62,109 nt of DNA from Brevinematales bacterium (GTDB lineage Bacteria; Spirochaetota; Brevinematia; Brevinematales; GWF1-51-8), in the NCBI GenBank assembly GCA_013177895.1, contig JABLXV010000028.1, positions 1 through 62,109 on the forward strand. The letters are read 5' to 3'. The notes under the pieces are model-generated. The model was not told where the DNA came from. It saw nothing but the letters and a program-made list of their open reading frames with translations, and made no database searches. Numbering within the stretch: position 1 is the first letter of the stretch; each line of letters begins with the position of its first letter. The position numbers and the translations under genes were made by a program. Shown here one piece after another: positions 1 to 62,109 of this stretch.

Positions 1-1
1 C

Positions 2-478
2 GACGGGGTGGTGAAATTCAACCTGATCGCGGGTCTGCGCGAGGAAGTGTACGATTACTTCCGGGAAGGCCTGAAAGAAATCGGGCTTTCCGAGGAGATT
101 GTGCCTATCCTTTACTCGTCGATACCGTTCGAGTACTTCAAGGGATTCAACGAACTGATCCGTCATACGGACGTCTTATGGACGAAGCCCAGCGAGCTGA
201 GTTTCTACGCCGGATTGGGCATCCCGATTGTGATGACCCAGCCGATCGGTTCGCAGGAAGATTTTAATAGAAAGTGGCTGGTGGAAATACAGGCGGGTAT
301 CGATATGGAAGACCCGCGTTATACCGACCAGTGGTTATTCGATTTATTGGAGCACGGTCGTCTCGCGGAAAGCGGGTGGGATGGATTCCTGAAAGGCAGA
401 AAGTACGGGACATACAAGATCGAGGAAGTGCTCCGTACCGGAACAATGGTGCGAGAAAAATCCCCGTTACGGCGATAA
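2..478 (+). CDS. C-terminal part of a GT-B/MurG-like glycosyltransferase-type protein (5' end outside window)
   Basis: The reading frame is open to the left edge, so only the last ~158 residues are visible. The segment DVLWTKPSELSFYAGLGIP followed by PIVMTQPIGSQEDFNRKWL resembles the nucleotide-sugar-binding C-domain of MurG/diacylglycerol-glucosyltransferase-like (GT28) enzymes, in which 'TKPG.ls..EAla.glP.v...p..gQE..N..' is conserved. The tail is Arg/Lys-rich. In family terms this would be a cytoplasmic or membrane-face sugar transferase; donor and acceptor cannot be read from this fragment. The next gene starts 70 bases downstream and looks independent. GTG codons at 8 and 11 are internal codons, not starts. 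A non-enzymatic GT-B-fold protein is also possible. Confidence 0.5.
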   Translation, partial: DGVVKFNLIAGLREEVYDYFREGLKEIGLSEEIVPILYSSIPFEYFKGFNELIRHTDVLWTKPSELSFYAGLGIPIVMTQPIGSQEDFNRKWLVEIQAGIDMEDPRYTDQWLFDLLEHGRLAESGWDGFLKGRKYGTYKIEEVLRTGTMVREKSPLRR

Positions 479-548
479 AAATCTAACCGTTTGAAAGGAA
501 ATGTGTCAGATAATGTAGCGACCGGAATGTGGAAGAAGGGATCCTGCG

Positions 549-1097
549 GTGAATGAGATTGATAAAGCGGTTGAGCGGATTAAAAACGGCAATACGGAAG
601 CGTTCGGCGTCATTTATGACGAGTTCAATCGTATGGTCGCATCGGTAGTTAGGAAAGTAGGCCGTTGTTCACGCAGTGAAATTGATTTTCATGTGAACGA
701 GGTCTTTTTCAGGGTATATAAGGGTATTTTCGGCTTCGAGGGAAAATCAAAATTATCCACCTATATCTACCGGATAGCCCTGAATTATTGCTTTCAGCTA
801 TCGAAAAATGTCAGGCGGGAACGGGAGCAATATACCGACCTGGAGGAACATGACGCGCCTGTTACATTCGAACCGAGAAGTGTGGAGAGTGTAGTGCTTG
901 AAAAGGCGTTGGATAAAATTTCTCCTACGCTTCGTTCGGTTGTGGTGTTATATTATTATGAGAACCTCTCGGTAAAAGAGGTGGCTGAGATAGAGGGGAT
1001 TTCCGAGAATGCGGTGAAGAACCGCTTGTTTCACGCGAGAGAGAAGCTGAAAAAACTCCTGGGGGAGGAACATAATGTCCACGACGACCTTCAATGA
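549..1097 (+). CDS. ECF-type RNA polymerase sigma factor
   Basis: The product is 182 residues, typical of group 4 (ECF) sigma factors. Region 2 covers roughly residues 12-85, with the conserved stretch around YIYRIALNYCFQLSKNVRRE. Region 4 lies at about 125-172 with the helix-turn-helix NLSVKEVAEIEGISENAVKN followed by RLFHAREKLKKLL. Regions 1 and 3 are absent, as expected for this class. The start is a GTG at 549, preceded by an AGAAGGG-type ribosome site; no ATG fits the conserved N-terminus better. The next gene overlaps it by 23 bases and encodes a small single-pass membrane protein, the usual layout for a sigma/anti-sigma pair. It probably redirects transcription of envelope genes; the regulon is unknown but may begin with the genes directly downstream. 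Confidence 0.92.
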   Translation: MNEIDKAVERIKNGNTEAFGVIYDEFNRMVASVVRKVGRCSRSEIDFHVNEVFFRVYKGIFGFEGKSKLSTYIYRIALNYCFQLSKNVRREREQYTDLEEHDAPVTFEPRSVESVVLEKALDKISPTLRSVVVLYYYENLSVKEVAEIEGISENAVKNRLFHAREKLKKLLGEEHNVHDDLQ

Positions 1098-1461
1098 AGG
1101 TTCTTTTGACCAAGTACTGCGCGAAGGATTTAAAAAACTGCCTATAGACGAGGCTTCGCCCGGATTGAAAGCCAGCGTATTGAAACGGCTCCGGGAGAAC
1201 GATCTGATGATCCGGCGCAGGAATTTCTTTATGAATATTGTTTACCGGGCGTCTCAGGCAGTATTCGCGGTAAGTTTGGTAGTAATGGCGGCATTTTTAC
1301 CGACGTTTTTAGATTCCAGCGGGAATCAGGCCGTACAGGAGGCCGCGATGGTCAGGACTTCCGCGGATGACCGGATTGTTTCGAGCACTAATGTGTCCGA
1401 GAAGGTCTATTATTCCACTAAGCCCAATTATGCCTATGTTAACTATGTCAGTTATCCGTAA
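1075..1461 (+). CDS. small single-pass membrane protein, candidate anti-sigma factor
   Basis: The product has 128 residues. Residues 1-52 are charged and soluble, about 58-80 form one hydrophobic membrane helix (MNIVYRASQAVFAVSLVVMA region), and the rest is a short, Ser/Thr/Tyr-rich extracytoplasmic tail. I recognise no named family and there is no zinc-binding HxxxCxxC motif, so it is not a standard ZAS-type anti-sigma factor. The functional suggestion rests on context: it overlaps the ECF sigma gene by 23 bases (translational coupling) and has the right topology, with an N-terminal cytoplasmic segment that could hold the sigma factor at the membrane. A Gly-rich ribosome site lies inside the sigma gene (GGGGGAGG just before the ATG). 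Confidence 0.6.
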   Translation: MSTTTFNEGSFDQVLREGFKKLPIDEASPGLKASVLKRLRENDLMIRRRNFFMNIVYRASQAVFAVSLVVMAAFLPTFLDSSGNQAVQEAAMVRTSADDRIVSSTNVSEKVYYSTKPNYAYVNYVSYP

Positions 1462-1475
1462 ACCGGGGGTGACGG

Positions 1476-2787
1476 ATGTTTAGACATTTATTTCCTATCC
1501 TGTCATTCCTATTGTTCTTCGGAAGGGTATTCGGGATACAATTCATCAAGCCGTATATTCAGGGCGATAAAGTCGTTTTTTCGTTCATCGGCGGCGGCAG
1601 TTTCAGCGAAGACTGTTTCCTCATCGGTACGTTTAACGGATGGGAGTCCGGGAAGCATCAATTTAAAAAGAAGGGCTCCAATCTCTTTATAGTCGCCGTA
1701 ACTCTCGCCCCGGGCAAATATGAATACCAGTATTCCATCGAGGGACGATGGGTGCCCGACGAATCGAATCCCCTGACTGAAGGGGACGGGTTTGGCGGAG
1801 TCAATTCGGTTCTTTATGTGAAGGATGACGGTTCTATCGATTGGGCGCATGCCGACCGGTACGATCCCGATCAGGAATTTGAAAAAATGATGCATCAGAC
1901 TATGCCGACCCTCTATTCCGTTCAATTAAAAGGTAATTATCATATTGACCTGATGACCCTGATTTTTACTAATCTGGAAATTGTTTTCTCCAACGGGATA
2001 GCCCGGATATTGGAGACAAAATCCGGCGTCACGGGATTGCATACTGGGGGAATACGACGGTTATATCGGTCGAGGACGACGAGGTACGCACCAATCATGG
2101 GAAGGGCGTATTCATGCGGTTCAACCGGAACTGTATGCGATGCTGAAGCACGATATGGAAGAGGTCTGTATCAATCCGAACTGTCCCGACGATCCGGCGT
2201 TCATCAACTGTAATAATATTTTTTACCTGAAGAAGGCGCGTTTTTATAGCGCGAACGATTTATTTATTATTCCGCCGGAGGGTTTTGTCGGGATATCGCT
2301 GAACGACGAAAAGTATAAGAAGGAAGACGTCTATATTATCCAGAATTATCACTATAAAGAAAATCTGCTCAAGGAAATGAATCTTCAGCCTGTGGTAAAG
2401 TTCCTGGAAGCCAAGCAGAAGGACGCGCAGAAAAAATTCGGGCCGGTCGGAACCAGTATCCTGAAAGCATGGATAAAAGCCGTCAGTACATCGGATCAGA
2501 GTTATGTGAAGCAATATCTTTCGTTAGAGGAAGAGAAGAGCGGGTATGTCCTGATCAGCCTCTTCAAGGATAAGCACTTTCAGGGAATCGAATTATTGGA
2601 GAATACCGTGCGGGTGACCGAACCGGTCGCGATGTCCGCGGAGTTATACGATGTCATGGATACCACGTCGGTATTCATTGTCACCTGCCAATTTTTAGAG
2701 AAGAATAAGAATAAGGGGAAGATACGGCTTCTGATCGGCCGTGTCGATAACGAATGGAAGATACTGAATTTCGAAATCGAAGGTTGA
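1476..2787 (+). pseudogene. secreted protein with glycogen-binding-like E-set domain, split by two -1 frameshifts
   Basis: Three overlapping frames together make one protein of about 437 residues. Residues 1-20 are a signal peptide. Residues ~25-115 form an AMPK/CBM48-type E-set domain (FLIGTFNGWESGKHQF ... LAPGKYEYQYSIEGRWVPDE), found in starch-branching enzymes and glycogen-binding subunits. The frame that starts at 1476 loses sense near 2045; adding one G to the G5 run at 2046-2050 opens the next frame, and adding one G to the GGG at 2099-2101 brings in the frame that continues from about 2102 to the stop at 2787. Read this way there is no internal stop. It follows the sigma/membrane-protein pair by 14 bases and precedes a second E-set protein. 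Whether the losses are biological or sequencing errors cannot be decided here. Confidence 0.7.
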
Positions 2788-2814
2788 ACGTTAGAGACGG
2801 GCTAAGGAACGCGC

Positions 2815-3708
2815 ATGCAGGTAAATAAGAAAATCATTTTCAGCATCCTGTTGTTGGTTATTGCCGGCGGCATCGCGTCGTTCGTCATACTCAGGGCGAA
2901 GAAAATCCCGAAGTTCAGCGATTATGTCGAAGCCGCCACAGACAAGTATGTTATTGAAAAGGATTACTCATATATCTACGACGCCGAATACCCGGTTTCG
3001 GTACAGAAAATATTCCTCACATCCGGCTTCACCAATATCGTCGGCATCAGTTCGAAAGAAGGGGAAAACCTCAGTTTCGAGGTAGTCAATACCCGCGAAC
3101 TGATCGTGTTCTTCGAGAAACCCGTTTACACCGGAGAGATGGTTAATCTGAAGGTGAAGGCCGAGGTATACGAATCGTCGCCCTTCCTGAATATCGTCGA
3201 TCACAAAAACGGATTATACTCCCTGCATTTTGTCTCATGGGAGAGGAATCTCGCGAAGAAGCTGAAAAAGGTGGTTCTCCCCGATTCCGCCGTAGTGAAA
3301 AAAGTCTACACGACTGTAGCCGATTATAAGATTACCGATAACGCAGTGGTATATAAATGGGTGTTTAACGGGATGCAGATATTCGATATCAGTATCGATT
3401 TTACGATGGACGGCGGAGAGATGATAGCTTTTCCCGCGTCTATGCCCATCATCCTGGGCAATCAGGTAAAGTTCCGTATCCCTAAGTCGCTTTCCCCGCA
3501 GCCTCCGCTTATTCGCGGCGACTTTTCGTTATGGCGCGACCTCCCGATGGTCGAGGAGGGGGACTTTTATGTCCTCAATATCAAGCTGCCCGCGGGAGTA
3601 TACCGTTACCAGTTCCGTTACGGGCTCCTTGTGACCGCCGACCCGAGCGTACCCGAACGCGCATACAATAACTTCGGCGAAAGTTACAGTCAGATAAAAA
3701 TTCAATAA
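2815..3708 (+). CDS. membrane-anchored protein with C-terminal CBM48-like E-set domain
   Basis: The product has 297 residues. An N-terminal hydrophobic segment (about residues 6-26, FSILLLVIAGGIASFVIL) is a signal anchor. The middle (30-215) is beta-rich and unrecognised. The last ~75 residues resemble a glycogen-binding/CBM48 E-set domain: GDFSLWRDLPMVEEGDFYVL, then LPAGVYRYQFRYG, then a final segment starting VTADPSVPERAYNNFGE. This matches the domain in the preceding frameshifted gene, so the two are probably functional partners in the sigma-factor-linked cluster. It starts 27 bases after that gene. Such domains bind alpha-glucans or serve as protein-interaction modules; no catalytic motif is visible. 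Confidence 0.65.
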   Translation: MQVNKKIIFSILLLVIAGGIASFVILRAKKIPKFSDYVEAATDKYVIEKDYSYIYDAEYPVSVQKIFLTSGFTNIVGISSKEGENLSFEVVNTRELIVFFEKPVYTGEMVNLKVKAEVYESSPFLNIVDHKNGLYSLHFVSWERNLAKKLKKVVLPDSAVVKKVYTTVADYKITDNAVVYKWVFNGMQIFDISIDFTMDGGEMIAFPASMPIILGNQVKFRIPKSLSPQPPLIRGDFSLWRDLPMVEEGDFYVLNIKLPAGVYRYQFRYGLLVTADPSVPERAYNNFGESYSQIKIQ

Positions 3709-3731
3709 TCTATAAAGGGTCCGGTTCATTA

Positions 3732-4958
3732 ATGAAAAAACTAATCCTATTTACTCTATTGTTGTCTTCATGCGCCTCCCGGTATATTCTCAGGGACGAC
3801 CTCCCCCAAACGGCCGGTCAAGTCGACGACTACATTCTTGCTAAGGGATTGATGTTCGGAAATGTCGCGGAAGAAACGATTATCCGCAAGAGCCTGTACT
3901 ACCTTTTTACCTATCTGGAACAACGGTACGGTGAAAAAGACTTCGGCGTATTCTACTACCGCACCCTGCATGGGGAATCCATTCCCGACGCGATGCGTGG
4001 GACCTACGGGGCGTCTCAATATGCGGTCGCATACGAATCCTTTCTGAAAGTGGCATCGTCTCAGGTGTCCGATATCCGGCTGATGAAATCCACGAACGAC
4101 GGGGTGTTTCTGGTCTACTATTTCCCGGGGTCGCAGGCCGAGAAGGATATCCCGCTTATTTTTTACCAGCTCGGCTATTATTTTACGAAGCTCACCAATG
4201 TATTCATAAAAAACCCCCAAAGCCTGCATCTTTTCCAGACAAATCTGAGTCTCTTCAAAGACGGCGCAATTCATGTGTTTCTATTCGAGGACAGGGCGCA
4301 GGGAGGTATTTTCTCGGTAGGGGAGGGATATATCGGGTTCAGTTACGACCCGGATAAAAACAGCTTCATCCCCGAGATCGGCTTCAAGACCGCGTATTAT
4401 AACACCCTGTCGGGTTATGTTTTCAGTCACGAGTTGACGCATCTGATTATGGGTCTGACGAGAATGGATCCGCCTATCCGGCCGGTTCCCTATCCTGAGA
4501 AGTTTGAAAAGGAAGAGTTATATAAAAACACCGGAAAACTCATGACATTTATCCAGTCGGTATACTCGACAAATGCTTATAAATATGAGATGATTATGGG
4601 CAAGTCGTGGGGCGAAGGTATCGCCGAATATATGACCTCACGATTCAATCTTTTATTCCGTTACGGGATAATCGGCGATGTCGACGACGATCTCCGTTAT
4701 ATTACCGGACATGGCGGAAATCTGACGCCGTTATCCATGCTTCTCGATAACGGGCTGCGTTTCGGGGTAGATATGTCGAGGGTGGTGATGCACTATCAGG
4801 AAATGCATTCGGCGGTGGCGTATATCACCGCGAAATACGGGTGGGACGCCATGCTTCGGCTGATTGACCTTCCCGGTACGGATGAGGATTTTATGGATGT
4901 GCTCGGAGTCAGCCGCGCCGGATTTAACACGGCATGGAAAAGTGCGATCCTTCATTAA
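3732..4958 (+). CDS. lipoprotein gluzincin metallopeptidase (peptidase MA-like)
   Basis: The product has 408 residues. The N-terminus is a lipoprotein signal with lipobox LLSSC (Cys14). A zinc-site motif HELTH lies at residues 233-237 and is followed ~60 residues later by GEGIAEY, where Glu295 is the expected third ligand; HExxH ... E(G)xAEY is the layout of gluzincins and of the peptidase-MA group. The tail (AVAYITAKYGWDAMLRLI, then a segment with GVSRAGFNTAWKS) matches the small helical end seen in that family. It therefore probably cleaves peptides or proteins outside the cytoplasmic membrane. It follows the E-set protein by 23 bases and precedes the exporter genes by 59, so it may belong to the sigma-linked transcription unit. 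Confidence 0.75.
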   Translation: MKKLILFTLLLSSCASRYILRDDLPQTAGQVDDYILAKGLMFGNVAEETIIRKSLYYLFTYLEQRYGEKDFGVFYYRTLHGESIPDAMRGTYGASQYAVAYESFLKVASSQVSDIRLMKSTNDGVFLVYYFPGSQAEKDIPLIFYQLGYYFTKLTNVFIKNPQSLHLFQTNLSLFKDGAIHVFLFEDRAQGGIFSVGEGYIGFSYDPDKNSFIPEIGFKTAYYNTLSGYVFSHELTHLIMGLTRMDPPIRPVPYPEKFEKEELYKNTGKLMTFIQSVYSTNAYKYEMIMGKSWGEGIAEYMTSRFNLLFRYGIIGDVDDDLRYITGHGGNLTPLSMLLDNGLRFGVDMSRVVMHYQEMHSAVAYITAKYGWDAMLRLIDLPGTDEDFMDVLGVSRAGFNTAWKSAILH

Positions 4959-5017
4959 GCGGACACCAATCGGGGCGAACGCGCTCCTGATCCTATAGAT
5001 ATATCAAGGAGTTTACG

Positions 5018-6220
5018 ATGAAGCGAAGTATGGCGGTTCTTTTCTGCGCGTTTTTATTTGTTTCCTGCGGCGGTAATAAAACTTCCGGGGGCGATAAGCA
5101 AAAAGGGGACGGCGGCGGGGATAAGCAGAACGCGACGATTGCGGTGACTAACGGTTCGATCAGGAACTTTCTCGAGGAGAACGGGGAAATCATTCCCCGG
5201 ACGATTGTTAAGGTGAAATTTAATTTTTCGGGTAAAATAGATTGGATTTATAAAGAAGAAGGGGATAAGGTCGCCGCCGGGGAGAAGCTCGCGAAAGTTT
5301 ATCCCGATATCAACCAGATACAGATGATAACCTCCGCGCAGATTGCCTACCAGAAGGCGGTCGCGGCTTTGTCGAAACTTTCCAACGAGGTCGCGGAAGT
5401 CACCGAGCTTTACCAGCAGGGGATGGCGTCCAAATCGAAGTATGACGACGCGGTAAATAACTATCAAATCGGGAAATCGGAACTCATCAAGGCTCGCCTC
5501 GAACTGGAGTCTATCGAGGGAAGCGACTCGGTGCAGAGCAAGAAGGGGGTCAGCGTGATCGCGCCTATCAAGGGTACGATTATCAGCCGTCTCGTGGACA
5601 TCGGCGATTATGTGATCGCGTCCTCCAGCTACCAGACCGGAACGGTACTTTTCGAGATCGCGGATATTTCCGACGTTCTAGTGGAGGCGAAGATCAATGA
5701 AATCGATATCCTGAATATCCATGACGGCGCGCAGGTGGATTTTTCTATCGACGCGCTTGCCGACCAGAGCTTTACAGGGAAAGTTTTCCGCGTCTTCCCA
5801 AATCCGGTGACTGAAAACAATGTGAAAAAGTATAAAGTACAGATAGAGCTCAGCAAGAATCTTCCCGGTACGATCAAGCCCGGGATGTCGGTAAAAATCA
5901 AAGTTTTGACGGTAGCGAAGGATAATGTGCCGATTATACCGATCTCGTCGGTAATCCGCGACGCCGATAAAAAGAAGGACTATGTGCTCGTGCCCAGTTC
6001 CAAGGTCGAAGGAAAATATGAAATTTCCTATGTGACTACCGGAGCATGGGATTTGAACTTTATCGAGATCAAGAGCGGACTGAAACTCGGCGATAAAATC
6101 ATAAAAAAACCGTTCGAGGTGCAGGAAAGCCAGATCATCACGGCTGATGAAAATAGTACGAATAAAACCAAGGGCAAAGGCGGTCCCGGCGGCCCGGGTG
6201 GTCCCGGCGGAATGCATTAA
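5018..6220 (+). CDS. periplasmic adaptor (MacA/HlyD-type) lipoprotein of an ABC exporter
   Basis: The product has 400 residues. The lipobox FVSCGG places lipidated Cys17 at the inner membrane. Next come a Gly/Lys-rich spacer, a first biotinyl-lipoyl half (VKFNFSGKIDWIYKEEGDKV), an alpha-hairpin at about 95-170, the second lipoyl half (VIAPIKGTIISRLVDIGDYV), then beta-barrel and membrane-proximal domains. This is the order of membrane-fusion proteins that bridge an inner-membrane pump to TolC. The C-terminus ends in an unusual Gly-Pro repeat (GGPGGPGGPGGMH). It is the first gene of a four-gene block with ATPase, permease and outer-membrane factor. Substrate unknown; MacAB-like systems export macrolides, peptides or lipoprotein-type cargo. 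Confidence 0.88.
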   Translation: MKRSMAVLFCAFLFVSCGGNKTSGGDKQKGDGGGDKQNATIAVTNGSIRNFLEENGEIIPRTIVKVKFNFSGKIDWIYKEEGDKVAAGEKLAKVYPDINQIQMITSAQIAYQKAVAALSKLSNEVAEVTELYQQGMASKSKYDDAVNNYQIGKSELIKARLELESIEGSDSVQSKKGVSVIAPIKGTIISRLVDIGDYVIASSSYQTGTVLFEIADISDVLVEAKINEIDILNIHDGAQVDFSIDALADQSFTGKVFRVFPNPVTENNVKKYKVQIELSKNLPGTIKPGMSVKIKVLTVAKDNVPIIPISSVIRDADKKKDYVLVPSSKVEGKYEISYVTTGAWDLNFIEIKSGLKLGDKIIKKPFEVQESQIITADENSTNKTKGKGGPGGPGGPGGMH

Positions 6221-6229
6221 GGAAAAAAT

Positions 6230-6904
6230 ATGGAAAGCATACGTGTTTACAATCTCAATAAAACCTACGGGCAGAACGACGAGAAGATAAAAGTACAGGC
6301 GTTGAGGAGTATTACCCTGACGCTCGAGACCAACAAAATCTACGCGATTATGGGGCACTCCGGCTCCGGGAAATCCACCCTCATGCATATTCTCGGCCTT
6401 CTCGACCGTCCCACGTCGGGACAGTACTTCCTGAACAACCGCGACGTATCCAAGTTGTCGGACAGACAGCAGGCGCATATCCGTAACCGTGAAATCGGGT
6501 TTGTTTTTCAGGCTTATAATCTCCTGCCGAGGTATTCGGTGTATAAAAATGTAGAGATGCCGATGACTTATTCCACGGTGGCGGGAGCGGACAGGAAGAA
6601 ACGGATCAACCGGCTTCTGGAGCAGGTGGGGCTTGGGCATCGGATACATCATAAGCCCAACGAGCTTTCCGGCGGAGAGCGTCAGAGGGTCGCGATAGCC
6701 CGTGCGCTCGTGATGAACCCCACAGTGATACTTGCCGACGAACCGACCGGAAACCTCGATACCAAGACCGAGAAGGAAATTATGGCGCTCCTGACAGACC
6801 TGAAAGACGAGAGCAGGACGATTGTTCTGGTTACCCATGAAATGGAAATCGCGGAGTATGCGGACGCGGTTATCAAGATTCGCGACGGGGAGGTGATCGA
6901 ATGA
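6230..6904 (+). CDS. ABC transporter ATP-binding protein, MacB/LolD type
   Basis: The product has 224 residues and is a single nucleotide-binding domain. Walker A is GHSGSGKST (residues 42-50), the Q-loop Gln is in FVFQAYNLLP (~94), the signature is LSGGERQRVAIARAL (146-160), Walker B is VILADEPTGNLD (166-177) and the switch His is in VTHE (~203). The whole belongs to the FtsE/LolD/MacB group, which works with permeases having a large periplasmic domain rather than classic drug exporters. It starts 9 bases after the adaptor gene and overlaps the permease gene by 4 bases (ATGA), so the three are translated together. It powers the mechanotransmission cycle of the exporter. Confidence 0.95.
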   Translation: MESIRVYNLNKTYGQNDEKIKVQALRSITLTLETNKIYAIMGHSGSGKSTLMHILGLLDRPTSGQYFLNNRDVSKLSDRQQAHIRNREIGFVFQAYNLLPRYSVYKNVEMPMTYSTVAGADRKKRINRLLEQVGLGHRIHHKPNELSGGERQRVAIARALVMNPTVILADEPTGNLDTKTEKEIMALLTDLKDESRTIVLVTHEMEIAEYADAVIKIRDGEVIE

Positions 6905-8193
6905 AGAAACTCTGGAGCGCAATATCCAACGGTTTCCTCGAAATCCGGTATCATGTCATGCGCTCGATCCTCTCGGTGGTAGGCATTATCCTCGGGGTAA
7001 TGAACCTGACGGCGATGTTCTCTATCGTGAAAGGCACCGAAGTCGCGAACAGGACGTTCATCGAATCCCTCGGATCGCAGGATATGGTGCAGGTTTCCGT
7101 CGATTGGCATAAAGTCCGCGACCTCGGCGCATCCGCGCTGAAGCAGTACCGCCTGACGCTGACCGATATGGAGAATATCAAGAAATACGCCTCCACCGTG
7201 AAAGCGGTAGGCGTCGAAATAAGCCTGAACGAGATGACGCAGTACAAGGATAAAAACAAGTCATACCGGACGTTAGGCGTATCGCCGTCCACTTTCCCCA
7301 TGAATAAATATATCGTGGTCAACGGGCGTCCGATCAACGAATACGATATGCAGAACGCCGCCCGCGTATGCGTGCTGGGCTCTACCGTCGCGACCGAATT
7401 ATTCGGCGATACCGACCCGATCGGAAAGGTGATCAAAATCAGGAACGATTATTTCCAGGTGATCGGGGTGCTGACCGAGTACGGCGCGACATTATCGAAA
7501 GGCCCGGGCTCCTCGCCTAAGAAGTCGAAATCGTCCGGTAAGAACAATAACCCTTTGGAATGGAAAAACGTCCGCATACTGATTCCTGTCACCACCGCGC
7601 TCGACCGTTTTATCGGGCAGGATACCTCCCAGAACTGGTTGTCCATCTTCGTCCAGTCTAAATCGGTCGAGACGGTGACCGCTACGATGGACGAGGTAAT
7701 GAATATTATGCTCAAGACGCATAACGATCAGGATATTTACTCGGTCGGTTCCGTGCAGGAGTGGATGAGCAATATGGAAGAGTTTACCGCGATATGGAAT
7801 ATCGTGCTCGGAGTGGTCGCGGGGATTTCGCTGATGGTGGGCGGTATCGGTATTATGAACGTCATGCTGGCGTCGTTCCGCGAACGGATGCGGGAAATCG
7901 GTATCCGAAAGGCCATCGGCGCGAGCAACGTGGATATCTTCCTCCTCTTTATCGTCGAGACAATCGTCATCTGTATTATCGGCGGATTTATCGGGCTCGG
8001 ATTCGGGTATGTGGTCAGTATGACCGCGTTGACCGCGATGCTTCAGGGCTCGTTCGGCGCGAAGCCGGAGTTCTCGTTCGACGCGGGAGTGGTCGCAATG
8101 GCTTTCTCGATGTTCGTCGGTATGTTGTCGGGGCTTTATCCCGCTATCAAGGCGGCAAAACTTCCGCCGGTGGAGGCGTTACGCTATGAATAA
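6901..8193 (+). CDS. ABC transporter permease, MacB/FtsX family
   Basis: The product has 430 residues with one membrane helix near residues 20-42, a periplasmic MacB-like core domain (~50-290), then three helices at about 300-325, 350-375 and 400-420. The conserved cytoplasmic loop MREIGIRKAIGAS and the ending GLYPAIKAAKLPPVEALRYE are hallmarks of the family. A short Ser/Lys/Gly-rich low-complexity insert (SSPKKSKSSGKNNN) sits in the periplasmic domain around residue 200. Four-helix permeases of this kind dimerise and drive cargo from the periplasm through adaptor and TolC. The gene overlaps its ATPase by 4 bases and the TolC-like gene by 8, so the block is clearly an operon. Confidence 0.93.
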   Translation: MKKLWSAISNGFLEIRYHVMRSILSVVGIILGVMNLTAMFSIVKGTEVANRTFIESLGSQDMVQVSVDWHKVRDLGASALKQYRLTLTDMENIKKYASTVKAVGVEISLNEMTQYKDKNKSYRTLGVSPSTFPMNKYIVVNGRPINEYDMQNAARVCVLGSTVATELFGDTDPIGKVIKIRNDYFQVIGVLTEYGATLSKGPGSSPKKSKSSGKNNNPLEWKNVRILIPVTTALDRFIGQDTSQNWLSIFVQSKSVETVTATMDEVMNIMLKTHNDQDIYSVGSVQEWMSNMEEFTAIWNIVLGVVAGISLMVGGIGIMNVMLASFRERMREIGIRKAIGASNVDIFLLFIVETIVICIIGGFIGLGFGYVVSMTALTAMLQGSFGAKPEFSFDAGVVAMAFSMFVGMLSGLYPAIKAAKLPPVEALRYE

Positions 8194-9391
8194 ATTTATC
8201 GTTATTTTAACAGGCGTCCTTTTATCGTTCGGCGCGGTTTACCCGGACGAACTGGACAACCTGATAGTCTACGGACTCGCGAATTCCGCGGCCGGCAAGA
8301 CCATTTCGAACACGCTGGGAATCGGCCACCTGAGCTATTCCGAGGCGTACCTGTCGCTTTTACCCGAACTGAGCGCTAATGTGAGCTATGACAGCGGCGC
8401 GTCGTCGGGAGTGCAGTCCGGCCAATGGAGCGGGAGTATCGCGTTTTCAGAATCCTTCCCGCATGTGGATTCGATTATTCAGGGGCTTGTCAAGGCCGGA
8501 AACCAGCTCGATATCAATAAGATTCAGGCCGAGGTCGATAAACGGAGCTATATCGACAGCGTGATCCAGCAGTTTGTTCAGCTTGGCGTCAATGTGAAGC
8601 AGATCGAACTGCTGAACGCCAATATCGACGCGCAGAAAAGCTCCCTCAAGGTGATCGAGACTAAGCTGAAGAACGGGCAGGAGATCGCGCTGAACGCGAA
8701 AAAGCTGTCCAACGATATTATGCTCGCGGCCGAGGACCTCGCGTTAAAATCGGCGGAAAGCGTTAAAGCGTCGGCGCAGTTCGCCCAGCTTGTCGGGAAA
8801 AGTATCGCCGCCCCGTCATGGAACCCCGACACTCTCGATATACCCCAGACCCCGGGGACGAATTCCCAGTACCAATTGAGTCTCAAGATGAAGGAACTCC
8901 TCCTCGCGAATAATTCAGTCGACATCGGCCTCGCGATCCGCGAGCATTTCCTCCCTAAGCTCAGCCTGTCGTTCGACTACGGCTACGATATGTGGGATAA
9001 CCAGACCTCATGGGGGGTCAGCGCGGGCGTATCGTTCAACCTGTTCGATTTCTTCGAGCGGGAGAATAAAATCGCCCAACTGAACTACCAGAAGGCGAAT
9101 ATCGAGTTGGCTGTGGGGAATATCCGCGCCGAATACGAATACACGCTTATGATTATGCTCAAGAAGCTGGATGTACTGGAGAAGAAGGCCGCGGTACAGA
9201 AGGGGAATGTCGAGCTCGAACGGGAGCTCCAGAAGCTCTATACCTACCAGTACCAGACCGACCAGATCGATTACCCGGAGTACCAGCTTCGGATGAATTC
9301 TCTCCTGCAGTCCGAGCTGACGTTACTCCAGACCCAAGCGGATTTGTACCTATTGAAGAAACGCATCCAGTACGGGATAGTGAAGATATAA
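8186..9391 (+). CDS. TolC-family outer-membrane efflux protein
   Basis: The product has 401 residues, shorter than the usual ~430-490. A signal peptide occupies residues 1-20. Two long alpha-helical regions (~90-200 and ~300-395) with heptad-like spacing flank beta segments such as PKLSLSFDYGYDMWDNQTSWG and the following GVSAGVSFNLFDFF, the repeating layout of outer-membrane factor proteins. It overlaps the permease gene by 8 bases and completes the exporter (adaptor, ATPase, permease, channel). The expected role is a trimeric channel through the outer membrane, itself evidence that the host is a diderm. No plus-strand terminator is evident immediately after it; the strong hairpin at 9559-9583 faces the opposite gene. 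Confidence 0.85.
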   Translation: MNKFIVILTGVLLSFGAVYPDELDNLIVYGLANSAAGKTISNTLGIGHLSYSEAYLSLLPELSANVSYDSGASSGVQSGQWSGSIAFSESFPHVDSIIQGLVKAGNQLDINKIQAEVDKRSYIDSVIQQFVQLGVNVKQIELLNANIDAQKSSLKVIETKLKNGQEIALNAKKLSNDIMLAAEDLALKSAESVKASAQFAQLVGKSIAAPSWNPDTLDIPQTPGTNSQYQLSLKMKELLLANNSVDIGLAIREHFLPKLSLSFDYGYDMWDNQTSWGVSAGVSFNLFDFFERENKIAQLNYQKANIELAVGNIRAEYEYTLMIMLKKLDVLEKKAAVQKGNVELERELQKLYTYQYQTDQIDYPEYQLRMNSLLQSELTLLQTQADLYLLKKRIQYGIVKI

Positions 9392-9550
9392 GTACTGCGT
9401 ACGGCTAATCCGCATACGGGATGTCTCTCGCCTAGCGCTCAGGGTGACGGGAATGTCATAACGAGCGACTCGCAGGACGCGGGATGAATCGAGGCATTGT
9501 TCGCGGTGACGGAACAGATACGGACACTGAGCGTAGCCGAAGTGTCTTAC

Positions 9551-9583
9551 AATAAAAAAAGGACGGGCGCGAAACCCGTCCTT
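9551..9583 (-). terminator. intrinsic terminator of the P13-like gene
   Basis: On the minus strand a stem GGACGGG/CCCGTCC (9561-9567 with 9575-9581), extended by two A-T pairs, is followed by a run of seven T. It sits 19 bases past the stop codon of the minus-strand gene. The stem is almost the same as in the terminator at 11850-11874. Confidence 0.85.
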
Positions 9584-9601
9584 ATGTGTTGTTGGCGGTA
9601 A

Positions 9602-10150
9602 TTAAAAACTGATCGAGTATAAATCTACATGGAAAACATCGTCGTTAACCATAGCGGTCATCGGGGTCAACAGTAACGATTTCTTTAACTGGTCGTTATA
9701 GTTTCCCACATAGGTAAACGGGCTGACCAGGCCGCGAATCATGAAGAAGCACGCCCCGCCTAAACCGGTATAGGCAACCACTACGCCAACTTGTGGGGAT
9801 GAGAGTATCAAGTTCATTCCGACCACATAAGCGGCCCATGAAACAAGGGAACCTACCAGAGTAATCGTTCCGCCCGAAGTATCGCCGATCACATAGTTTC
9901 CAATACCTATGCCGGGGAGCAGGAAATTGAGGACAAAACCCACTGCGGCGTCATCTTTCTTGTACGATGTATACATCAGCATCTTGTCTTCCATCGTGAG
10001 ATCGCCCACCATAGAGGCAATAATCTCCACACCACCCGGATTAAGGAACGTTTTTTCCTGTAACTGTAACTGGATTTCTGCCTTGCCGGCCGAGAAACCG
10101 ATCGAGGCGAAAACGGCAACCAATAAGACAGATACGAGAAACTGCTTCAT
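9602..10150 (-). CDS. P13-like small outer-membrane protein
   Basis: The product has 182 residues with a signal peptide (1-20, ending ASIGFSA) and three hydrophobic stretches at about 68-90, 95-115 and 120-142. The segment VLNFLLPGIGIGNYVIGDTS followed by Gly-Gly is close in pattern to the P13 family of spirochaetal outer-membrane proteins (FxxFxxPxGIGxFxxGD...GG). The protein ends in Phe, as membrane-inserted outer-membrane proteins often do. The borrelial P13 forms a channel; whether this one does is inference. A TAGGAGG ribosome site precedes the ATG. An insertion sequence ends only 30 bases upstream of the start, so its original promoter is probably separated from it. Confidence 0.55.
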   Translation of the reverse strand: MKQFLVSVLLVAVFASIGFSAGKAEIQLQLQEKTFLNPGGVEIIASMVGDLTMEDKMLMYTSYKKDDAAVGFVLNFLLPGIGIGNYVIGDTSGGTITLVGSLVSWAAYVVGMNLILSSPQVGVVVAYTGLGGACFFMIRGLVSPFTYVGNYNDQLKKSLLLTPMTAMVNDDVFHVDLYSISF

Positions 10151-10180
10151 ATGATCCTCCTAAACGGTATTTAAATAAAT

Positions 10181-11494
10181 GGTTCTTTCTAAAAACGAGT
10201 GGGTAAAGATGAGAAATATGAATGGATAAAATATAATAATCCATGCAAAATAAACTATTCGAGATGGCTCTGGGGATAACCGAGCCGTACTTTGTGAAGG
10301 ATATCGAATTCGACGCGGACAAGAAGAAGCTCGACATCCACATCGATTTCAGGAAAGGCGCTATGTTCACTATCACCGGAAAGAACGGCGAGGCGGTTCA
10401 GGCGAAAGCCTACGACACCGTGGATAAGACGTGGCGGCACCTGAACTTCTTCGAGCACGAATGCTATCTGCACGCGCGGGTGCCGAGGATCAAGTATGAC
10501 GACGGGATCAAGCAGGTGAAGATGCCGTGGGAGGGCATGTCGAACGGCTTCACGCTACTGTTCGAGGCGCTGCTCTTGCAGTTGTGCATGGGGATGCCGG
10601 TGTACAAGGCCTCGAAAATCACAGGCGCGTCGGACGATAAAATCTGGAAAATGCTGGAACGGTATGTTTTGGCATATCTCAAACAGAGCGATTACAGCGA
10701 TGTCACGGCGGTAGGGATCGACGAAACCTCGCAGAAGAAACATCACGATTACATCACGCTGTTCGTGGATTTGATTCGCCGGAGGACATTGTTTATCGCC
10801 GACGGCAAGGGAAGCGGGACGGTCGAGGAGTTTATCTCCATGCTGGAACAGCAGAACGGTAAGGCTGAAAATATCAGTCAGGTGAGCTGCGACATGTCGC
10901 CGGCGTTTATCAAGGGTGTGAGGGAGAATTTGCCCGAAGCCGAGGTGACATTTGACAGGTTCCATGTGATGAAGATTATCAACGATGCGGTGGATAGAGT
11001 CAGAAGGCTGGAGGTCAGGACCGATCCGAATCTGAAGGGAATGAAATATGTGTTTTTGAAAAACAATGAAAACCTGACGCCGGGCGATTTGGATAAACTC
11101 GATAAGATACGTTTTGCCGAATGCGGGAAAAAGACGTTGAAAGCGTTTCAGCTTAAAGAACTGTTCCGCGAACTTTATACGGCTGGAACCGACGAAGTGT
11201 TCGAGCGCGGATTGAAGAAATGGTATTATCTTGCGACTCACAGCAGGATCGGGGCGATTGTAGAGGCGGCTAAAACGATCAGAAGACATTGGGACGGCGT
11301 GATGAATTGGATCAAAAGTAGAATTAATAATGGGATATTGGAAGGAATTGCGTCGTTGATACAGGCGGGAAAGCGCGTGCAAGGGGTTATTCGTCACAGA
11401 AGAACTTTAAAATTATCGCGTATTTGCTGACGGGTAAAATGGACTTTTCAAGAATCAATTCAGCTTACTTACCCACTTAATTTGCGAAAGAACC
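10181..11494 (+). mobile_element. ISL3-family insertion sequence, copy 1 (1314 bp)
   Basis: Both ends carry a 26-bp imperfect inverted repeat that begins GGTTCTTTC and ends AGTGGGTAA; 21 of 26 positions agree between left (10181-10206) and right (11469-11494). An 8-bp direct repeat AAATAAAT flanks it (10173-10180 and 11495-11502), the duplication length known for ISL3 elements. It holds one transposase gene, frameshifted near its end. A second copy of the same length lies inverted at 52369-53682. The flanking duplication shows this copy moved here by itself. Confidence 0.95.
10243..11480 (+). pseudogene. ISL3-family transposase, frameshifted near the C-terminus
   Basis: Residues 1 to ~375 read normally: an N-terminal segment, then the DDE core with VGIDETSQKKHHDYITL (first Asp), SCDMSPAFIKGV (second Asp) and INNGILEGI (Glu). 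At about 11367 the sequence reads GGCGGGAAAG where copy 2 reads GGCGGCGAAAG. The loss of one base moves translation into a frame that stops at 11430, replacing the proper end (...KNFKIIAYLLTGKMDFSRIN..., stop 11478-11480). The catalytic Glu precedes the shift, so some activity cannot be excluded, but the last ~35 residues are lost. Start at the ATG of 10243, the same in both copies. Confidence 0.9.
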
Positions 11495-11775
11495 AAATAA
11501 ATGTATTTACTAAAGATTATAATACAAAGCGGAAATATGTCAATTAATATATTAAACATAAATATATGGCAATAATACAGTTTAGAATTTATAATAAAGC
11601 AGTCATTGTGGCGACTCGCAGGACGCGGGAAGTCCCGCGATAACATGGATGTTAAAAAGCGGGACATTTATCATTATCATACGTGAGCACAGCAAATCAA
11701 TCCATATAAAAAAGACTGCTTCACTTCGTTCGCAGTGACATACTTTGAAACATACATCAGGTATTGAAATATAAA

Positions 11776-11827
11776 GGACGGCGAGTCATCTTTTCCATAT
11801 TTTTGTAGAAAAGAAGACAAGTCGTCC
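11776..11827. repeat. long imperfect hairpin, possible duplicated terminator element
   Basis: The arms (11776-11795 and 11808-11827) pair at 16 of 20 positions, ending in seven unbroken pairs next to the loop. It is preceded by GGTATTGAAATA-TAAAGGACG, nearly the same string that precedes the terminator hairpin starting at 11852, so the two look like a diverged tandem duplication. Confidence 0.5.
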
Positions 11828-11844
11828 GTACAATAGGTATTGAA

Positions 11845-11875
11845 ATAAAAAGGACGGGCGCGAAGCCCGTCCTTT
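11845..11875 (-). terminator. intrinsic terminator of the 523-residue outer-membrane protein gene
   Basis: On the minus strand GGACGGGC pairs with GCCCGTCC (11852-11859 with 11865-11872, loop of five) and is followed by a T run. It lies about 20 bases past the stop codon of the gene at 11896-13467. Confidence 0.85.
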
Positions 11876-11895
11876 ACTATTATCGCGTGATTGAC

Positions 11896-13467
11896 TTAGA
11901 AGCGGAATACGAATTCGGCTCCGGCGAATACGCCGTTATAATCGATCGGGAGACCGGTCTTTTTCTCACCATTGACTAAGAAGCTCAAGTGAGAATCGGT
12001 GATATCGATGGTGGATGTTTTATTCTCATCAAGAGTGTCGGTGAATTTGACCTGGTAGAACGGCAGGAAGTAGAGAGCATAACCGCCGAATAAACGGAGC
12101 TTGAAGCCCTGCGAGAATTGGATATTGATAGAGAGCTTGGGCTTCGCGCCTAAAGTCGCCCCGATAAGATCCACATTTACAGGGTTATAATAATCCTGAT
12201 CGTTCATAGTCAGATATAGAGAAGAACTGGCGTCAAATTTTCCCAGACTAGCATAATTACCGATTAATGAAAGGTCGATACTCGGGACAATACTGATCGG
12301 GCCGAGATAAAGTTCATAACCCACGCCGAGATCGAGGTTCAGGGCTAACGGGGAACCGATATAGAGGCCGAGTTCAGCGTGCGCCAACAGGGCGTAGCCG
12401 ATCTCAGATTCCCATGCGATACCGACATGAGGTACTATAGATTGTGAGACCAACGTAAGTGTGTTGGTAAACCAATCGGGCGAAGGGGAATAATCATAGA
12501 AGATCATTTTTATATCGGAAGCCGCGACATTCATCATGGCAATACCGCCGCCGATGGTGATACGGCCGCCCATCATCGGGGCTTCGATCAGCTGATCGTT
12601 CTGCATCGGTGATCCGAAGATGACCTTACCGATAGAATAATCCGCGCCGATGCTTTCCACACGGACGAGACCGGCATCCATCTTGATAGTTTTACCGGTT
12701 GCGCCGAGAGCGGACGATTTTTCAATAACGAACTCGTAACCGGGCAGAACACCCATGTCCTTTCCGAGTTCCATATAAAGAGTGCCCGGAGCGGGTACTT
12801 CGAGAACTTTGGTCTTGATTTTAAACTGATCCATGTTGCGGAGGAAGAAGGTCAGACCCCATACGGCGTCTTTGATAGCGTGCTGATAGGCGTCCTGCTC
12901 CCCGGTTTCGGATTCATAGGACTTATCGTTACTGTACTTGTCGACAAGGTTACCGTCGGCGTCGATCAGACGGACTGAAACGGTGACGTTTGCCTTATAG
13001 ACCCATACCCACTTCGAGGTGGTGTTTCCCTTGAGGTCCTTCGATTTCTTTTCAACCTGTACCTTGGTGACAGACCAGCCGCTTACCATAGGAATAGCGA
13101 TAAAGAACGATTTCGCCATCGCTTCGAGGTCGACCGCGGGGATAACGACTACACCGAAATCCTCATCGATAAGATTTTTATCGTTGAGGATTTGTTCCTT
13201 TTTCAGTTCCTTAATCTTCTTAATGAACTTATCGGCGGACGCTTCGTCCATACGATACTGGAACCCGATTACTTTGAACCGCTTGAGATCGTTAAACACA
13301 CCGATCATCTGGTCATCAAAATAAGCGACTGCGGCGCTCGGCATATTATAAGAAGAATACACACCGAAAACAGCTATTTCGCTTTTCTTAGATACTTCGG
13401 GATCGGCCCCATAAGAGATCCCGAATAACCCGGCGACAACAGCAACAACAAAAAGCAATCTCTTCAT
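11896..13467 (-). CDS. outer-membrane protein with CsgG/TolB-like N-domain and C-terminal beta-barrel
   Basis: The product has 523 residues with a signal peptide (1-20). Residues ~28-220 alternate strands and helices and begin EIAVFGVYSSYNMPSAAV, reminiscent of TolB/CsgG-type periplasmic domains, though I cannot name the family. Residues ~230-300 form a small beta domain (GTLYMELGKDMGVLPGYEFV) of the kind seen in flagellar-assembly/FlgT-like proteins. The last ~220 residues are amphipathic strands rich in Gly and aromatics, and the chain ends FVFRF with a terminal Phe, as in barrel proteins. The 456-residue protein at 38890-40260 has the same general plan. It is monocistronic, with its own terminator; GGAGG precedes the ATG. 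Confidence 0.55.
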   Translation of the reverse strand: MKRLLFVVAVVAGLFGISYGADPEVSKKSEIAVFGVYSSYNMPSAAVAYFDDQMIGVFNDLKRFKVIGFQYRMDEASADKFIKKIKELKKEQILNDKNLIDEDFGVVVIPAVDLEAMAKSFFIAIPMVSGWSVTKVQVEKKSKDLKGNTTSKWVWVYKANVTVSVRLIDADGNLVDKYSNDKSYESETGEQDAYQHAIKDAVWGLTFFLRNMDQFKIKTKVLEVPAPGTLYMELGKDMGVLPGYEFVIEKSSALGATGKTIKMDAGLVRVESIGADYSIGKVIFGSPMQNDQLIEAPMMGGRITIGGGIAMMNVAASDIKMIFYDYSPSPDWFTNTLTLVSQSIVPHVGIAWESEIGYALLAHAELGLYIGSPLALNLDLGVGYELYLGPISIVPSIDLSLIGNYASLGKFDASSSLYLTMNDQDYYNPVNVDLIGATLGAKPKLSINIQFSQGFKLRLFGGYALYFLPFYQVKFTDTLDENKTSTIDITDSHLSFLVNGEKKTGLPIDYNGVFAGAEFVFRF

Positions 13468-13556
13468 AAAACCTCCTCTTTTATCGGCGAACCGCCGTGA
13501 AAGATATTTGCCATAATATAACCCGATTCCGCAAATTTCTCAAGATTTATCGCAGT

Positions 13557-15125
13557 TTAAATACTATGCTGGAAGAAATCGTAGATCAACTGGCCGACCG
13601 AGACGGAACTGTTATCCGCGGGAATCGTTTTCGGGATATATACCTGAAACCCCCGCGATTTCAGCTCGTCATGGATAATAGTCAGGCATGCGGGATTGGT
13701 GAAAAACTCGCCCCCCAGAAATACGTTCTTCTCATGGTAGCGTTCCGCGATACGCTCCACGGCATCGGCGGTCGCCCGCGCGATCGTATCGATCAGCTTG
13801 CCGACCAGCCCCTCGGGGTTTTCCTGCGCGAACAGGTCGCTCACCAGCTTCTGTATCAACGTGTACGTATTGATGATAAACATCCCGTCCTCTTCCGCGA
13901 TAGGCAGAGTATAGTAATCGAGCACCGAGTCGAGAGGTACCAGTTCGTTGATAAAGCTCTCGAAGAAGTCGCGGTCGAACGTTTTCTCCTGATAGAATAA
14001 CAGTTCGCCGATAGCGGAGATAATATGGTGCATGCTCGACGATAACGTATAGGTGACATTCCCCTTATTGATCGCGTCGAAAATATAGGCGGTATTTTCG
14101 CTCGCGCGGATTTTCCCGATCAGCGGGATATTCATATTCGACAGGTCGCCCCCGATCGCTTCCTTGATGAGCGCGATGGAGATTCGCCACGGTTCGATAT
14201 TCGCGACATCCCCGCCCGGTAACGGCACGTCCTTCCATCGCCCGACTATCTCGTAGTTCCCGATATTCCCGTAGATGAGTTCGCCTCCGAGGATATTACC
14301 CTCCGGGCCGTAGCTGATGGAATCGTAAATCACCCCGATACCCTTCTTCTGCGAGAATCCGTTATCGTACATCACGTTCGCCAGATGCGCGAAAACATGG
14401 TTGACTTTATCTATCGATGTAAACCGTTTCAGGTAGTCCGCGACGAGTGAAAAATTATTATAGTCGCGGATGAGGGTCAGCTCCTTGAGATTGAGATGCC
14501 CGACAATCATGTTGATGAGGCGGTCCATTTCTTCCATCTCGTAGAAGGTTTCCAGCCGTTCGAGAAGCGGGGAAACATGTATCTCGCTGCCCTCGAGGTA
14601 GGAGATCGTAAAACTGTTTTCGTCCCCGAACGACAGCATACTGCGGTTCGATTTATTCTCAGGGAACGGGATAGTATGGAACGCGAACGGGGAGTAGGAA
14701 ATCGGGAAAATCTCATCCAGCGCGAAGGAATGGAACACCGCGGGCATGGAAATATCCGCGTCGACAGTATCCTTATGGTCGGCGTGTTCCTCGCTGAGGA
14801 TGACATATTTTTGCTCGCCGTGGTCTTTCCGCAGTCCTTCCATGATACACTGACGGTCGCACTTATTGAACGCTTCCGCCGAGCAGAGGGTGATATGGAA
14901 CTTCCCGTCCTTCTGGGTGATATGGCGTATTCCGAGTTTCGACGGTTTGACGTAGAGAGAACGGCATCCCTGCTCGCTCATCTTGGTGTCCACATGGAAA
15001 TGCGACAGGAGGAAATCCTGATCGAAAATCAAAAAATAGGGAGTTCTATCCTTTTTTATCTTAGCGATATCGTCGGAGATTAAAAAAGTTTTACCGCCCT
15101 GAAAACGTAAATATTTCTTTTCCAT
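13557..15125 (-). CDS. stand-alone protein homologous to the Kae1-like C-domain of HypF
   Basis: The ATG at 15125 has an AAGGTG ribosome site at good spacing and gives 522 residues; a GTG three codons earlier is less likely. From about residue 225 the chain follows the HypF carbamoyltransferase/Kae1-like domain: VNHVFAHLANVMYDNG (counterpart of the HHHAH metal/nucleotide site, only partly kept), GVIYDSISYGPEGNILGGEL, a segment with PLPGGDVANIEPWR, and VFLGGEFFTNPACLTIIHDE, with GQLIYDFF at the end. The acylphosphatase, zinc-finger and YrdC-like domains of full HypF are absent; the first ~220 residues are unrecognised. HypF makes the cyanide ligand of NiFe-hydrogenases, but no hydrogenase gene is near. 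The gene follows a lipid kinase by 10 bases. Confidence 0.75.
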   Translation of the reverse strand: MEKKYLRFQGGKTFLISDDIAKIKKDRTPYFLIFDQDFLLSHFHVDTKMSEQGCRSLYVKPSKLGIRHITQKDGKFHITLCSAEAFNKCDRQCIMEGLRKDHGEQKYVILSEEHADHKDTVDADISMPAVFHSFALDEIFPISYSPFAFHTIPFPENKSNRSMLSFGDENSFTISYLEGSEIHVSPLLERLETFYEMEEMDRLINMIVGHLNLKELTLIRDYNNFSLVADYLKRFTSIDKVNHVFAHLANVMYDNGFSQKKGIGVIYDSISYGPEGNILGGELIYGNIGNYEIVGRWKDVPLPGGDVANIEPWRISIALIKEAIGGDLSNMNIPLIGKIRASENTAYIFDAINKGNVTYTLSSSMHHIISAIGELLFYQEKTFDRDFFESFINELVPLDSVLDYYTLPIAEEDGMFIINTYTLIQKLVSDLFAQENPEGLVGKLIDTIARATADAVERIAERYHEKNVFLGGEFFTNPACLTIIHDELKSRGFQVYIPKTIPADNSSVSVGQLIYDFFQHSI

Positions 15126-15135
15126 AATACACACC

Positions 15136-16059
15136 TTATATCTTTAGATAGTTCGGACGGCCGGGGTGATAAATCACGTTCACCGACGCCGGGATAATCG
15201 AAATCTCCAGACGGGTTTCCATGAAAAGCTCCCCGTCTATATGTAACGGAACCGGGTGTTCCGTCTCTACCGTGATACTGGTAGAACGGAACTGCGTAAC
15301 CGTGGAGTCCTGGGCATGTGTGCCCTTGAGCACTTTAGTCAGCAGAGCCAACCGCCGGAAAATACCCTGCCGGTTCCCGAGGAAGATACTCGCGTCCAAC
15401 AGTCCGTCGTTTACCAACGCTTCCTGAAGTAACGTGAACCCGCCCCCGCTCGAACGCCCGTTCCCGATGCTGATCATAAACATATTGTCCCCGGTGGAGT
15501 ATTCCCCTGAGGCGATTTTCAGCCGCACGGGCTTGAAGCCGAACAGGTTCTTGATTAGCGCGATCCAGTAACGGATTTTCCCGTTACGGATCTTCATTTT
15601 ATTAAAATCGGTCGCCACCTGCGCATCGAAACCTATCCCTATCGTATTGATAAAGTAGCGGTCGTTGCATTTCCCCATGTCGAGACGGGTGGTGCGCGCC
15701 TGAAAAAGGGTCTGCCAGTCCTCTTCGGTAAAACGCTCCGGGAATCCCAGCGCGTGAATAAAGTCGTTGCCGGAACCCGCGGAAACTACCCCGAATATCA
15801 CTTCGGGATGCCCTACGAGACTTTGCACGATCTCGTTGACAGTCCCGTCCCCGCCGACCGCGATAATATGGGTATATCCCTTTCGGACGAGTTCGGCGGT
15901 AAGCCCGATGGCGTGCCCGTGGTACTCAGTGGTAAAAATATCCGCTCCGGGATGGTAACGCTTGATCTCTTCGCGGACTAACGGGAGATAACGCCCCCCA
16001 AAACCGCTGCCCGCCACCGGATTATCGATAAAGGCCCACTTACCCTCAGGTATCGACAC
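15136..16059 (-). CDS. diacylglycerol kinase / YegS-BmrU family lipid kinase
   Basis: The product has 307 residues, the usual length. The N-terminal nucleotide-binding domain carries NPVAGSGFGG and the family hallmark AVGGDGTVNEIVQSL, followed by GVVSAGSGNDF; the C-terminal half holds the lipid-binding beta sandwich with DGELFMETRLEI near the end. The enzyme transfers phosphate from ATP to diacylglycerol or a related lipid at the inner face of the membrane. The start is a GTG at 16059 with GGGAGG upstream. It is probably transcribed together with the downstream HypF-like gene (gap 10 bases). Confidence 0.93.
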   Translation of the reverse strand: MSIPEGKWAFIDNPVAGSGFGGRYLPLVREEIKRYHPGADIFTTEYHGHAIGLTAELVRKGYTHIIAVGGDGTVNEIVQSLVGHPEVIFGVVSAGSGNDFIHALGFPERFTEEDWQTLFQARTTRLDMGKCNDRYFINTIGIGFDAQVATDFNKMKIRNGKIRYWIALIKNLFGFKPVRLKIASGEYSTGDNMFMISIGNGRSSGGGFTLLQEALVNDGLLDASIFLGNRQGIFRRLALLTKVLKGTHAQDSTVTQFRSTSITVETEHPVPLHIDGELFMETRLEISIIPASVNVIYHPGRPNYLKI

Positions 16060-16200
16060 CGAACCTCCCTATTACCCATACCCTTCCCAACCGGTATCAT
16101 TTTAATGTAGAAATTATAATTATCAAGATTTGATTCGTTTATTTCCCTGAAAAACTCCGCTCCGGGGGATTTGATGACGTATAATGAAACTTATCATTTT

Positions 16201-16315
16201 CTGTCACTGTGAGCCGCGCTACAAAACTTATTGAAGCGCGGTAGAAGCAGTCTGTTTTATTAAAGTGTATAATGTTATATAGACTGCTTCACCGCGTTGC
16301 GTCTCGCAGTGACAG
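16201..16315. repeat. REP/BIME-like paired inverted repeat, unit 1
   Basis: The left arm begins CTGTCACTGTGAG and ends GAAGCAGTCT; the right arm begins AGACTGCTTC and ends CTCGCAGTGACAG, its reverse complement apart from a few changes and an insert in the left arm. The central AT-rich linker (TTTATTAAAGTGTATAATG) reappears, inverted, in the copy at 31767-31901. Confidence 0.75.
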
Positions 16316-16376
16316 AAAAAAGTAAAAATCCCTCTTCGTCAACAGTACCCATGGGGCTTGATGACGAACTGATAAT

Positions 16377-16487
16377 GTCATTGCGAGGCGTCATGGTGAG
16401 CTTGCCGAACCATAACCGAAGCAATCTATTTTAATACCATACAATGAATAAAATAGACTGCTTCACCGCGTTGCGTCTCGCAGTGAC
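16377..16487. repeat. REP/BIME-like paired inverted repeat, unit 2
   Basis: The left arm begins GTCATTGCGAGG and ends CGAAGCAATCTATTTTA; the right arm, TAAAATAGACTGCTTC to CTCGCAGTGAC, is identical to that of unit 1 over more than 30 bases. Inverted, the left arm matches 31817-31845 almost exactly. Confidence 0.75.
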
Positions 16488-16543
16488 AGAAAATAGTAAA
16501 AATCCCTTTTTGTCAGCACGCGCTGCGGGGGCGGTACTTTCGT

Positions 16544-17971
16544 CTATTGACCGATACCTAATTGGATTTTCGCGTACTTGATGCGTTGGAGGAAATAATT
16601 CACTTCCTTCGCGGGCAGGTCGTCCTCCCCGGTGACGAGACGGTAATAATGGCAATGCCCCCAGTCGGCGGGACGATCCTTGATCTTCTGCGCCGAGCCG
16701 GTGTCGTTCTCGATATACGGCGCGATCATCAGATGCCATTCCTTAATCCGTTCGATACTTGCCGCGGCGTCGAACAATCCTTTGGAAGGGTCGATCAGCA
16801 TCGCGATATAGTCCGAGTAAGCCTGACGGTATTCCGGTATGGAGAGGATTTTGTCGATCAGCGGGCGTTCGGGCGAACCTCCGCCCCATCCCAGACCCCC
16901 GCCGCCCCAGTCGAATACGTCGCGGGTCGCGTTGATATCCCCGGTGAACGTACCGAGAGTGTTATCGTAATCGTAGGGGATAAATTCCCATTTTCCCGAC
17001 GCGTGCCGGTAGAGGTAGAAATTGTTGTTATTGATCCAGTAATCGTCCCACATCCCGACCATGACGTTCACGGCATACGCCTTCAGGAAGAGCTGTACCT
17101 CGAAATTTTTCTCCAGCCAATCCTTCAGTTCCTTACCTTCGAGATAATTCAGGTTATAGGCGAAATCGAGGAGCTGTTTCTTCGCTTTATCGAACTCTTC
17201 CTTGTTCGTTTTCAGGTCATACGCAAAAGTTTCACTCTCATGCTTGTTTTCGGCGCTGATCTTTTCTATTCCGATCTGTCCCTCCATCGCGGCGTGGATC
17301 AGGTTCGCGGGGTAGAGGCATTTCCAGAGATAACCCACGGGCTCGTCCGGGAAACGGTTTTCCATCATCGTGGTATCGATACTCTCGTTCATCCGGTAGA
17401 TGCCGAAATAGGCGGGGCTGGGGTCGCCCTTGATAAAGATCGACAGGCAGACATAGCTCGACTTGGGGGCGGCAGTGACGCCGAAACGGTGGAACAGGTC
17501 GAAGCAGTATATCTCGCGGACGAACGCGGGGTCGCCGTTGAACGCCTTCAGGTTGAGCGCCTTGAGCTTATGGAACGCCTGCCCCTTGACGAATTCGTTG
17601 AAGTCGACGCGGAAGTGGCTCTGCTGCCATTTCGTATTGCCCGGAGTATGCACCGGCGCGGCCTCCGGGGATACCCTGCTGAATGTATTCCCGCGCACCC
17701 GGAATCCGACGTTCATCAGGACTTCCTTCTTGCCGTCCTTGATGAAGATAAAGTCCGCGGCGATATATTCCTCGTTCTCCTTGTTCGCGGAGTAGTAATC
17801 GAGGAGTTTGTCCCATTCGGCGGCGTCGATCACGATTTCTATCTCCGGCAGGGATTTCAGGTCGAATACGTAGTCCGGGCCGAGTTTCTTGGTCGCTTTA
17901 TCCGCGGGACGAACAAAACTCCCGCAGGAAATCAGCGATATCAATAGAAGTAAGGAAAAGGCTGTTTTCAT
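16544..17971 (-). CDS. CotH-kinase family lipoprotein (short form)
   Basis: The product has 475 residues. The lipobox SLISC marks a lipoprotein. The rest is a CotH domain: SLPEIEIVIDAAEWDKLLDY at the start, GFRVRGNTFSR, FRVDFNEFVKGQ, then the active-site-like region VGMWDDYWINNNNFYLYRHA and FIPYDYDNTLGTF. In studied CotH proteins such residues bind ATP and metal for a secreted protein kinase activity. Unlike the next two CotH genes it ends soon after the kinase-like domain and has no C-terminal beta modules. It is last of three tandem paralogues, 17 bases after the second. Targets are unknown. Confidence 0.85.
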   Translation of the reverse strand: MKTAFSLLLLISLISCGSFVRPADKATKKLGPDYVFDLKSLPEIEIVIDAAEWDKLLDYYSANKENEEYIAADFIFIKDGKKEVLMNVGFRVRGNTFSRVSPEAAPVHTPGNTKWQQSHFRVDFNEFVKGQAFHKLKALNLKAFNGDPAFVREIYCFDLFHRFGVTAAPKSSYVCLSIFIKGDPSPAYFGIYRMNESIDTTMMENRFPDEPVGYLWKCLYPANLIHAAMEGQIGIEKISAENKHESETFAYDLKTNKEEFDKAKKQLLDFAYNLNYLEGKELKDWLEKNFEVQLFLKAYAVNVMVGMWDDYWINNNNFYLYRHASGKWEFIPYDYDNTLGTFTGDINATRDVFDWGGGGLGWGGGSPERPLIDKILSIPEYRQAYSDYIAMLIDPSKGLFDAAASIERIKEWHLMIAPYIENDTGSAQKIKDRPADWGHCHYYRLVTGEDDLPAKEVNYFLQRIKYAKIQLGIGQ

Positions 17972-17988
17972 GGCTGCATCCTTATCGT

Positions 17989-20109
17989 TTATTTAGTTTC
18001 TTCCCACCATATCAGGGACATGATATGGCCGCCGTTTGCCTGGGCAGCGGGATTCATATTATCGGGGTGCCAGTCGGTTTTCCCGTGCGGGTGCACGCTG
18101 AAAACATAGACGGTATTTTTCTTCAGGTCGGCCTTCTTGAGGGTCACCTCCCACATGTCGGCGGATACTTTTGTCAACGGGGTTGACAGCTTGAATTGAT
18201 TGAACTCTTCCCGCATGTAGACGATATTCGTGCCCGGGGACTGGAAGCGGAACGTGAGCGTATCGCCGTTATCCTGCGGGCTGACGTATTTCTGTTTCAT
18301 GGTGGTAAAGCTCACCACCTTTGGCGCGGGTTGTACATTTTTCGCCCAATCCATCGCGGTGAAGAACACCTGATAGGAGGTATCGGGTTTTGCTAGGGCG
18401 ATACTCTGCATCGAGAGGATGTTTGGGGCGGCGATGAACGCGCCTTTTAACGGGACGGGCTTATCCGAGGCATCGCTGCCCGCGATGATCTGCGCCGGAG
18501 AGGGCGCCGGGTCGTTGGCAGGCAAGGCGACATAGTATACCACACAGCCTTCGTCGGTCTTCACGGGCACTACGGTAAAATACGGCCCGAAACTTTCGAG
18601 TTTTGCGTCTCCCGTGCTCACAAACTTCGGAGGGGTCAGGTCGTTTTTCTTCACCGTTGAATCGCTCATCCACACGTTCTGATTTGTTGGGAGACCGAGC
18701 TGTATCTGGGCGAATACGATACGGGTCTTGAAGTAGTTCGCGAACGGGAATTTGCCGCTAGCGTCGCCCGCCAGCAGTTTGTAATAGTTATACGAGCTCC
18801 ATCCTCCGGTAGGCTGGTCGACTATCGCCATGTCCTCCCCGGTATCGTTGGAGATGTACGGCGATATCATCGTCTGCCACTCGATTATCCGGTTCGTACT
18901 GCATGTAAAGTCGAACAGGTCGTTCGTCGGGCTGATCAGCTCGGAGACGTACTGGATGTATTTCGCCTTGAACTCGGGTACGGCGAGTATCTTATTCAGC
19001 AGTACCGGCTTGGGGCTCGGCCCCCAGTTCACGACATGCTCGGTGCCCATATTGCCGAAATGCGGCATACTGATGCCGAGCGTGTTATCATAGTCGTAGG
19101 GGATAAAATACGCCCGCCCCTTATTATCGAAATAGAAATAATAGTTGTTGCCGTTATCTTTCCAGTAATCATCCCACATCCCCACGAGGATATTGACCGC
19201 GTAGAGGCGGAGGAGCTGGTCGACGTCCATCGCGTCGACGACCCAGTTCCTGAAGTCGTCGCCCTGCTTGGTGTTCAGTTTATCGATAAAGTCGACGAAC
19301 TGCGCCTTCGCGTTCTCGAAGCCGGCTTTTTTCGTTTTCAGGTCGTATGCGGGCGAAGCGCTGAGGGACTTGTTGGACAGGTTGATGCTCTCAATCCCCA
19401 TACTGCCTCCGCCGGGCTTCGCGAGAGTCGCGCCCCAGAGGCACTTCCAGAGATAACCGTTCTCGCCCATCGACGGGTCGCCGAAACGCGCCTTGAGGTA
19501 GTACTTATCGAGCGGTTCGATCATCTCGTACACCCCGAAATATGCCGCATGGGGGTCTTCCTTGATCTTGATGTAGAGACGGCAGTAGCTCACCAGCGGG
19601 GCAGTCCACACGCCGAATTTCTGGAACAGGTTATAGCAGTATATCTCGCGGGCGTAATCGCCGTCGTCCTTGAACCATTTCAGGTTGAGGCCGCCGAGGT
19701 CGTGAAAGTTGGTTTTTACCGATACGAACTCGTTGAAGTCGAGTTTGAAATGCGCATGATTCCAATCCGGCGCGGCCGGGTTATGAAGCTGTCCCTTGGA
19801 GCCCTCGGGGCGTTTCCTGCTCAGGTTGCCGCGGATACGGAAGCCGACCCCGTACAGTTTCTCGATCACCCCGTTCTTCTCGAACGTAAACTCCGCCTTC
19901 ACCATCGTCTCGTTACGGGAGTTCATATCGTAGTACTGGAGGAGCTTGTTCCATTCCCCGGCGGATATCTCGATAGTGATTATCGGGAGAGCCTTGAGGT
20001 CGAACACATAGTCCGCGCCGGAGGTGACTTTTACCGGAACGGTGGGGCGGATTTCGCCGCTACAGGAGATGAGGGTAAAAAGGAGGAGAAAGCCGGTCAG
20101 ATTTTTCAT
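17989..20109 (-). CDS. CotH-kinase family lipoprotein with C-terminal Fn3/E-set-like domains
   Basis: The product has 706 residues, lipobox TLISC. The CotH domain covers about 40-480 (FRIRGNLSRKRPEGSKGQ; HFKLDFNEFV; VGMWDDYWKDNGNNYYFYF; FIPYDYDNTLGIS). After a short linker comes a fibronectin-like beta domain (~515-615, ending VFFTAMDWAKNVQPAP) and a final ~85 residues resembling a CBM48/E-set domain (TLTFRFQSPGTNIVYMREEF ... VYVFSVHPHGKTDWHPD). The combination suggests a kinase-like enzyme held at a glucan or glycoprotein surface. It lies between two paralogues on the same strand; the upstream one is separated by 85 bases with a hairpin. Confidence 0.85.
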   Translation of the reverse strand: MKNLTGFLLLFTLISCSGEIRPTVPVKVTSGADYVFDLKALPIITIEISAGEWNKLLQYYDMNSRNETMVKAEFTFEKNGVIEKLYGVGFRIRGNLSRKRPEGSKGQLHNPAAPDWNHAHFKLDFNEFVSVKTNFHDLGGLNLKWFKDDGDYAREIYCYNLFQKFGVWTAPLVSYCRLYIKIKEDPHAAYFGVYEMIEPLDKYYLKARFGDPSMGENGYLWKCLWGATLAKPGGGSMGIESINLSNKSLSASPAYDLKTKKAGFENAKAQFVDFIDKLNTKQGDDFRNWVVDAMDVDQLLRLYAVNILVGMWDDYWKDNGNNYYFYFDNKGRAYFIPYDYDNTLGISMPHFGNMGTEHVVNWGPSPKPVLLNKILAVPEFKAKYIQYVSELISPTNDLFDFTCSTNRIIEWQTMISPYISNDTGEDMAIVDQPTGGWSSYNYYKLLAGDASGKFPFANYFKTRIVFAQIQLGLPTNQNVWMSDSTVKKNDLTPPKFVSTGDAKLESFGPYFTVVPVKTDEGCVVYYVALPANDPAPSPAQIIAGSDASDKPVPLKGAFIAAPNILSMQSIALAKPDTSYQVFFTAMDWAKNVQPAPKVVSFTTMKQKYVSPQDNGDTLTFRFQSPGTNIVYMREEFNQFKLSTPLTKVSADMWEVTLKKADLKKNTVYVFSVHPHGKTDWHPDNMNPAAQANGGHIMSLIWWEETK

Positions 20110-20137
20110 TGGGGTACCTCAGAATGTTTTTATATAT

Positions 20138-20175
20138 ACAATAAAGATACCGGCGAAAGTCGGTATCTTTATTGT
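20138..20175. terminator. perfect 15-bp hairpin between CotH genes
   Basis: ACAATAAAGATACCG (20138-20152) and CGGTATCTTTATTGT (20161-20175) pair without mismatch around an 8-base loop. A T6 run follows only on the plus strand; on the minus strand, where the genes lie, the tail is ATATATAAAAA. It may weaken or shape read-through between the CotH genes rather than stop it fully. Confidence 0.5.
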
Positions 20176-20194
20176 ATTTTTTCACTGAATAGGA

Positions 20195-22342
20195 TTAAGG
20201 AACTATTGAATTTGCATTCCCGTCATAGGTATAGTTAGGATTAATAGGGTCGCTAAACCATTGATCTCCGGTACCTTCATTATAGAAGAATTTATATAAA
20301 TCACCGGAGGTCACTTGAGATGTTTTTGCTCTTTCAAGTATCCAAATACCGCCCGCACCGTTTGTCATTGCATATCCGGGATACCAATTAGCGCCATCTG
20401 TAAAATCACCTCGAAGGTATACGTTTGTTGTTGAAGTTGAGGGTCCTGCATAAAAGTATCTGAAGATATATGAACTACCGGTGTCCTCAGGGCTAAGATA
20501 ACCGCCCAAGGCAGTTTTCAGATCAAATTTCGTGACACTAAGTTGTAAATTTACCAAACTATCTTGGGCTACAATATAGATATCATAGTCGGTATTAGGG
20601 CTAAGAGAGCTTATCCGGAAAAGATACCATGAAGCAGGGTTTGCAGCATCAGAATACCCGCTAGCTATCGAAGCGGAACCACCCGAACCTGTTCCGGCTT
20701 TAACCTCAGAAGGATTCGGTGCTAAACTCCCATTTGTAAGAGCGACAAAGTACACCCTGCCGACTTCATTTAAAGTATAGACCATATCTATAAAGTTATA
20801 ACCTAGAAAGTAAAGTTCAGGACCACCATCAAACAACGGCGCTGTTACATCTCCGCCGCCGCCGCCGGTATCGATCCATGAGTTCGCGTTGGTGGGCAGG
20901 CCGAGCTGGAGCTGGGCGTACACGATGCGGGTCTTGAAGTAATTGACGTCCACATCGCCGGAAAGGAGTTTATAATAGTTGAAGTCAGTCCATCCGGCAA
21001 AAAGTGTGTCGGATATAACCATATCCTCGCCTGTATCGTTGGCGACATCGGCGGTAATCAGGTTTTGCCATATCTTGATACGGTTCGTGCTTTTCACGAA
21101 ATCGAACAGGTCGTTGGTTTTATTGATGAGTTCGGAGACATACTTGATATAGGTGTTTTTAAACTCGGTCACAGCCATGACTTTATTGATTAAGACCGCC
21201 CCGGAACTGGGCCCCCAGTTGACGATGTGATCGGTGCCGGGATTGCCGAAGAAACTTATCCCTGTGCCTAATGTATTGTCATAATCGTAGGGGATGAAGT
21301 AACATTTACCGAGATCGTCGAAATAGAGGTAATAGTTATTACCGTTGTTCTTCCAGTAATCGTCCCACATCCCGACGAGGTCGTTGACCGCATAGGTGCG
21401 AAGAAGCAGGTCGACGTCCATCGCCGATGTGATCCATGTCACAAAGTCGGCGCCGGTTTTAGTGTTCAGGTTATTGATGAAGGCTAATAACTGGGCTTTT
21501 GCGGCGTCAAAATTTGTTTTCTGGGTCTTTAAATCATAGCATGGACGATAACTCAATGTATCGTTTTCACCATTGATAACCTCTATACCTATATCTGTTC
21601 CTCCCGGTGTTCCGAGATTAGCGCCCCAGAGGCATTTCCAGAGGTATCCGTTCTCCAATTCATCAGGGAAACGCGCCTTTAAGTATCGTTCGTCAATCGG
21701 CTCGATCATCTCGTAGATACCGAAATAAGCCGCCGTGGGGTCTTCTTTGATTTTGATATACACCTTAACATAACTGACGAGTGGCGCGGTCCATACCCCG
21801 AACTTCTGGAACAGGTTATAGCAGTAGACTTCACGGACATAACCCGGGTCGTCCTTGCACCATTTCAGGTTAAAACCGTCGAGCTTGAAGAAATTCGTAC
21901 CTACTATATTAAACTGGTCGAGATCGATTTTAAAATGAGTGTGATGCCAGTCGGGAGCGGAAGTGCTATGCAACAGTCCGACGCTTCCTTCAGGGCGTTC
22001 CCGGCTGGTATTTCCCCGGAGACGGAAGCCGATATTTTGATAAGTATAAATATCGGTGCCTTTCTGAAATTTAAAGTCCGCAATTATCATTGTTTCATTT
22101 TTATCATTTTTATCGAAATTTGTCAGTAAGGTATTCCAATTGTTGGAACTGATTTCGATGGTAATACTCGGCACCGAACTGAGGTCGAATACATAGGTGG
22201 AGGTTTTTACTTTATTGGTATTCTTCGATACTTTCGGTATCTCTAAAAATCCTCCGCCCGACGCGAGCTGGGAACAGGACGCCGAAAGAACGAAACTCAT
22301 AGAAATAGCTATAACCGGTAACCATCCGAGGTATTTTTTCAT
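20195..22342 (-). CDS. CotH-kinase family lipoprotein with Fn3-like and glycogen-binding-like domains
   Basis: The product has 715 residues. The lipobox LSASC sits in the signal peptide. The CotH domain spans about 50-480 (GFRLRGNTSRERPEGSVG; HFKIDLDQFNI; VGMWDDYWKNNGNNYYLYF; FIPYDYDNTLGTG). A Gly-rich linker (GGGGGD) joins it to a fibronectin-like domain (~505-615) and an E-set domain at the end (YLRGDFTDGANWYPGYAM ... LYKFFYNEGTGDQWFSDPIN) like those of glycogen-binding proteins. The stretch for the last two domains (20195-20860) looks more AT-rich than the kinase part, hinting at a joined-on origin. It is first in the row of three. DUF4956 proteins, often found with CotH genes, lie just across the divergent cheR/cheD pair. 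Confidence 0.85.
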   Translation of the reverse strand: MKKYLGWLPVIAISMSFVLSASCSQLASGGGFLEIPKVSKNTNKVKTSTYVFDLSSVPSITIEISSNNWNTLLTNFDKNDKNETMIIADFKFQKGTDIYTYQNIGFRLRGNTSRERPEGSVGLLHSTSAPDWHHTHFKIDLDQFNIVGTNFFKLDGFNLKWCKDDPGYVREVYCYNLFQKFGVWTAPLVSYVKVYIKIKEDPTAAYFGIYEMIEPIDERYLKARFPDELENGYLWKCLWGANLGTPGGTDIGIEVINGENDTLSYRPCYDLKTQKTNFDAAKAQLLAFINNLNTKTGADFVTWITSAMDVDLLLRTYAVNDLVGMWDDYWKNNGNNYYLYFDDLGKCYFIPYDYDNTLGTGISFFGNPGTDHIVNWGPSSGAVLINKVMAVTEFKNTYIKYVSELINKTNDLFDFVKSTNRIKIWQNLITADVANDTGEDMVISDTLFAGWTDFNYYKLLSGDVDVNYFKTRIVYAQLQLGLPTNANSWIDTGGGGGDVTAPLFDGGPELYFLGYNFIDMVYTLNEVGRVYFVALTNGSLAPNPSEVKAGTGSGGSASIASGYSDAANPASWYLFRISSLSPNTDYDIYIVAQDSLVNLQLSVTKFDLKTALGGYLSPEDTGSSYIFRYFYAGPSTSTTNVYLRGDFTDGANWYPGYAMTNGAGGIWILERAKTSQVTSGDLYKFFYNEGTGDQWFSDPINPNYTYDGNANSIVP

Positions 22343-22528
22343 TTCACCAACTCCTATTACCCTAATAGTTTATTATACACCCATCGATTGGAAATCACAA
22401 CCAAAAACCGACTGAATCTTAACCGTAACTTAATAATAGGAAAACACTTTATTACCGGAACGGAATTTGATAAAATCACAAAATGAAGGTAGAATATCAG
22501 TTGCAAGGGGAAAAGGGGATTTATAAAT

Positions 22529-23371
22529 ATGCCTGTAAAAGGTAAAAAAATGGAACTAGACTATCCCCAGTTAACCGACGAACAGTTTAAGAAATTTTCC
22601 AAGATGTTATTCGAACTCAGCGGAATCAAACTGCGCGACCATAAAAAATATCTGCTGATCCATCGCCTATCGAAATATGTCGGGCCTACGAAGCCCTTTC
22701 GCAGCTTCGAGGAGTATTATCAGGCGATACAAACCGACGAGAGCGGTAAGATGGTATCGGATTTCCTCAATGTCCTGACGACGAATTTTACTTTTTTCTT
22801 CCGTGAGCCCGTTCATTTCGAGTTCCTCAGGGAGTATCTGGAAAAAGCCCGCGATACGCAGGAATATATCCGCATCTGGAGCGCGGCATGCTCGTCCGGG
22901 GAGGAGCCTTACAGTATGGCGATCACCCTGAAGCAGGCGTTAACCAATCCGGCCGACTATGATACGAAGATACTCGCGACCGACATCTCCCGTAAGATGC
23001 TCCATCTGGCTGAGGCCGGGGTGTACCATTATACGAAAGTACGGGGGCATCTGGAGGATAAGCTCCTCAAGGATTATTTTGATTTCGATAAGGAAAACAA
23101 TGATTTCAGCGTAGCGCAGCCGATCAGGGATCTGGTGAGCTTCCGTTATATGAACCTGCTGGAATCCTTCCCTTTTAATAAATTATTCGACGTCGTGTTC
23201 CTGAGAAATGTCCTGATATATTTTGAAAATAAGGAAAAAGAATATATAATTAATAAAATAGCAAATTACATTAAACCCGGGGGATTCCTGATTCTCGGCC
23301 TATCGGAGAGTCTGGTAGGATTGCAGCACCGTTTCAAAATCAACCGGAACTCGATTTACCAGAAATTATAA
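22529..23371 (+). CDS. cheR: CheR, chemotaxis protein methyltransferase
   Basis: The product has 280 residues, the standard length. The N-terminal helical domain (10-85) ends in NFTFFFREPVHFEFL, and the SAM-binding domain carries RIWSAACSSGEEPYSMA (residues 115-131) and VFLRNVLIYF, the CheR signatures. The enzyme methylates glutamates of chemoreceptors. ATG codons at 22529 and 22550 are both possible starts; only the second would begin directly at the conserved part, while the first has AAGGGGA upstream. cheD follows after 18 bases. The gene is divergent from the CotH row. Confidence 0.96.
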   Translation: MPVKGKKMELDYPQLTDEQFKKFSKMLFELSGIKLRDHKKYLLIHRLSKYVGPTKPFRSFEEYYQAIQTDESGKMVSDFLNVLTTNFTFFFREPVHFEFLREYLEKARDTQEYIRIWSAACSSGEEPYSMAITLKQALTNPADYDTKILATDISRKMLHLAEAGVYHYTKVRGHLEDKLLKDYFDFDKENNDFSVAQPIRDLVSFRYMNLLESFPFNKLFDVVFLRNVLIYFENKEKEYIINKIANYIKPGGFLILGLSESLVGLQHRFKINRNSIYQKL

Positions 23372-23389
23372 TTTCCATGAGGATGAAAG

Positions 23390-23881
23390 ATGGATGCGGG
23401 CGGTGTACCCCAGTATTTTTTAAATCCCGGCGAATTGATTTTCTCAAAGAAGCCGGTATTGATTAAAACTGTTCTCGGTTCGTGTGTGGCGGTAACCATG
23501 TATGATAAAATAAATAAGTACGGCGGGATGATTCATTATCTCCTGCCCGATTCCTCGAACAGTATCGTCAGCACCAAGTACGGCGACGTCGCGATACCCA
23601 CCCTCATCAACAAGTTCATCAAAGAAGGCTCGAAGAAACAGTTCCTCGAGGCGACGGTTACCGGGGGCGCGTTCATCATCTTCGATGAATCCGAGATATT
23701 CTTTATCGGCGACAGGAATATTGAAATCGCGCAGACGATACTCAAGCAGAACGAGATCCGGGTGGTGGCATCCAATACCGGCGGGGAACGCGGACGCAGG
23801 GTGATATTCAATTCATACACCAATCAGGTCGATGTGAGCCTTCTCGAGGGGATGCATTTGGACGATCTATACAATAAATAA
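23390..23881 (+). CDS. cheD: CheD, chemoreceptor glutamine deamidase
   Basis: The product has 163 residues. The catalytic set is visible: TVLGSCVAVTMYD with Cys32, GGMIHYLLP with His49, and the nearby Thr27. CheD deamidates specific receptor glutamines and in some bacteria also interacts with CheC. It lies between cheR and a DUF4956 membrane-protein gene with short gaps (18 and 17 bases), so all three are probably one operon. CheB, the other adaptation enzyme, is encoded far away at 60712. Confidence 0.94.
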   Translation: MDAGGVPQYFLNPGELIFSKKPVLIKTVLGSCVAVTMYDKINKYGGMIHYLLPDSSNSIVSTKYGDVAIPTLINKFIKEGSKKQFLEATVTGGAFIIFDESEIFFIGDRNIEIAQTILKQNEIRVVASNTGGERGRRVIFNSYTNQVDVSLLEGMHLDDLYNK

Positions 23882-23898
23882 CTATATAAGGAAACAAC

Positions 23899-24564
23899 AT
23901 GGATTTGAAGAAATTTTTCGACAGTCTTTCTCCTATTGCGATGGGCAACCCGATCGGGCTGGAGGTGATATTTTGGAGGATGATAGCCGCGCTGGGATTC
24001 GCGTTGATAATCGGGGGCGTGTCTTATATCGCGTACAGCGGGCGCGAGTTCGAGAAATCGAACCTGCACGCGCAGATACTTGTAACTCTTGTTTCGGCAA
24101 TGGTTATCAATGTGATCGGGGATAACTTCGCGCGAGCTATCGGGCTTTTCGGCGCGATGAGTTTCATCCGTTTCCGCACCACACTGCGGGACACCAAAGA
24201 TACCGCGATCTTCTTTTTCTCGGTCGCTGTCGGTATGTCGACCGGCCTCGGTTTCTTCGAGCTCTCCATCATCGCGATGCTGATTATCCTTCCCCTGCTG
24301 TTCGCCCTGAAATATATCCCGTTATTCAAAATGGAGATTACCGAGATCGAATTGAACTGCGCGGATAACGCGGCGATGGACTCCGTCCGGGAATACCTGA
24401 AGACCCTCAGGGAGAAGCTGACGCTGGTCGAAGTCAAGGTCGGAAAGCTCCAGTTGGTCTTCCACTACTCGTATCCGGCGGAAAAAGCGTACGCATTGGC
24501 TGAAAAGATCAAAGCCGCCAATGCCGAAACAGTGACGAATTTTAACGTCAAAAAGGTGCAGTAG
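23899..24564 (+). CDS. DUF4956 membrane protein
   Basis: The product has 221 residues. Hydrophobic helices lie at about 22-45, 55-75 and 105-140, and the family core LFGAMSFIRFRTTLRDTKDT sits between them; residues 145-221 form a small soluble domain. DUF4956 proteins resemble MgtC-like membrane proteins and are often encoded next to CotH kinases and VTC-type polyphosphate polymerases. Here three CotH genes lie on the other side of cheR, which agrees with that pattern, though no VTC gene is in view. It is third in the cheR-cheD operon and ends before a strong bidirectional hairpin. Confidence 0.85.
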   Translation: MDLKKFFDSLSPIAMGNPIGLEVIFWRMIAALGFALIIGGVSYIAYSGREFEKSNLHAQILVTLVSAMVINVIGDNFARAIGLFGAMSFIRFRTTLRDTKDTAIFFFSVAVGMSTGLGFFELSIIAMLIILPLLFALKYIPLFKMEITEIELNCADNAAMDSVREYLKTLREKLTLVEVKVGKLQLVFHYSYPAEKAYALAEKIKAANAETVTNFNVKKVQ

Positions 24565-24589
24565 ATATACTATAATGTAGCATATAAAC

Positions 24590-24620
24590 AACCCCCGGTC
24601 TTGCGGCCGGGGGTTCCCTT
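24590..24620. terminator. bidirectional hairpin between convergent genes
   Basis: AACCCCCGG (24590-24598) pairs perfectly with CCGGGGGTT (24607-24615) around an 8-base loop, between the stop of the DUF4956 gene (+) and the stop of the PorV-like gene (-). A short T-containing tail (CCCTTTATT) follows on the plus strand. Confidence 0.8.
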
Positions 24621-24638
24621 TATTAATTGGGTTTATGG

Positions 24639-25658
24639 TTAGAACACAACGGACAGCGAAAACGCGTCCGTCTGTCCCTGGTAATCCAGCGGGGCGAACG
24701 AGTAATCTACCGTGAACGCCAGCGTACTGGTCACCTCGAAGTTCAGCCCCAATCCGAAGCTGAATCCTTCATAATCTTTCCCCACTATCTTATATCCCCC
24801 TCTCACGAAGATCGTGTTCTTATACGAGTATTCCGCGCCCGCCGCGAGCATCCATATGTTATCGCTCGGTTTGCGGACCTCCATCATCGCCGTTCCGACA
24901 TGCCGGTCGTTATCGAACACGACATACGCCGCCCCGAACCCGAAATACCACGGCGACTGTACTTGCCCGTTATCGGTGAATCCCTTCAGGCTGAGCGCGA
25001 GATTCTTCAGCCCCGCGGAGAAGGTTAACGTATCGGTCAGGTTGGTCTCGCCCTTGAACTGGCGGACGTCGAGAAAATCGGTAAAATTCTTCACCTTCAG
25101 CGAGTAGGTCACCCCCACGTCGAACGCGAGGCTGTACGCGGTATAGTCCGCGAGTTGTGCCTGCGCGAATTTCACGGTTACGCCCATATCGAGATGCTGC
25201 TGATCGGCGAGAATATTATCGAACGGCGCGAACAGGTTATTCGCGTAGGTCACCCCGGCCATAAAGTCGCCGGAGTTCATAATCCCCTGCGAGATGCCGT
25301 TGACAGTCGCGTCGAACCCGTCGATAGTAAAGAGCGCGGCGGTCAGCCCGATCACGCCCGCGGAGTTGTATTTAGACGGTATCGGCAGGGCGAAGTTGAA
25401 CGCGTTATAGGCCGAGCCGAAGAGCCATGTCATCCGGGACGCGCCGAAGCTCACGAGCTTGACGCGCGCCATCGACGCCGGGTTGACCGTGATAAAGTTC
25501 ACGTCGCCCTTGACCGTCAGCCCGCAGTCCGCCATTCCCAGCGAACGGGCGACATAGTTTTCTATCATAAACACCGGGATACTGGACATCCCGTATTCCG
25601 CGCGGAGATTCCCGGCGAAAACCGCTATAAAAAGGGTGATGATTGCTGTTTTTTTCAT
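24639..25658 (-). CDS. PorV/UPF0164-family outer-membrane beta-barrel protein
   Basis: The product has 339 residues with a signal peptide (1-20). Just after it comes VARSLGMADCGLTVKGDVNF followed by ITVNPASMA, the N-terminal signature of PorV/PorQ and UPF0164 (FadL-like) proteins ('alGMGga..a...d..a..wNPAgla'). The rest alternates Gly- and aromatic-rich strands, and the chain ends SVVF. Family members are outer-membrane barrels; PorV in Bacteroidota carries secreted proteins for the type IX machinery, UPF0164 members are common in treponemes. Its partner, 10 bases upstream in the same operon, is a huge secreted protein, which would suit a helper role in export or anchoring. Confidence 0.75.
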   Translation of the reverse strand: MKKTAIITLFIAVFAGNLRAEYGMSSIPVFMIENYVARSLGMADCGLTVKGDVNFITVNPASMARVKLVSFGASRMTWLFGSAYNAFNFALPIPSKYNSAGVIGLTAALFTIDGFDATVNGISQGIMNSGDFMAGVTYANNLFAPFDNILADQQHLDMGVTVKFAQAQLADYTAYSLAFDVGVTYSLKVKNFTDFLDVRQFKGETNLTDTLTFSAGLKNLALSLKGFTDNGQVQSPWYFGFGAAYVVFDNDRHVGTAMMEVRKPSDNIWMLAAGAEYSYKNTIFVRGGYKIVGKDYEGFSFGLGLNFEVTSTLAFTVDYSFAPLDYQGQTDAFSLSVVF

Positions 25659-25668
25659 TTCTTTCCCC

Positions 25669-28600
25669 CTACCGGATCACGATGACTTTCACGACAATAT
25701 TGAACTCGCTGCCCTCGATATGGATGAAGTACCATCCGCTCCCGACTGTGTCGCCGGTATCGTTGAGTTTACCGTCCCAGATCAGGTTATCCCCGGCGTT
25801 ATAGTACTTCTCCGGGATGACCGCGACCTTGTCCCCCGCGAGGGTATAGACCGAGGCGGACGCGTTCCCGCTCCGGTTCATCTTCACCACTATCTCGGTC
25901 GTGCCCTTCTTCGGGTCGATGATGCTCGTGAGCGCCGAAGCCTGCTCGACCGGCTGGAACAGGAGCGTGTTGGTTACCGCGGTCACATTGGTGCTGGTGT
26001 CGATAGCGGTCACTACCAGAGTGATAATATCGCCGTAGTTGAAGTCGCCCACCGGGTCGATGATGATGTTATGCCCCTTCTGCGCGTTCGCCGAAATACT
26101 GCTGCCGGGGCCGTCGTATGCCGGCGCGAACTCCGCGTTCGACAGGATGACCTGCCCGTTCAGGAGCACGGCTATTTTATTCGATTCCACGCCGTAATTG
26201 TCCATGACCATGAATGAGAACGTGGACGCGATAGGGATATCGACTGTCCCGCCCGACGGTACGAAGTTCGCGATAACGGGTGGCGCGGTGTCCGGCGGCC
26301 GGATGGTGAAGTACCACGTGTTAGTGACCGCGTTGCCCGACGCGCTGTCGTCCTCGATCGCCACCCGGATGCCGTAGGTGTTCGTATAGCTGAACACGGC
26401 GGTATAATCGACGGTGACGTCGTAGCCGTTATTGGCGTTCGACACGAACTTGCTTCCTATGCCTGTGAACGGCGCGACGAATATCCCGTTCGTCACCGCG
26501 TCAATCCACATCCCGCCGATATAAACGTCGACGTTCATTTTCTCACGGACGACCTGCGAGTTGTCCGAGGTCTCGAAGTACAGGAAGGTTTCCGGTTCGA
26601 CATCGGTTGCGCCGTAGCCGGGATTCGCCTTCGAGATGACCGGCTTGGTGGTGTCGCCGCTCTGGATCGTGAACGGCCATTGAGCGCCGCCGGGGTTATT
26701 TTTGGTGTCCTTCATCGAGACATACACCCATACCGTGTCCCCGTAATGGAACGAGAACGACGGATCGGTCAGAACGCTGTAACCGTTGAAGCCGTTCGGG
26801 CTGACAGAGACCGAAAATCCCGGCTGCGGCGAGCCGTTGGTATACGCGATCATCGCGGGGCTGGTCCCGCTGTTGGTTTTTATATAAACGACGATACTGC
26901 CGGACTGGATACCCACGTTATCCGCGATGTCGAACGTGATGTTCGTATCGGAGGACTTGGGCGCGCCCGCGGTTGCCGGGGCGATATTGGTCAGGAACGG
27001 CGCGATATCGTCCGCCTTGACGGTGAACGAATAATTGGTATTGAGCGTATTCCCGCGCGGGTCCTTCGCGATTACGTTAACGGTATTCACGCTCTCGTAA
27101 GTCCAGTAACCCGTTTTATCGATAACGATCGAGACCGCGCCCGCCGCTCCGCTCATCGACGAGAGGGTGTCGTTATAGGGCGCGTAGAACATCCCGTTCG
27201 AAAGGGCGAGCGCGCCGTTGATTTTCACAATCACGCTCGAGTTGACGACCGAACTGTCGTCCTGTATATCTAGGGATACCATCTTAGAAATAATCACCCC
27301 CGCCGCGCCGGACGCGGGGTCGAGCCCGCTGACGGCGGGCTTTACATCGTCCGCCTTGATTGTGAAACTGTACGAGGTGGAGAACGGGTTGCCCTGCATA
27401 TCCTGCACGCTGACCTGCACCGACACCGTCTGGTCGTAGTTGAAGTCGGCGGTCGGATTGATGGTTACACGGTAGCCGGTGCCGACAGCGGAAACACTCC
27501 CGGCGTAGCCCGACTGGAAGCCGCCGCCCGAAATGGCGCTCGCGCCGTTCACCTGCACGTTCAGGGTGGAGGAATTAATCTGCACGTTATCGTACACGTC
27601 GAACAGGATATTGACCGAACGGAGCTGGTCGACCGCCGACGGCACGGGTGTGCGGTTCGAGATACCGGGGGCGACATCGTCAGCCTTCACGGTGAATCCC
27701 CAGTTGGTGGTCGTCGTATTTCCCTGGTTGTCCTTGAACTGCACCCAGACATTGACGGCCTGGCTATAGTTGAAGTCCGTATTGGGATTGATGAGAACGT
27801 TATATCCGTTACCGTTCGCGGTGATACTCCCGCCGTAGCCGGCCTGGAGCGAGCCGTTGACGATAGCGTTGGTGCCGCCGATCTTCGCCTGTATCTGCGC
27901 GAGCGCGACCTGTATATTGTCGTCCAGCTGGAAGCTGACGTTCACGCCCGGGAGCTGGTTGTTCGCCCCCAAAGCGGGACTCCCGTTAGCGAGCGTGGGC
28001 TTGATATTGTCGGCGGTTATCGTAAACGAATAATTCGTAGATTTCGTGTTGCCCTTGTTATCCTTCGCGGTGAGGCTGACGGTAACGGTCTGGCCGAAGC
28101 TGAAGTCGGACACCGGCACGATAGTGACGTTATACCCGTTGCCGGTGGGTATCAGTTGGCTGGACGCGTTGGCCTTGTAGTTATTCGACAGCACGACCAC
28201 GCCGTTGACGGCCGCGAGGATGGAACTCTGGTTGACTTGGTCGTCGTCGTTCACGTTGAAGAAGACGGTCGTGCTCCGGGCGATGCCTGCCGCGCCGGGG
28301 AGCGGGTTGAGCGAGGAGTAGGCCGGGGCGGTCGTGTCCGCCTTGACGAAGAAGTAGTATCCCGTCTGGATGACGTTCGCCGCCGCATCGGAAACAGTGA
28401 CCTCGACATCGACCTTCTGCTCGTAGGTGAAGTCCTGATCGGGATTAATCGTGACCGTGTAATCCTTCTGCGAATTGGTCGCGATCGTACCGGTGAAGCC
28501 CGGCTGGAATACGCCGTTTTTAACGGCGTCGCTTCCTTCTATAATTACGTCGATATTCGTCGTGGAGAAGTTCACGTTATCGGTCACGCGGAACGAGATA

Positions 28601-29724
28601 TTGACGCCGCGGTTCTGGTTATTGGTGAACTGCGCGGGCGAGAACAGCGCGAGCACGGGCTTGATATTATCGGAGCGGATGATATAGGTAAAGTTGGAAT
28701 TCAGCGCCGCCCCGGTGACGGCATCCGCGGACGAGTTGGGGTCGTACGGCGTGGAATCCGAGAAGCCGGGCTTGCTCATATCCGGGCGGTAGTACATAAA
28801 TACCTTGACCGTATCGCCGGTTTCGAGGCCGAGCGCGGATAACGGTATCTTCATTTCGCCCCAGTTGTTCGCATAGGAAGCAAGGTTTTCGTCGGCGGTA
28901 AGCCACGCTATATTACTATAGGTTCCGCTCCCGGAACGGGTGAGATCGGCGGTGAATTGGGTTTTATTCGTATCGGAGAACATCAGCATCGTAGTGCCGT
29001 ATCCGCTGAACGTGTAGGAGTAAAGATTTCCGCCCTCGGAGGTCATATACGGACGGGTTGCCCAGTCCGAGGCGCCGAAATCCCCGTTCCAGTAATGGAT
29101 ACGCGGAACACCCGCCCATCCTGCGGGTTTATAGAAGTAGACCTTCATATTATTCGAGACTTTTGTCAGTCTTTCAAAATGGACGACCGAACCCGCGCCG
29201 ACCCATGAGGAGCCGTTCCAGTTCAGGAATTCGGACACCCCTTTGGTGAGCGGGCTGTATCCCATCGCCCCGCCGAATTCCATCCGTTCGTCATACGGAG
29301 CCTCCGTCCATTGACGGAGCAAAAAATCGGGCTTATTGGCCGATCCGTAGGTGGTGCCGTTCTCCCACGGGTCGAACGGGCCGCCGGTCGAACCGCCGGA
29401 ATTGGTGATAAACCCGAATACGATGCGCGACGAGGCGTTGCCGCCGTTATTCAGCACATCGCCGTCATAGAAATACCCGATGTAAAGGTACTGCGAGTCG
29501 TCGGTGACATACACGTCCTGACAGGCGTTCTGCACATGGAACGCGGAATTCGCGGAGATAGTCAGGGCTTTGTAATTCGCGCTGGACGCGGTAGGGGAAG
29601 CGCCCCAGCCGGAGTCCTTGAACCCGTCGATAGACGGCGAGAACAGGGGAACCGAGCCCGGCGCGGGAAATGCCGCGAAGGGGGCGGATAATGAAAGGAC
29701 GATACCCCAGAACCATTTCTTCAT
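25669..29724 (-). CDS. giant secreted protein: starch-binding-like module, eight Ig-like repeats, FlgD-like C-terminus
   Basis: The product has 1351 residues. A signal peptide (1-20) is followed by a beta-sandwich with YLYIGYFYDGDV (DOMON/glucodextranase-like, ~25-190) and a module (~190-280: MKVYFYKPAGWAGVPRIHYW ... SYTFSGYGTTMLMFSDTN) that resembles CBM25/26 starch-binding domains. From ~350 to ~1255 come eight Ig-like repeats of about 110 residues, most opening with a D(D/N)xxP motif and ending in YSFTIKAD-type strands. The last ~90 residues (TSIIDPKKGTTEIVVKM ... GSGWYFIHI) match the FlgD-like Ig domain used at the end of many secreted proteins. No catalytic motif is seen, so adhesion to a glucan is the best guess. 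A cre-like palindrome overlaps its leader. Confidence 0.75.
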   Translation of the reverse strand: MKKWFWGIVLSLSAPFAAFPAPGSVPLFSPSIDGFKDSGWGASPTASSANYKALTISANSAFHVQNACQDVYVTDDSQYLYIGYFYDGDVLNNGGNASSRIVFGFITNSGGSTGGPFDPWENGTTYGSANKPDFLLRQWTEAPYDERMEFGGAMGYSPLTKGVSEFLNWNGSSWVGAGSVVHFERLTKVSNNMKVYFYKPAGWAGVPRIHYWNGDFGASDWATRPYMTSEGGNLYSYTFSGYGTTMLMFSDTNKTQFTADLTRSGSGTYSNIAWLTADENLASYANNWGEMKIPLSALGLETGDTVKVFMYYRPDMSKPGFSDSTPYDPNSSADAVTGAALNSNFTYIIRSDNIKPVLALFSPAQFTNNQNRGVNISFRVTDNVNFSTTNIDVIIEGSDAVKNGVFQPGFTGTIATNSQKDYTVTINPDQDFTYEQKVDVEVTVSDAAANVIQTGYYFFVKADTTAPAYSSLNPLPGAAGIARSTTVFFNVNDDDQVNQSSILAAVNGVVVLSNNYKANASSQLIPTGNGYNVTIVPVSDFSFGQTVTVSLTAKDNKGNTKSTNYSFTITADNIKPTLANGSPALGANNQLPGVNVSFQLDDNIQVALAQIQAKIGGTNAIVNGSLQAGYGGSITANGNGYNVLINPNTDFNYSQAVNVWVQFKDNQGNTTTTNWGFTVKADDVAPGISNRTPVPSAVDQLRSVNILFDVYDNVQINSSTLNVQVNGASAISGGGFQSGYAGSVSAVGTGYRVTINPTADFNYDQTVSVQVSVQDMQGNPFSTSYSFTIKADDVKPAVSGLDPASGAAGVIISKMVSLDIQDDSSVVNSSVIVKINGALALSNGMFYAPYNDTLSSMSGAAGAVSIVIDKTGYWTYESVNTVNVIAKDPRGNTLNTNYSFTVKADDIAPFLTNIAPATAGAPKSSDTNITFDIADNVGIQSGSIVVYIKTNSGTSPAMIAYTNGSPQPGFSVSVSPNGFNGYSVLTDPSFSFHYGDTVWVYVSMKDTKNNPGGAQWPFTIQSGDTTKPVISKANPGYGATDVEPETFLYFETSDNSQVVREKMNVDVYIGGMWIDAVTNGIFVAPFTGIGSKFVSNANNGYDVTVDYTAVFSYTNTYGIRVAIEDDSASGNAVTNTWYFTIRPPDTAPPVIANFVPSGGTVDIPIASTFSFMVMDNYGVESNKIAVLLNGQVILSNAEFAPAYDGPGSSISANAQKGHNIIIDPVGDFNYGDIITLVVTAIDTSTNVTAVTNTLLFQPVEQASALTSIIDPKKGTTEIVVKMNRSGNASASVYTLAGDKVAVIPEKYYNAGDNLIWDGKLNDTGDTVGSGWYFIHIEGSEFNIVVKVIVIR

Positions 29725-29739
29725 AACATCCTCCGATGG

Positions 29740-29753
29740 TGTAAGCGCTTACA
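29740..29753. promoter_or_regulatory. perfect palindromic operator TGTAAGCGCTTACA (cre/LacI type)
   Basis: The 14-bp palindrome lies 16 bases upstream of the start codon of the giant secreted protein, just before its GGAGG. It fits the consensus for catabolite-responsive elements (CcpA) and other LacI-family operators, with the central CG characteristic of that family. So close to the start it would act as a roadblock or block initiation. No LacI-family gene is in the window. Confidence 0.75.
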
Positions 29754-29859
29754 TTTCGGCGAATATTATAAAATAAATTTATAGAATGTCAAATGTTGGA
29801 TGAAAATAAACAAAGATTCAGCGGAAAAGGGCGGGAGATAGCCTGAATAGGGCTGGAAA

Positions 29860-30045
29860 TCACGCCCCGATGGCGAAGTCGGGGGACTTGATGTTCTTGA
29901 CCTGACGGGTGAAACGCCCCATGACCCATTCGTGCAGGAACGCGCAGGTATCGGCGGACGGCGCGGGAGTATCGGTCTCGGATACCCGTTGGAATACGCA
30001 CCGTTTCCCGAGACAGTCGCGTTGGATGAGCGGACAATGTTTCAT
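29860..30045 (-). CDS. small Cys-rich protein (61 residues)
   Basis: The start at 30045 is preceded by AGGAG at proper spacing (CAGGAGTCATCT-ATG). The N-terminus reads MKHCPLIQRDCLGKRCVFQR and a fourth Cys follows in ADTCAFLHEW, giving Cys4, Cys11, Cys16 and Cys34, a set that could hold zinc or an iron-sulfur cluster. There is no signal peptide, so it should be cytoplasmic. Similar small 'CPLI...C...C' proteins occur widely, but I cannot give a function. A longer in-frame reading up to 30183 exists, but its extra part overlaps repeat-like sequence and lacks a ribosome site. Confidence 0.55.
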   Translation of the reverse strand: MKHCPLIQRDCLGKRCVFQRVSETDTPAPSADTCAFLHEWVMGRFTRQVKNIKSPDFAIGA

Positions 30046-30205
30046 AGATGACTCCTGTAGCATAGTACTAATAGAATTATCGGAAGTTCCGCGGAATGGG
30101 TGAGAGCGGCGGGCGGGAATAATACGCGAAGGTAAAAGACTGCTTCGGTACCCCGTTCCTTCGTATTCTGCCCGGAATGACATCTATTATCAGCCATTCA
30201 AAGTA

Positions 30206-30229
30206 AAGCCCCGCCCGATGGCGGGGCTT
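30206..30229 (-). terminator. intrinsic terminator after the porin-like gene
   Basis: AAGCCCCGCC and GGCGGGGCTT (30206-30215, 30220-30229) pair perfectly around a CGAT loop; on the minus strand a T-rich tail (TTACTTTG) follows. It lies 85 bases past the stop of the gene at 30315. Confidence 0.7.
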
Positions 30230-30314
30230 ACTCTATGTTATAAGAGACAACCTTATGATTCAAATCCGGTTATCGGGCGAAGCCGGGATGCGGTCATCGG
30301 GCGCAGCGGCGGCG

Positions 30315-31640
30315 CTAAAAATCGATCTCGAACTTACCGTCGAGCTTAAACGCGATATCAGAGCCGAGGAAAATAGTCGGATTGCTGATATTATACACCG
30401 GGGTAAGCGCAGCGCCGGGCAGCAGTAACGCGCCGCTCAGGTAGAAGTAGACATTCTTATCGAGCTTGAAACGGTTATGCAGGTCGAACTCGATGCCGAG
30501 CAGTGTGACGCTATTAGTGCCGACAGCGACAGCGGTCTGGGCGATACCCGCGACTAATGTGGACTTGAGGCCGATCTCCTTAATATTCGCCTCAGCGCCG
30601 AATTCGATCACAAACAACCCCGGATCGTCGTAACGAATCGCACCGCGTGTCAGGTTCTTGCGGGGGTCGGCGGTGACGATGCGGTAATCGAAGTAGGACT
30701 GCTGGCTGAACGGGCCGCCGCCGAAGAGGATACCCAGATCGGTCCTGAAATTGCCGTGGTTGCCCGCGACCTGGAACTGCTCGATCGCGTCATGGTTGGT
30801 GTCGTTTCCGCTGGTCATATTGACGCGGGCGAACACCTTCAGGAAACCGAAGAATTCGAACTCGGCCTTCCCGTAGAGATGGTACGCCGAAACCCCGATG
30901 CCGGTGCCGAGATTATCGACAGCACCCATATTGAGCGAGAAACCGAGGTCGAGTTTGAACGGGTCGAGTTTCAACGTATCGAAGGTGCCGATCCAGTTCA
31001 GCGAATACTTATAGGCGAAACGGTCGTCCACGACGCGCATAAAATAGACCTGCGCGTTAATAGGGTCGAGCTTGACCTGACCGTTAACAAAGTATAAAAA
31101 AGTGGAGTTCCAGCTCTGAACTTCAAAATAATCGTTGTCGTCGTTGATATTGGAGATGGAATCGTTCGTCCCGTTATAGAGTTTGGAGAACAGGACGTCG
31201 ATCGAGAAAACGGGCTGGTTGAATGTGAGCTTGATCCCCATCAGGTCGTCGTCGAGCTCCGATTCGAGAGGGGTCTTGAACCCGAAGATACCGAGCTTCC
31301 CGTGCCAGAAAACGTCCTTATAATCCAGATACATGTTTTTAGTTTCGAGGTTCCATTTATCGGCGCCCAATCCGCCGCCCACCGCGAGTTCGCCCCATGG
31401 GATATTACCGACTTCGAGCTGATAGTATACCGAGAAGGCAGGGGTGACATCGAGGGTGATACCCAGACGGAGTCTGGAATCGAGCGACCAGTAATCGGCG
31501 TTACGGGTAAAATCCAAGTCCTTATTCATAAACGCGTAGAAGCGCGTGCGGAAATTTCCGTCGAACTTGACGTCCAACGCCGAGGCCGAACCGGCTATGA
31601 TTAACAATAAACACAAAGTTTGAAGAACCCTCATTTTCAC
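30315..31640 (-). CDS. outer-membrane porin-like beta-barrel protein
   Basis: The product has 441 residues with a signal peptide (1-22, ending AGSASA). The chain alternates short amphipathic strands from DVKFDGNFRTRFYAFMNKDL to the end (GKFEIDF, terminal Phe), a pattern shared by alginate-export-like and other specific porins; RLRLGITLDVTPAFSVYYQL is typical of the second hairpin in such barrels. I estimate 16-18 strands, but this is only a visual count. Substrate unknown. The gene stands alone with its own terminator; CGGAGG precedes the start. Confidence 0.65.
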   Translation of the reverse strand: MKMRVLQTLCLLLIIAGSASALDVKFDGNFRTRFYAFMNKDLDFTRNADYWSLDSRLRLGITLDVTPAFSVYYQLEVGNIPWGELAVGGGLGADKWNLETKNMYLDYKDVFWHGKLGIFGFKTPLESELDDDLMGIKLTFNQPVFSIDVLFSKLYNGTNDSISNINDDNDYFEVQSWNSTFLYFVNGQVKLDPINAQVYFMRVVDDRFAYKYSLNWIGTFDTLKLDPFKLDLGFSLNMGAVDNLGTGIGVSAYHLYGKAEFEFFGFLKVFARVNMTSGNDTNHDAIEQFQVAGNHGNFRTDLGILFGGGPFSQQSYFDYRIVTADPRKNLTRGAIRYDDPGLFVIEFGAEANIKEIGLKSTLVAGIAQTAVAVGTNSVTLLGIEFDLHNRFKLDKNVYFYLSGALLLPGAALTPVYNISNPTIFLGSDIAFKLDGKFEIDF

Positions 31641-32270
31641 TTCCTCCGAGATTTTCGGTTATATTAACATGAAAATAATAAAACCGCAACCAAAGCATGC
31701 TATTTGCATCTTGAAAACCCCTCGCCAGCGGGGTTGTTGACGAAGATGGAAACTTAACTATTTTCCGTCACTGCGATGAGCAAAGCGAAGAAGCAGTCTA
31801 TATAACATTATACATATTAATAAAATAGATTGCTTCGGCTATGGTTCGACATCCCGCTGAATGCGGGACCTGTCTACCTTCGGTAGAAGGCAGGCAATGA
31901 CATAAAACAGTTTGTTACCCCCCTGCGCGCCCGGTGTGATGCGTGTACTGCGTACGTTAATGATTGGCTGTGTACCTTGCCGCGGGTTTGAGGTAGTATG
32001 GGCGGACACATAGATAATGGGGTTAGCCCCTCGACAGCATCTCGGCTTCGCTCGATGCAAGGCTCGGGGTGACGGATATCGCTTCATATTTGGCTCTTTA
32101 GCGATCGCAGGCTGGAGGTTTATATTGACGGACACTTTGATAATGGGTTTAGCCGTCACGCCCCGTATCCTGACATCCATGTCGCTACGGGGCTCCCCCA
32201 TCCGTGGGGTCGCACTGACCGGCAGTTTGATTTAGTTCGGGGTATCCGTTATAATAATGCGGGAGGGAAG
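31641..32270. other. 630-bp gene-free stretch with structured repeats
   Basis: No gene is apparent on either strand. Besides the paired element at 31767-31901 it holds two small hairpins at about 31848-31896, a string GGACACATAGATAATGGGG (32013) echoed at 32130 as GGACACTTTGATAATGGG, and a segment GCATCTCGGCTTCGCTCGATG (32036-32056) related to the repeat at the end of purN. It looks like a landing zone for small repeats. Confidence 0.6.
31767..31901. repeat. REP/BIME-like paired inverted repeat, copy 3
   Basis: It begins GTCACTGCGATGAG and reaches GAAGCAGTCTAT; then comes an AT linker (ATAACATTATACATATTAAT) and the second arm from ATAGATTGCTTC to GGCAATGAC. The linker is the inverse of that at 16256-16280 with two changes. 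Two small hairpins are inserted in the second arm. Confidence 0.7.
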
Positions 32271-32933
32271 ATGGGCCCGATAATCATTTCCATCGTAATA
32301 TTCGGCGTGGGGTTGTATTTTTTTATCACCACAAACCGTAAGATCGCGCAGATAAAAGAAGACCTGATCACCAAGGAAGCCCGTGACGAGATGGGGGCGC
32401 TGATCGCGGAATTCAACCGTGTCGCCGAACGGAATATCAACCTGATCGAGGATCGTATCGAGAAGCTGAATAATATGCTTCAGAAGTCGACCCAGAAGAT
32501 GGCGCAGATGGACGAGATGTCCGCGCGGGTGAACCGTCCGATTATGGTCGAGAGGATGGTCGGGGGCGGCGGCGATACCCGTCCCGCGCGCGAGAGTATG
32601 ATAGTCCCGGCGGCGAAACCCGCGGAGGATACGGTTGAGATACGCGGCCGGCTTGAGGAAAAACCGCGCGAGGCGAAGCCTGCGCCTGAGATAAAGAAAC
32701 CCGAACCGCAGGTGGAGATTCACGCAGTCGAGAAGGAGCCGGTTGCCCGGAAGGAGCCGCCTGTCAGGAAGCCGAAGCCCCAGCCTGAGAAAAAACCCGC
32801 CGCCGAACCGTTATCGCGCAGCGAACAATTGAAGGCATTACTGCGCGAGGGGAAATCCCGCGACGAACTGGTCGATATGGGGTATATGGAAAACGAAATT
32901 AATCTTCTGAGTTTCATTATCCGAAAAGAATAA
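32271..32933 (+). CDS. membrane-anchored coiled-coil protein (DUF6115/SwrB-like plan)
   Basis: The product has 220 residues: a membrane helix at 3-22 with the N-terminus outside, a coiled coil at ~25-90 (KIAQIKEDLITKEARDEMGA), a Pro/Lys/Glu-rich linker (100-180) and a C-terminal helical motif (SRSEQLKALLREGKSRDELV, then a Met-Gly-Tyr turn and a last helix). This order is that of small proteins linked to swarming or flagellar export such as SwrB, and the last motif recalls DUF6115, but the match is by pattern only. It faces a SPOR-domain gene across a shared hairpin. GGGAGGGAAG precedes the ATG. Confidence 0.5.
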   Translation: MGPIIISIVIFGVGLYFFITTNRKIAQIKEDLITKEARDEMGALIAEFNRVAERNINLIEDRIEKLNNMLQKSTQKMAQMDEMSARVNRPIMVERMVGGGGDTRPARESMIVPAAKPAEDTVEIRGRLEEKPREAKPAPEIKKPEPQVEIHAVEKEPVARKEPPVRKPKPQPEKKPAAEPLSRSEQLKALLREGKSRDELVDMGYMENEINLLSFIIRKE

Positions 32934-32950
32934 TCGTGGGATGAGCCGGA

Positions 32951-32984
32951 AATAAAAAAAAGGCGCTGCGCCTGCGCCTTTCCA
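32951..32984 (-). terminator. hairpin between convergent genes; terminator of the SPOR gene
   Basis: AAAGGCGC (32959-32966) pairs with GCGCCTTT (32974-32981) around a 7-base loop. On the minus strand a T run follows directly, 58 bases past the SPOR gene stop; on the plus strand the tail is poor in T, so it chiefly serves the minus strand. Confidence 0.75.
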
Positions 32985-33038
32985 TTATTAATTTATTTAG
33001 AGGGTCATCGTGGTTATACTGGGTTGCGGTTCTATCCC

Positions 33039-33965
33039 CTAATTCATATTGATAATATAACAATCCTTTCCGATGGGTGTCTGCTTCAGCTTCGAGAGCA
33101 CATCCGACGCGCTGTTCTTATCGGTAAACTTTCCTATCCTGACTCTGTAGTAACGAATCCCGTTGACAATACTTTCGACAATATACGCCTGATACCCCAT
33201 ATTCCGGAGCTCGGTCTCGATCACACGGGCCTTATCGAGCGACGTATGCGCGGATACCTGTATCGTAAAATTCCCGGCTACATTGGCGGTCACAGGCTTG
33301 ACGGGGGTCGCTTCGGGCTTCTTGGTATCCTGGGGTTTGACTGCGGGGGTGTCCTGTTTGGGCTTATCCGCAGGCTTGACCTCGGTCTTCTGCACGACGG
33401 GTTTCTTGACCTCGTCTATCGACGGAGGGGTCACGGTTTCTTTTTTCACGTTATCGTTGACGCCGATCGGGGGAGCGGTGACCTGCGGGATAACCGGCGA
33501 CATCGAGTCCTGCTGGGTTACGCCGGGAGTATTCTGCTTGACATACTCGCTTTCCATCTGCTGGGCATGGATTTTCTCGTCCATCTGGGTGATATATTCC
33601 GAACTGGAAAGATTGACGTTCTTAATCGTGGTCTTGCCGAGCCAGTACCCGATCAGGAAGATAAATACGCCGAAGAAAACGAAGATCGCGCCCGCCCATA
33701 CGATTTTTTCATCGGAAAGGTTCAGCGCTTTCTTGGGAGATTTCGCCGGCGCGTACTCCGCTTCTTTAGCTAACGGTTCCTGCATATAGGTGTTTCCGCC
33801 GCGGTGATTGAATGCGCTGGTATGCTTATAGTCGCTGATCTTGATCCGTTCGCCCTGCGCGGCGTCGGGTTCGTCGAAATTGTAATTCGAGAATGTATCG
33901 TTCTTCGCGGTTGGTTCGTGATTTTTACTTTCGGGAAAGATATCGATAAAATCGATTTCGCTCAT
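33039..33965 (-). CDS. SPOR-domain inner-membrane protein
   Basis: The product has 308 residues: a cytoplasmic part (1-~90), one membrane helix (IVWAGAIFVFFGVFIFLIGY, about 91-112), a long Pro/Lys/Thr/Val-rich periplasmic linker (~150-235) and a C-terminal SPOR domain (~238-306) starting NFTIQVSAHTSLDKARVIET and ending with RYYRVRIGKFTDKNSASDVL and KDCYIINM. SPOR domains bind denuded glycan strands of peptidoglycan, usually at division sites, so a role in cell division or wall remodelling is likely. GGAGG precedes the ATG. Confidence 0.88.
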   Translation of the reverse strand: MSEIDFIDIFPESKNHEPTAKNDTFSNYNFDEPDAAQGERIKISDYKHTSAFNHRGGNTYMQEPLAKEAEYAPAKSPKKALNLSDEKIVWAGAIFVFFGVFIFLIGYWLGKTTIKNVNLSSSEYITQMDEKIHAQQMESEYVKQNTPGVTQQDSMSPVIPQVTAPPIGVNDNVKKETVTPPSIDEVKKPVVQKTEVKPADKPKQDTPAVKPQDTKKPEATPVKPVTANVAGNFTIQVSAHTSLDKARVIETELRNMGYQAYIVESIVNGIRYYRVRIGKFTDKNSASDVLSKLKQTPIGKDCYIINMN

Positions 33966-34176
33966 ATTCCCCTCCGATTAGCGTTGTGAAAACGGCGCTT
34001 ATTTTTCAGTATGCCCGGCGATCGAAGTCCATACCCGATATTTCGATTAGGTTACGGTTATTAAAATCGCCCTACAATATTTTCGGAAGGAATCGGATTT
34101 TTTTTACGGGTAACCCCAATTAAATTTTTTATGGCGTAAACCGGCGTCTTATGCTACACTATCCGGGGAGCGTACG

Positions 34177-34890
34177 ATGAAGGTTAAATTACTATTGTGC
34201 GGAATATTCCTGGTACTCGCGGGCTGCGCCGGAAAACAGTCTTTGACCGATTATGACGAGATAGTCAGCGTCTGGTTTTTCCATGCGGCCGCGGGAAACT
34301 CCTTCAACGGGCAAGCCTATCAATCGAAGCCTCCCGCCGGAGCGCCATTCTTCTATAATAAATCCTTCGAGATGGAAAACTATATCCTGAAGGAGGAGAA
34401 CGGCGCGAACCTCTACGCCTCCCTGCTCGAGAAGGCGTCTCTCTGCGGGCATACGATAGTGTTCCATGCAAAGGGATACGACGGGATGAGTATGGCGGCG
34501 TTCGCGGCGCTTACCGGGACGAACACGGTCGCGGTCAGGTACGGCGAGGGCGGATTGTACGGCGGCGAATTGAGCTTTGTCAAGGCAACGGTCTATATGG
34601 ATATTCCCGCCGAGCCGGAAGAATTCCGCGATATCGAGGCCGTCAATGTGGGGGTCGAGCTCCCGATGCGGGACTGCGACGGCGAATGGAGCCCGTTCTT
34701 TATCGATAAGATGCGCCATATCGATATCGAGTTCCTCAAGCAGATCGTCGTATCTGAGATTAAGCGCCAGTTCGGTATGAAATTCCCGGAGGACTGCGAG
34801 GGTAAAATTTATTTCATCACCGCCCCGATGCAGAGTATCAAGGACGGCTTCTTTCAGGTCAGCGTCCGGGTCAAGGTGATGTTCGAATAA
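34177..34890 (+). CDS. lipoprotein of unknown function
   Basis: The product has 237 residues with a clear lipobox (VLAGC, Cys17). I recognise no family. The N-terminal half is mixed, with AFAALTGTNTVAVRYGEGG in the middle; the C-terminal half (~130-237) alternates strands and ends FFQVSVRVKVMFE, compatible with a small beta domain of the kind found in LPP20-type lipoproteins. GGGGAGCG lies before the ATG. It is 71 bases upstream of a beta-helix lipoprotein and could be expressed with it, but a T-rich gap lies between them. Confidence 0.6.
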   Translation: MKVKLLLCGIFLVLAGCAGKQSLTDYDEIVSVWFFHAAAGNSFNGQAYQSKPPAGAPFFYNKSFEMENYILKEENGANLYASLLEKASLCGHTIVFHAKGYDGMSMAAFAALTGTNTVAVRYGEGGLYGGELSFVKATVYMDIPAEPEEFRDIEAVNVGVELPMRDCDGEWSPFFIDKMRHIDIEFLKQIVVSEIKRQFGMKFPEDCEGKIYFITAPMQSIKDGFFQVSVRVKVMFE

Positions 34891-34961
34891 AATATATATA
34901 ATTTTGCACTTTAAATTTCTCAAAAATCATGTTAGAATAGGCTAATATCTTGAGGGGGTGA

Positions 34962-37145
34962 ATGGTGAAATATCGGGTTGCGGGTATCGGTCTGTTTTTA
35001 TTATTATCCTCCTGTTCGTTTGTGGAAGACCTGTTCCGACCGTCGGATATCGACCAGATGATCCGCGAGGAATGGGGAGATATCGTATTCAGTTCGGCGG
35101 GCTGCAATCCCACATTCTTCCTTTCCGGCACCAATCAGTCTGTAAGTATCGTCTGTAAAACATCGTCGAAGGAGCAGGTGCTCGAGGTCAAGGTGAACCT
35201 GTCGGAGCTGGGCGGAGGCGAGTTCAAGCTCAACCCCGACTATACCCGTACCGAATGGAATTCGCTGACCTTCGTCGCCCCGGGCAGTATGGGTATAAAG
35301 AATATATATCTGATTGCCCTGAACAGCAAGGGGATCGTCAAGACCAACAAGCTGTCCGTAACCGTATCCACCAATGAAAGCATCATCTATGTGTCCTCCC
35401 TGGGAAGCGATCAAAACATCGGGACATTGAAGGGCGCGCCGGTAAAATCGTTCGCCGCCGCTGTCAATCTGACAAAGTCGCTGGGAATCCCGGTGATCTA
35501 TATCGCGGGGGGAAATTACAGCGAGGTCTACAGCGCGCTCTATGTGAACCTGCGGCTCGAGGAATTGACGAATATTTCGATCTACGGCGGATGGAGCCCG
35601 GATTTTACCGCGCGGGATATTTCCGTATACCCGACGGTGATCGATAAGGTCAACAATCCCAATACCGGGATCGCGGTTATCAGGTGCGAAGGGATTTTGC
35701 TCGACGGGCTGACGGTAAAGGGATACGATGTCCCGGACGACCTATTGAATATGTTCCTGACACGCGGCGGGGGAATCCTCGCGAGGGAGTCCACGCTGAC
35801 GCTCCGTGATGTGAAGGTGATCGGATGCGAGGCGGTGGGAGGCGGCGGTATGCTGATTAACCAGTCCGCGGTGTTTATGACTAACGTGAAATTTATCAGC
35901 AACTCCGCGACGGTCGGCGGGGGAATCTATATATTCCAGTCCGATCCCCAGTTCGCGGGATGCGAATTCAAATATACTCTCGCGGGGGGCGCGATATTTG
36001 TCACGAACGAATCCAACCCGTATATCACAAACTGTTCCTTCAGCTATAACACCAGCGGAAACCCCGGCGGGGCGATCTGCTATGTGCAATCGTTCGTTAA
36101 TTTGTACGATTGCATGTTTGCGAATAATACCAGCGCCAAATCGGGAGGGGCGGTTTTCATGTATATTTGCTCAAACGGCGTGTTTTACGGGAATACGTTC
36201 GCGAATAACTACTGCCAGAATATCATTTTCTTATACGGCGGGGCTGTCGGAATGAAGGATTGCCCGTATCTGATCGAATTCTATCAGAATAATTTTTCCG
36301 GGAATACATGCGGTTCGGGGAGCGGTGGGGCGATTTCGGCTACGAACTGCCAGTCTTTAATAATAGCCGACAACTTCTTCTACGGGAATAATGCGGTGAA
36401 GGACAATGTCTATCATATGGGCGGCGCTCTGCATTTTATCTTCAGCAAGTATTCCGTCCTGCGGAACGGCTTTACCAATAACGGCGCTCTGAACTATAAC
36501 GCCAGTTTCTTCGGGGGAGCGTTCGGCGCGGAATACAGCAAGGGTCTGATTATGGGGAATACTCTCTACGGTAATCAGGTTACTTCTTATGGCGGCGCCC
36601 TCTATCTGAAATACTGTTCCAATTTTATCGTGAGCAATAAGATCATCAATAATAAAACAAGCTCATATGACGGCGGGGGTTTATGGGCGAATAGCTCGTT
36701 TCTAAAGATGCAGGAAAACCTATGGATCAGCAATTATTCGAGCGGGTACGGCGCTTACGGAGGCGGGGCATGCGCATTCCTGTCGTCCGTCACCACGAAT
36801 ATCGGGGATACCTTTATCGGGTGCTGGTCGGGCGGAGATGTCAGTTCCATCATTAAACTCGACGGGGCATGGGACTGGGTTCGCGGATGCACATTTATCT
36901 CGAACCTGTTCGTGCTCGATTACGGTCATTCATCGGTAAACGCCGGGATATTCGAGACGGGCGGATTTGGGAATACCAACACGATGGTCGCGAACGTTTT
37001 CGCGACCAATACGATGGATTTCCTGCTGGTTGACGCGCCGATGATGAGGTATATTACCAACAATAATGACTGGGTAAATATCAATAATCCGGGTCCGTTA
37101 AAAAATTACCCGAACAGCACGAATAACCGTGTGACGAACTGGTAG
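34962..37145 (+). CDS. lipoprotein with right-handed parallel beta-helix (Pmp/PbH1-like)
   Basis: The product has 727 residues with lipobox LLSSC. Residues ~50-140 form an Ig-like beta domain. Residues ~145-680 are a long series of short turns with Gly-Gly-(A/G)-(I/A/V)-containing rungs such as VGGGIYIFQ, LAGGAIFVT, PGGAICYV and SGGAVFMYI, spaced about 22-30 residues, interspersed with Asn-rich turns. This is typical of parallel beta-helix and chlamydial Pmp-like surface proteins; YVSSLGSDQNIGTLKGAPVK at the entry is the DUF1565-type start of such folds. Expected to be displayed on the cell surface as adhesin or polysaccharide-binding protein. The next gene, 10 bases downstream, is a paralogue. 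Confidence 0.75.
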   Translation: MVKYRVAGIGLFLLLSSCSFVEDLFRPSDIDQMIREEWGDIVFSSAGCNPTFFLSGTNQSVSIVCKTSSKEQVLEVKVNLSELGGGEFKLNPDYTRTEWNSLTFVAPGSMGIKNIYLIALNSKGIVKTNKLSVTVSTNESIIYVSSLGSDQNIGTLKGAPVKSFAAAVNLTKSLGIPVIYIAGGNYSEVYSALYVNLRLEELTNISIYGGWSPDFTARDISVYPTVIDKVNNPNTGIAVIRCEGILLDGLTVKGYDVPDDLLNMFLTRGGGILARESTLTLRDVKVIGCEAVGGGGMLINQSAVFMTNVKFISNSATVGGGIYIFQSDPQFAGCEFKYTLAGGAIFVTNESNPYITNCSFSYNTSGNPGGAICYVQSFVNLYDCMFANNTSAKSGGAVFMYICSNGVFYGNTFANNYCQNIIFLYGGAVGMKDCPYLIEFYQNNFSGNTCGSGSGGAISATNCQSLIIADNFFYGNNAVKDNVYHMGGALHFIFSKYSVLRNGFTNNGALNYNASFFGGAFGAEYSKGLIMGNTLYGNQVTSYGGALYLKYCSNFIVSNKIINNKTSSYDGGGLWANSSFLKMQENLWISNYSSGYGAYGGGACAFLSSVTTNIGDTFIGCWSGGDVSSIIKLDGAWDWVRGCTFISNLFVLDYGHSSVNAGIFETGGFGNTNTMVANVFATNTMDFLLVDAPMMRYITNNNDWVNINNPGPLKNYPNSTNNRVTNW

Positions 37146-37154
37146 GGGGCGAAA

Positions 37155-38879
37155 ATGAAAAAAATAATCATCTTTCTCATAGCGGCGGTATTTGTTTCGT
37201 GCGATATGTTCCATAATACCGATATCGGGAATATGCTCGAGGCGGCGCAGGGGACGATCGTTTTTAACTGGGCGGCGGTGAGCCCGGACCTGTACTCGGT
37301 GAAGACCTATACCAATCTCGTACTGACGGCGAAGGTCACCGGAACGGACGCGAAAATCGTATCGGTCGAGGCCGATCTAACCCCGGCCGGAATGGGGATC
37401 GTCAGTCTGGAACTATCTGGGGATGTCTGGTCGAATCAGGTATGGGTTAAATCGGTTACGCCCGGGAATTTTACGATTATCTTCAACGCGGTCAACGAGT
37501 ACGGGAAATCCGTGCAGTTCAGCAACTCTATCCGGGTATTCCAGAACGAAGCGATCTATGTCGCGGGGTGGGGCGACGATACCAACTCCGGGATAACCAA
37601 TACTTCGCCGGTGCGGACTATCCTGAAGGCTTCGCAGCTTTATGATCTGAACGGCGCCGGGGAAATCCGTGTCGCGACAGGGGTGTACGACGACAATATC
37701 AACAGCTGCTGCGTGCTGATGAAGGCGGGGATGATACTGCGCGGGGGGTATGACAATACGTTCCTGACTAATAACCCTGCGCTCTACCCGACGAAGCTCG
37801 ACGGGTTGCCCGGTAACGCGCTTCACGTGATAGCCGCGGTGGACGGCGGGAAATGTACATTGGACGGGCTGATTATCAGCAGGGGTATCGCTAACGACGA
37901 TTTCCTGTTCGGAAAGCACGGCGGGGGTATCCTTGCTCTGGGCACTGAAATGGTGATAAAAAACTGTATCATAGAAAGCAACTATGCGCTCCAATGCGGC
38001 GGCGGGATATATGTAATGAACGGGTCTGTCACTATCTCGAACACCTTATTCCGGGAGAATATCGCGGCGTCCCAGGGCGGCGCGTGTTTCCTGTACGATG
38101 TCGCCAGGGCGGATATCGACTATCTGCTGATCACGAATACCTACGCCGAGAGCGGCGGGGGGATATACGGCAAGAATGTCGCGTCGTTCACGATGGATAA
38201 TTCGATCATAGCAGATGTGACCTCCAAAAAATCCGGCGGAACTATCCATCTCGAAAACGGGTCGTTCGCTTTCGGTAATTCCATCTTTCATTCCGGGACG
38301 TTATTCAATGACTCGTTCAATCTGGATATCTACGGGGGGACGGCATTTTTCGCGAACGGAATTCTAAGTATGAAGAATTGTATCCTAAGTAATAATAATT
38401 CCAGCAACACTGTAAATTTCGTTTCAATTCGGAGCAGCGGGATTTATCTTTCCGCGATAACCAACTTTTCGATCATCCAATCGAAATTCTATAAAAACAC
38501 CTGCTATTCCTTCTACGGTTCGCAGGGCGGGGCTATTTTATTAGGCGGGCAATGCTGGGGGAAAATTATCAGCAACCGGATATCAATGAATTCGAACTCC
38601 GCGACTTATAATTACGGAGGCGCGGGAATCCAGTTTGATTATTCTATTACCCCGATGATTGTCGACTATAACATTTTCGAGGCGAATTACCCGGGGACTA
38701 TATACGAAGGGTATAGTACATCAGAACCTTCATCATTAAAGTTTAATAAATTTTTAAATACATCAATACTCTATTATGATTATAACGCAGGTGATATTAC
38801 ATCCATTTCCGCGCTCAATGCGTTGGATGAAAACGGGTATAATCCCGCCGGAAGCGTGTCCGGCAATACGACAAACTAA
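37155..38879 (+). CDS. second beta-helix lipoprotein, paralogue of the preceding gene
   Basis: The product has 574 residues. The signal ends at VSCDM (lipid Cys). An Ig-like domain (~35-135) precedes the helix entry IYVAGWGDDTNSGITNTSPV followed by rungs (GGGILALGTEM, CGGGIYVMNGSV, QGGACFLYDV, SGGGIYGKN, GGAILLGG). The same order, with 10 bases between them, shows that the two genes arose by duplication and are co-transcribed. GGGGGC precedes the ATG. The next gene begins 10 bases after it. Confidence 0.75.
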   Translation: MKKIIIFLIAAVFVSCDMFHNTDIGNMLEAAQGTIVFNWAAVSPDLYSVKTYTNLVLTAKVTGTDAKIVSVEADLTPAGMGIVSLELSGDVWSNQVWVKSVTPGNFTIIFNAVNEYGKSVQFSNSIRVFQNEAIYVAGWGDDTNSGITNTSPVRTILKASQLYDLNGAGEIRVATGVYDDNINSCCVLMKAGMILRGGYDNTFLTNNPALYPTKLDGLPGNALHVIAAVDGGKCTLDGLIISRGIANDDFLFGKHGGGILALGTEMVIKNCIIESNYALQCGGGIYVMNGSVTISNTLFRENIAASQGGACFLYDVARADIDYLLITNTYAESGGGIYGKNVASFTMDNSIIADVTSKKSGGTIHLENGSFAFGNSIFHSGTLFNDSFNLDIYGGTAFFANGILSMKNCILSNNNSSNTVNFVSIRSSGIYLSAITNFSIIQSKFYKNTCYSFYGSQGGAILLGGQCWGKIISNRISMNSNSATYNYGGAGIQFDYSITPMIVDYNIFEANYPGTIYEGYSTSEPSSLKFNKFLNTSILYYDYNAGDITSISALNALDENGYNPAGSVSGNTTN

Positions 38880-38889
38880 GGAGCCATCG

Positions 38890-40260
38890 ATGAAAAAGTC
38901 TTTATTATTAATTGTTGCTATTCTGGTGATGTCTATTTCGGCAGGATATTCCGCCCCGTCGGCGGTGAAAACCATGATCGGCGGGTTTGTCAACCTCGGG
39001 GACAAGAAGCAGGACAATATCGGCGAACTGACCGCGCGTTCTCTCTACAACCTATTCGCGAAGATTCCGGGGAGCGATCTGGTCGAACCCAAGGATTCGC
39101 TCGAACAGGCGAAAGCGAACGGCGTCCTCTCGATCACCAACGGGAAAGAGCTCAATCTCGCGATGAACAAACTCGCGCAGAAGGCGGGCGCGGGGCTGGT
39201 GGTGTTCGGTGTGTATAAAGTTTCGGGCGATAAACTGACGGTGACCGTGTTCGGTATCGATGTGGTTACCGCGGAGATCAAGTTCCAACGCGAATTTTCC
39301 GGCGCGGCGGGGATGGACGTATTCGATACGATCGACCGCATCACCGAGGAAATCGCGGGCGTCGTGCTCGGTAAAAAGATCGAGTTCGCGACGCTGACGA
39401 TCAGTATCAATACCGATAGCACGGAGTACAGGGTTTACCTCAACGGCAAGTTTATCGCGAAAGCGTCGAAAGCCCAGCCGTTCTCCGAAAAGGTGTTTGC
39501 CGGGGAGGATAACGAACTCACGATGGTGAACGCGGCCAATATGAAGGAAGTCTACCGCGAGATATTCGCGTTGAAAAAGGGCGATACGAAAAAAGTGGAT
39601 TATACCCCGTCGGGGAAAATAGTCGTCACCGTTCTGAACGTCAAGGAGCCCGTTCAACTCAAGTGGAACGGCGAGAAGGTATGGGACGTCCTGCAGGGCG
39701 AGCCGTTCCAGTTGCGTAATGTCGATATCACCAAGACCCATAAGCTGGAGGTCGTAAGCGCGAAGGGCGACGTGCTCGGCTCGATGAATATCGCGCTCGA
39801 GGAAGGGGAAAGCGCGATCGCGAATATCGACCTGGCTATCGGCCAGCGGAAATTCGGGATGGCCCTGAAGGGTCTCGAGGGCGGATTGTCGCTTTCGCTG
39901 GGTATCAATTATAAAATCACTCCCGAACTGAAGGCGGGATTGTTCTTCGGTATCATGTTCTACCCGACCGAGGTTTCTGTCGCCGGGGTGACCAGTTCGT
40001 CCATTAATAATCTCCTGAAGTTCGATCTTGAGGTCAGTTACTATTTCCTGCGTTTACAGGATTTCCCGTTATCTCTCGCCGGGACCGTATTCGGCACGGG
40101 ATTCCTCACGACCAGCGCGGGTTCGTCGTTCGCGATATCCCCCGGGATAGGGCTGAAGACCGATATCGCGAATTTCTTCATCGACCTCAAGGCGCGGTAC
40201 TCGTTTGTCGACAGTAAAATCCACCCGATGCTGGGGGTGGGGATTTCCCTCGATTTTTAG
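38890..40260 (+). CDS. periplasmic CsgG-like plus PEGA-like domains with C-terminal outer-membrane barrel
   Basis: The ATG at 38890 has AAGGAG at ideal spacing and starts a signal peptide (MKKSLLLIVAILVMSISAG), so I prefer it to an in-frame start further upstream inside the previous gene. The 456-residue product has an N-domain (25-180) like CsgG/TolB proteins (NIGELTARSLYNLFAKIPGS), two PEGA-like beta repeats (~185-325; STEYRVYLNGKFIAKASKAQ), and a barrel-like end (~330-456) finishing GISLDF. It is the third gene of the beta-helix operon and could anchor or help export its partners. The protein at 11896 shares the general plan. Confidence 0.6.
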   Translation: MKKSLLLIVAILVMSISAGYSAPSAVKTMIGGFVNLGDKKQDNIGELTARSLYNLFAKIPGSDLVEPKDSLEQAKANGVLSITNGKELNLAMNKLAQKAGAGLVVFGVYKVSGDKLTVTVFGIDVVTAEIKFQREFSGAAGMDVFDTIDRITEEIAGVVLGKKIEFATLTISINTDSTEYRVYLNGKFIAKASKAQPFSEKVFAGEDNELTMVNAANMKEVYREIFALKKGDTKKVDYTPSGKIVVTVLNVKEPVQLKWNGEKVWDVLQGEPFQLRNVDITKTHKLEVVSAKGDVLGSMNIALEEGESAIANIDLAIGQRKFGMALKGLEGGLSLSLGINYKITPELKAGLFFGIMFYPTEVSVAGVTSSSINNLLKFDLEVSYYFLRLQDFPLSLAGTVFGTGFLTTSAGSSFAISPGIGLKTDIANFFIDLKARYSFVDSKIHPMLGVGISLDF

Positions 40261-40335
40261 GGGAGGATTCTCTTTACATCTTAGGCCGGCGGATTTATAA
40301 TATACCGTTCAATTTCGGGGGGATCCGGAGGCCTA

Positions 40336-41373
40336 ATGAAAAAGTCGCAGCAAAAACTGGTGATCAACCTTGTACTCCTTTTCGGGGCTTTGTTGATTCT
40401 CGGCGGGTTCTACCTGTTCTTCGTACAACCCTCGAACCTGAAGAAAAAGGATTGGGGTAAGGTACTGCTCTTGTCCGGCGTCACGAAAAGCGATATCAGC
40501 GCCCTCGACATCATGTTCACCCAACTTTCCAACACATTCGGGGTAGCGTTAACCAGGTTGTCTAACGGGTGGAATGTCAGCCATCCCTATAAAACCCTGG
40601 CGTATTCCGCCGAGGTCGAGAAGCTGATCGACGATCTGATGGCCGCGAAAAGCGACGATATGCTGACGAATGTGACTCCCGATCAGATCAGGGAGTTCGG
40701 TTTCGACCAGCCGATCGACGTGATCGACGTGTATCTCGCGAACGGCAAGAAGGTCAATATCATCAACGGCGGTTTCGCGCCGGTCGATAACTATTATTAT
40801 ACGATGCTCAATCACGACTCGAATAATATCTACATCGTCTATGCATATATGTTTTCCTCGTCGGAGCGTTACGCGGATATCTATATCCAGCGGAATATCT
40901 TCTCGCTCAAGGCCACCGCGGTGACCAATATCACGATCAAGGCGATGGACGGGAAGGAGTACCGTCTCGGCTATACCGCCAACCAGTGGACGCTGTATCA
41001 GCCGAAGAAAATGGACGTCGATAACTACGCGGTTCAGCGGAAAATCCTCGAGTTTACCGCCTTACCGCTCGTGCAGTTCGCGGCCTACGAACGTACCCCG
41101 GAACTGATCAAGCAGTACGGCCTCGATAAGCCGAAGTACCTGGTAAAGATGGTATCGTCGTTACCGGAAGACGGGACGAAGTGGGTCTATATCAGCGGGA
41201 TGACCAACGGCAACATGCATTACGCGTATACGCCGTCCCTGCCGGGGATTATCTATATCAATCACGCCGACCTTCTCTCGAAGTTCATTCTCACCCCGGA
41301 GACGTTCCTGATACCGGTGAATCCCGAGACGAATGTGAATACGAATAAGCTCGAAATACTTCAAGTGCAGTAA
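40336..41373 (+). CDS. DUF4340 membrane-anchored protein
   Basis: The product has 345 residues: one N-terminal membrane helix (about 9-29) and two repeats of the DUF4340 beta-alpha domain. The family hallmark is visible in SNGWNVSHPYKTLAYSAEVE and EFGFDQPIDVIDVYLANGKK, and again in TANQWTLYQPKKMDVDNYAV and QYGLDKPKYLVKMVSS. In known genomes DUF4340 proteins often lie beside gliding/ABC-type auxiliary genes; that partner is absent here. GGAGG lies before the ATG. The following gene starts 1 base after its stop, so both are translated together. Confidence 0.85.
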   Translation: MKKSQQKLVINLVLLFGALLILGGFYLFFVQPSNLKKKDWGKVLLLSGVTKSDISALDIMFTQLSNTFGVALTRLSNGWNVSHPYKTLAYSAEVEKLIDDLMAAKSDDMLTNVTPDQIREFGFDQPIDVIDVYLANGKKVNIINGGFAPVDNYYYTMLNHDSNNIYIVYAYMFSSSERYADIYIQRNIFSLKATAVTNITIKAMDGKEYRLGYTANQWTLYQPKKMDVDNYAVQRKILEFTALPLVQFAAYERTPELIKQYGLDKPKYLVKMVSSLPEDGTKWVYISGMTNGNMHYAYTPSLPGIIYINHADLLSKFILTPETFLIPVNPETNVNTNKLEILQVQ

Positions 41374-41374
41374 T

Positions 41375-41968
41375 ATGGAAATAGAGTTAGCGCGGAAACT
41401 GCTATCCTTCTTCTTCAAAGCCCCGCTGGTAAACGCCCTCCTCGTGTTCGAGGATAACGAGTATTTCGGGGTGGTGTTCAAACGCGATATCGAGATGGGC
41501 CTCCGCGAGGGGACGTTCCGGCTATTCGAGAATATCAGCGCTATCAGCGCGCAGGAACTTACGACCGTACTGTTCGCCCAGCAGGTATCGTCCGACACGG
41601 TGATTCCCGTGATCGACAAGGTCGGCAACCTCAATAAAATCATCTCCTACGAGGAGTTCGAAAGCCACTTCCATTTCGACCGTTTTATCGTGGATTTTTC
41701 GGTCGCTCCCGTGATCGACAGTCTCGATACCCCCATTATGGTGACCAATCACTTCAAGCGAATCCTGTATATGAACCGCGGCGCTTATGAGATCGCGGAG
41801 AAGGATTTTACCGGGTGGAATATCAGCAGTCTCTTGAAACAGTTCGAGATTGAAATATCCGGCGATAAGATGCTCGTGACCGCGGGCGGGATGACCTACC
41901 AGCTCCATATCCATTTCGCGATGGCGGAAAATTTCTCCTACCACGTCTATCAATTCATCCCGGTGTAA
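41375..41968 (+). CDS. protein with CBS-like and PAS-like segments
   Basis: The product has 197 residues and no signal or membrane segment. The first ~105 residues include SSDTVIPVIDKVGNLNKIIS, which follows the pattern of a CBS motif. From ~112 the chain resembles a PAS domain (IDSLDTPIMVTNHFKRILYM, then NRGAYEIAEKDFTGWNISSL), the small-molecule or redox sensing fold. No output domain (kinase, GGDEF, HTH) is attached, so it may sense a ligand and act on a partner protein. It starts 1 base after the DUF4340 gene. Confidence 0.55.
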   Translation: MEIELARKLLSFFFKAPLVNALLVFEDNEYFGVVFKRDIEMGLREGTFRLFENISAISAQELTTVLFAQQVSSDTVIPVIDKVGNLNKIISYEEFESHFHFDRFIVDFSVAPVIDSLDTPIMVTNHFKRILYMNRGAYEIAEKDFTGWNISSLLKQFEIEISGDKMLVTAGGMTYQLHIHFAMAENFSYHVYQFIPV

Positions 41969-42110
41969 AATATCAAATTGTCAGGAATTTTCATTTCGCG
42001 AGGACAAGCTCGATGACCGGGCTGAATGTTTTACCCCAATTTAGTACGGATGCCACGGATTTCACGGGTTGGCGCAGATTATTTCCATAATCGTTATTTC
42101 ACCTTCGATG

Positions 42111-42374
42111 TTATTTTTCTGAGTATTCACTCAAACCGTGTTCGAATTCTAAAAGAAATTCGTGGATCGGAATATCTAGAGCTTTCAGAATGTTTCGAAA
42201 TTCAATGAAATCCAGTCGTCTTTCAAACGTTTCATATTTACTAACGTAGGTTTGGTCAATTCCGAGCAATTCACCTAATTCGGTTTGTGTTACATTTTTG
42301 CTGATCCGGTATTCCTTTAGTAATGAGATGAAATACCGGTATTCGGGATTAAAAATAGTTTTTCTATATGACAT
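42111..42374 (-). CDS. XRE-family helix-turn-helix regulator
   Basis: The product has 87 residues. A Cro/C1-type HTH fills residues ~15-72 (KNVTQTELGELLGIDQTYVS, then KYETFERRLDFIEF), the recognition helix being IDQTYVSKY. The gene is AT-rich compared with its surroundings and divergent from an AT-rich lipoprotein gene. Its start is only 6 bases from a TATAAT on its own strand (complement of 42381-42386), so its mRNA may be leaderless. The palindrome at 42401-42419, between the two genes, is the obvious binding site, making this protein the likely repressor of the lipoprotein and perhaps of itself. Confidence 0.85.
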   Translation of the reverse strand: MSYRKTIFNPEYRYFISLLKEYRISKNVTQTELGELLGIDQTYVSKYETFERRLDFIEFRNILKALDIPIHEFLLEFEHGLSEYSEK

Positions 42375-42393
42375 GAAACTATTATAAAGACAC

Positions 42394-42422
42394 TTGACAA
42401 ATATGCGATAATCGCATATAAT
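42394..42422 (+). promoter_or_regulatory. consensus sigma-70 promoter with 17-bp spacer
   Basis: TTGACA (42394-42399) and TATAAT (42417-42422) are both perfect consensus hexamers, exactly 17 bp apart. Transcription would start near 42430 and reach the lipoprotein start at 42456 via GGAGG (42446-42450). A promoter this strong normally needs a repressor. Confidence 0.9.
42401..42419. promoter_or_regulatory. palindromic operator inside the promoter spacer
   Basis: ATATGCGAT and ATCGCATAT form a perfect inverted repeat around one central A. It fills almost the whole spacer and touches the -10 box, so protein bound here would exclude RNA polymerase. The divergent XRE gene is the natural candidate for the binding protein. 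Confidence 0.85.
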
Positions 42423-42455
42423 AACGAGTGAAAAATCATTATTTTGGAGGTTAAT

Positions 42456-43403
42456 ATGAAGACCGGGATTAGATGTTTTAGTGTTTTAGTGTTATTTAGT
42501 ATTGGTATGTTATCTGGTTGTGCGTCAACCTCAATGAAAATGGTAAAAGGTCAGTATTATCCGGCTAAGCCTAAATGTGCGCTAGTTTATATGGGAATTG
42601 GATGTTATCGTTCTTCCTATTATGGAAGTCAATTTAAAATCAAAGATATTGAGAATTCTTTTAATAAAAGTGTAAAAGAATTCCCGATAGAACGATTGAT
42701 TAAAGCAATAAACATTCAAAACCCTAACTCGGCAATTATTTCAAATTATCAATGGGATAACAATAACTTTGAGAATGGTTACGATTCTGATGCTCTTTCG
42801 GATTATATTATATATCAACCAATAGTAGCAAGTAAAGAACTTGTAATAGGGGGAAGTTATTCGAAGGGTCATTCGGATGGTTATGATACAGGTGTGCATT
42901 ATAGTTTATCATCAAACGCCATAAAAAACTACTTAGATAAAAATGGGTATGATATAGCAATTTTTTGTTTTGTGGATATAATTGGTCCATGGAAGATGCA
43001 TGGGAGTTACGTTACTGTTGAGGTGGATCAGTGGGAAGCTAGAATTAGATTGATTGCAATTGACAATAATTCTTTAATTGTTGGTGTTGCTGGAGTACAG
43101 CGAGGAAAGGCACTTAATAATATTGGTTACGGTCTTTTCTTCAATGAATTTACTGGGAGTTCGATATATTCGAAAAATTATGGTAACTTGTTTACTTCAT
43201 TTTATTCGTTTCTTGATCAGGGGAAACTAAAGTTTGATAAAGTTTACAAAGAAAATGCTTTTGCTGCATGGAAAACTAATTCTATAGAAGGAGGAATTGA
43301 CCTAAAAATTTATAAATCTGACGATTTAATTTCTAACGAAAACATGAGTGTAAATATGGATTATATAAGTTATTATTTAAGTTCAATAATTGACTTTAAA
43401 TAA
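42456..43403 (+). CDS. AT-rich lipoprotein of unknown function, under XRE control
   Basis: The ATG at 42456 follows GGAGG by 5 bases; an upstream TTG is not needed. The product has 315 residues with lipobox GMLSGC. I recognise no domain. The chain is rich in Ser, Asn, Tyr and Lys; blocks such as SDYIIYQPIVASKELVIGGS and YDIAIFCFVDIIGPWKMHGS look like alternating beta strands. Codon use is strongly AT-biased against the neighbouring GC-richer genes, a sign of recent transfer. With the divergent regulator, promoter and operator it forms a self-contained two-gene cassette. Function open: surface exclusion, phage receptor masking and stress lipoproteins are all compatible. Confidence 0.7.
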   Translation: MKTGIRCFSVLVLFSIGMLSGCASTSMKMVKGQYYPAKPKCALVYMGIGCYRSSYYGSQFKIKDIENSFNKSVKEFPIERLIKAINIQNPNSAIISNYQWDNNNFENGYDSDALSDYIIYQPIVASKELVIGGSYSKGHSDGYDTGVHYSLSSNAIKNYLDKNGYDIAIFCFVDIIGPWKMHGSYVTVEVDQWEARIRLIAIDNNSLIVGVAGVQRGKALNNIGYGLFFNEFTGSSIYSKNYGNLFTSFYSFLDQGKLKFDKVYKENAFAAWKTNSIEGGIDLKIYKSDDLISNENMSVNMDYISYYLSSIIDFK

Positions 43404-43427
43404 TATATTTACTTTCATTATTCAATA

Positions 43428-43462
43428 AAAGCCGGAGACACATCGCGTATCCCCGGCTGTTT
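43428..43462 (-). terminator. intrinsic terminator of the glycoside hydrolase gene
   Basis: AGCCGG-A-GA (43430-43438) pairs with TC-C-CCGGCT (43450-43458) with one mismatch; on the minus strand TTTTATTGAA follows. It lies about 20 bases past the stop of the minus-strand gene at 43480. Confidence 0.65.
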
Positions 43463-43479
43463 ATTTCACAAGTTGCTTC

Positions 43480-45843
43480 TTACTTTACAGCTTTGATTAC
43501 CTGAGTAAACACCTTCCCCGCATATTTTACCTCCAGTGAAACGCTAAACGGGAGTGTCGACGAGGCCGCGATCGCGGGCTTGCCGTTATCGATCTTCTCC
43601 ATCACGAGGTCGACCGTACCGCCCGCGAACGGGAGATTCTTCACCCCGTTCTTCTTTTCGCTCGAGATATTCCAGACGATCTTCGACCCTGGGGCGTCGA
43701 GACGGATACCGATCACGTTCTCGATCAATAGCGCGATAGGCCCGTCGCCGGACCACCCCACGAACTTCGGGCGGACATAGAAAATATTATCCCAACGGGT
43801 CGCCGGCTCCTTGAACTCGGAACTGTAGCATTCCCATATCTGCTTGGTGCCGTCGAGATCGGCGGGGAACGGGATATTGTTCTGCTTGTAGGGGAGTTTC
43901 TTCTTGTCGGGCACAAAGTTCGCGTAAACCTCGACCATATTCTGGATATGGTTGAGGGAGGCCTCGAGCGCGAAGTCGTCGAAACCGTTCGCCTCAAGCC
44001 CCTTGATCGTCATAAACGTGGTCGGCGCCCATACCGCGCCCAGCCAGTAATGCCCCTTGGGGTCGTACTCCGGCTCGGACTTGGAGAGGGTCGGGAAAAG
44101 GTGCGGGCGGTAGAACTCGTCGGGATTTTTGAGATGCCCGGTGAGGAGCTTGAGCTGTTCCGGCGACGCGAGCATGGCGAGCATCGGCCAGAATGATGCG
44201 ATGGTCTTTTTCGCGTGGAACGCCCCGTTCTTCTTGACGTCGTAATATATTCCGTCCTTCGCGCTCCACATCTTATCGTTAATGAGCTTCTTCAGCGCGT
44301 CGTACTCCCCTTGGTACTGCTTGGCGAGCTTGGTATTCCCCGCGACCGCGCAGAGTTTCTCCATATACATGGCGAACAGCACCATCTGAGAGGTGATATC
44401 GATCCAGCCGTACGCGGAACCCTCGCGCGGGGAGTTGTCCATGCCGGAGCCGAGGTTCGACGTGAAGTAGAAACCCTCCGGCGTGCGGCAGTTATTTTTC
44501 AGCCATTGGAAATATTTATGGTTGTGGTAGATCGCGGGGAGAAGGCGCGATTCGTCGCCGGTCTTCATCAGGTAATTGTACTCCACCCACGCGTACAACG
44601 GGGGATTGATATGCGGGTCGGTGGGGGTAGGGTCGTAGTCCTTCCCGGTGGTCTCGCTCTGCACGCGGCAGATATACCCGTTCTCGCGCTGTTTCAGGTA
44701 GAAGTTATCGACCGAGTACATCGCGGGGAACTCGTTACCGCCGTACACCCCGAAGAACATCATGAAGCACGTATCCCATTGATAGATATGGTCGTTGAAG
44801 CCCTCGTCCATATACGCCGCGACGAACCCCTTGGCGACGTTGCCCTTGGATATCTTCTCGCGCGCGAAGCCCCAAGCCGCGTTATATAAGTCGATATAGT
44901 CGGGGTTCTCGTCGTAGATCACCTCCGGGAGCCCCGTGCCCGCCGGGTGTAACGCGAGGTCGCATATCGAGGTCTGGTTCGGCGCGAGATAGACGGCGTT
45001 CTTTACCGCAGTGGGTTCGGCGGTATTGCCGAGCCAGTTGCCGTCCCATACCCCGTTACCGTTGATATCCTCGAACCCTTTGACGGTGTACTTGCCCGCC
45101 GGAACCGCGCCGGAGAGGTATTTCCCGTCCTTGTCGCACTTGACGGCGACGGGCGCGAAATCGTACTCCTCGTAGTCGCTGATATAGACGGGGTACAGCA
45201 CGGCGTAGAGCGCGCCCTTGCCGGAGCCGGTGATTTTACCGCCGAGTTTGGCGGTATTCTTCAGTTCCATCTTCTCAGCCCCCTTGAAGTACTTGAACGA
45301 TTTCCCTTTACTTTTGTTGCCGTTCATGTCGTAGGTGACGATGGTAAACAGGTAGTCCTTGTATTGGTCGAGTTTACCGAATTCTAAAATTGTATCCTCA
45401 TATTTCTTCTTGAGTATTTTCGCGGGAGCCAACCCTTCCTGGAGGAGTATTTCCACCCACGCGGCGTCCGGGGACGGGGAAGGATTCCACCGCAGGACGG
45501 CGTCACCGTTATCCTTGAACCCTATGCGTATATTCGACACCTCCATCGGCGGCATCTTCTCGATCATTGCGACCTTCATCTCGGAATTCGCATCGAGGTC
45601 GGCCCACCCGATATAGACGAACTTATACTCCTTCTTGGAGACTTGCAGTTTCTCCGTGTCGATACTCCCGGTGTCCACCTCGGCGGTACCGTCGTCTCCC
45701 GTGATCGCGAGCACGTCCCCCGCGACAAAGTTCACCCCCTTGATGGGCTCGCCCGTATCCTTGTCGGTCACCGTGAACTTGACGATCCTGCCCCCGCACG
45801 ATGCGAGGAATAATGCGACGAAAACCATAACGAGATTTTTCAT
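43480..45843 (-). CDS. lipoprotein glycoside hydrolase, MGH1/GH63-like (alpha/alpha)6 barrel
   Basis: The product has 787 residues with lipobox LASC. Residues ~25-100 form a carboxypeptidase-regulatory-like beta domain, ~100-190 a fibronectin-like domain (AVLRWNPSPSPDAAWVEILL), ~195-300 further beta modules, and ~320-730 an (alpha/alpha)6 toroid as in mannosylglycerate hydrolase-like and GH63/GH37 enzymes: IYQWDTCFMMFFGVYGGNEF near the start, REGSAYGWIDITSQMVLFAM with the acidic cleft residue, and YWLGAVWAPTTFMTIKGLEA and KEPATRWDNIFYVRPKFVGW later. Likely substrates are alpha-linked gluco- or mannosides outside the cell. GGAGGG precedes the ATG; the gene is monocistronic. Confidence 0.8.
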   Translation of the reverse strand: MKNLVMVFVALFLASCGGRIVKFTVTDKDTGEPIKGVNFVAGDVLAITGDDGTAEVDTGSIDTEKLQVSKKEYKFVYIGWADLDANSEMKVAMIEKMPPMEVSNIRIGFKDNGDAVLRWNPSPSPDAAWVEILLQEGLAPAKILKKKYEDTILEFGKLDQYKDYLFTIVTYDMNGNKSKGKSFKYFKGAEKMELKNTAKLGGKITGSGKGALYAVLYPVYISDYEEYDFAPVAVKCDKDGKYLSGAVPAGKYTVKGFEDINGNGVWDGNWLGNTAEPTAVKNAVYLAPNQTSICDLALHPAGTGLPEVIYDENPDYIDLYNAAWGFAREKISKGNVAKGFVAAYMDEGFNDHIYQWDTCFMMFFGVYGGNEFPAMYSVDNFYLKQRENGYICRVQSETTGKDYDPTPTDPHINPPLYAWVEYNYLMKTGDESRLLPAIYHNHKYFQWLKNNCRTPEGFYFTSNLGSGMDNSPREGSAYGWIDITSQMVLFAMYMEKLCAVAGNTKLAKQYQGEYDALKKLINDKMWSAKDGIYYDVKKNGAFHAKKTIASFWPMLAMLASPEQLKLLTGHLKNPDEFYRPHLFPTLSKSEPEYDPKGHYWLGAVWAPTTFMTIKGLEANGFDDFALEASLNHIQNMVEVYANFVPDKKKLPYKQNNIPFPADLDGTKQIWECYSSEFKEPATRWDNIFYVRPKFVGWSGDGPIALLIENVIGIRLDAPGSKIVWNISSEKKNGVKNLPFAGGTVDLVMEKIDNGKPAIAASSTLPFSVSLEVKYAGKVFTQVIKAVK

Positions 45844-45943
45844 ACCGCCCTCCGGAATATTAAATCGTACGGGATATTATATCGCGGCGTGGAAAAAACG
45901 CAAGGAAAATATGGAAACGTTCCCATGCTCCTCACCTCCAGCA

Positions 45944-46013
45944 TACGCTGAAGGCAAGCGGACGGGAGGGAACTCCGCGACGGCAGCTTGCCTTCACGCA
46001 AAGCGTGGAGGGG
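45944..46013. repeat. imperfect inverted repeat in the glycoside hydrolase leader
   Basis: CTCCAGCATACGCTGAAGGC-AAGC (from 45946) and GCTTGCCTTCACGCAAAGCG (from 45986) are imperfect reverse complements, 20 or so pairs around a ~17-base loop. It looks like a short dispersed repeat and may also form a hairpin in the leader region. Confidence 0.5.
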
Positions 46014-46079
46014 ATGCCGGGGAGCGGGAAATAATTTGCGAAAAAAGAAGGATATGTTATAATACAAACGGAGAGAAAT

Positions 46080-46340
46080 ATGCCCGAATTATGCCGGTTT
46101 CTTGGGATAATTATTTATATGTACTTCAACGACCACGACCCGGCGCATTTTCACGTGCAATACAACGAGTTCAGGGCATCGATCAGGATAAGCGATTTTT
46201 CAGTGATTGACGGGCATCTCCCGCCGCGCGTACTCGGATTGGTGGTCGAATGGGCTGAGATGCATTCAGGCGAACTGAACGGAAACTGGGAGAGTCTGGA
46301 AACGGACGGCAAGTTTAAAAAAATTAAACCATTGGTATGA
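46080..46340 (+). CDS. DUF4160 small protein
   Basis: The product has 86 residues. The family pattern is plain: FLGIIIYMYFNDHDPAHFHV, where a short hydrophobic strand runs into DH(D)PAHFHVxY, then ASIRIS...DGHLPPRVLGLV. DUF4160 proteins nearly always precede DUF2442 proteins and have been suggested as toxin-antitoxin-like modules; here the second gene overlaps by 4 bases (ATGA), as usual. GGAGAG precedes the ATG. Confidence 0.9.
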   Translation: MPELCRFLGIIIYMYFNDHDPAHFHVQYNEFRASIRISDFSVIDGHLPPRVLGLVVEWAEMHSGELNGNWESLETDGKFKKIKPLV

Positions 46341-46606
46341 GGCAAAGTATGACGTGGATTGTGAAGGCCGAATATACCGGCGGATATAAAATACGGCTCA
46401 CGTTTAACGACGGGGTTTCCGGCGAAGCCGATCTGGAAAATATCCTCAAACGCGACCCGCGCCCAATTTTCAAAACCACCGCCGACCCGGCGAATTTCCG
46501 CGCGTTCAGGGTGGAAGCCGACACGGTGGTATGGGATACCGGCCTCGACCTCGCCCCCGAGTTCCTGCGCGAACTGATCGTCTCGGACGCATCTGTCAAG
46601 GTATAA
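46337..46606 (+). CDS. DUF2442 small protein
   Basis: The product has 89 residues. The fold signature YTGGYKIRLTFNDGVSGEAD with LENILKRDPRPIFKTTADPA, then FRVEADTVVWDTGLDLAPEF, fits DUF2442 along its whole length. It overlaps DUF4160 by 4 bases, forming the standard pair. An AT-rich nuclease-HTH gene starts 5 bases after its stop and thus shares the transcript, so this pair may have gained a third member. Confidence 0.9.
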   Translation: MRQSMTWIVKAEYTGGYKIRLTFNDGVSGEADLENILKRDPRPIFKTTADPANFRAFRVEADTVVWDTGLDLAPEFLRELIVSDASVKV

Positions 46607-46611
46607 ATTAG

Positions 46612-47814
46612 ATGTATAAAATTGAAAAAAGTATTGAAAAAGCAATCGCTGGGCTAAAAGGTGGAGAATTTGAGGCTTTTTGTAGCTATTTTTTTTCAAT
46701 TGTGTATAATTATAAAGATATAGAATCGAGTAGAGATGAAAATAATCAACCTGTACGGGGAGTTGATGCATATTATCGGTTGGAAAATGGTGAATTTATT
46801 ATTTTTCAATATACTTCACAAGAAAAAGATTTGAAAACAAAGATAATTAATGATATTGAGATTCTAAACTCTGATAAACCGGATTATCAAGTATTTAAAA
46901 ACCATATAAAAAAAGTTATAGTATGTATCAATCAACCAGATCGTGGGAGTATTATTGAATATGAAAAATGTGCAAAAAAATACGGCTGGGAATTTGAGCT
47001 ATTTACACTTCATAGGTTGACTAAAATATCGATAGATAATGATGAAATTTTAAAAAAATACTTTTCTGACCTTAACTATGTTGAGAAAATTCTATATTTC
47101 GATTGTGGAGCACGGATAAAAGAAGTTAGGGAAGAAAGGAATTTACTTTCAAGTGAATTTATAGAGTTAGTAGGTTTCGGAAGTGAAAAAGAATTAATAG
47201 AGATTGAAAACCGAGAAAAGGAAGCGACTCTAGAATTTTTACAAGTTCTATCAAAAAACACCTCGGTTGAATTAGAATGGTTAAAACATGGGAAATATAC
47301 GAAATATGATATTAAATATTTTGAAACATCTGAATTGGATTATTTCATAGATAAAGAAAGACATTTTACAATATACTTCTGTTTAGAAATAACAGAAATG
47401 AATCTTTTATTCTTATATGCTTTTACTGAGAATAAATGGATTTGTCGAAAATATTTTTGCGACTTAAATTTTGATTCTTGGTTTGATGATCATAATAAAA
47501 TTAAAGACATATTTATTCAATTAAGAAAAATATTTTCTAGCTTAAAAAATTATACTTCATTTGGGAGAATAATAAGTCCAGAAGTATACCGTAGAATTCT
47601 TGGAGGTAAGGAATTTTTTAAGAATATTCCTACTATATATCAAGGAAATAATTCATGGTGGTTTGATGATATATGTGATATTTATGATAAGTACGATATA
47701 AGTATTAATTATAAGATTAGGTATGAAGATTGGTTTTTTAAACTGAAGGATAATTTCTTAAAGTATATGGATTATGAATACTACCAAAAAAAGACTAATA
47801 ACACTCATAAATAA
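46612..47814 (+). CDS. fusion of PD-(D/E)XK-like nuclease domain, XRE HTH and unknown C-domain
   Basis: The product has 400 residues in strongly AT-biased sequence. Residues 1-160 resemble a Mrr/SMEK-like restriction-endonuclease fold: GGEFEAFCSYFFS (helix with Glu20), VRGVDAYYRLENGEFIIFQY with Asp52, and QYTS (Gln66) where many family members have QxK or QVTS. Residues ~167-228 are an XRE-type HTH (ARIKEVREERNLLSSEFIEL ... SVELEWLKHGK). The last ~170 residues are unrecognised, aromatic and charged. Such nuclease-plus-sensor fusions are typical of anti-phage or anti-plasmid genes, but this exact order is unfamiliar to me. The changed catalytic Lys leaves activity uncertain. It lies 5 bases after DUF2442 with only a weak AAGG. 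Confidence 0.6.
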   Translation: MYKIEKSIEKAIAGLKGGEFEAFCSYFFSIVYNYKDIESSRDENNQPVRGVDAYYRLENGEFIIFQYTSQEKDLKTKIINDIEILNSDKPDYQVFKNHIKKVIVCINQPDRGSIIEYEKCAKKYGWEFELFTLHRLTKISIDNDEILKKYFSDLNYVEKILYFDCGARIKEVREERNLLSSEFIELVGFGSEKELIEIENREKEATLEFLQVLSKNTSVELEWLKHGKYTKYDIKYFETSELDYFIDKERHFTIYFCLEITEMNLLFLYAFTENKWICRKYFCDLNFDSWFDDHNKIKDIFIQLRKIFSSLKNYTSFGRIISPEVYRRILGGKEFFKNIPTIYQGNNSWWFDDICDIYDKYDISINYKIRYEDWFFKLKDNFLKYMDYEYYQKKTNNTHK

Positions 47815-47928
47815 ATATAAGCCAACTATATGTAAATTCGTGCAATCTGATTGTTCTCCGCGAATGCGGGGGTAGCTTCCCTCGACTGCTAACTTTCCAC
47901 TTTTCAGTTGTCACTTTCTACTTCTCAC

Positions 47929-48348
<420 letters not shown>

Positions 48349-48453
48349 TTAAAATATTTCAAAGATTAAAGGGATTACAAAATTACCGCGTGTGCCGTGC
48401 GAAGTCGGGGCGGGCAAATGGGTCAGCAAATTGCACCGGACCCTGGGCGCGTG

Positions 48454-48521
48454 CCCTGCTTGTCCTGAACGAAGTGAAGGGAGCAAAGTCGAAGGACGGT
48501 CATCGAGCGGAGCCGAGATGC
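48454..48521. repeat. dispersed CCTGAAC-GAAG / GCATCTCGGCTC repeat overlapping the purN end
   Basis: The stretch joins TGCTTGTCCTGAACGAAGTG to GAAGGACGGTCATCGAGCGG and GAGATGCC. Related strings occur at 32036-32056, 54757-54780, 58611-58650 and 61840-61870, so this is a small repeat family. Its inner part forms the last codons of purN. Confidence 0.6.
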
Positions 48522-49135
48522 CACACCATCGGCTCGTTCGGCCACTTCGCGTAATCGATCCGGCCCTCGGAGAACATCCTGATCACAGCGGGGAGCACCT
48601 GATGCTCCTCCCTGAGGACGCGCGCGGACAGGGACGCCTCGGTGTCGCCACTGCGGATAGGGACTCTCGCCTGCATGATACGTTTGCCCCCGTCGATCAC
48701 CTCGTTGACGAAGTGGACGGTGCATCCGGTCTCACGGTCTCCCGCTTCGAGCGCGCGGGCATGGGTATGCAGGCCGGGGTATTTCGGGAGAAGGGACGGG
48801 TGGATATTGATGATACGGTTCTCGAACGCGCGGATGAGGGGGGGCTTGACCACCCGCATGAAGCCCGCGAGCACGATGAGGTCTGGCGCGGCGGCGCGTA
48901 ACGCGGCGATATACGCCTGCTCAGCGTCGCCTTCGAGCTTGGTCTTGAACTCGCCGGGATGGATATATTGCGAACGGATACCGTGTTTCGCGCAGTAGTC
49001 GAGGGCGGCGGCGTCGGGCCGGTCGGACAGGACGAGTACGATCTCCCCGTCGAACACTTTATCCTGTATCGCGCGGTGGATCGCCTGGAGGTTCGACCCT
49101 CGCCCGGAGACCAGTACCGCGAGCCTTATTCTCAT
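48500..49135 (-). CDS. purN: phosphoribosylglycinamide formyltransferase 1
   Basis: The product has 211 residues, the usual length. GRGSNLQAIHRAIQDKVFDG near the start binds GAR; INIHPSLLPKYPGLHTHARA carries the catalytic His of HPSLLP; the following GCTVHFVNEVIDGG holds the Asp of the formyl-transfer loop. It adds the C8 formyl group from 10-formyl-THF in purine synthesis. It overlaps rseP by 4 bases. The last residues (MVWHLGSAR) are coded by a copy of a dispersed repeat, which seems to have replaced the original end. Confidence 0.95.
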   Translation of the reverse strand: MRIRLAVLVSGRGSNLQAIHRAIQDKVFDGEIVLVLSDRPDAAALDYCAKHGIRSQYIHPGEFKTKLEGDAEQAYIAALRAAAPDLIVLAGFMRVVKPPLIRAFENRIINIHPSLLPKYPGLHTHARALEAGDRETGCTVHFVNEVIDGGKRIMQARVPIRSGDTEASLSARVLREEHQVLPAVIRMFSEGRIDYAKWPNEPMVWHLGSAR

Positions 49136-50556
49136 GCCACGGCATCCCGGATGATATTCACGATATCGTTGATGAACACGATTGCCGCGAGCGATATGAT
49201 AAAGAACAACCCCACATATTCGATCACCGTCAGCACTTTCTCGCTGGGCTTAATGCGCGTGACCCATTCGAACAGGTTCAGCAGGAAGTGCCCGCCGTCC
49301 AATCCGGGGAGGGGCAGGATATTGAAGAACGCCAGCGCGACCGCGATCATCGCCATAAACTGGAGGAATTTGACGAAACTCGCGTGGGTGGCGATAGTTC
49401 CGGTGACCTGGATGATACGGAGCGGGCCGGACATATGCTTCTGTACGTCGATCTTGCCCTTAATCATCACGACCAGCCCTTCCCATGTGCGGACGAGCGA
49501 CGTGTTGGCCTCCATAAAGCCGAGCGCCATCGCGTGGAAGATGTTATTCGCGCGGATCTCCTTCTCCATCGTCTCGTACTTCACGAGCGGGTAGATGCCC
49601 ATCAGGCCGGATTCGGCGACTACGCCGTTATTGGTGGCCGTTACCGACGAGAGCTGGAGGGTCGCGTCGAATGTTTTATCCCCGCGCTGTATCTGGAATA
49701 CGACTATTTTATTGGGGTTGGCATAGATGAAGTTGGTAAGTTCCGCGTAGGTGGCGATAGGCTTGCCGTCTGCGGCGAGGATACGGTCTTCCTCTTTCAG
49801 CCCGGCGTCCGCGGCGGGACGGTTCTTCACCAGCCCCCCGATGACGGGTTCGATCGGCAGCTCGTACGGGCTGATGCCGATATACCCCGCGCCGGTCTTC
49901 TTGCTCAGGATAGGCGTCACATCGGCGGTATTGGTCGCGCCGTCACGGACATAGACCAGAGTGAGCTTATCGCCCGCGCCGAGGAGGACGGACTGCCCGA
50001 GGTCGGAGAACGACTCGACCGGCTTGCCGTTGACGGATACAATCCAGTCCCCGGTGCGAAGCCCCGCGGCGTACGCGGGCGATACGGCGTTTTCCTCCAT
50101 CTTCTCGGCGACCGTCACCTTAGGGGTGACCACGTTATCTTTATACCCGAACAGGAATAGGCTGAAGAATATCAGGATAGCGAAAATATAGTTGAACAGC
50201 GACCCGCCCACTACCGCGAGAACGCGCGCCCACGGGGGACGGTTGTACATCGCCTTGGGGTCTTTTTCGGCGGGTATGGGAGCTTCCTCCTTATCGGCGG
50301 GGGAGTCCTTCGCATCCTTGGGGTTGCGGTCCTTGGTCTCGTCGCCGCGCATCTTGCAGTATCCGCCGAGCGGGATGAGCGCGATCCGGTACTTCGTTTC
50401 GCCCCATTTCCACGATACCAGCTCCTTACCGAAGCCGATGGAAAACACGTCTACGCCGATGCCGGAAATCTTCGCCATCAGGAAATGCCCGAACTCGTGC
50501 ACTGTGACCAGTATGCCCAGGACGAGTATCGCTATAAGTATGCCTAGTATATCCAA
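49132..50556 (-). CDS. rseP: RseP, site-2 intramembrane metalloprotease
   Basis: The product has 474 residues. The zinc motif HEFGH is at residues 20-24 in the first membrane helix; a cytoplasmic loop (about 70-100, Lys/Asp/Pro-rich) is unusually long; two PDZ domains follow (AAGLRTGDWIVSVNGKPVES and AGLKEEDRILAADGKPIATY), and NILPLPGLDGGHFLLNL supplies the third ligand. RseP cuts anti-sigma factors and signal peptides within the membrane, so the sigma pair at 549-1461 is a possible client. The start is TTG at 50556 with AGGAGGAA 8 bases upstream; no ATG lies nearby. Confidence 0.95.
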   Translation of the reverse strand: MDILGILIAILVLGILVTVHEFGHFLMAKISGIGVDVFSIGFGKELVSWKWGETKYRIALIPLGGYCKMRGDETKDRNPKDAKDSPADKEEAPIPAEKDPKAMYNRPPWARVLAVVGGSLFNYIFAILIFFSLFLFGYKDNVVTPKVTVAEKMEENAVSPAYAAGLRTGDWIVSVNGKPVESFSDLGQSVLLGAGDKLTLVYVRDGATNTADVTPILSKKTGAGYIGISPYELPIEPVIGGLVKNRPAADAGLKEEDRILAADGKPIATYAELTNFIYANPNKIVVFQIQRGDKTFDATLQLSSVTATNNGVVAESGLMGIYPLVKYETMEKEIRANNIFHAMALGFMEANTSLVRTWEGLVVMIKGKIDVQKHMSGPLRIIQVTGTIATHASFVKFLQFMAMIAVALAFFNILPLPGLDGGHFLLNLFEWVTRIKPSEKVLTVIEYVGLFFIISLAAIVFINDIVNIIRDAVA

Positions 50557-50770
50557 TTCTAGTTCCTCCTGAAACTTATCTAATGAAATCGTAACCGTAT
50601 ATATTAATGTATCGCGCGGTTTTGGTCAAATCCGTGGGTATGGAGTTAGGAATTTATTGTTATATCGCGCGGATTCTGGGAGGCGAAGGCGGGGTAACGG
50701 CATCCCGATACATTCTGCTTCACGGGATACTCGATGACCCGGGGTGCAATCGCCTACCAACAATACTCTT

Positions 50771-50800
50771 TCCTTTCTTTCTGTCAGCAGAAAGAAAGGA
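50771..50800. repeat. perfect 13-bp hairpin
   Basis: TCCTTTCTTTCTG and CAGAAAGAAAGGA pair without mismatch around TCAG. No T run follows, so it is not a standard terminator; strings of this kind often mark the edge of small mobile repeats. Confidence 0.7.
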
Positions 50801-50813
50801 ACAAAGAAAGACT

Positions 50814-50963
50814 GCCCCGCCGGAATGCCGCTCATGGGCACAAAGGCGCGAAACAGGGAACGCCGCAACTCGCATCATGCGCCGCTCAATATCAAACCGG
50901 CATTGCTCGAACAACGGCGTTCCTGCCTGTTTCGCTTAGAAGAATCGCGGCAAATCGGCGGGG
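50814..50963. repeat. nested inverted-repeat element (~150 bp)
   Basis: The outer arms GCCCCGCCG (50814-50822) and CGGCGGGG (50956-50963) enclose inner arms GCGAAACAGGGAACGCCG (50848-50865) and its reverse complement with a 3-base insert (50915-50935). Between them lies a 49-base core. The nesting suggests a folded RNA or a REP-like mobile unit. Confidence 0.6.
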
Positions 50964-51008
50964 TTCTAAGGTTGAGAAGAAATATTTTACGAATATTCTG
51001 CGTAGGGA

Positions 51009-51036
51009 TTGACAATTAACAACGTATATGTATAAT
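51009..51036 (+). promoter_or_regulatory. strong sigma-70 promoter of the AT-rich cassette
   Basis: TTGACA (51009-51014) and TATAAT (51031-51036) are consensus hexamers with a 16-bp spacer, about 37 bases before the start at 51073. The downstream leader is AT-rich with TATTATATAATA (51040-51051) as a small palindrome. Confidence 0.75.
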
Positions 51037-51072
51037 AAATATTATATAATAAATGTATATGGAGCATAGAAT

Positions 51073-51744
51073 ATGGAAAGTATTCCAAAGATAATTCAAG
51101 AATTTCGAAACACTGTAAAAAACATTTCAATTACAGATCAAACTAATGAATATTTTGAGTTATTACAAAAAATTTGGAGTACTCCTAAAATAGAAAAAAG
51201 GCTTAAATTATGTGAAGAAAGCTTCAAATATATTGAAGCATTAATAATTACAACAAAGCTTACTTTTTCCATATATGATCTTTCAGAAAAATGGAGTTTA
51301 TTAATGGATGATAATAAAAAAACCGAAAAGGCTGTAATAAAAAAAATTCAGGAAATATATCCTAATCTTGAGGCAAATAGCGATATAAAAGAATTTGGGA
51401 AGTTTGATTTATCATCAATTCCTGCACTTCAAGTTGCAGGTGAAATTTATGCTCTTAAGGGTATGAAAGAAAAAATCGATATATTAAAAGATATTGTGTA
51501 TTTCTTTAGTGATTTATTCGATTGGCGTGATTTCATAGAAAATCAATATAATGAATTAAAAATTGCCAAAACTATATTAGAGTATATTAAAAATAATCCA
51601 GGATTTCATCAGAACAAAATAAAAGCAGCTTTGGAGTTAAATCAAGATGGACGATATATAGCAGGGTTAATTAAGAGGATGGAAAGTTATAATTTAATTA
51701 AAAGAAAAAAAGAGGGGAATAATTATAATTTGTTTTTAGAATAA
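51073..51744 (+). CDS. AT-rich protein with C-terminal winged-helix-like domain
   Basis: The product has 223 residues, no signal peptide. Residues 1-150 look all-helical. From ~152 a winged-helix pattern appears: IAKTILEYIKNNPGFHQNKI, then KAALELNQDGRYIAGLIKRM (recognition helix) and ESYNLIKRKKEGNNYNLFL (wing). Such domains read DNA or, in defence genes, hold regulatory contacts. I cannot name the family. Codon use is strongly AT-biased, unlike purN/rseP upstream. The next gene starts 18 bases later and forms the second half of the cassette. Confidence 0.65.
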   Translation: MESIPKIIQEFRNTVKNISITDQTNEYFELLQKIWSTPKIEKRLKLCEESFKYIEALIITTKLTFSIYDLSEKWSLLMDDNKKTEKAVIKKIQEIYPNLEANSDIKEFGKFDLSSIPALQVAGEIYALKGMKEKIDILKDIVYFFSDLFDWRDFIENQYNELKIAKTILEYIKNNPGFHQNKIKAALELNQDGRYIAGLIKRMESYNLIKRKKEGNNYNLFLE

Positions 51745-52368
51745 AGTAATTACGGATAGTATATGAAGAAAATATTAGGACAAATTCTTTCTTCTTCTCT
51801 CGAGGATACTCAAGGGGAAATTTTTACAAAACAAGATTTAATTGATCTAGCGGAAGCAGCAAATAAAAAAGCACCAATTGATTTTAATCAACGCCATGAT
51901 CCTAAACTAGGAAAATTAGGATATATAAATAATTTTAAAGTAGTGCCATCAAGAATCCATCTAAATGAATATGATTTAATTGGTGATATATATTTAAGTA
52001 TTGATGAGATTCCTCCTGACCTAAAAGCATTCAGTTTAAGTACAATAAAACCAATTTATGGAAATAGTGATGCTAAAATTGCATTTTTTATCCCTTATCC
52101 ATTTTATCAAAATGAGGAATATCTAAAAAGTTTATTTATCGATAATGAGATAATTATTGGAAAGCATATTCAAAAAGCTGCTGAGGTACCTCTTGTAGCT
52201 TTAATTATATCTAAAATAGTATCAACTATTGTTGATAAAGTTTTTGAAAATACTGTATATCCAGTATTAAAAAGAAATTTTTCGATTATTATAGAGCTTT
52301 GGAAGAAGAGTATTGAAACTAATTTAATAATTTGGCAACAAACAAACAATTTCCAATATCAGATAATG

Positions 52369-53682
52369 GGTTCTTTCGCAAATTAAGTGGGTAAGTAAGC
52401 TGAATTGATTCTTGAAAAGTCCATTTTACCCGTCAGCAAATACGCGATAATTTTAAAGTTCTTCTGTGACGAATAACCCCTTGCACGCGCTTTCGCCGCC
52501 TGTATCAACGACGCAATTCCTTCCAATATCCCATTATTAATTCTACTTTTGATCCAATTCATCACGCCGTCCCAATGTCTTCTGATCGTTTTAGCCGCCT
52601 CTACAATCGCCCCGATCCTGCTGTGAGTCGCAAGATAATACCATTTCTTCAATCCGCGCTCGAACACTTCGTCGGTTCCAGCCGTATAAAGTTCGCGGAA
52701 CAGTTCTTTAAGCTGAAACGCTTTCAACGTCTTTTTCCCGCATTCGGCAAAACGTATCTTATCGAGTTTATCCAAATCGCCCGGCGTCAGGTTTTCATTG
52801 TTTTTCAAAAACACATATTTCATTCCCTTCAGATTCGGATCGGTCCTGACCTCCAGCCTTCTGACTCTATCCACCGCATCGTTGATAATCTTCATCACAT
52901 GGAACCTGTCAAATGTCACCTCGGCTTCGGGCAAATTCTCCCTCACACCCTTGATAAACGCCGGCGACATGTCGCAGCTCACCTGACTGATATTTTCAGC
53001 CTTACCGTTCTGCTGTTCCAGCATGGAGATAAACTCCTCGACCGTCCCGCTTCCCTTGCCGTCGGCGATAAACAATGTCCTCCGGCGAATCAAATCCACG
53101 AACAGCGTGATGTAATCGTGATGTTTCTTCTGCGAGGTTTCGTCGATCCCTACCGCCGTGACATCGCTGTAATCGCTCTGTTTGAGATATGCCAAAACAT
53201 ACCGTTCCAGCATTTTCCAGATTTTATCGTCCGACGCGCCTGTGATTTTCGAGGCCTTGTACACCGGCATCCCCATGCACAACTGCAAGAGCAGCGCCTC
53301 GAACAGTAGCGTGAAGCCGTTCGACATGCCCTCCCACGGCATCTTCACCTGCTTGATCCCGTCGTCATACTTGATCCTCGGCACCCGCGCGTGCAGATAG
53401 CATTCGTGCTCGAAGAAGTTCAGGTGCCGCCACGTCTTATCCACGGTGTCGTAGGCTTTCGCCTGAACCGCCTCGCCGTTCTTTCCGGTGATAGTGAACA
53501 TAGCGCCTTTCCTGAAATCGATGTGGATGTCGAGCTTCTTCTTGTCCGCGTCGAATCGATATCCTTCACAAAGTACGGCTCGGTTATCCCCAGAGCCATC
53601 TCGAATAGTTTATTTTGCATGGATTATTATATTTTATCCATTCATATTTCTCATCTTTACCCACTCGTTTTTAGAAAGAACC
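52369..53682 (-). mobile_element. ISL3-family insertion sequence, copy 2 (1314 bp, inverted)
   Basis: It has the same length and ends as copy 1 (GGTTCTTTC termini, AGTGGGTAA inner ends) on the opposite strand. The flanks are AGATAATG (52361-52368) and AAATAATG (53683-53690): an 8-bp duplication with one change. It lies inside a gene. The copies differ by their compensating one-base deletions and otherwise appear the same wherever I compared them. Confidence 0.95.
52383..53620 (-). pseudogene. ISL3-family transposase, frameshifted near the N-terminus
   Basis: The first ~20 codons from the ATG at 53620 read as in copy 1 (MQNKLFEMALGITEPYFVKD). Near 53555 the sequence reads ATATCGATTCGACG where copy 1 has ATATCGAATTCGACG; the missing A shifts the frame into a premature stop at 53420. 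A long frame that begins at an internal ATG (53501) carries the rest, including all three DDE residues and the intact C-terminus that copy 1 lacks (ending FSRINSAYLPT). Re-initiation at 53501 would give a 372-residue product without the N-terminal ~40 residues. Confidence 0.9.
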
Positions 53683-53987
53683 AAATAATGTTTATTTCTA
53701 ATAAAAGCTTTGATAATTCTTCATATGATTCCGATGTTATTTTCCAAGGACGACAAATAGCTCAGGAAGAATTTTTAAAACTCATAGCAAATTCAATATC
53801 ACCTAAAATCATTAAACTTGTTTATATAAAAAAGAAAAAAGAATACCAATTTTATAAATACGAAACATAATATTCTTGTACAGATACGTTATTCCCCTGA
53901 CACCACCCTTCTCCTATCCACGCTGATCCGCGCAATTTGTGCCGAGCGAAGGCATGGATGCCGGAGCCGGCGCAAACTTTTAACTTG

Positions 53988-54704
53988 TCACTTGTGACTT
54001 CGATACACTTCCCACATGGCGATCGCGGACGCGACCGACGCGTTGAAGCTGTCGAGTTTGCCGGTAGTAGGGATCGACACCTGCTCGTCGCAGTTATGCC
54101 GCACCGATTTACGGATTCCCTCGCGCTCCGAGCCGATGACGAGGCAGACCTTCCCGTCGAACTTCATCGACGTAATCGGGGTCGCGTCATGCCCGACCAG
54201 CGCGTAGCTGAAGAACCCGTGCTCCTTCACTTCGAGCAGGAAACGGTTGAGGCTGTTGAGGTAGATGACCTTCTGGCGGTAGATCGCCCCGGCGGACGCT
54301 TTGATAGTCGCGGGGGTGATACGCGCGGAACTGTCGTTCGGCAGGATGATCGCGTCGACACCGAGGAGGAGCGCCGAACGGACGATCGCGCCGAGGTTGC
54401 CGGTATCGGTGATGCCGTCGAGGGCGAGGAGACGGTTGTATGCGCTCCAGTCGTGCTCGGCGTGGGGGTCGTCGATAATATTCGGCGGGAGTTCGAGCTC
54501 CGCCATAATGCCCATATGCTTGGCGGTTTTCGCGTCGCGCTCGATCTGCGCATACGGGGCGAACTTGACAGGGACTCCCTGCTCGCGCGCTTTCCGCATA
54601 ATCCCCTCGAACTTCTCCTCTTTCCCCTTCGCGATAGTGATGTCCTTTAAGGCAAGCCCCTCGTCGAGGGCTTCTTCTATGGAGTTCCGTCCGTAAACGA
54701 TCAT
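53988..54704 (-). CDS. rlmB: 23S rRNA 2'-O-methyltransferase RlmB / TrmH-family SPOUT enzyme
   Basis: The product has 238 residues. An L7Ae/L30e-like N-domain (1-75) with IVYGRNSIEEALDEG is followed by the SPOUT domain with the three family motifs: LLALDGITDTGNLGAIVRSA, CLVIGSEREGIRKSV and VSIPTTGKLDSFNASVASAI. RlmB methylates the 2'-O of a guanosine in 23S rRNA using SAM in a trefoil knot. The assignment to RlmB rather than a related TrmH/SpoU member rests on the short N-domain and on GRN...EAL. AAGGAAAT precedes the ATG. Confidence 0.88.
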   Translation of the reverse strand: MIVYGRNSIEEALDEGLALKDITIAKGKEEKFEGIMRKAREQGVPVKFAPYAQIERDAKTAKHMGIMAELELPPNIIDDPHAEHDWSAYNRLLALDGITDTGNLGAIVRSALLLGVDAIILPNDSSARITPATIKASAGAIYRQKVIYLNSLNRFLLEVKEHGFFSYALVGHDATPITSMKFDGKVCLVIGSEREGIRKSVRHNCDEQVSIPTTGKLDSFNASVASAIAMWEVYRSHK

Positions 54705-54756
54705 ATTTCCTTCCTTTATATAATCTCAAATCAGTAATATCTTTTATTTGAATACA

Positions 54757-54780
54757 TCCTTCGACAGGCTCAGGATGACC
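54757..54780. repeat. CCTTCGACAGGCTCAGGATGAC repeat
   Basis: A copy of a short repeat common in many genomes (reverse complement GTCATCCTGAGCCTGTCGAAGG). Related copies at 48454, 58611 and 61840. It lies just upstream of rlmB and beyond the end of the PIF1-WYL gene. Confidence 0.6.
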
Positions 54781-54853
54781 GTTCGCCATCATCACGGACT
54801 GCCGGGTCGATACCGTGCGGATGCTTCATATCGGGATTAGCGCGCGCAGCGCG

Positions 54854-56386
54854 TCAGTCCAGCACGCGGAGTTCGAGGATACGGTCGATTCGGAATGTCC
54901 GCGATTCATTCCGGGTGTGGCAGTATCCCTGCAACCCGGTGTATTTCTTCCCTTTGAATTCCAGTTCGCCCGCGTACTCGGGGGTGACTGTCCGGGTGGA
55001 TTTCGTGTCGTCGGTCTTGAGGTACACCATCTCGATCTTTTTGTGCGCCTTGATCGCGCCAAGGATTGTTTGGAGTTTATCCTCCGCGGGATTCTCCCGT
55101 TCGGCGATCCCGTAACGGTAGGTCGTCATATACTTCGTGACACGCCAGTCCGTCCAGATGCCGGTGTCCCTGAGCGGCGCCCGCAGGACTATCCCGTCGA
55201 GAGTCTTGCAGCGGCTGAGCGCGACATAGGTCTGCCCCGGCGAAAACGCGCCTCGTCCCATATCGATAATCACCCGTTCGAACGTTTTCCCCTGGCTCTT
55301 GTGGATAGTGACCGCCCACGCGAGACGGATAGGGTACTGGGTGAACATCCCCACGGGAGAAGAGAGTATCGAACGCGCGCCTTCGTCGTATTCGTAACGG
55401 AACAGGCTCCATTGGAATTTGCCGACTTCGACCGTGTCGCCGTCGTTGAGCTGAACCGTGATAAGTTCCTCGTCGGTATCGATATCGAGGATTTTCCCCA
55501 TTGAGCCGTTGACCCACCTGCCGGACGGGTCGTTATTGAGCAGCATGATCTGCGCGCCCTCCTTGAGGACGAGCGGGTTCTCAGTGGGATAGTTCTTCTC
55601 CTCGAAGTCGCCGAGTACTTCCGCGTGGAAGGTGACCTTTTTCGACTTGATTTTCTCAAGGTGGCGGACGTTTATCTCCTGCGCGTTTTTATTATAGGGA
55701 GTGAGCGATACGTAAAATTCGCCGTCGGGCGGCTCGAAATCCCGGTCGACGCGGCGGTTCAGTTCCTCGACCATCTCCGGGCGGATAATATTCGTGCGGA
55801 TGGCGTTCAGGATAGAGACGAACGTTTCGTCGCTCTGGCGGTAAACTTTTTCCAGTTCGACCAGTTCCATCTCGGAATTGCGGATCGCGGCGGCGGAGAA
55901 GAAATAGGGGGTTTCGTAATGCTCGCGGAAAATGGGCTCCTCGTGCGCGCTCACCACGGGCGGAAGCTGGTAGAGGTCGCCGATGAAGATCATGCGTTTC
56001 CCGCCGAACGGCTTACCGGGGTCGCAGTTTTTCCGCAGGAACTCGTCCACACAGTCCAGCAGGTCCGCGCGAACCATCGACACCTCGTCGATAATAATAC
56101 TGTCGAGCTGATGGAATATATCGCTGTTCCGTTTTACTTTGGTTATTTTATCGAGCGTGATATCAGGGCGGAATCCGAAAAACGAGTGGATCGTCTGACC
56201 CTGCACGTTCAGCGCGGCCACACCCGTGGGGGCGAGTACCACGATATTCTTCTTCGTCCGGTCACGGAAGTAAGAAAGCAGGGTGGATTTCCCGGTGCCG
56301 GCTTTTCCGGTGATAAAAAGATTTCCCGCGCCGGTCTCCATCAGGTCGAGCGCGCGGCGAAAGTCCTCGTTTAATTCGATTCTCAT
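54854..56386 (-). CDS. PIF1-family DNA helicase with C-terminal WYL domain
   Basis: The product has 510 residues. Walker A is GKAGTGKST (27-35), then VVLAPTGVAALNVQGQTIHS and FFGFRPD (PIF1 motif Ia), IIIDEVSMVRADLLD (Walker B), IFIGDLYQLPPV (motif III) and WAVTIHKSQGKTFERVIIDM with YVALSRCKTLDGI (motifs V/VI). The last ~70 residues (IEMVYLKTDDTKSTRTVTPE ... NESRTFRIDRILELRV) look like a WYL domain, a ligand- or nucleic-acid-sensing module common in defence and SOS-type regulators. The helicase may thus be gated by a bound ligand. It lies 3 bases after the DUF1015 gene in the same operon. Confidence 0.85.
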   Translation of the reverse strand: MRIELNEDFRRALDLMETGAGNLFITGKAGTGKSTLLSYFRDRTKKNIVVLAPTGVAALNVQGQTIHSFFGFRPDITLDKITKVKRNSDIFHQLDSIIIDEVSMVRADLLDCVDEFLRKNCDPGKPFGGKRMIFIGDLYQLPPVVSAHEEPIFREHYETPYFFSAAAIRNSEMELVELEKVYRQSDETFVSILNAIRTNIIRPEMVEELNRRVDRDFEPPDGEFYVSLTPYNKNAQEINVRHLEKIKSKKVTFHAEVLGDFEEKNYPTENPLVLKEGAQIMLLNNDPSGRWVNGSMGKILDIDTDEELITVQLNDGDTVEVGKFQWSLFRYEYDEGARSILSSPVGMFTQYPIRLAWAVTIHKSQGKTFERVIIDMGRGAFSPGQTYVALSRCKTLDGIVLRAPLRDTGIWTDWRVTKYMTTYRYGIAERENPAEDKLQTILGAIKAHKKIEMVYLKTDDTKSTRTVTPEYAGELEFKGKKYTGLQGYCHTRNESRTFRIDRILELRVLD

Positions 56387-56389
56387 GCC

Positions 56390-57634
56390 CTATCCCGTTT
56401 TTTCGATACTGTGCAGGACAAGCCCCGAACGGAGTTTCGGTTCGAACCATGTCGATTTCGGGGGCATAATCATCCCGCTGTCGGCGATTTTCATCAATTC
56501 CTCCACCGTCACGGGATACATCGAGAACGACGCGACCGCCTCGCCCGCGTCGACCGCGCGGCGGAGTTCGGCGGAACCCTTACGGCCGCCTACGAACTTC
56601 ACCCGTTTGGATGTCCGGGGGTCGGCGATTCCCAGTATGGGCGCGAGCAGGTTGTTCTGCATAATGGATACGTCGAGCGCGCCCACCGCGTCGTTCGGGT
56701 CGTAACTCCCCGCTTTCGGCGTGAGCAGGTACGATTTGCCTTCTATATACATGACGACCGATTTCCCGGCGTCGGGATCGTGTTTATCGGTCGGCGTGAC
56801 GTCGAAACGCTCGCCTATCTTCTTGAGCAGGCCGTCCGAGGTTAACCCGTTAAGGTCGGTCACCAGACGGTTATACGGGAGGATACGCAGGTGCGATCCG
56901 GGGAATGTGACCGCGAGGAAGAAATTGTACTCCTCGTCGCCGGAGTGCTTGGGGTTGGCGGCTTCGAGCTTCCTGCGGGCGTTGAACGCGCTCGCCGCGC
57001 GGTGGTGGCCGTCGGCGATATACATGCATGGTAACGCTTTAAAGAATTCGTTCAGCCCGCGGATATGTTCGGGGTCGGCGATATGCCAGAGTTTATTGGT
57101 GACATCGTGCTCGTCGGTGAAGTCGTACTGGGGCGGGGTGGCGAGCACGTCCGCGATAATCTTCTCGTACGCCGGGGAATCCTTGAAGAAGAGGAACACG
57201 GGCCCGGTGTTGATGCCCAGCGTGAGGAGGTGATGCGTGCGGTCTTCCTCTTTATCCTTGCGCGTCAGTTCGTGCTTTTTTATATCCCCCGCCGCGTAAT
57301 CGTCGCAGGAAGCCGCGATGTAGATACCGTTCTGCGTGCGCCCCTGCCAGGTCTGCGAGTAGAGGTAATAGCCGGGCTCTTTATCCTGCTTGTAGATACC
57401 GTCACGGAGGAAGCGTGCGAAGTTGTCCTTCGCCTTCCGGTACACCTGATCCTCGTACTCACCGACCGAATCGTCGAAATCCCCATCGGCGCGTGAGATA
57501 TGGAAGAACGATTGAGGATTACCTTTGGTGAACTGCCTGACCTCGCTGCGTTCGACCGTATCGTAGGGCGGAACGTTGACTTTCCCGATCAGATCGGCGC
57601 GGGGACGAATCCCCCGGAACGGATGTACCTTCAT
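56390..57634 (-). CDS. DUF1015 family protein
   Basis: The product has 414 residues, the usual length. VHPFRGIRPRADLIGKVNVP, then PPYDTVERSEVR at the start, and ACCMYIADGHHRAASAFNAR-like ALPCMYIADGHHRAASAFNA in the middle, are family signatures; EEYNFFLAVTFPGSHLRILP and YNRLVTDL follow. The DGHHR motif resembles a nucleotide-processing centre (ParB/Srx-like), but no activity is established. It is often near serA/serB-type genes; none is seen here. AGGAGG precedes the ATG, and PIF1-WYL follows after 3 bases. Confidence 0.92.
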   Translation of the reverse strand: MKVHPFRGIRPRADLIGKVNVPPYDTVERSEVRQFTKGNPQSFFHISRADGDFDDSVGEYEDQVYRKAKDNFARFLRDGIYKQDKEPGYYLYSQTWQGRTQNGIYIAASCDDYAAGDIKKHELTRKDKEEDRTHHLLTLGINTGPVFLFFKDSPAYEKIIADVLATPPQYDFTDEHDVTNKLWHIADPEHIRGLNEFFKALPCMYIADGHHRAASAFNARRKLEAANPKHSGDEEYNFFLAVTFPGSHLRILPYNRLVTDLNGLTSDGLLKKIGERFDVTPTDKHDPDAGKSVVMYIEGKSYLLTPKAGSYDPNDAVGALDVSIMQNNLLAPILGIADPRTSKRVKFVGGRKGSAELRRAVDAGEAVASFSMYPVTVEELMKIADSGMIMPPKSTWFEPKLRSGLVLHSIEKTG

Positions 57635-57925
57635 GTGTGCCTCCTGTTGGATTAACGTTATATTATAACGGATACCGGCGGTTTATTCCATTTTTTTTCT
57701 TAAAAATACGGTTTCTGAAATGAGCGCCACCTTTTATTTACCCCTTGTGTCCCGCACTTAAAAGGTGTATATTAATAGTAGGGTAATTTGCAATAATCCC
57801 GCCCGCCGTTTAACTTTTAAGCCCTAAATGCTGATAATATATATAGCGCGCGATTCGCGGGGCTGCTGTAATAGGAAGCTGAAACGCGCGAAATTGAAAA
57901 AATTTCCCGGAAGGGGAGAGGAACT

Positions 57926-59131
57926 ATGATAAAAAACACTATCCGCGTCATCGCGGTTACATTGTTACTGACGGTCGGGGCATGGGCCGCGTCTATCGAC
58001 GAGGCGATCTACCAGCTTGGGTATAAAATGTACCAGAGCGGGAATTACGCTCAGGCGGTCGACCAGTTCAACACGCTGATCGCGAAGCATCCGTACTCAC
58101 CGTATTATATCGCGTCGGTGTACTATTGCGCGAAGTCCTACTATGCGAAGGGCGCATACGATAAGTCGCTGTACTACTACGGGATACTCGAACGGAAGGC
58201 GGAGACCGACGTACAGATGCGTCAAGCGGTATTCGGTATCGCCCAGTCCTACTTCGGGCTGAAGAGCTACGCGAACGCGGTCGGCTACTTCGAGACATTC
58301 GCCGCGAACTATAAGAACTCGCCCGTCGTCGACGCCGCGCACTACTATGCCGCCCGCTGCTGGGAAGCGTTATGCAGGAAGGACAAAGCCCTCGCGCATT
58401 ATCAGCAGGTCGCGTTCTATTACCCGTTAAGCCCGTACTATAAATACGCGCTCGAGAAGGCAGTTCAGCTCAGCCCGTACGACCTCAATTCCAAGAAAGA
58501 TAAACCGATCGCGGATGAGCCGCAGGTCGCGAAGACGCAGGATAACGGGCTGAACGAGGTGGATTTCGAGGACTATACCACCCCGGAACCGGCAGAATCC
58601 GCCGACGTGAGTCACCCTGAGCTTGTCGAAGGGCATGAGCCTGTCGAGGGGTACGCGAAGGAGGGATCGAACACACCTCCGGGGCAAATTAAACCGATAT
58701 TACAGCCGGACGACTCCCAAGGAGGGGAGAAGTTCCAAGCGGAGACATGGACGTCGAAGCCGGAAAATACGGTGCATGTTAAACTCGGGGACGCGCTGTC
58801 GTCCGGGGACGTCTTCACATCGACCGCGGATGCTAAGCTGACGGTAACTAATTTCGTGTTATCGTCGTTCACCAATTCGTATACGAACTATGTCCACTGC
58901 ACCCTGACCAATCTCCTGACGAACATGATCGTGGTCACCCAGTATGTCGCGGTACAGTCGCTGGACTCCAATACGGTGCAGATACAGTCGATCAAGGCGC
59001 TGAACGAGAAATCGCAGGAGGAGATCGACAGGCTTCGCCAACTCCTCGAAATGAAGGCGAAACTCCTCGACCTGAAGGAAAAGACGCTGAACCAGAAACA
59101 GAAGATCATACTGACTGTGACCAATAAATAG
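57926..59131 (+). CDS. secreted TPR protein with coiled-coil tail, containing a repeat-derived insert
   Basis: The product has 401 residues with a signal peptide (1-22). From ~24 to ~180 four to five tetratricopeptide-like repeats follow (LGYKMYQSGNYAQAVDQFNT, AKGAYDKSLYYYGILERKAE, LKSYANAVGYFETFAANYKN), as in YbgF/BamD-type periplasmic proteins. A low-complexity region (~195-300) holds SHPELVEGHEPVEGYAKEG, coded by a dispersed repeat inserted in frame. A short coiled coil (~355-398) ends the chain. It probably scaffolds envelope complexes. The next gene starts 8 bases later. GGGGAGAGG precedes the ATG. Confidence 0.65.
   Translation: MIKNTIRVIAVTLLLTVGAWAASIDEAIYQLGYKMYQSGNYAQAVDQFNTLIAKHPYSPYYIASVYYCAKSYYAKGAYDKSLYYYGILERKAETDVQMRQAVFGIAQSYFGLKSYANAVGYFETFAANYKNSPVVDAAHYYAARCWEALCRKDKALAHYQQVAFYYPLSPYYKYALEKAVQLSPYDLNSKKDKPIADEPQVAKTQDNGLNEVDFEDYTTPEPAESADVSHPELVEGHEPVEGYAKEGSNTPPGQIKPILQPDDSQGGEKFQAETWTSKPENTVHVKLGDALSSGDVFTSTADAKLTVTNFVLSSFTNSYTNYVHCTLTNLLTNMIVVTQYVAVQSLDSNTVQIQSIKALNEKSQEEIDRLRQLLEMKAKLLDLKEKTLNQKQKIILTVTNK
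58611..58650. repeat. dispersed repeat inside a coding sequence (PELVEG type)
   Basis: GTCACCCTGAGCTTGTCGAA continues with GGGCATGAGCCTGTCGAGGG: two half-copies of the CCTGAGCYTGTCGARGG repeat found elsewhere in the window as intergenic sequence. In frame it reads as HPELVEG-HEPVEG. Confidence 0.75.
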
Positions 59132-59139
59132 GCGGAATT

Positions 59140-60702
59140 ATGATGAAAAAGGCTTTCGTTTTAATCTTATTCCTTTGCGTCTGCGGGGTTCTTTTCGCTG
59201 CCGATCTCGCGCTGAACGGGAAGAAAATCGTTTTCTATCTCGACAGCGGGTCGGGGCATTTCTATGTGGAAAACCCGTCACCGTCGGAAACGGAACTGAA
59301 AAACCTGCTGTTCAAGGATAATCCCCCGACTTCCTATATCACGCTGATCCTCGAGGGGAAACCGTACCGCCTGAACGACGGACTGCTGACAGTCAAGGAA
59401 CCGTTCACCCAGAAGGGATCGAAAATATCCGGGGTGTATGCCCTGAAGAATGTCGAATATAACATAACATTCATCCTCACCAATTCTGAGGCGAAGGAAG
59501 AGAACGATTCGGTGATCTGCCTCATTACGGTGAAGAATACGGGGAATACCCAGATCAATGTGGGCGCGCGGATGCTGTTCGATACGTTCTATAACGAGCG
59601 TTGGGGCAAGCCCGAAATTTTCCTCGCGAGCGGGGAGAAGATTAACTATGAACGCCTACTCTATGAAGCAAGTATTCCGGATTATATCTTTTCGGGTATC
59701 TACGATCCCGATAAGCTCGAAGGGCTCTACATCTATTCATACCTGAATCTCCTGCACCCGTCGCGGATTATTATCGGGAACTGGAAAAAGCTCGACGAGA
59801 ACGAATTGGATTATACGGTCGAGCCGCAGGGAAAGTTCAAGTACAACGATTTTGCGAATAAGGACGCGGCGGTTGCGGTGTTTTTCGATAAAATCTACGT
59901 CAAGGCCGGCGAGACCATCAATTTCGGTTGTATCCTGACGCGTAAGGTATTTACCTATGACGTGTTTAACAGCGATGTGACCGGTATTCAGTCGGTAGTC
60001 GGAAGCGCGACCAATACCAACACCAATATGTCGGTAGTCATTGCCCCCACCAATACGAACACGGTAAAGCCGGTCGCGGTAGTCACCAACCCGAGCCCGA
60101 CCAACACGATAGTGCAGAAGCCCGCGACGAATGTCAAACCGGCCGCGGTCAAGACCGACATGATCGCATCGGGAGAGGTCGACGGGAAAACCCCGCCGCC
60201 CCCGGCGACCGGGGGTTCCGCCGATCTGGAACTGATCAAGGCGCAGCTCGCCCTGATGGAAAAACTGACGGCGCTGGTCGAGAAAATGGACAAGCAGATG
60301 ACCGGGCCTGTCGAGACCCAGAAACCCGCGGTGATTACCAATACAATCCAGCCCGCGGCCGACCCAAAAAAGATCGAGGAGACCAAACAGGCATACGAGG
60401 CGGAACTCAAGAAGCAGAAAGAAGGGTATGAGAAAATGCTCGCCGCCCAGCAGAAAAATATCCAGGATATGATCGATACCTACGAGAAACGCCTGAACGA
60501 GGAAAGCTCCCTGAAGAACAAGAACTACTCGCTGAACGAACTCGACAAGGCGCTGAACGAACTGGATAACCAGATATCGCTGGTAGAGGAGCTTTCCAAG
60601 CTGAACCTCGACTTCAAGACGATGCCTAAAGAACAGCTTGACGCATTGAAGAAACAAGTGGAGACGATGGAATCCAAGCTGCTGAAACTCAAAGTAAAAT
60701 AG
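59140..60702 (+). CDS. secreted protein with beta-rich N-domain and long coiled-coil tail
   Basis: The product has 520 residues with a signal peptide (to ~20; a second ATG at 59143 is equally good). Residues ~22-280 are beta-rich (LALNGKKIVFYLDSGSGHFY; NTGNTQINVGARMLFDTFYN) and unrecognised. A Thr/Asn/Pro/Val-rich linker (285-345) and a coiled coil (~370-520; EETKQAYEAELKKQKEGYEK) follow. No catalytic motif is seen. It lies between the TPR gene (8 bases) and cheB (9 bases) on the same strand, so the three form an operon. It may be an envelope scaffold working with the TPR protein; a link to chemotaxis is only positional. Confidence 0.6.
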   Translation: MMKKAFVLILFLCVCGVLFAADLALNGKKIVFYLDSGSGHFYVENPSPSETELKNLLFKDNPPTSYITLILEGKPYRLNDGLLTVKEPFTQKGSKISGVYALKNVEYNITFILTNSEAKEENDSVICLITVKNTGNTQINVGARMLFDTFYNERWGKPEIFLASGEKINYERLLYEASIPDYIFSGIYDPDKLEGLYIYSYLNLLHPSRIIIGNWKKLDENELDYTVEPQGKFKYNDFANKDAAVAVFFDKIYVKAGETINFGCILTRKVFTYDVFNSDVTGIQSVVGSATNTNTNMSVVIAPTNTNTVKPVAVVTNPSPTNTIVQKPATNVKPAAVKTDMIASGEVDGKTPPPPATGGSADLELIKAQLALMEKLTALVEKMDKQMTGPVETQKPAVITNTIQPAADPKKIEETKQAYEAELKKQKEGYEKMLAAQQKNIQDMIDTYEKRLNEESSLKNKNYSLNELDKALNELDNQISLVEELSKLNLDFKTMPKEQLDALKKQVETMESKLLKLKVK

Positions 60703-60711
60703 GGCGGAATC

Positions 60712-61779
60712 ATGGAAAAGATACGCGTGCTGGTGGTCGACGATTCCGCGATTGTTCGGAGCCTGCTCGACGAGAAGCTCGCCGGGTTCCCCGATATCGA
60801 AGTGATCGGCACCGCCCCCGACCCGTATATCGCGCGCGATAAAATAGTCAAACTCCAGCCCGACGTCATCACCCTCGATATAGAAATGCCCCGTATGGAC
60901 GGGCTGACCTTCCTCCAGAAACTCATGACCTATTACCCGTTCCCCGTGATCATCGTCAGTTCGGTGACCGCTAAAGACTCCTATGCATCCATCAAAGCCC
61001 TCGAGATCGGCGCGTTCGACGTAGTCAATAAGCCCGGCGGAAGTATCACGGTCAGCGATATTATCGACGATATAGTCTATAAAATACGTCAGGCCGCGAT
61101 GGTCAAGGACGTGTATGTCAACCGCCGTCTCGCGCTGGACGGCAAACTGGTCAAACGCCCCGCGGTGCATCACGACCCGCATATCCTCAGTAATATCGCC
61201 ACTACCGATAAACTGATCGCGATAGGGGCGTCCACCGGAGGCACGGTGGCGCTCGAGTATATCCTGAAGAACCTCCCGCCGAACCTTCCGCCGATAGTGG
61301 TGGTCGAGCATATGCCGACCAATTTCACCAAGCAGTTCGCGGAACGGCTGAACGAGATCTCCCAGCTCGAGGTGAAGGAAGCCGAGGAGGACGACCTGAT
61401 CGCCCCCGGGACTGTCTATATCGCGCCCGGCGGGATGCATATGACTGTCTACCGAAAGGGCGCGCTTCTCTATACCCAGTATACGGATACCGAGAAGGTG
61501 CATTTCCAGAAACCGTCGGTGGACGTCCTGTTCGAGTCGGTCGCGCAGGAAGCGGGGCAGAACGCGATCGGGTTCCTGCTGACGGGGATGGGGAAGGACG
61601 GGGCGAAGGGGCTTCTCGCGATGAAACAGCGCGGGGCGCACACGGTCGCGCAGGACGAGAAGTCGTCGATCGTGTGGGGTATGCCCAAGGCCGCGATCGA
61701 TATGGGCGCGGTCGACGAGGTAATCCCGTTAGACGACGTACCCCGTAAGATAGTGGAGCTCTCGCAGAGGAAGGGGTAA
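60712..61779 (+). CDS. cheB: CheB, chemotaxis response regulator methylesterase/deamidase
   Basis: The product has 355 residues: a receiver domain (1-125) with Asp10, Asp11 and phosphoacceptor Asp56 (TLDIEMPRMDGL) and Lys104 (NKPGG), and a methylesterase domain (~165-355) with Ser173 of GASTGG, His199 of VVVEHMPTNF and Asp295 of GMGKDGAKGL, the catalytic triad. It removes methyl groups from chemoreceptors when phosphorylated, opposite to CheR. It lies 37 kb from cheR/cheD and follows two envelope genes by 9 bases. Confidence 0.96.
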   Translation: MEKIRVLVVDDSAIVRSLLDEKLAGFPDIEVIGTAPDPYIARDKIVKLQPDVITLDIEMPRMDGLTFLQKLMTYYPFPVIIVSSVTAKDSYASIKALEIGAFDVVNKPGGSITVSDIIDDIVYKIRQAAMVKDVYVNRRLALDGKLVKRPAVHHDPHILSNIATTDKLIAIGASTGGTVALEYILKNLPPNLPPIVVVEHMPTNFTKQFAERLNEISQLEVKEAEEDDLIAPGTVYIAPGGMHMTVYRKGALLYTQYTDTEKVHFQKPSVDVLFESVAQEAGQNAIGFLLTGMGKDGAKGLLAMKQRGAHTVAQDEKSSIVWGMPKAAIDMGAVDEVIPLDDVPRKIVELSQRKG

Positions 61780-62044
61780 GTTAAAAGTTAAAAGTAACAA
61801 GTGGAAAGTGGAAAGGCAAACAGCCGGGGAATAGCCACAGAGTCACCCCTCGACAAGCTCGGGATAAACTCCGGGAGGGGGAAGTGGAAGGGATTTACGG
61901 TATCTGTATACATACAGTTACTTTATCAAATGTTTTACTTAGTAAATAAATTGTCTAGTATGATACTCGTCTCTCATTACTGGAGGGTATAGAAAAAACT
62001 GTGTAAATGGTCAATTTGTAGTATAATAATATGGAGGAAAACAA
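61780..62044. other. end-of-operon stretch with AAAGTTAAAAGT simple repeats and a repeat copy
   Basis: The stretch opens with purine-rich AAGTTAAAAGTTAAAAGTAA-type repeats (61780-61815), of which reverse copies lie at about 47886-47935 and 53980-54000, then a degenerate CTCGACAAGCTCGGG repeat (61848-61862). From about 61980 it turns into what looks like the left end of an insertion sequence (AGAAAAAACTGTGTAAAT). No gene is seen before 62045. Confidence 0.5.
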
Positions 62045-62109
62045 ATGACCATCAAATCAGAAGTTTTAGACGAGATTCTGAAGGGTTATAAAAACCCGGA
62101 AGATTTTAA
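62045..62109 (+). CDS. N-terminus of an IS256-family transposase (cut by window edge)
   Basis: Twenty-one codons are visible: MTIKSEVLDEILKGYKNPED followed by Phe, preceded by GGAGG at 8 bases. This matches the typical start of IS256-family (Mutator-type) transposases, 'LDELLKDYKNPEDLLGENGL...', and the AT-rich leader with AAACTGTGTAAAT resembles the ends of these elements. The catalytic DDE domain lies beyond the edge, so completeness cannot be judged. Confidence 0.7.
   Translation, partial: MTIKSEVLDEILKGYKNPEDF

Follow-up and report, generated by a model that had tools for sequence, protein, structure and literature searches.

What kind of circuit lies between the two divergent AT-rich genes of a Brevinematales bacterium, an XRE regulator gene and a lipoprotein gene, where a perfect palindrome sits inside a perfect promoter, and does this palindrome belong to the regulator beside it? 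The window is the whole 62,109-nt stretch analysed here (contig JABLXV010000028.1), and its relevant features are the following.

41967-43508, no strand: AT-rich insert of 1,542 nt (33% GC) between two conserved genes, from comparison with sister genomes
42111-42374, minus strand: XRE (HTH_3) repressor gene, 87 aa, controller-protein-like, recognition helix DQTYVSK, ATG at 42374
42381-42386, minus strand: XRE promoter -10, TATAAT, ending six bases before the XRE ATG
42394-42399, plus strand: lipoprotein promoter -35, TTGACA
42401-42419, no strand: predicted operator, a perfect odd 19-bp palindrome, ATATGCGAT-A-ATCGCATAT, from its sequence and the operator of relatives
42404-42409, minus strand: XRE promoter -35-like ATCGCA (3 of 6 bases), inside the operator
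42417-42422, plus strand: lipoprotein promoter -10, TATAAT, its first three bases shared with the operator
42446-42450, plus strand: lipoprotein gene ribosome-binding site, GGAGG
42456-43403, plus strand: lipoprotein gene, 315 aa, with signal peptide and LSGC lipobox, ATG at 42456
43430-43458, no strand: terminator-like hairpin after the lipoprotein gene

The arrangement described by the sequence-only reading, a perfect promoter with a perfect palindrome between divergent XRE and lipoprotein genes, was confirmed. The lipoprotein promoter (42394-42422) reads TTGACA-17-TATAAT and agrees with the sigma-70 consensus in 12 of 12 positions, and its transcript is predicted to start near 42429. The palindrome had been placed in the spacer, which holds for 16 of the 17 spacer bases, while its last three bases (42417-42419) belong to the -10 hexamer. 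It is the predicted binding site of an XRE dimer and, judging from its position, a dimer bound to it would lie over the lipoprotein promoter, so that the proposed placement of a blocking repressor stands. The -10-like TATAAT of the regulator does lie six bases from its start codon, as had been stated, and no ribosome-binding site was found for this gene; a leaderless XRE message is plausible and fits a trait described as common among restriction-controller genes (PMC4824078, in excerpt). The palindrome also extends over the -35 region of the XRE promoter, which suggests autorepression. Two terms of the earlier description were not borne out. It spoke of an operator set, but the site is single, as a second one with up to 6 mismatches to the family operator (see below) was not found in 42320-42520. 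It also spoke of a switch, but the 87-aa protein has neither a sensor nor a protease domain, and there is no sign of two states.

Taken alone, neither the palindrome nor the promoter is remarkable. The palindrome at 42401-42419 is the only perfect one with arms of at least 8 (gap 0-1) in the window; a mean of 0.7 palindromes with arms of at least 9 was obtained in Markov order-1 samples of the window (20 samples), and for this reason it is not striking by itself. The same applies to the promoter, because the window contains four 12/12 promoters (16-18 nt spacers; 42394+, 51009+, 29792- and 11543-) against 0.02 expected in the Markov samples, which makes perfect sigma-70 promoters a frequent feature here. 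When samples had the composition of the 1,542-nt insert, such a palindrome was present in 3.6% of them and a 12/12 promoter in 0.4%. What raises the observation above chance is the match of the palindrome to the operators of XRE relatives. In the whole genome, the 19-mer was found with up to 3 mismatches at three places, namely the window (no mismatch), G000:C20:43700 (2 mismatches) and C8:50297 (3 mismatches), the window palindrome being the sole copy with 0-1 mismatch. The 2-mismatch copy (L003:1501-1519, or G000:C20:43700-43718) is intergenic, with a 167-aa ORF about 200 nt downstream; a genome-wide regulon was considered, and this one near copy is too weak to claim it. As for the other perfect promoters, that at 51009 lies ahead of an orphan gene rich in AT (51073-51744), and an ISL3-family transposase (52383-53501, 4e-65) adjoins the AT-rich genes at 51073-52386.

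A search for the same palindrome in front of homologues had been proposed, and it was run on 95 loci of XRE relatives, 15 from viral contigs and 80 of 92 from one-per-species genomes. Palindromes of the TATGCGA type were first noticed before several of the closest relatives, among the 46 loci (of 95) that were inspected first. Over all 95 loci, the family operator TATGCGA-WWW-TCGCATA occurs with 0-1 mismatch 7 times in 17,746 upstream positions vs 0 in 508,320 others, with 2 mismatches 0 times upstream and once elsewhere, and with 3 mismatches 5 times upstream and 3 times elsewhere. Seven XRE relatives therefore carry the site upstream, in Bacteroidota (L042, L045, L048), Cyanobacteria (L044, L046, L087) and Omnitrophota (L047), and in each of these seven genomes the site upstream of the XRE gene is the only 0-1-mismatch site genome-wide, the reversed control pattern being present in one of the seven. 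Among loci with a DQ[ST][YF][VI]SK helix, 10 of 25 carry the looser ATGC-N7-GCAT upstream, vs 0 of 69 others; this helix class was defined after the first matches and comprises related, non-independent loci, so that the Fisher value makes the association look stronger than it is. L041 lacked upstream sequence, and the remaining 15 DQ-type loci do not have the looser site upstream. A weaker second site follows 15 bases further on in L042, L045 and L048, and 57 bases further on in L044 and L087. These sequence comparisons make it very probable that the palindrome serves as operator for the XRE protein itself.

The company of the site in other genomes is informative as well. Six of the seven operator-bearing loci, together with L164 (described below), are restriction-modification cassettes, in which a divergent methyltransferase gene, the operator, and an XRE gene with an HNH nuclease gene follow each other. 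In L044, on which Pfam was run among the operator-bearing cassettes, the divergent 760-aa gene encodes an N6_N4 DNA methyltransferase (N6_N4_Mtase, 2e-20) and XRE is followed by a gene for an HNH nuclease (2.5e-7); L042, L045, L046, L048 and L087 have the same layout from reading of their translations. The L044 HNH nuclease had no match in plasmids, and for L047, which bears the operator, no restriction gene was seen on its 4-kb contig. Locus L043 combines an XRE gene with a ScaI-type endonuclease (4e-78) and a methyltransferase, and its palindrome is of a different type. The methyltransferase promoter of L044, L046 and L087 is TTGACA-17-GAAA[AT]T with the -10 inside the operator, and that of L164 reads likewise. 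Such a layout, promoter overlap and second sites characterise restriction controllers, or C proteins. The window shares with these cassettes (L042, L044-L046, L048, L087 and L164) the operator (0-1 mismatch) and the DQT[YF] recognition helix, and with the cyanobacterial ones the position of the operator over the divergent gene's promoter. In contrast to the divergent methyltransferase and the HNH nuclease after XRE of the cassettes, the window has a lipoprotein gene and nothing after XRE; by gene order, the lipoprotein stands in the methyltransferase's slot.

Searches with the pattern alone showed how far the site can be used without the regulator. An exact-pattern scan of 392 Spirochaetota genomes gave 3 matches, in the genome itself and in two others, where they sit in open frames without an XRE gene. 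In viral contigs seven stretches matched, none of the seven beside a gene of this XRE kind; in one (L156) the site falls within an open frame with an XRE-profile match of its own, another (L151) has a weak XRE-profile match nearby, and the longer form ATATGCGAWWWTCGCATAT had no match in viral contigs. Scanning 291 genomes of the order of the Nostoc locus gave two matches, the Nostoc itself and one new genome (L164), where the site lies between an XRE gene (DQTFVSK, E 3e-36) and a divergent methyltransferase gene (8e-179), and an HNH gene (6e-116) comes after the XRE gene. By itself the site thus has little diagnostic value; where relatives of the regulator exist, it can adjoin them and occur nowhere else in the genome.

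The regulator belongs to the HTH_3 / XRE family (PF01381), with 45.1 bits for the 87-aa protein vs a curated cut-off of 23. Its AF2 model (pLDDT 89.9) has C.BclI as first Foldseek match (E 1.5e-4), with C.EcoT38IS and C.Esp1396I also high, and the XRE proteins 3f6w and 3eus score like the C proteins. phmmer also matched it to C.BclI (3.9e-9) and PADLOC to Control_protein (4.6e-5). Compared with the C proteins of Type II restriction-modification systems (the solved C.BclI, C.EcoT38IS and C.Esp1396I, as well as C.Kpn2I, C.EcoO109I/C.Csp231I and C.PvuII), it is likewise a small single-domain HTH protein with, in the model, a C-protein fold, its message is predicted to be leaderless, and a palindromic candidate operator overlaps the promoters of the regulator and of the divergent gene. 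Unlike C proteins, it has no adjoining restriction endonuclease or methyltransferase gene, as seen by eye among the ORFs at 38-47 kb and by Pfam for XRE, lipoprotein and the ORF at 46612, and it has one operator site in 42320-42520, not two serving activation and then repression. That ORF (46612-47814) is AT-rich, encodes 400 aa and has an internal weak HTH_19 / PADLOC HTH_VI match. The three N6_N4 methylases (PF01555) of the genome sit on other contigs, and no HNH relative was found in five genomes of the order (G000-G003 and G005), in a search run without a positive control. As no restriction genes lie beside the regulator, it is not classed among the C proteins of restriction systems. It is instead a C-like repressor that stands alone, its restriction system missing, and probably works like a C protein. 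A HipB-like type II antitoxin did not fit, with 23.4 bits vs a cut-off of 79 and a lipoprotein partner without family match. The nearest XRE relative (L041/L005, 61%) is located at a contig end, where the upstream region is cut off.

Reportedly, Sorokin et al. described ten C-protein motifs in 2009. Sites of the TATGCGA type are not listed in the passages of later papers that cite Sorokin et al. (2009), and no description of the present arrangement was found in the open-licence literature searched. The window operator, TATGCGA-N3-TCGCATA, differs from the C-protein boxes GACT-tat-AGTC or CTAAG-n5-CTTAG given in excerpts of PMC4824078, which also present leaderless messages as common in C-protein operons, though the trait is not universal; C.PvuII has such a message (PMC2997769, in excerpt). 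C.Kpn2I reportedly represses a strong divergent methyltransferase promoter and thereby favours its own overlapping promoters (PMC6237814, in excerpt). RptR, a Type I restriction repressor, can be set beside the window protein by description only: it is also a small dimeric repressor, it controls a defence island, it binds TAGCTA repeats and it is reported without close structural relatives (PMC12255303, in excerpt).

The lipoprotein itself offers few clues. Pfam, searched up to E 10, gave no match to it, nor did NCBIfam, PHROGs, PADLOC or PDB sequences, and no relative turned up in genome contigs, viral contigs, plasmids or phage records. Among 100 relatives, only the protein itself was found, together with a weak 28% match (E 0.004) inside a repeat-rich protein, which was judged to be chance. 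Its AF2 model on the single sequence (pLDDT 34) was not taken into fold searches, and a likeness to CsgG/LpoB-type proteins was an impression by eye that no search bore out. With no match in PHROGs, phage records and viral contigs, it was not identified as a phage superinfection-exclusion protein.

Both genes had been called AT-rich and the lipoprotein foreign, and the surroundings agree. The GC content of the XRE gene is 0.337 and that of the lipoprotein gene 0.314 vs 0.50 in the window, and the pair lies on a foreign-looking 33% GC insert, with other DNA at that place in two sister genomes. The conserved flanking genes (left 41375-41968, right 43480-45843) are neighbours in two same-genus genomes too, with left/right DNA identities of 92.7%/88.6% in G002 and 84.5%/84.8% in G001. 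Between them, G002 has 1.0 kb with no ORF of 100 aa, and G001 has 1.9 kb with a SIR2-like ORF (L140:2968-3975; SIR2_2, E 4e-4, under the cut-off); in G003, homology stops close to the left gene, near a contig end. Defence-type cargo may insert at this spot. No tRNA was found in the window as an insertion site, and no Rfam match in 41900-43600. G001 and G002 also have the hairpin element of 43430-43458 near the same gene, with a different relative position in G002.

Putting these data together, it is likely that the window protein is a solitary C-type repressor that acts through one palindrome on both the divergent lipoprotein gene and its own gene, with a burst of lipoprotein expression on entry followed by shut-off. 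An XRE dimer on 42401-42419 would cover the gap between the lipoprotein -35 and -10 and the start of the -10, as well as the -35 region of the XRE promoter, so that one shared site would keep both divergent genes low by negative autoregulation and lipoprotein repression. Without repressor, the perfect lipoprotein promoter would win until repressor builds up, because the two promoters overlap and could not be used simultaneously. Entry into a new cell would thus lead to an early burst of lipoprotein and then to shut-off, by analogy with the methyltransferase-first order of C proteins, with the lipoprotein replacing the methyltransferase. Binding, repression, autoregulation, transcript starts and burst are what we infer from the anatomy of the locus and by analogy with the relatives. 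A more elaborate version, which we consider quite improbable, is that the controller circuit has been taken over for a surface lipoprotein whose burst acts as an early shield of the incoming insert against further phages or plasmids, and that the controller may also repress in trans the methylase of incoming restriction cassettes that carry the same operator, an action likened to the incompatibility described for C proteins (PMC3874152, in excerpt).

The pair could instead be an ordinary autoregulated XRE/orphan pair of a mobile element, such as a phage- or plasmid-type immunity repressor with a surface-exclusion lipoprotein, its C-likeness reflecting a broad family of small XRE proteins. Such a pair would agree with the PHROGs transcriptional repressors that match the HTH of the regulator, with its plasmid and phage relatives at 37-49% identity, and with the report that C.Kpn2I is closer to XRE proteins of which many are unlinked to restriction systems (PMC6237814, in excerpt). 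The tree gives no support for placement either: among 36 XRE proteins, long or fragmentary ones excluded, the window protein is not placed with support inside the operator-bearing rows, and a single clade of operator-bearing proteins is neither supported nor contradicted. However, the operator letters are common to HNH restriction cassettes of other phyla and the lipoprotein has no PHROGs, phage or plasmid match, which makes this explanation rather unlikely.

If the palindrome were the site of another host regulator or an Xer-type recombination site, the XRE gene would be a bystander. Chance can yield such palindromes in DNA of this make-up, and TCGCATA-like arms appear in a paper on dif sites (PMC2731167, in excerpt), but there is a single strong copy in the genome, it lies mid-insert rather than at the insert edge, and the same site precedes XRE relatives of several phyla, so that we regard this as very unlikely. 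The least credible explanation is a mere coincidence of promoter and palindrome with a constitutive lipoprotein gene, to which the four perfect promoters of the window and the 0.7 such palindromes expected per 62 kb would lend themselves; against it, place, exact promoter and the operator letters of relatives all coincide.

As a solitary C-type repressor locus, the pair would be a restriction-system control circuit, apparently without its restriction system, guarding an orphan surface protein at a place where a sister genome has a SIR2-like gene. A known bacterial control circuit seems to have been turned to another purpose here. The matched regulator/operator pair (DQT[YF][VI]SK with TATGCGA-N3-TCGCATA) extends across phyla and is directly testable.

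Other helices and palindromes were seen in the same XRE family. In L029 (46-65 nt before XRE) and L054 (9-40 nt), a PQSFVSK helix goes with palindromes of the GGGAT-A-ATCC type, hinting at a readable link between helix and operator. Upstream of XRE in L009, L013 and L015, ACTTATAGT...GTAGACTTATAGT-like repeats resemble the GACT-tat-AGTC boxes of PvuII-type controllers. Finally, in two Caulobacteraceae loci (L051 and L069), DQ-type XRE genes are preceded by the related operators ATGCCTGTTTAGCAT and ATGCTAGTTTAGCAT; each lies beside two opposite-strand genes (about 190 and 110 aa), which may be a different cargo controlled by a regulator of this type.

Follow-up and report, generated by a model that had tools for sequence, protein, structure and literature searches.

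The window, by which we mean the whole stretch of DNA that was analysed (62,109 nucleotides from a Brevinematales bacterium, contig JABLXV010000028.1), carries behind a glucosidase-like gene a toxin-antitoxin-like pair and an AT-rich gene, here called the orphan gene.

The AT-rich gene and the pair upstream of it

The features of the locus, with coordinates and strand, are:

45928..47919, no strand: variable slot, from the glucosidase-like gene to the aspartyl-protease-like gene; other cargo in genome G001, with collinear flanks (L041)
46036..46063, +: sigma-70-like promoter, TTGCGA-16-TATAAT with extended -10, before dhiT; consensus match, 10/12
46080..46340, +: dhiT-like toxin, DUF4160; Pfam DUF4160 1.5e-20, NCBIfam DhiT 1.2e-19, below the equivalog cut-off
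46337..46606, +: dhiA-like antitoxin, DUF2442; Pfam DUF2442 5e-9, NCBIfam DhiA 1.6e-8, below the cut-off
46612..47814, +: AT-rich orphan gene of 400 aa, with nuclease-like domain, HTH and unknown C-domain; from ORF call and composition
46612..47076, +: N-domain (residues 1-155), predicted PD-(D/E)XK-like, resembling SMEK/Avs4 effector domains; from AF2, Foldseek and SMEK profile comparison
47107..47295, +: Cro/C1-type HTH, about residues 166-228; HTH_19 9e-4, HTH_3 0.015, PADLOC HTH_VI 2e-6
47308..47811, +: C-terminal domain, about residues 233-400, aromatic-rich, without family or homologue

The orphan gene runs from ATG to TAA over 400 codons, with a GC content of 0.26 and a GC3 of 0.19, whereas the glucosidase-like, purN and rseP genes have a GC of about 0.56-0.63 and a GC3 of 0.79-0.81; core genes lie at 55-60% GC and a GC3 of about 0.8, and the GC3 of the neighbouring genes is around 0.75-0.81. 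Its start is well fixed, since an in-frame TAG (46609-46611) abuts the ATG and the next Met is not reached until residue 262, and 400 open codons at a GC of 26% mean that the ORF is no product of chance. The segments 1-155, 156-232 and 233-400 of the protein are all comparably AT-rich, so that the gene looks like one acquired unit. As given in the preliminary description, it lies 5 bases behind the DUF4160-DUF2442 pair, with the dhiA stop at 46606, and it is a real, intact, foreign-looking gene that was most likely horizontally acquired.

No homologue of the whole protein was found in the contigs of 84,980 species (two scans) or in viral contigs, plasmids and phages, and 393 genomes of the phylum gave nothing past HTH-level noise; because these searches were run with tblastn or seeded with short exact peptide patterns, remote relatives may have escaped them. 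Having no relatives, the gene is a lead and not a new system. Chance was judged to explain the matches of residues 86-165 to several proteins (L003, L010, L011), PAS/sensor-type ones among them, that of residues 280-343 to a methylase-like ORF (L018) and one on a Priestia plasmid (H1, E=3).

The toxin-antitoxin-like pair noted earlier directly 5' of the gene was confirmed by the DUF4160 and DUF2442 matches (E=1.5e-20 and E=5e-9) and, judged by family and gene order, is of a kind already described and so not novel. This kind is dhiTA, an experimentally supported type II toxin-antitoxin in which the toxin gene comes first with a short overlap (PMC8198452). The genes at 46080-46340 and 46337-46606 have this order, the DUF4160 toxin gene standing first and overlapping the DUF2442 antitoxin gene by 4 nt; as the NCBIfam equivalog cut-offs are missed, they are probably distant members. 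DUF2442 alone is present in 117 of 296 genomes of the phylum. Consensus matching placed the best promoter-like site upstream of dhiT, dhiA and the orphan gene at 46036..46063, within a block common to the window and the sister species G002. Because the gap is only 5 nt and no terminator-like site was detected on the orphan gene's strand, the gene may be transcribed from the dhiTA promoter.

Elsewhere in the window, two further AT-rich orphan genes stand in tandem at 51073-52386 (GC 0.26-0.27, GC3 0.14-0.18), adjoining an ISL3-family transposase gene (52383-53501). This transposase gene and that at 10243-11430 are apparently two copies of the same one, with the common stretch MFTITGKNGEAVQAKAYDTV.

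Domains of the orphan protein

A profile search of the three segments recognised the HTH, while the N- and C-domains remained without a family match, giving only sub-threshold noise in the Pfam, NCBIfam, PADLOC and PHROG scans. AlphaFold2 prediction of the N-domain alone, from a single sequence, gave a pLDDT of 70.8 and a pTM of 0.70, with a core in the order alpha, beta-beta(-beta), alpha, beta, alpha, beta (H17-31/E51-56/E61-67/H71-86/E101-106/H111-123/E127-132). The motif residues are E21, D52, Q66-Y-T68 and K75; in the model, the first strand predicted with confidence contains D52, and the strand after it ends in Q66-Y67-T68. These are the two strand positions at which D and (D/E/Q)xK are found in PD-(D/E)XK enzymes. 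When an alpha-beta-beta-beta-alpha-beta core with an acidic residue on one strand and (D/E/Q)xK on its neighbour is taken as the criterion, the core and the positions of D52 and Q66 fit on this model of pLDDT 71, with Thr at the Lys of QxK.

In the Foldseek comparison with 350,542 PDB chains, the top match was the phage-defence nuclease Avs4 (8dgf), at E 8.7e-5 for the full model and 1.8e-3 for the N-domain, and other folds ranked below it; the superposition is loose (TM 0.35, rmsd 13.9) and the matched part of Avs4 was not displayed, so the match is support and not proof. Avs1-4 kill through nuclease activity (PMC12931631). The STAND NTPase and C-terminal sensor repeats that define Avs4 were not found in the orphan protein, which has 400 aa and no NTPase family match. 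Matches to Rpb5 in BFVD were judged unspecific. The PD-(D/E)XK-like fold proposed earlier for the N-domain is thus supported by the predicted core and the Avs4 match, with the profile comparison described below and with no curated family match, and no search result showed the domain to lack a restriction-endonuclease fold.

Resemblance to SMEK was assessed with SMEK_N proteins gathered from plasmids and from genomes of the phylum. E21, Q66 and K75 are invariant in a joint alignment of the orphan protein with eight SMEK proteins, where FQYTS(65-69)...K.K matches the FQVTS...K.K of SMEK without a gap, and D52 pairs with the aspartate of the SMEK GhD motif in the HMMER alignment. Comparison of the single query with the SMEK profile by hhalign scored 23.95 (E 0.004, 127 columns), higher than any of 400 shuffles, and in HMMER the query ranked fourth, beaten by 3 of 2,000 shuffles. 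Pfam SMEK_N (PF21941) does not match the N-domain even at E 10, and its curated cut-off of 27 bits is not attained; the domain therefore resembles SMEK without belonging to the curated family. The earlier view of it as SMEK-like with the lysine replaced accordingly stands for the resemblance and for the QYT at the Lys position, as in SMEK, and falls for family membership. Mrr_cat (PF04471) as the parent family was rejected, giving no signal, with 167 of 200 shuffles reaching the hhalign score.

The SMEK motif set, E (helix 1) - GhD - hhQx(T/S)(T/S) - x4-6 - KxK, is matched by E21, D52, Q66-Y-T68-S69 and K75/K77. As a post hoc pattern it turned up in 22 of 200,000 shuffles, and of 480 ORFs compared, the query and five SMEK proteins were the only ones to carry it; in its strict form it is missed by 8 of 13 SMEK sequences themselves. 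Two findings make SMEK relevant here as a nuclease-type domain: its relative with a solved structure is the 'Mrr domain' of a Kordia Mrr-APAZ pAgo (PDB 26bh, E 8.5e-42 to a SMEK-dominated profile), and guided DNA cleavage has been reported for a SMEK-APAZ/short pAgo complex (PMC10810196). With the lysine lost at the QxK position the N-domain may be inactive; SMEK complexes cleave DNA despite their Q-x-T/S, however, so this loss alone does not mean lost activity, and K75 or K77 of the next helix could take the place of the missing residue.

One SMEK gene (G120, L080 973-1836 and the neighbouring frame) is seemingly split by a frameshift or stop inside the SMEK_N domain.

The C1-type HTH of the preliminary description was recovered with HTH_19 and PADLOC HTH_VI, in scans of the HTH segment alone and with Pfam scores under the curated cut-offs, and appears weak but real. 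An NCBIfam 'VanZ' match (E 0.0026), below the cut-off and overlapping the HTH, was judged to be chance. The C-domain, which had been described as an unknown end, showed no family, none of the collections searched contained a relative of it, and structure prediction gave no usable model.

The change of the ExK lysine to threonine (QYT) and the presence of an HTH, with no relatives to show that catalysis is conserved, would suit a transcription regulator, in which a catalytically dead PD-(D/E)XK-like domain aids DNA binding, the C-domain binds a ligand, and genes are repressed or activated. We consider this unlikely, as SMEK domains with the same Q-x-T/S still occur in DNA-cleaving complexes (PMC10810196), E21, D52, Q66 and a Lys at 75 are kept, and the setting is a cargo slot and not a regulon. 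That the fold call is wrong, the N-domain being another alpha/beta fold that matches the motif by chance, is rather improbable: the model derives from a single sequence, the curated profiles are silent and the HMMER score against SMEK is modest, but Avs4 tops both PDB searches with other folds lower, and the SMEK alignment stays in register across 116-127 columns. A restriction endonuclease fused to its own controller, like CR.NsoJS138I, and left over from a type II restriction-modification system would likewise join a REase-like domain and a C1-type HTH in one protein, but it is very unlikely here, with the REase-like domain coming first, an extra 170-aa domain following, and no methyltransferase-like gene recognised by eye among the neighbouring ORFs.

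A variable slot in related genomes

In the sister species G002, a block matching positions 46031-46599 at 90% identity lies behind the same glucosidase-like gene; homology does not extend past the dhiA stop, beyond which comes an AT-rich orphan different from that of the window (L040 5637-6323, opposite strand). The G002 assembly is 73% complete in 200 contigs, with the relevant contig intact across the dhiA junction. The flanks in G001 are collinear with the window, with the glucosidase-like gene on one side and the aspartyl-protease-like gene, purN and rseP on the other, and the slot between them contains neither dhiTA nor the orphan gene but an AT-rich P-loop ATPase of 496 aa (L041 9343-10833, -). 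The gene is thus present or absent as an insertion polymorphism. None of the further dhiTA loci inspected in the genus (L043-L047) has such a gene downstream, and none of 30 loci with DUF2442 elsewhere in the phylum has a relative of it nearby.

Since G001 and G002 differ in content and the orphan gene is absent at the other dhiTA and DUF2442 loci, the slot is an exchange place for small AT-rich cargo, and the order DUF4160-DUF2442-nuclease arose by an insertion in the window's lineage. The orphan gene adjoins dhiTA by chance, in a slot that carries different, sometimes defence-like, genes in sister species. The order had been put forward as a possible novel three-gene system, and this was not borne out: the pair is the known dhiTA, and in the neighbourhood survey the triple was unique to the window genome, being absent in G002, at the other genus loci and at the 30 DUF2442 loci. 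From these comparisons, the triple would be no system. Cooperation of dhiTA and the nuclease-HTH protein on one transcript, for instance with dhiTA under the control of the HTH or the nuclease guarded by dhiTA, agrees with the 5-nt spacing, the common strand free of terminator-like sites and the best promoter-like site preceding dhiT, but has very little to commend it when G002 has dhiTA at the same locus without the orphan gene, the other genus and phylum loci lack the gene, and its composition differs sharply from that of dhiTA.

Across the glucosidase-like gene from the slot, G001 carries an AT-rich SIR2-like gene of 340 aa (L041 13968-14990, -; Pfam SIR2_2 4.5e-4, PADLOC SIR2 2.6e-5), with a GAGAS motif near the N-terminus; the matching place in the window (42111-43403) holds an XRE gene and a lipoprotein-like gene. 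In genome G003 (L045 3956-5212) the whole dhiTA pair is tandemly duplicated, 686 bp apart, and is followed by a convergent AT-rich lipoprotein-like gene. In two genomes (L131 and L132, about position 1730) a DUF2442 ORF shares 8 nt with an overlapping ORF of at least 488 aa, which may be another DUF2442-linked partner.

Proposed function and comparison with known systems

The reading that we favour, with about even confidence, takes the gene to be single-gene cargo that arrived horizontally at a genus-level swap site, joining a SMEK/Avs4-type domain, a C1-type HTH and the C-domain in a stand-alone defence or selfish nuclease. The gene would have been dropped behind dhiTA as single-gene cargo; the HTH would bind DNA, either its own operator or invading DNA, the C-domain would sense a trigger or mediate assembly, and the N-domain would act as a nuclease effector that damages DNA once activated, making the protein a stand-alone defence or selfish (anti-element) nuclease. 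Nuclease activity, a defence role and a sensor role of the C-domain are putative. This acquired-cargo reading is favoured by the composition break between the orphan and core genes, by the AT-rich ATPase in the G001 slot and the AT-rich SIR2-like gene nearby, by the 90% identical dhiTA of G002 with its different AT-rich orphan, and by the element order, Avs4 match and SMEK alignment of the N-domain. Against it stand the silence of SMEK_N at E 10 and the fourth rank among 2,000 shuffles in HMMER, the poor Avs4 superposition of a model without an alignment behind it, the catalytic Lys missing at its usual place, residue conservation without support from any homologue, and the lack of an adjoining defence-annotated gene within the window.

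A more specific and only tentative proposal is a single-gene defence system of undescribed architecture, in which a SMEK-like nuclease with a migrated or missing catalytic Lys is controlled by a C1-type HTH and a sensor/effector C-domain, the gene being replaceable cargo of a small defence hot spot beside a toxin-antitoxin pair. If active, the protein would extend the SMEK-like effector nucleases by a member with an HTH fused to it, and would show that an effector type familiar from short Argonaute and further multi-domain systems can function in a single small protein; it would also mark a hot spot where the lineage swaps AT-rich genes singly or in pairs.

Compared with known systems, the pair at 46080-46606 shares with dhiTA (PMC8198452) the leading toxin gene and the 4-nt overlap, and differs in falling under the NCBIfam equivalog cut-offs; the orphan gene is no part of dhiTA. 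Fusions of a C-protein and a REase such as CR.NsoJS138I are known (PMC3850674) and likewise join a nuclease-like domain and a C1-type HTH in a single chain, whereas the orphan protein has another domain order, an extra C-domain and no methyltransferase recognised nearby by eye. Avs4 (AVAST type IV nuclease, 8dgf) comes closest to the N-domain in structure, but the orphan protein is without its NTPase and repeat sensor and shows no sequence match to it. With SMEK (PF21941) the N-domain shares the element order, the E in the first helix, the GhD motif, and FQxTS instead of ExK with a Lys about six residues on; its hairpin is three residues longer and its N-terminus about 15 residues shorter, and where SMEK is partnered with APAZ, NTPase or TPR, the N-domain of the orphan protein is joined to an HTH instead.
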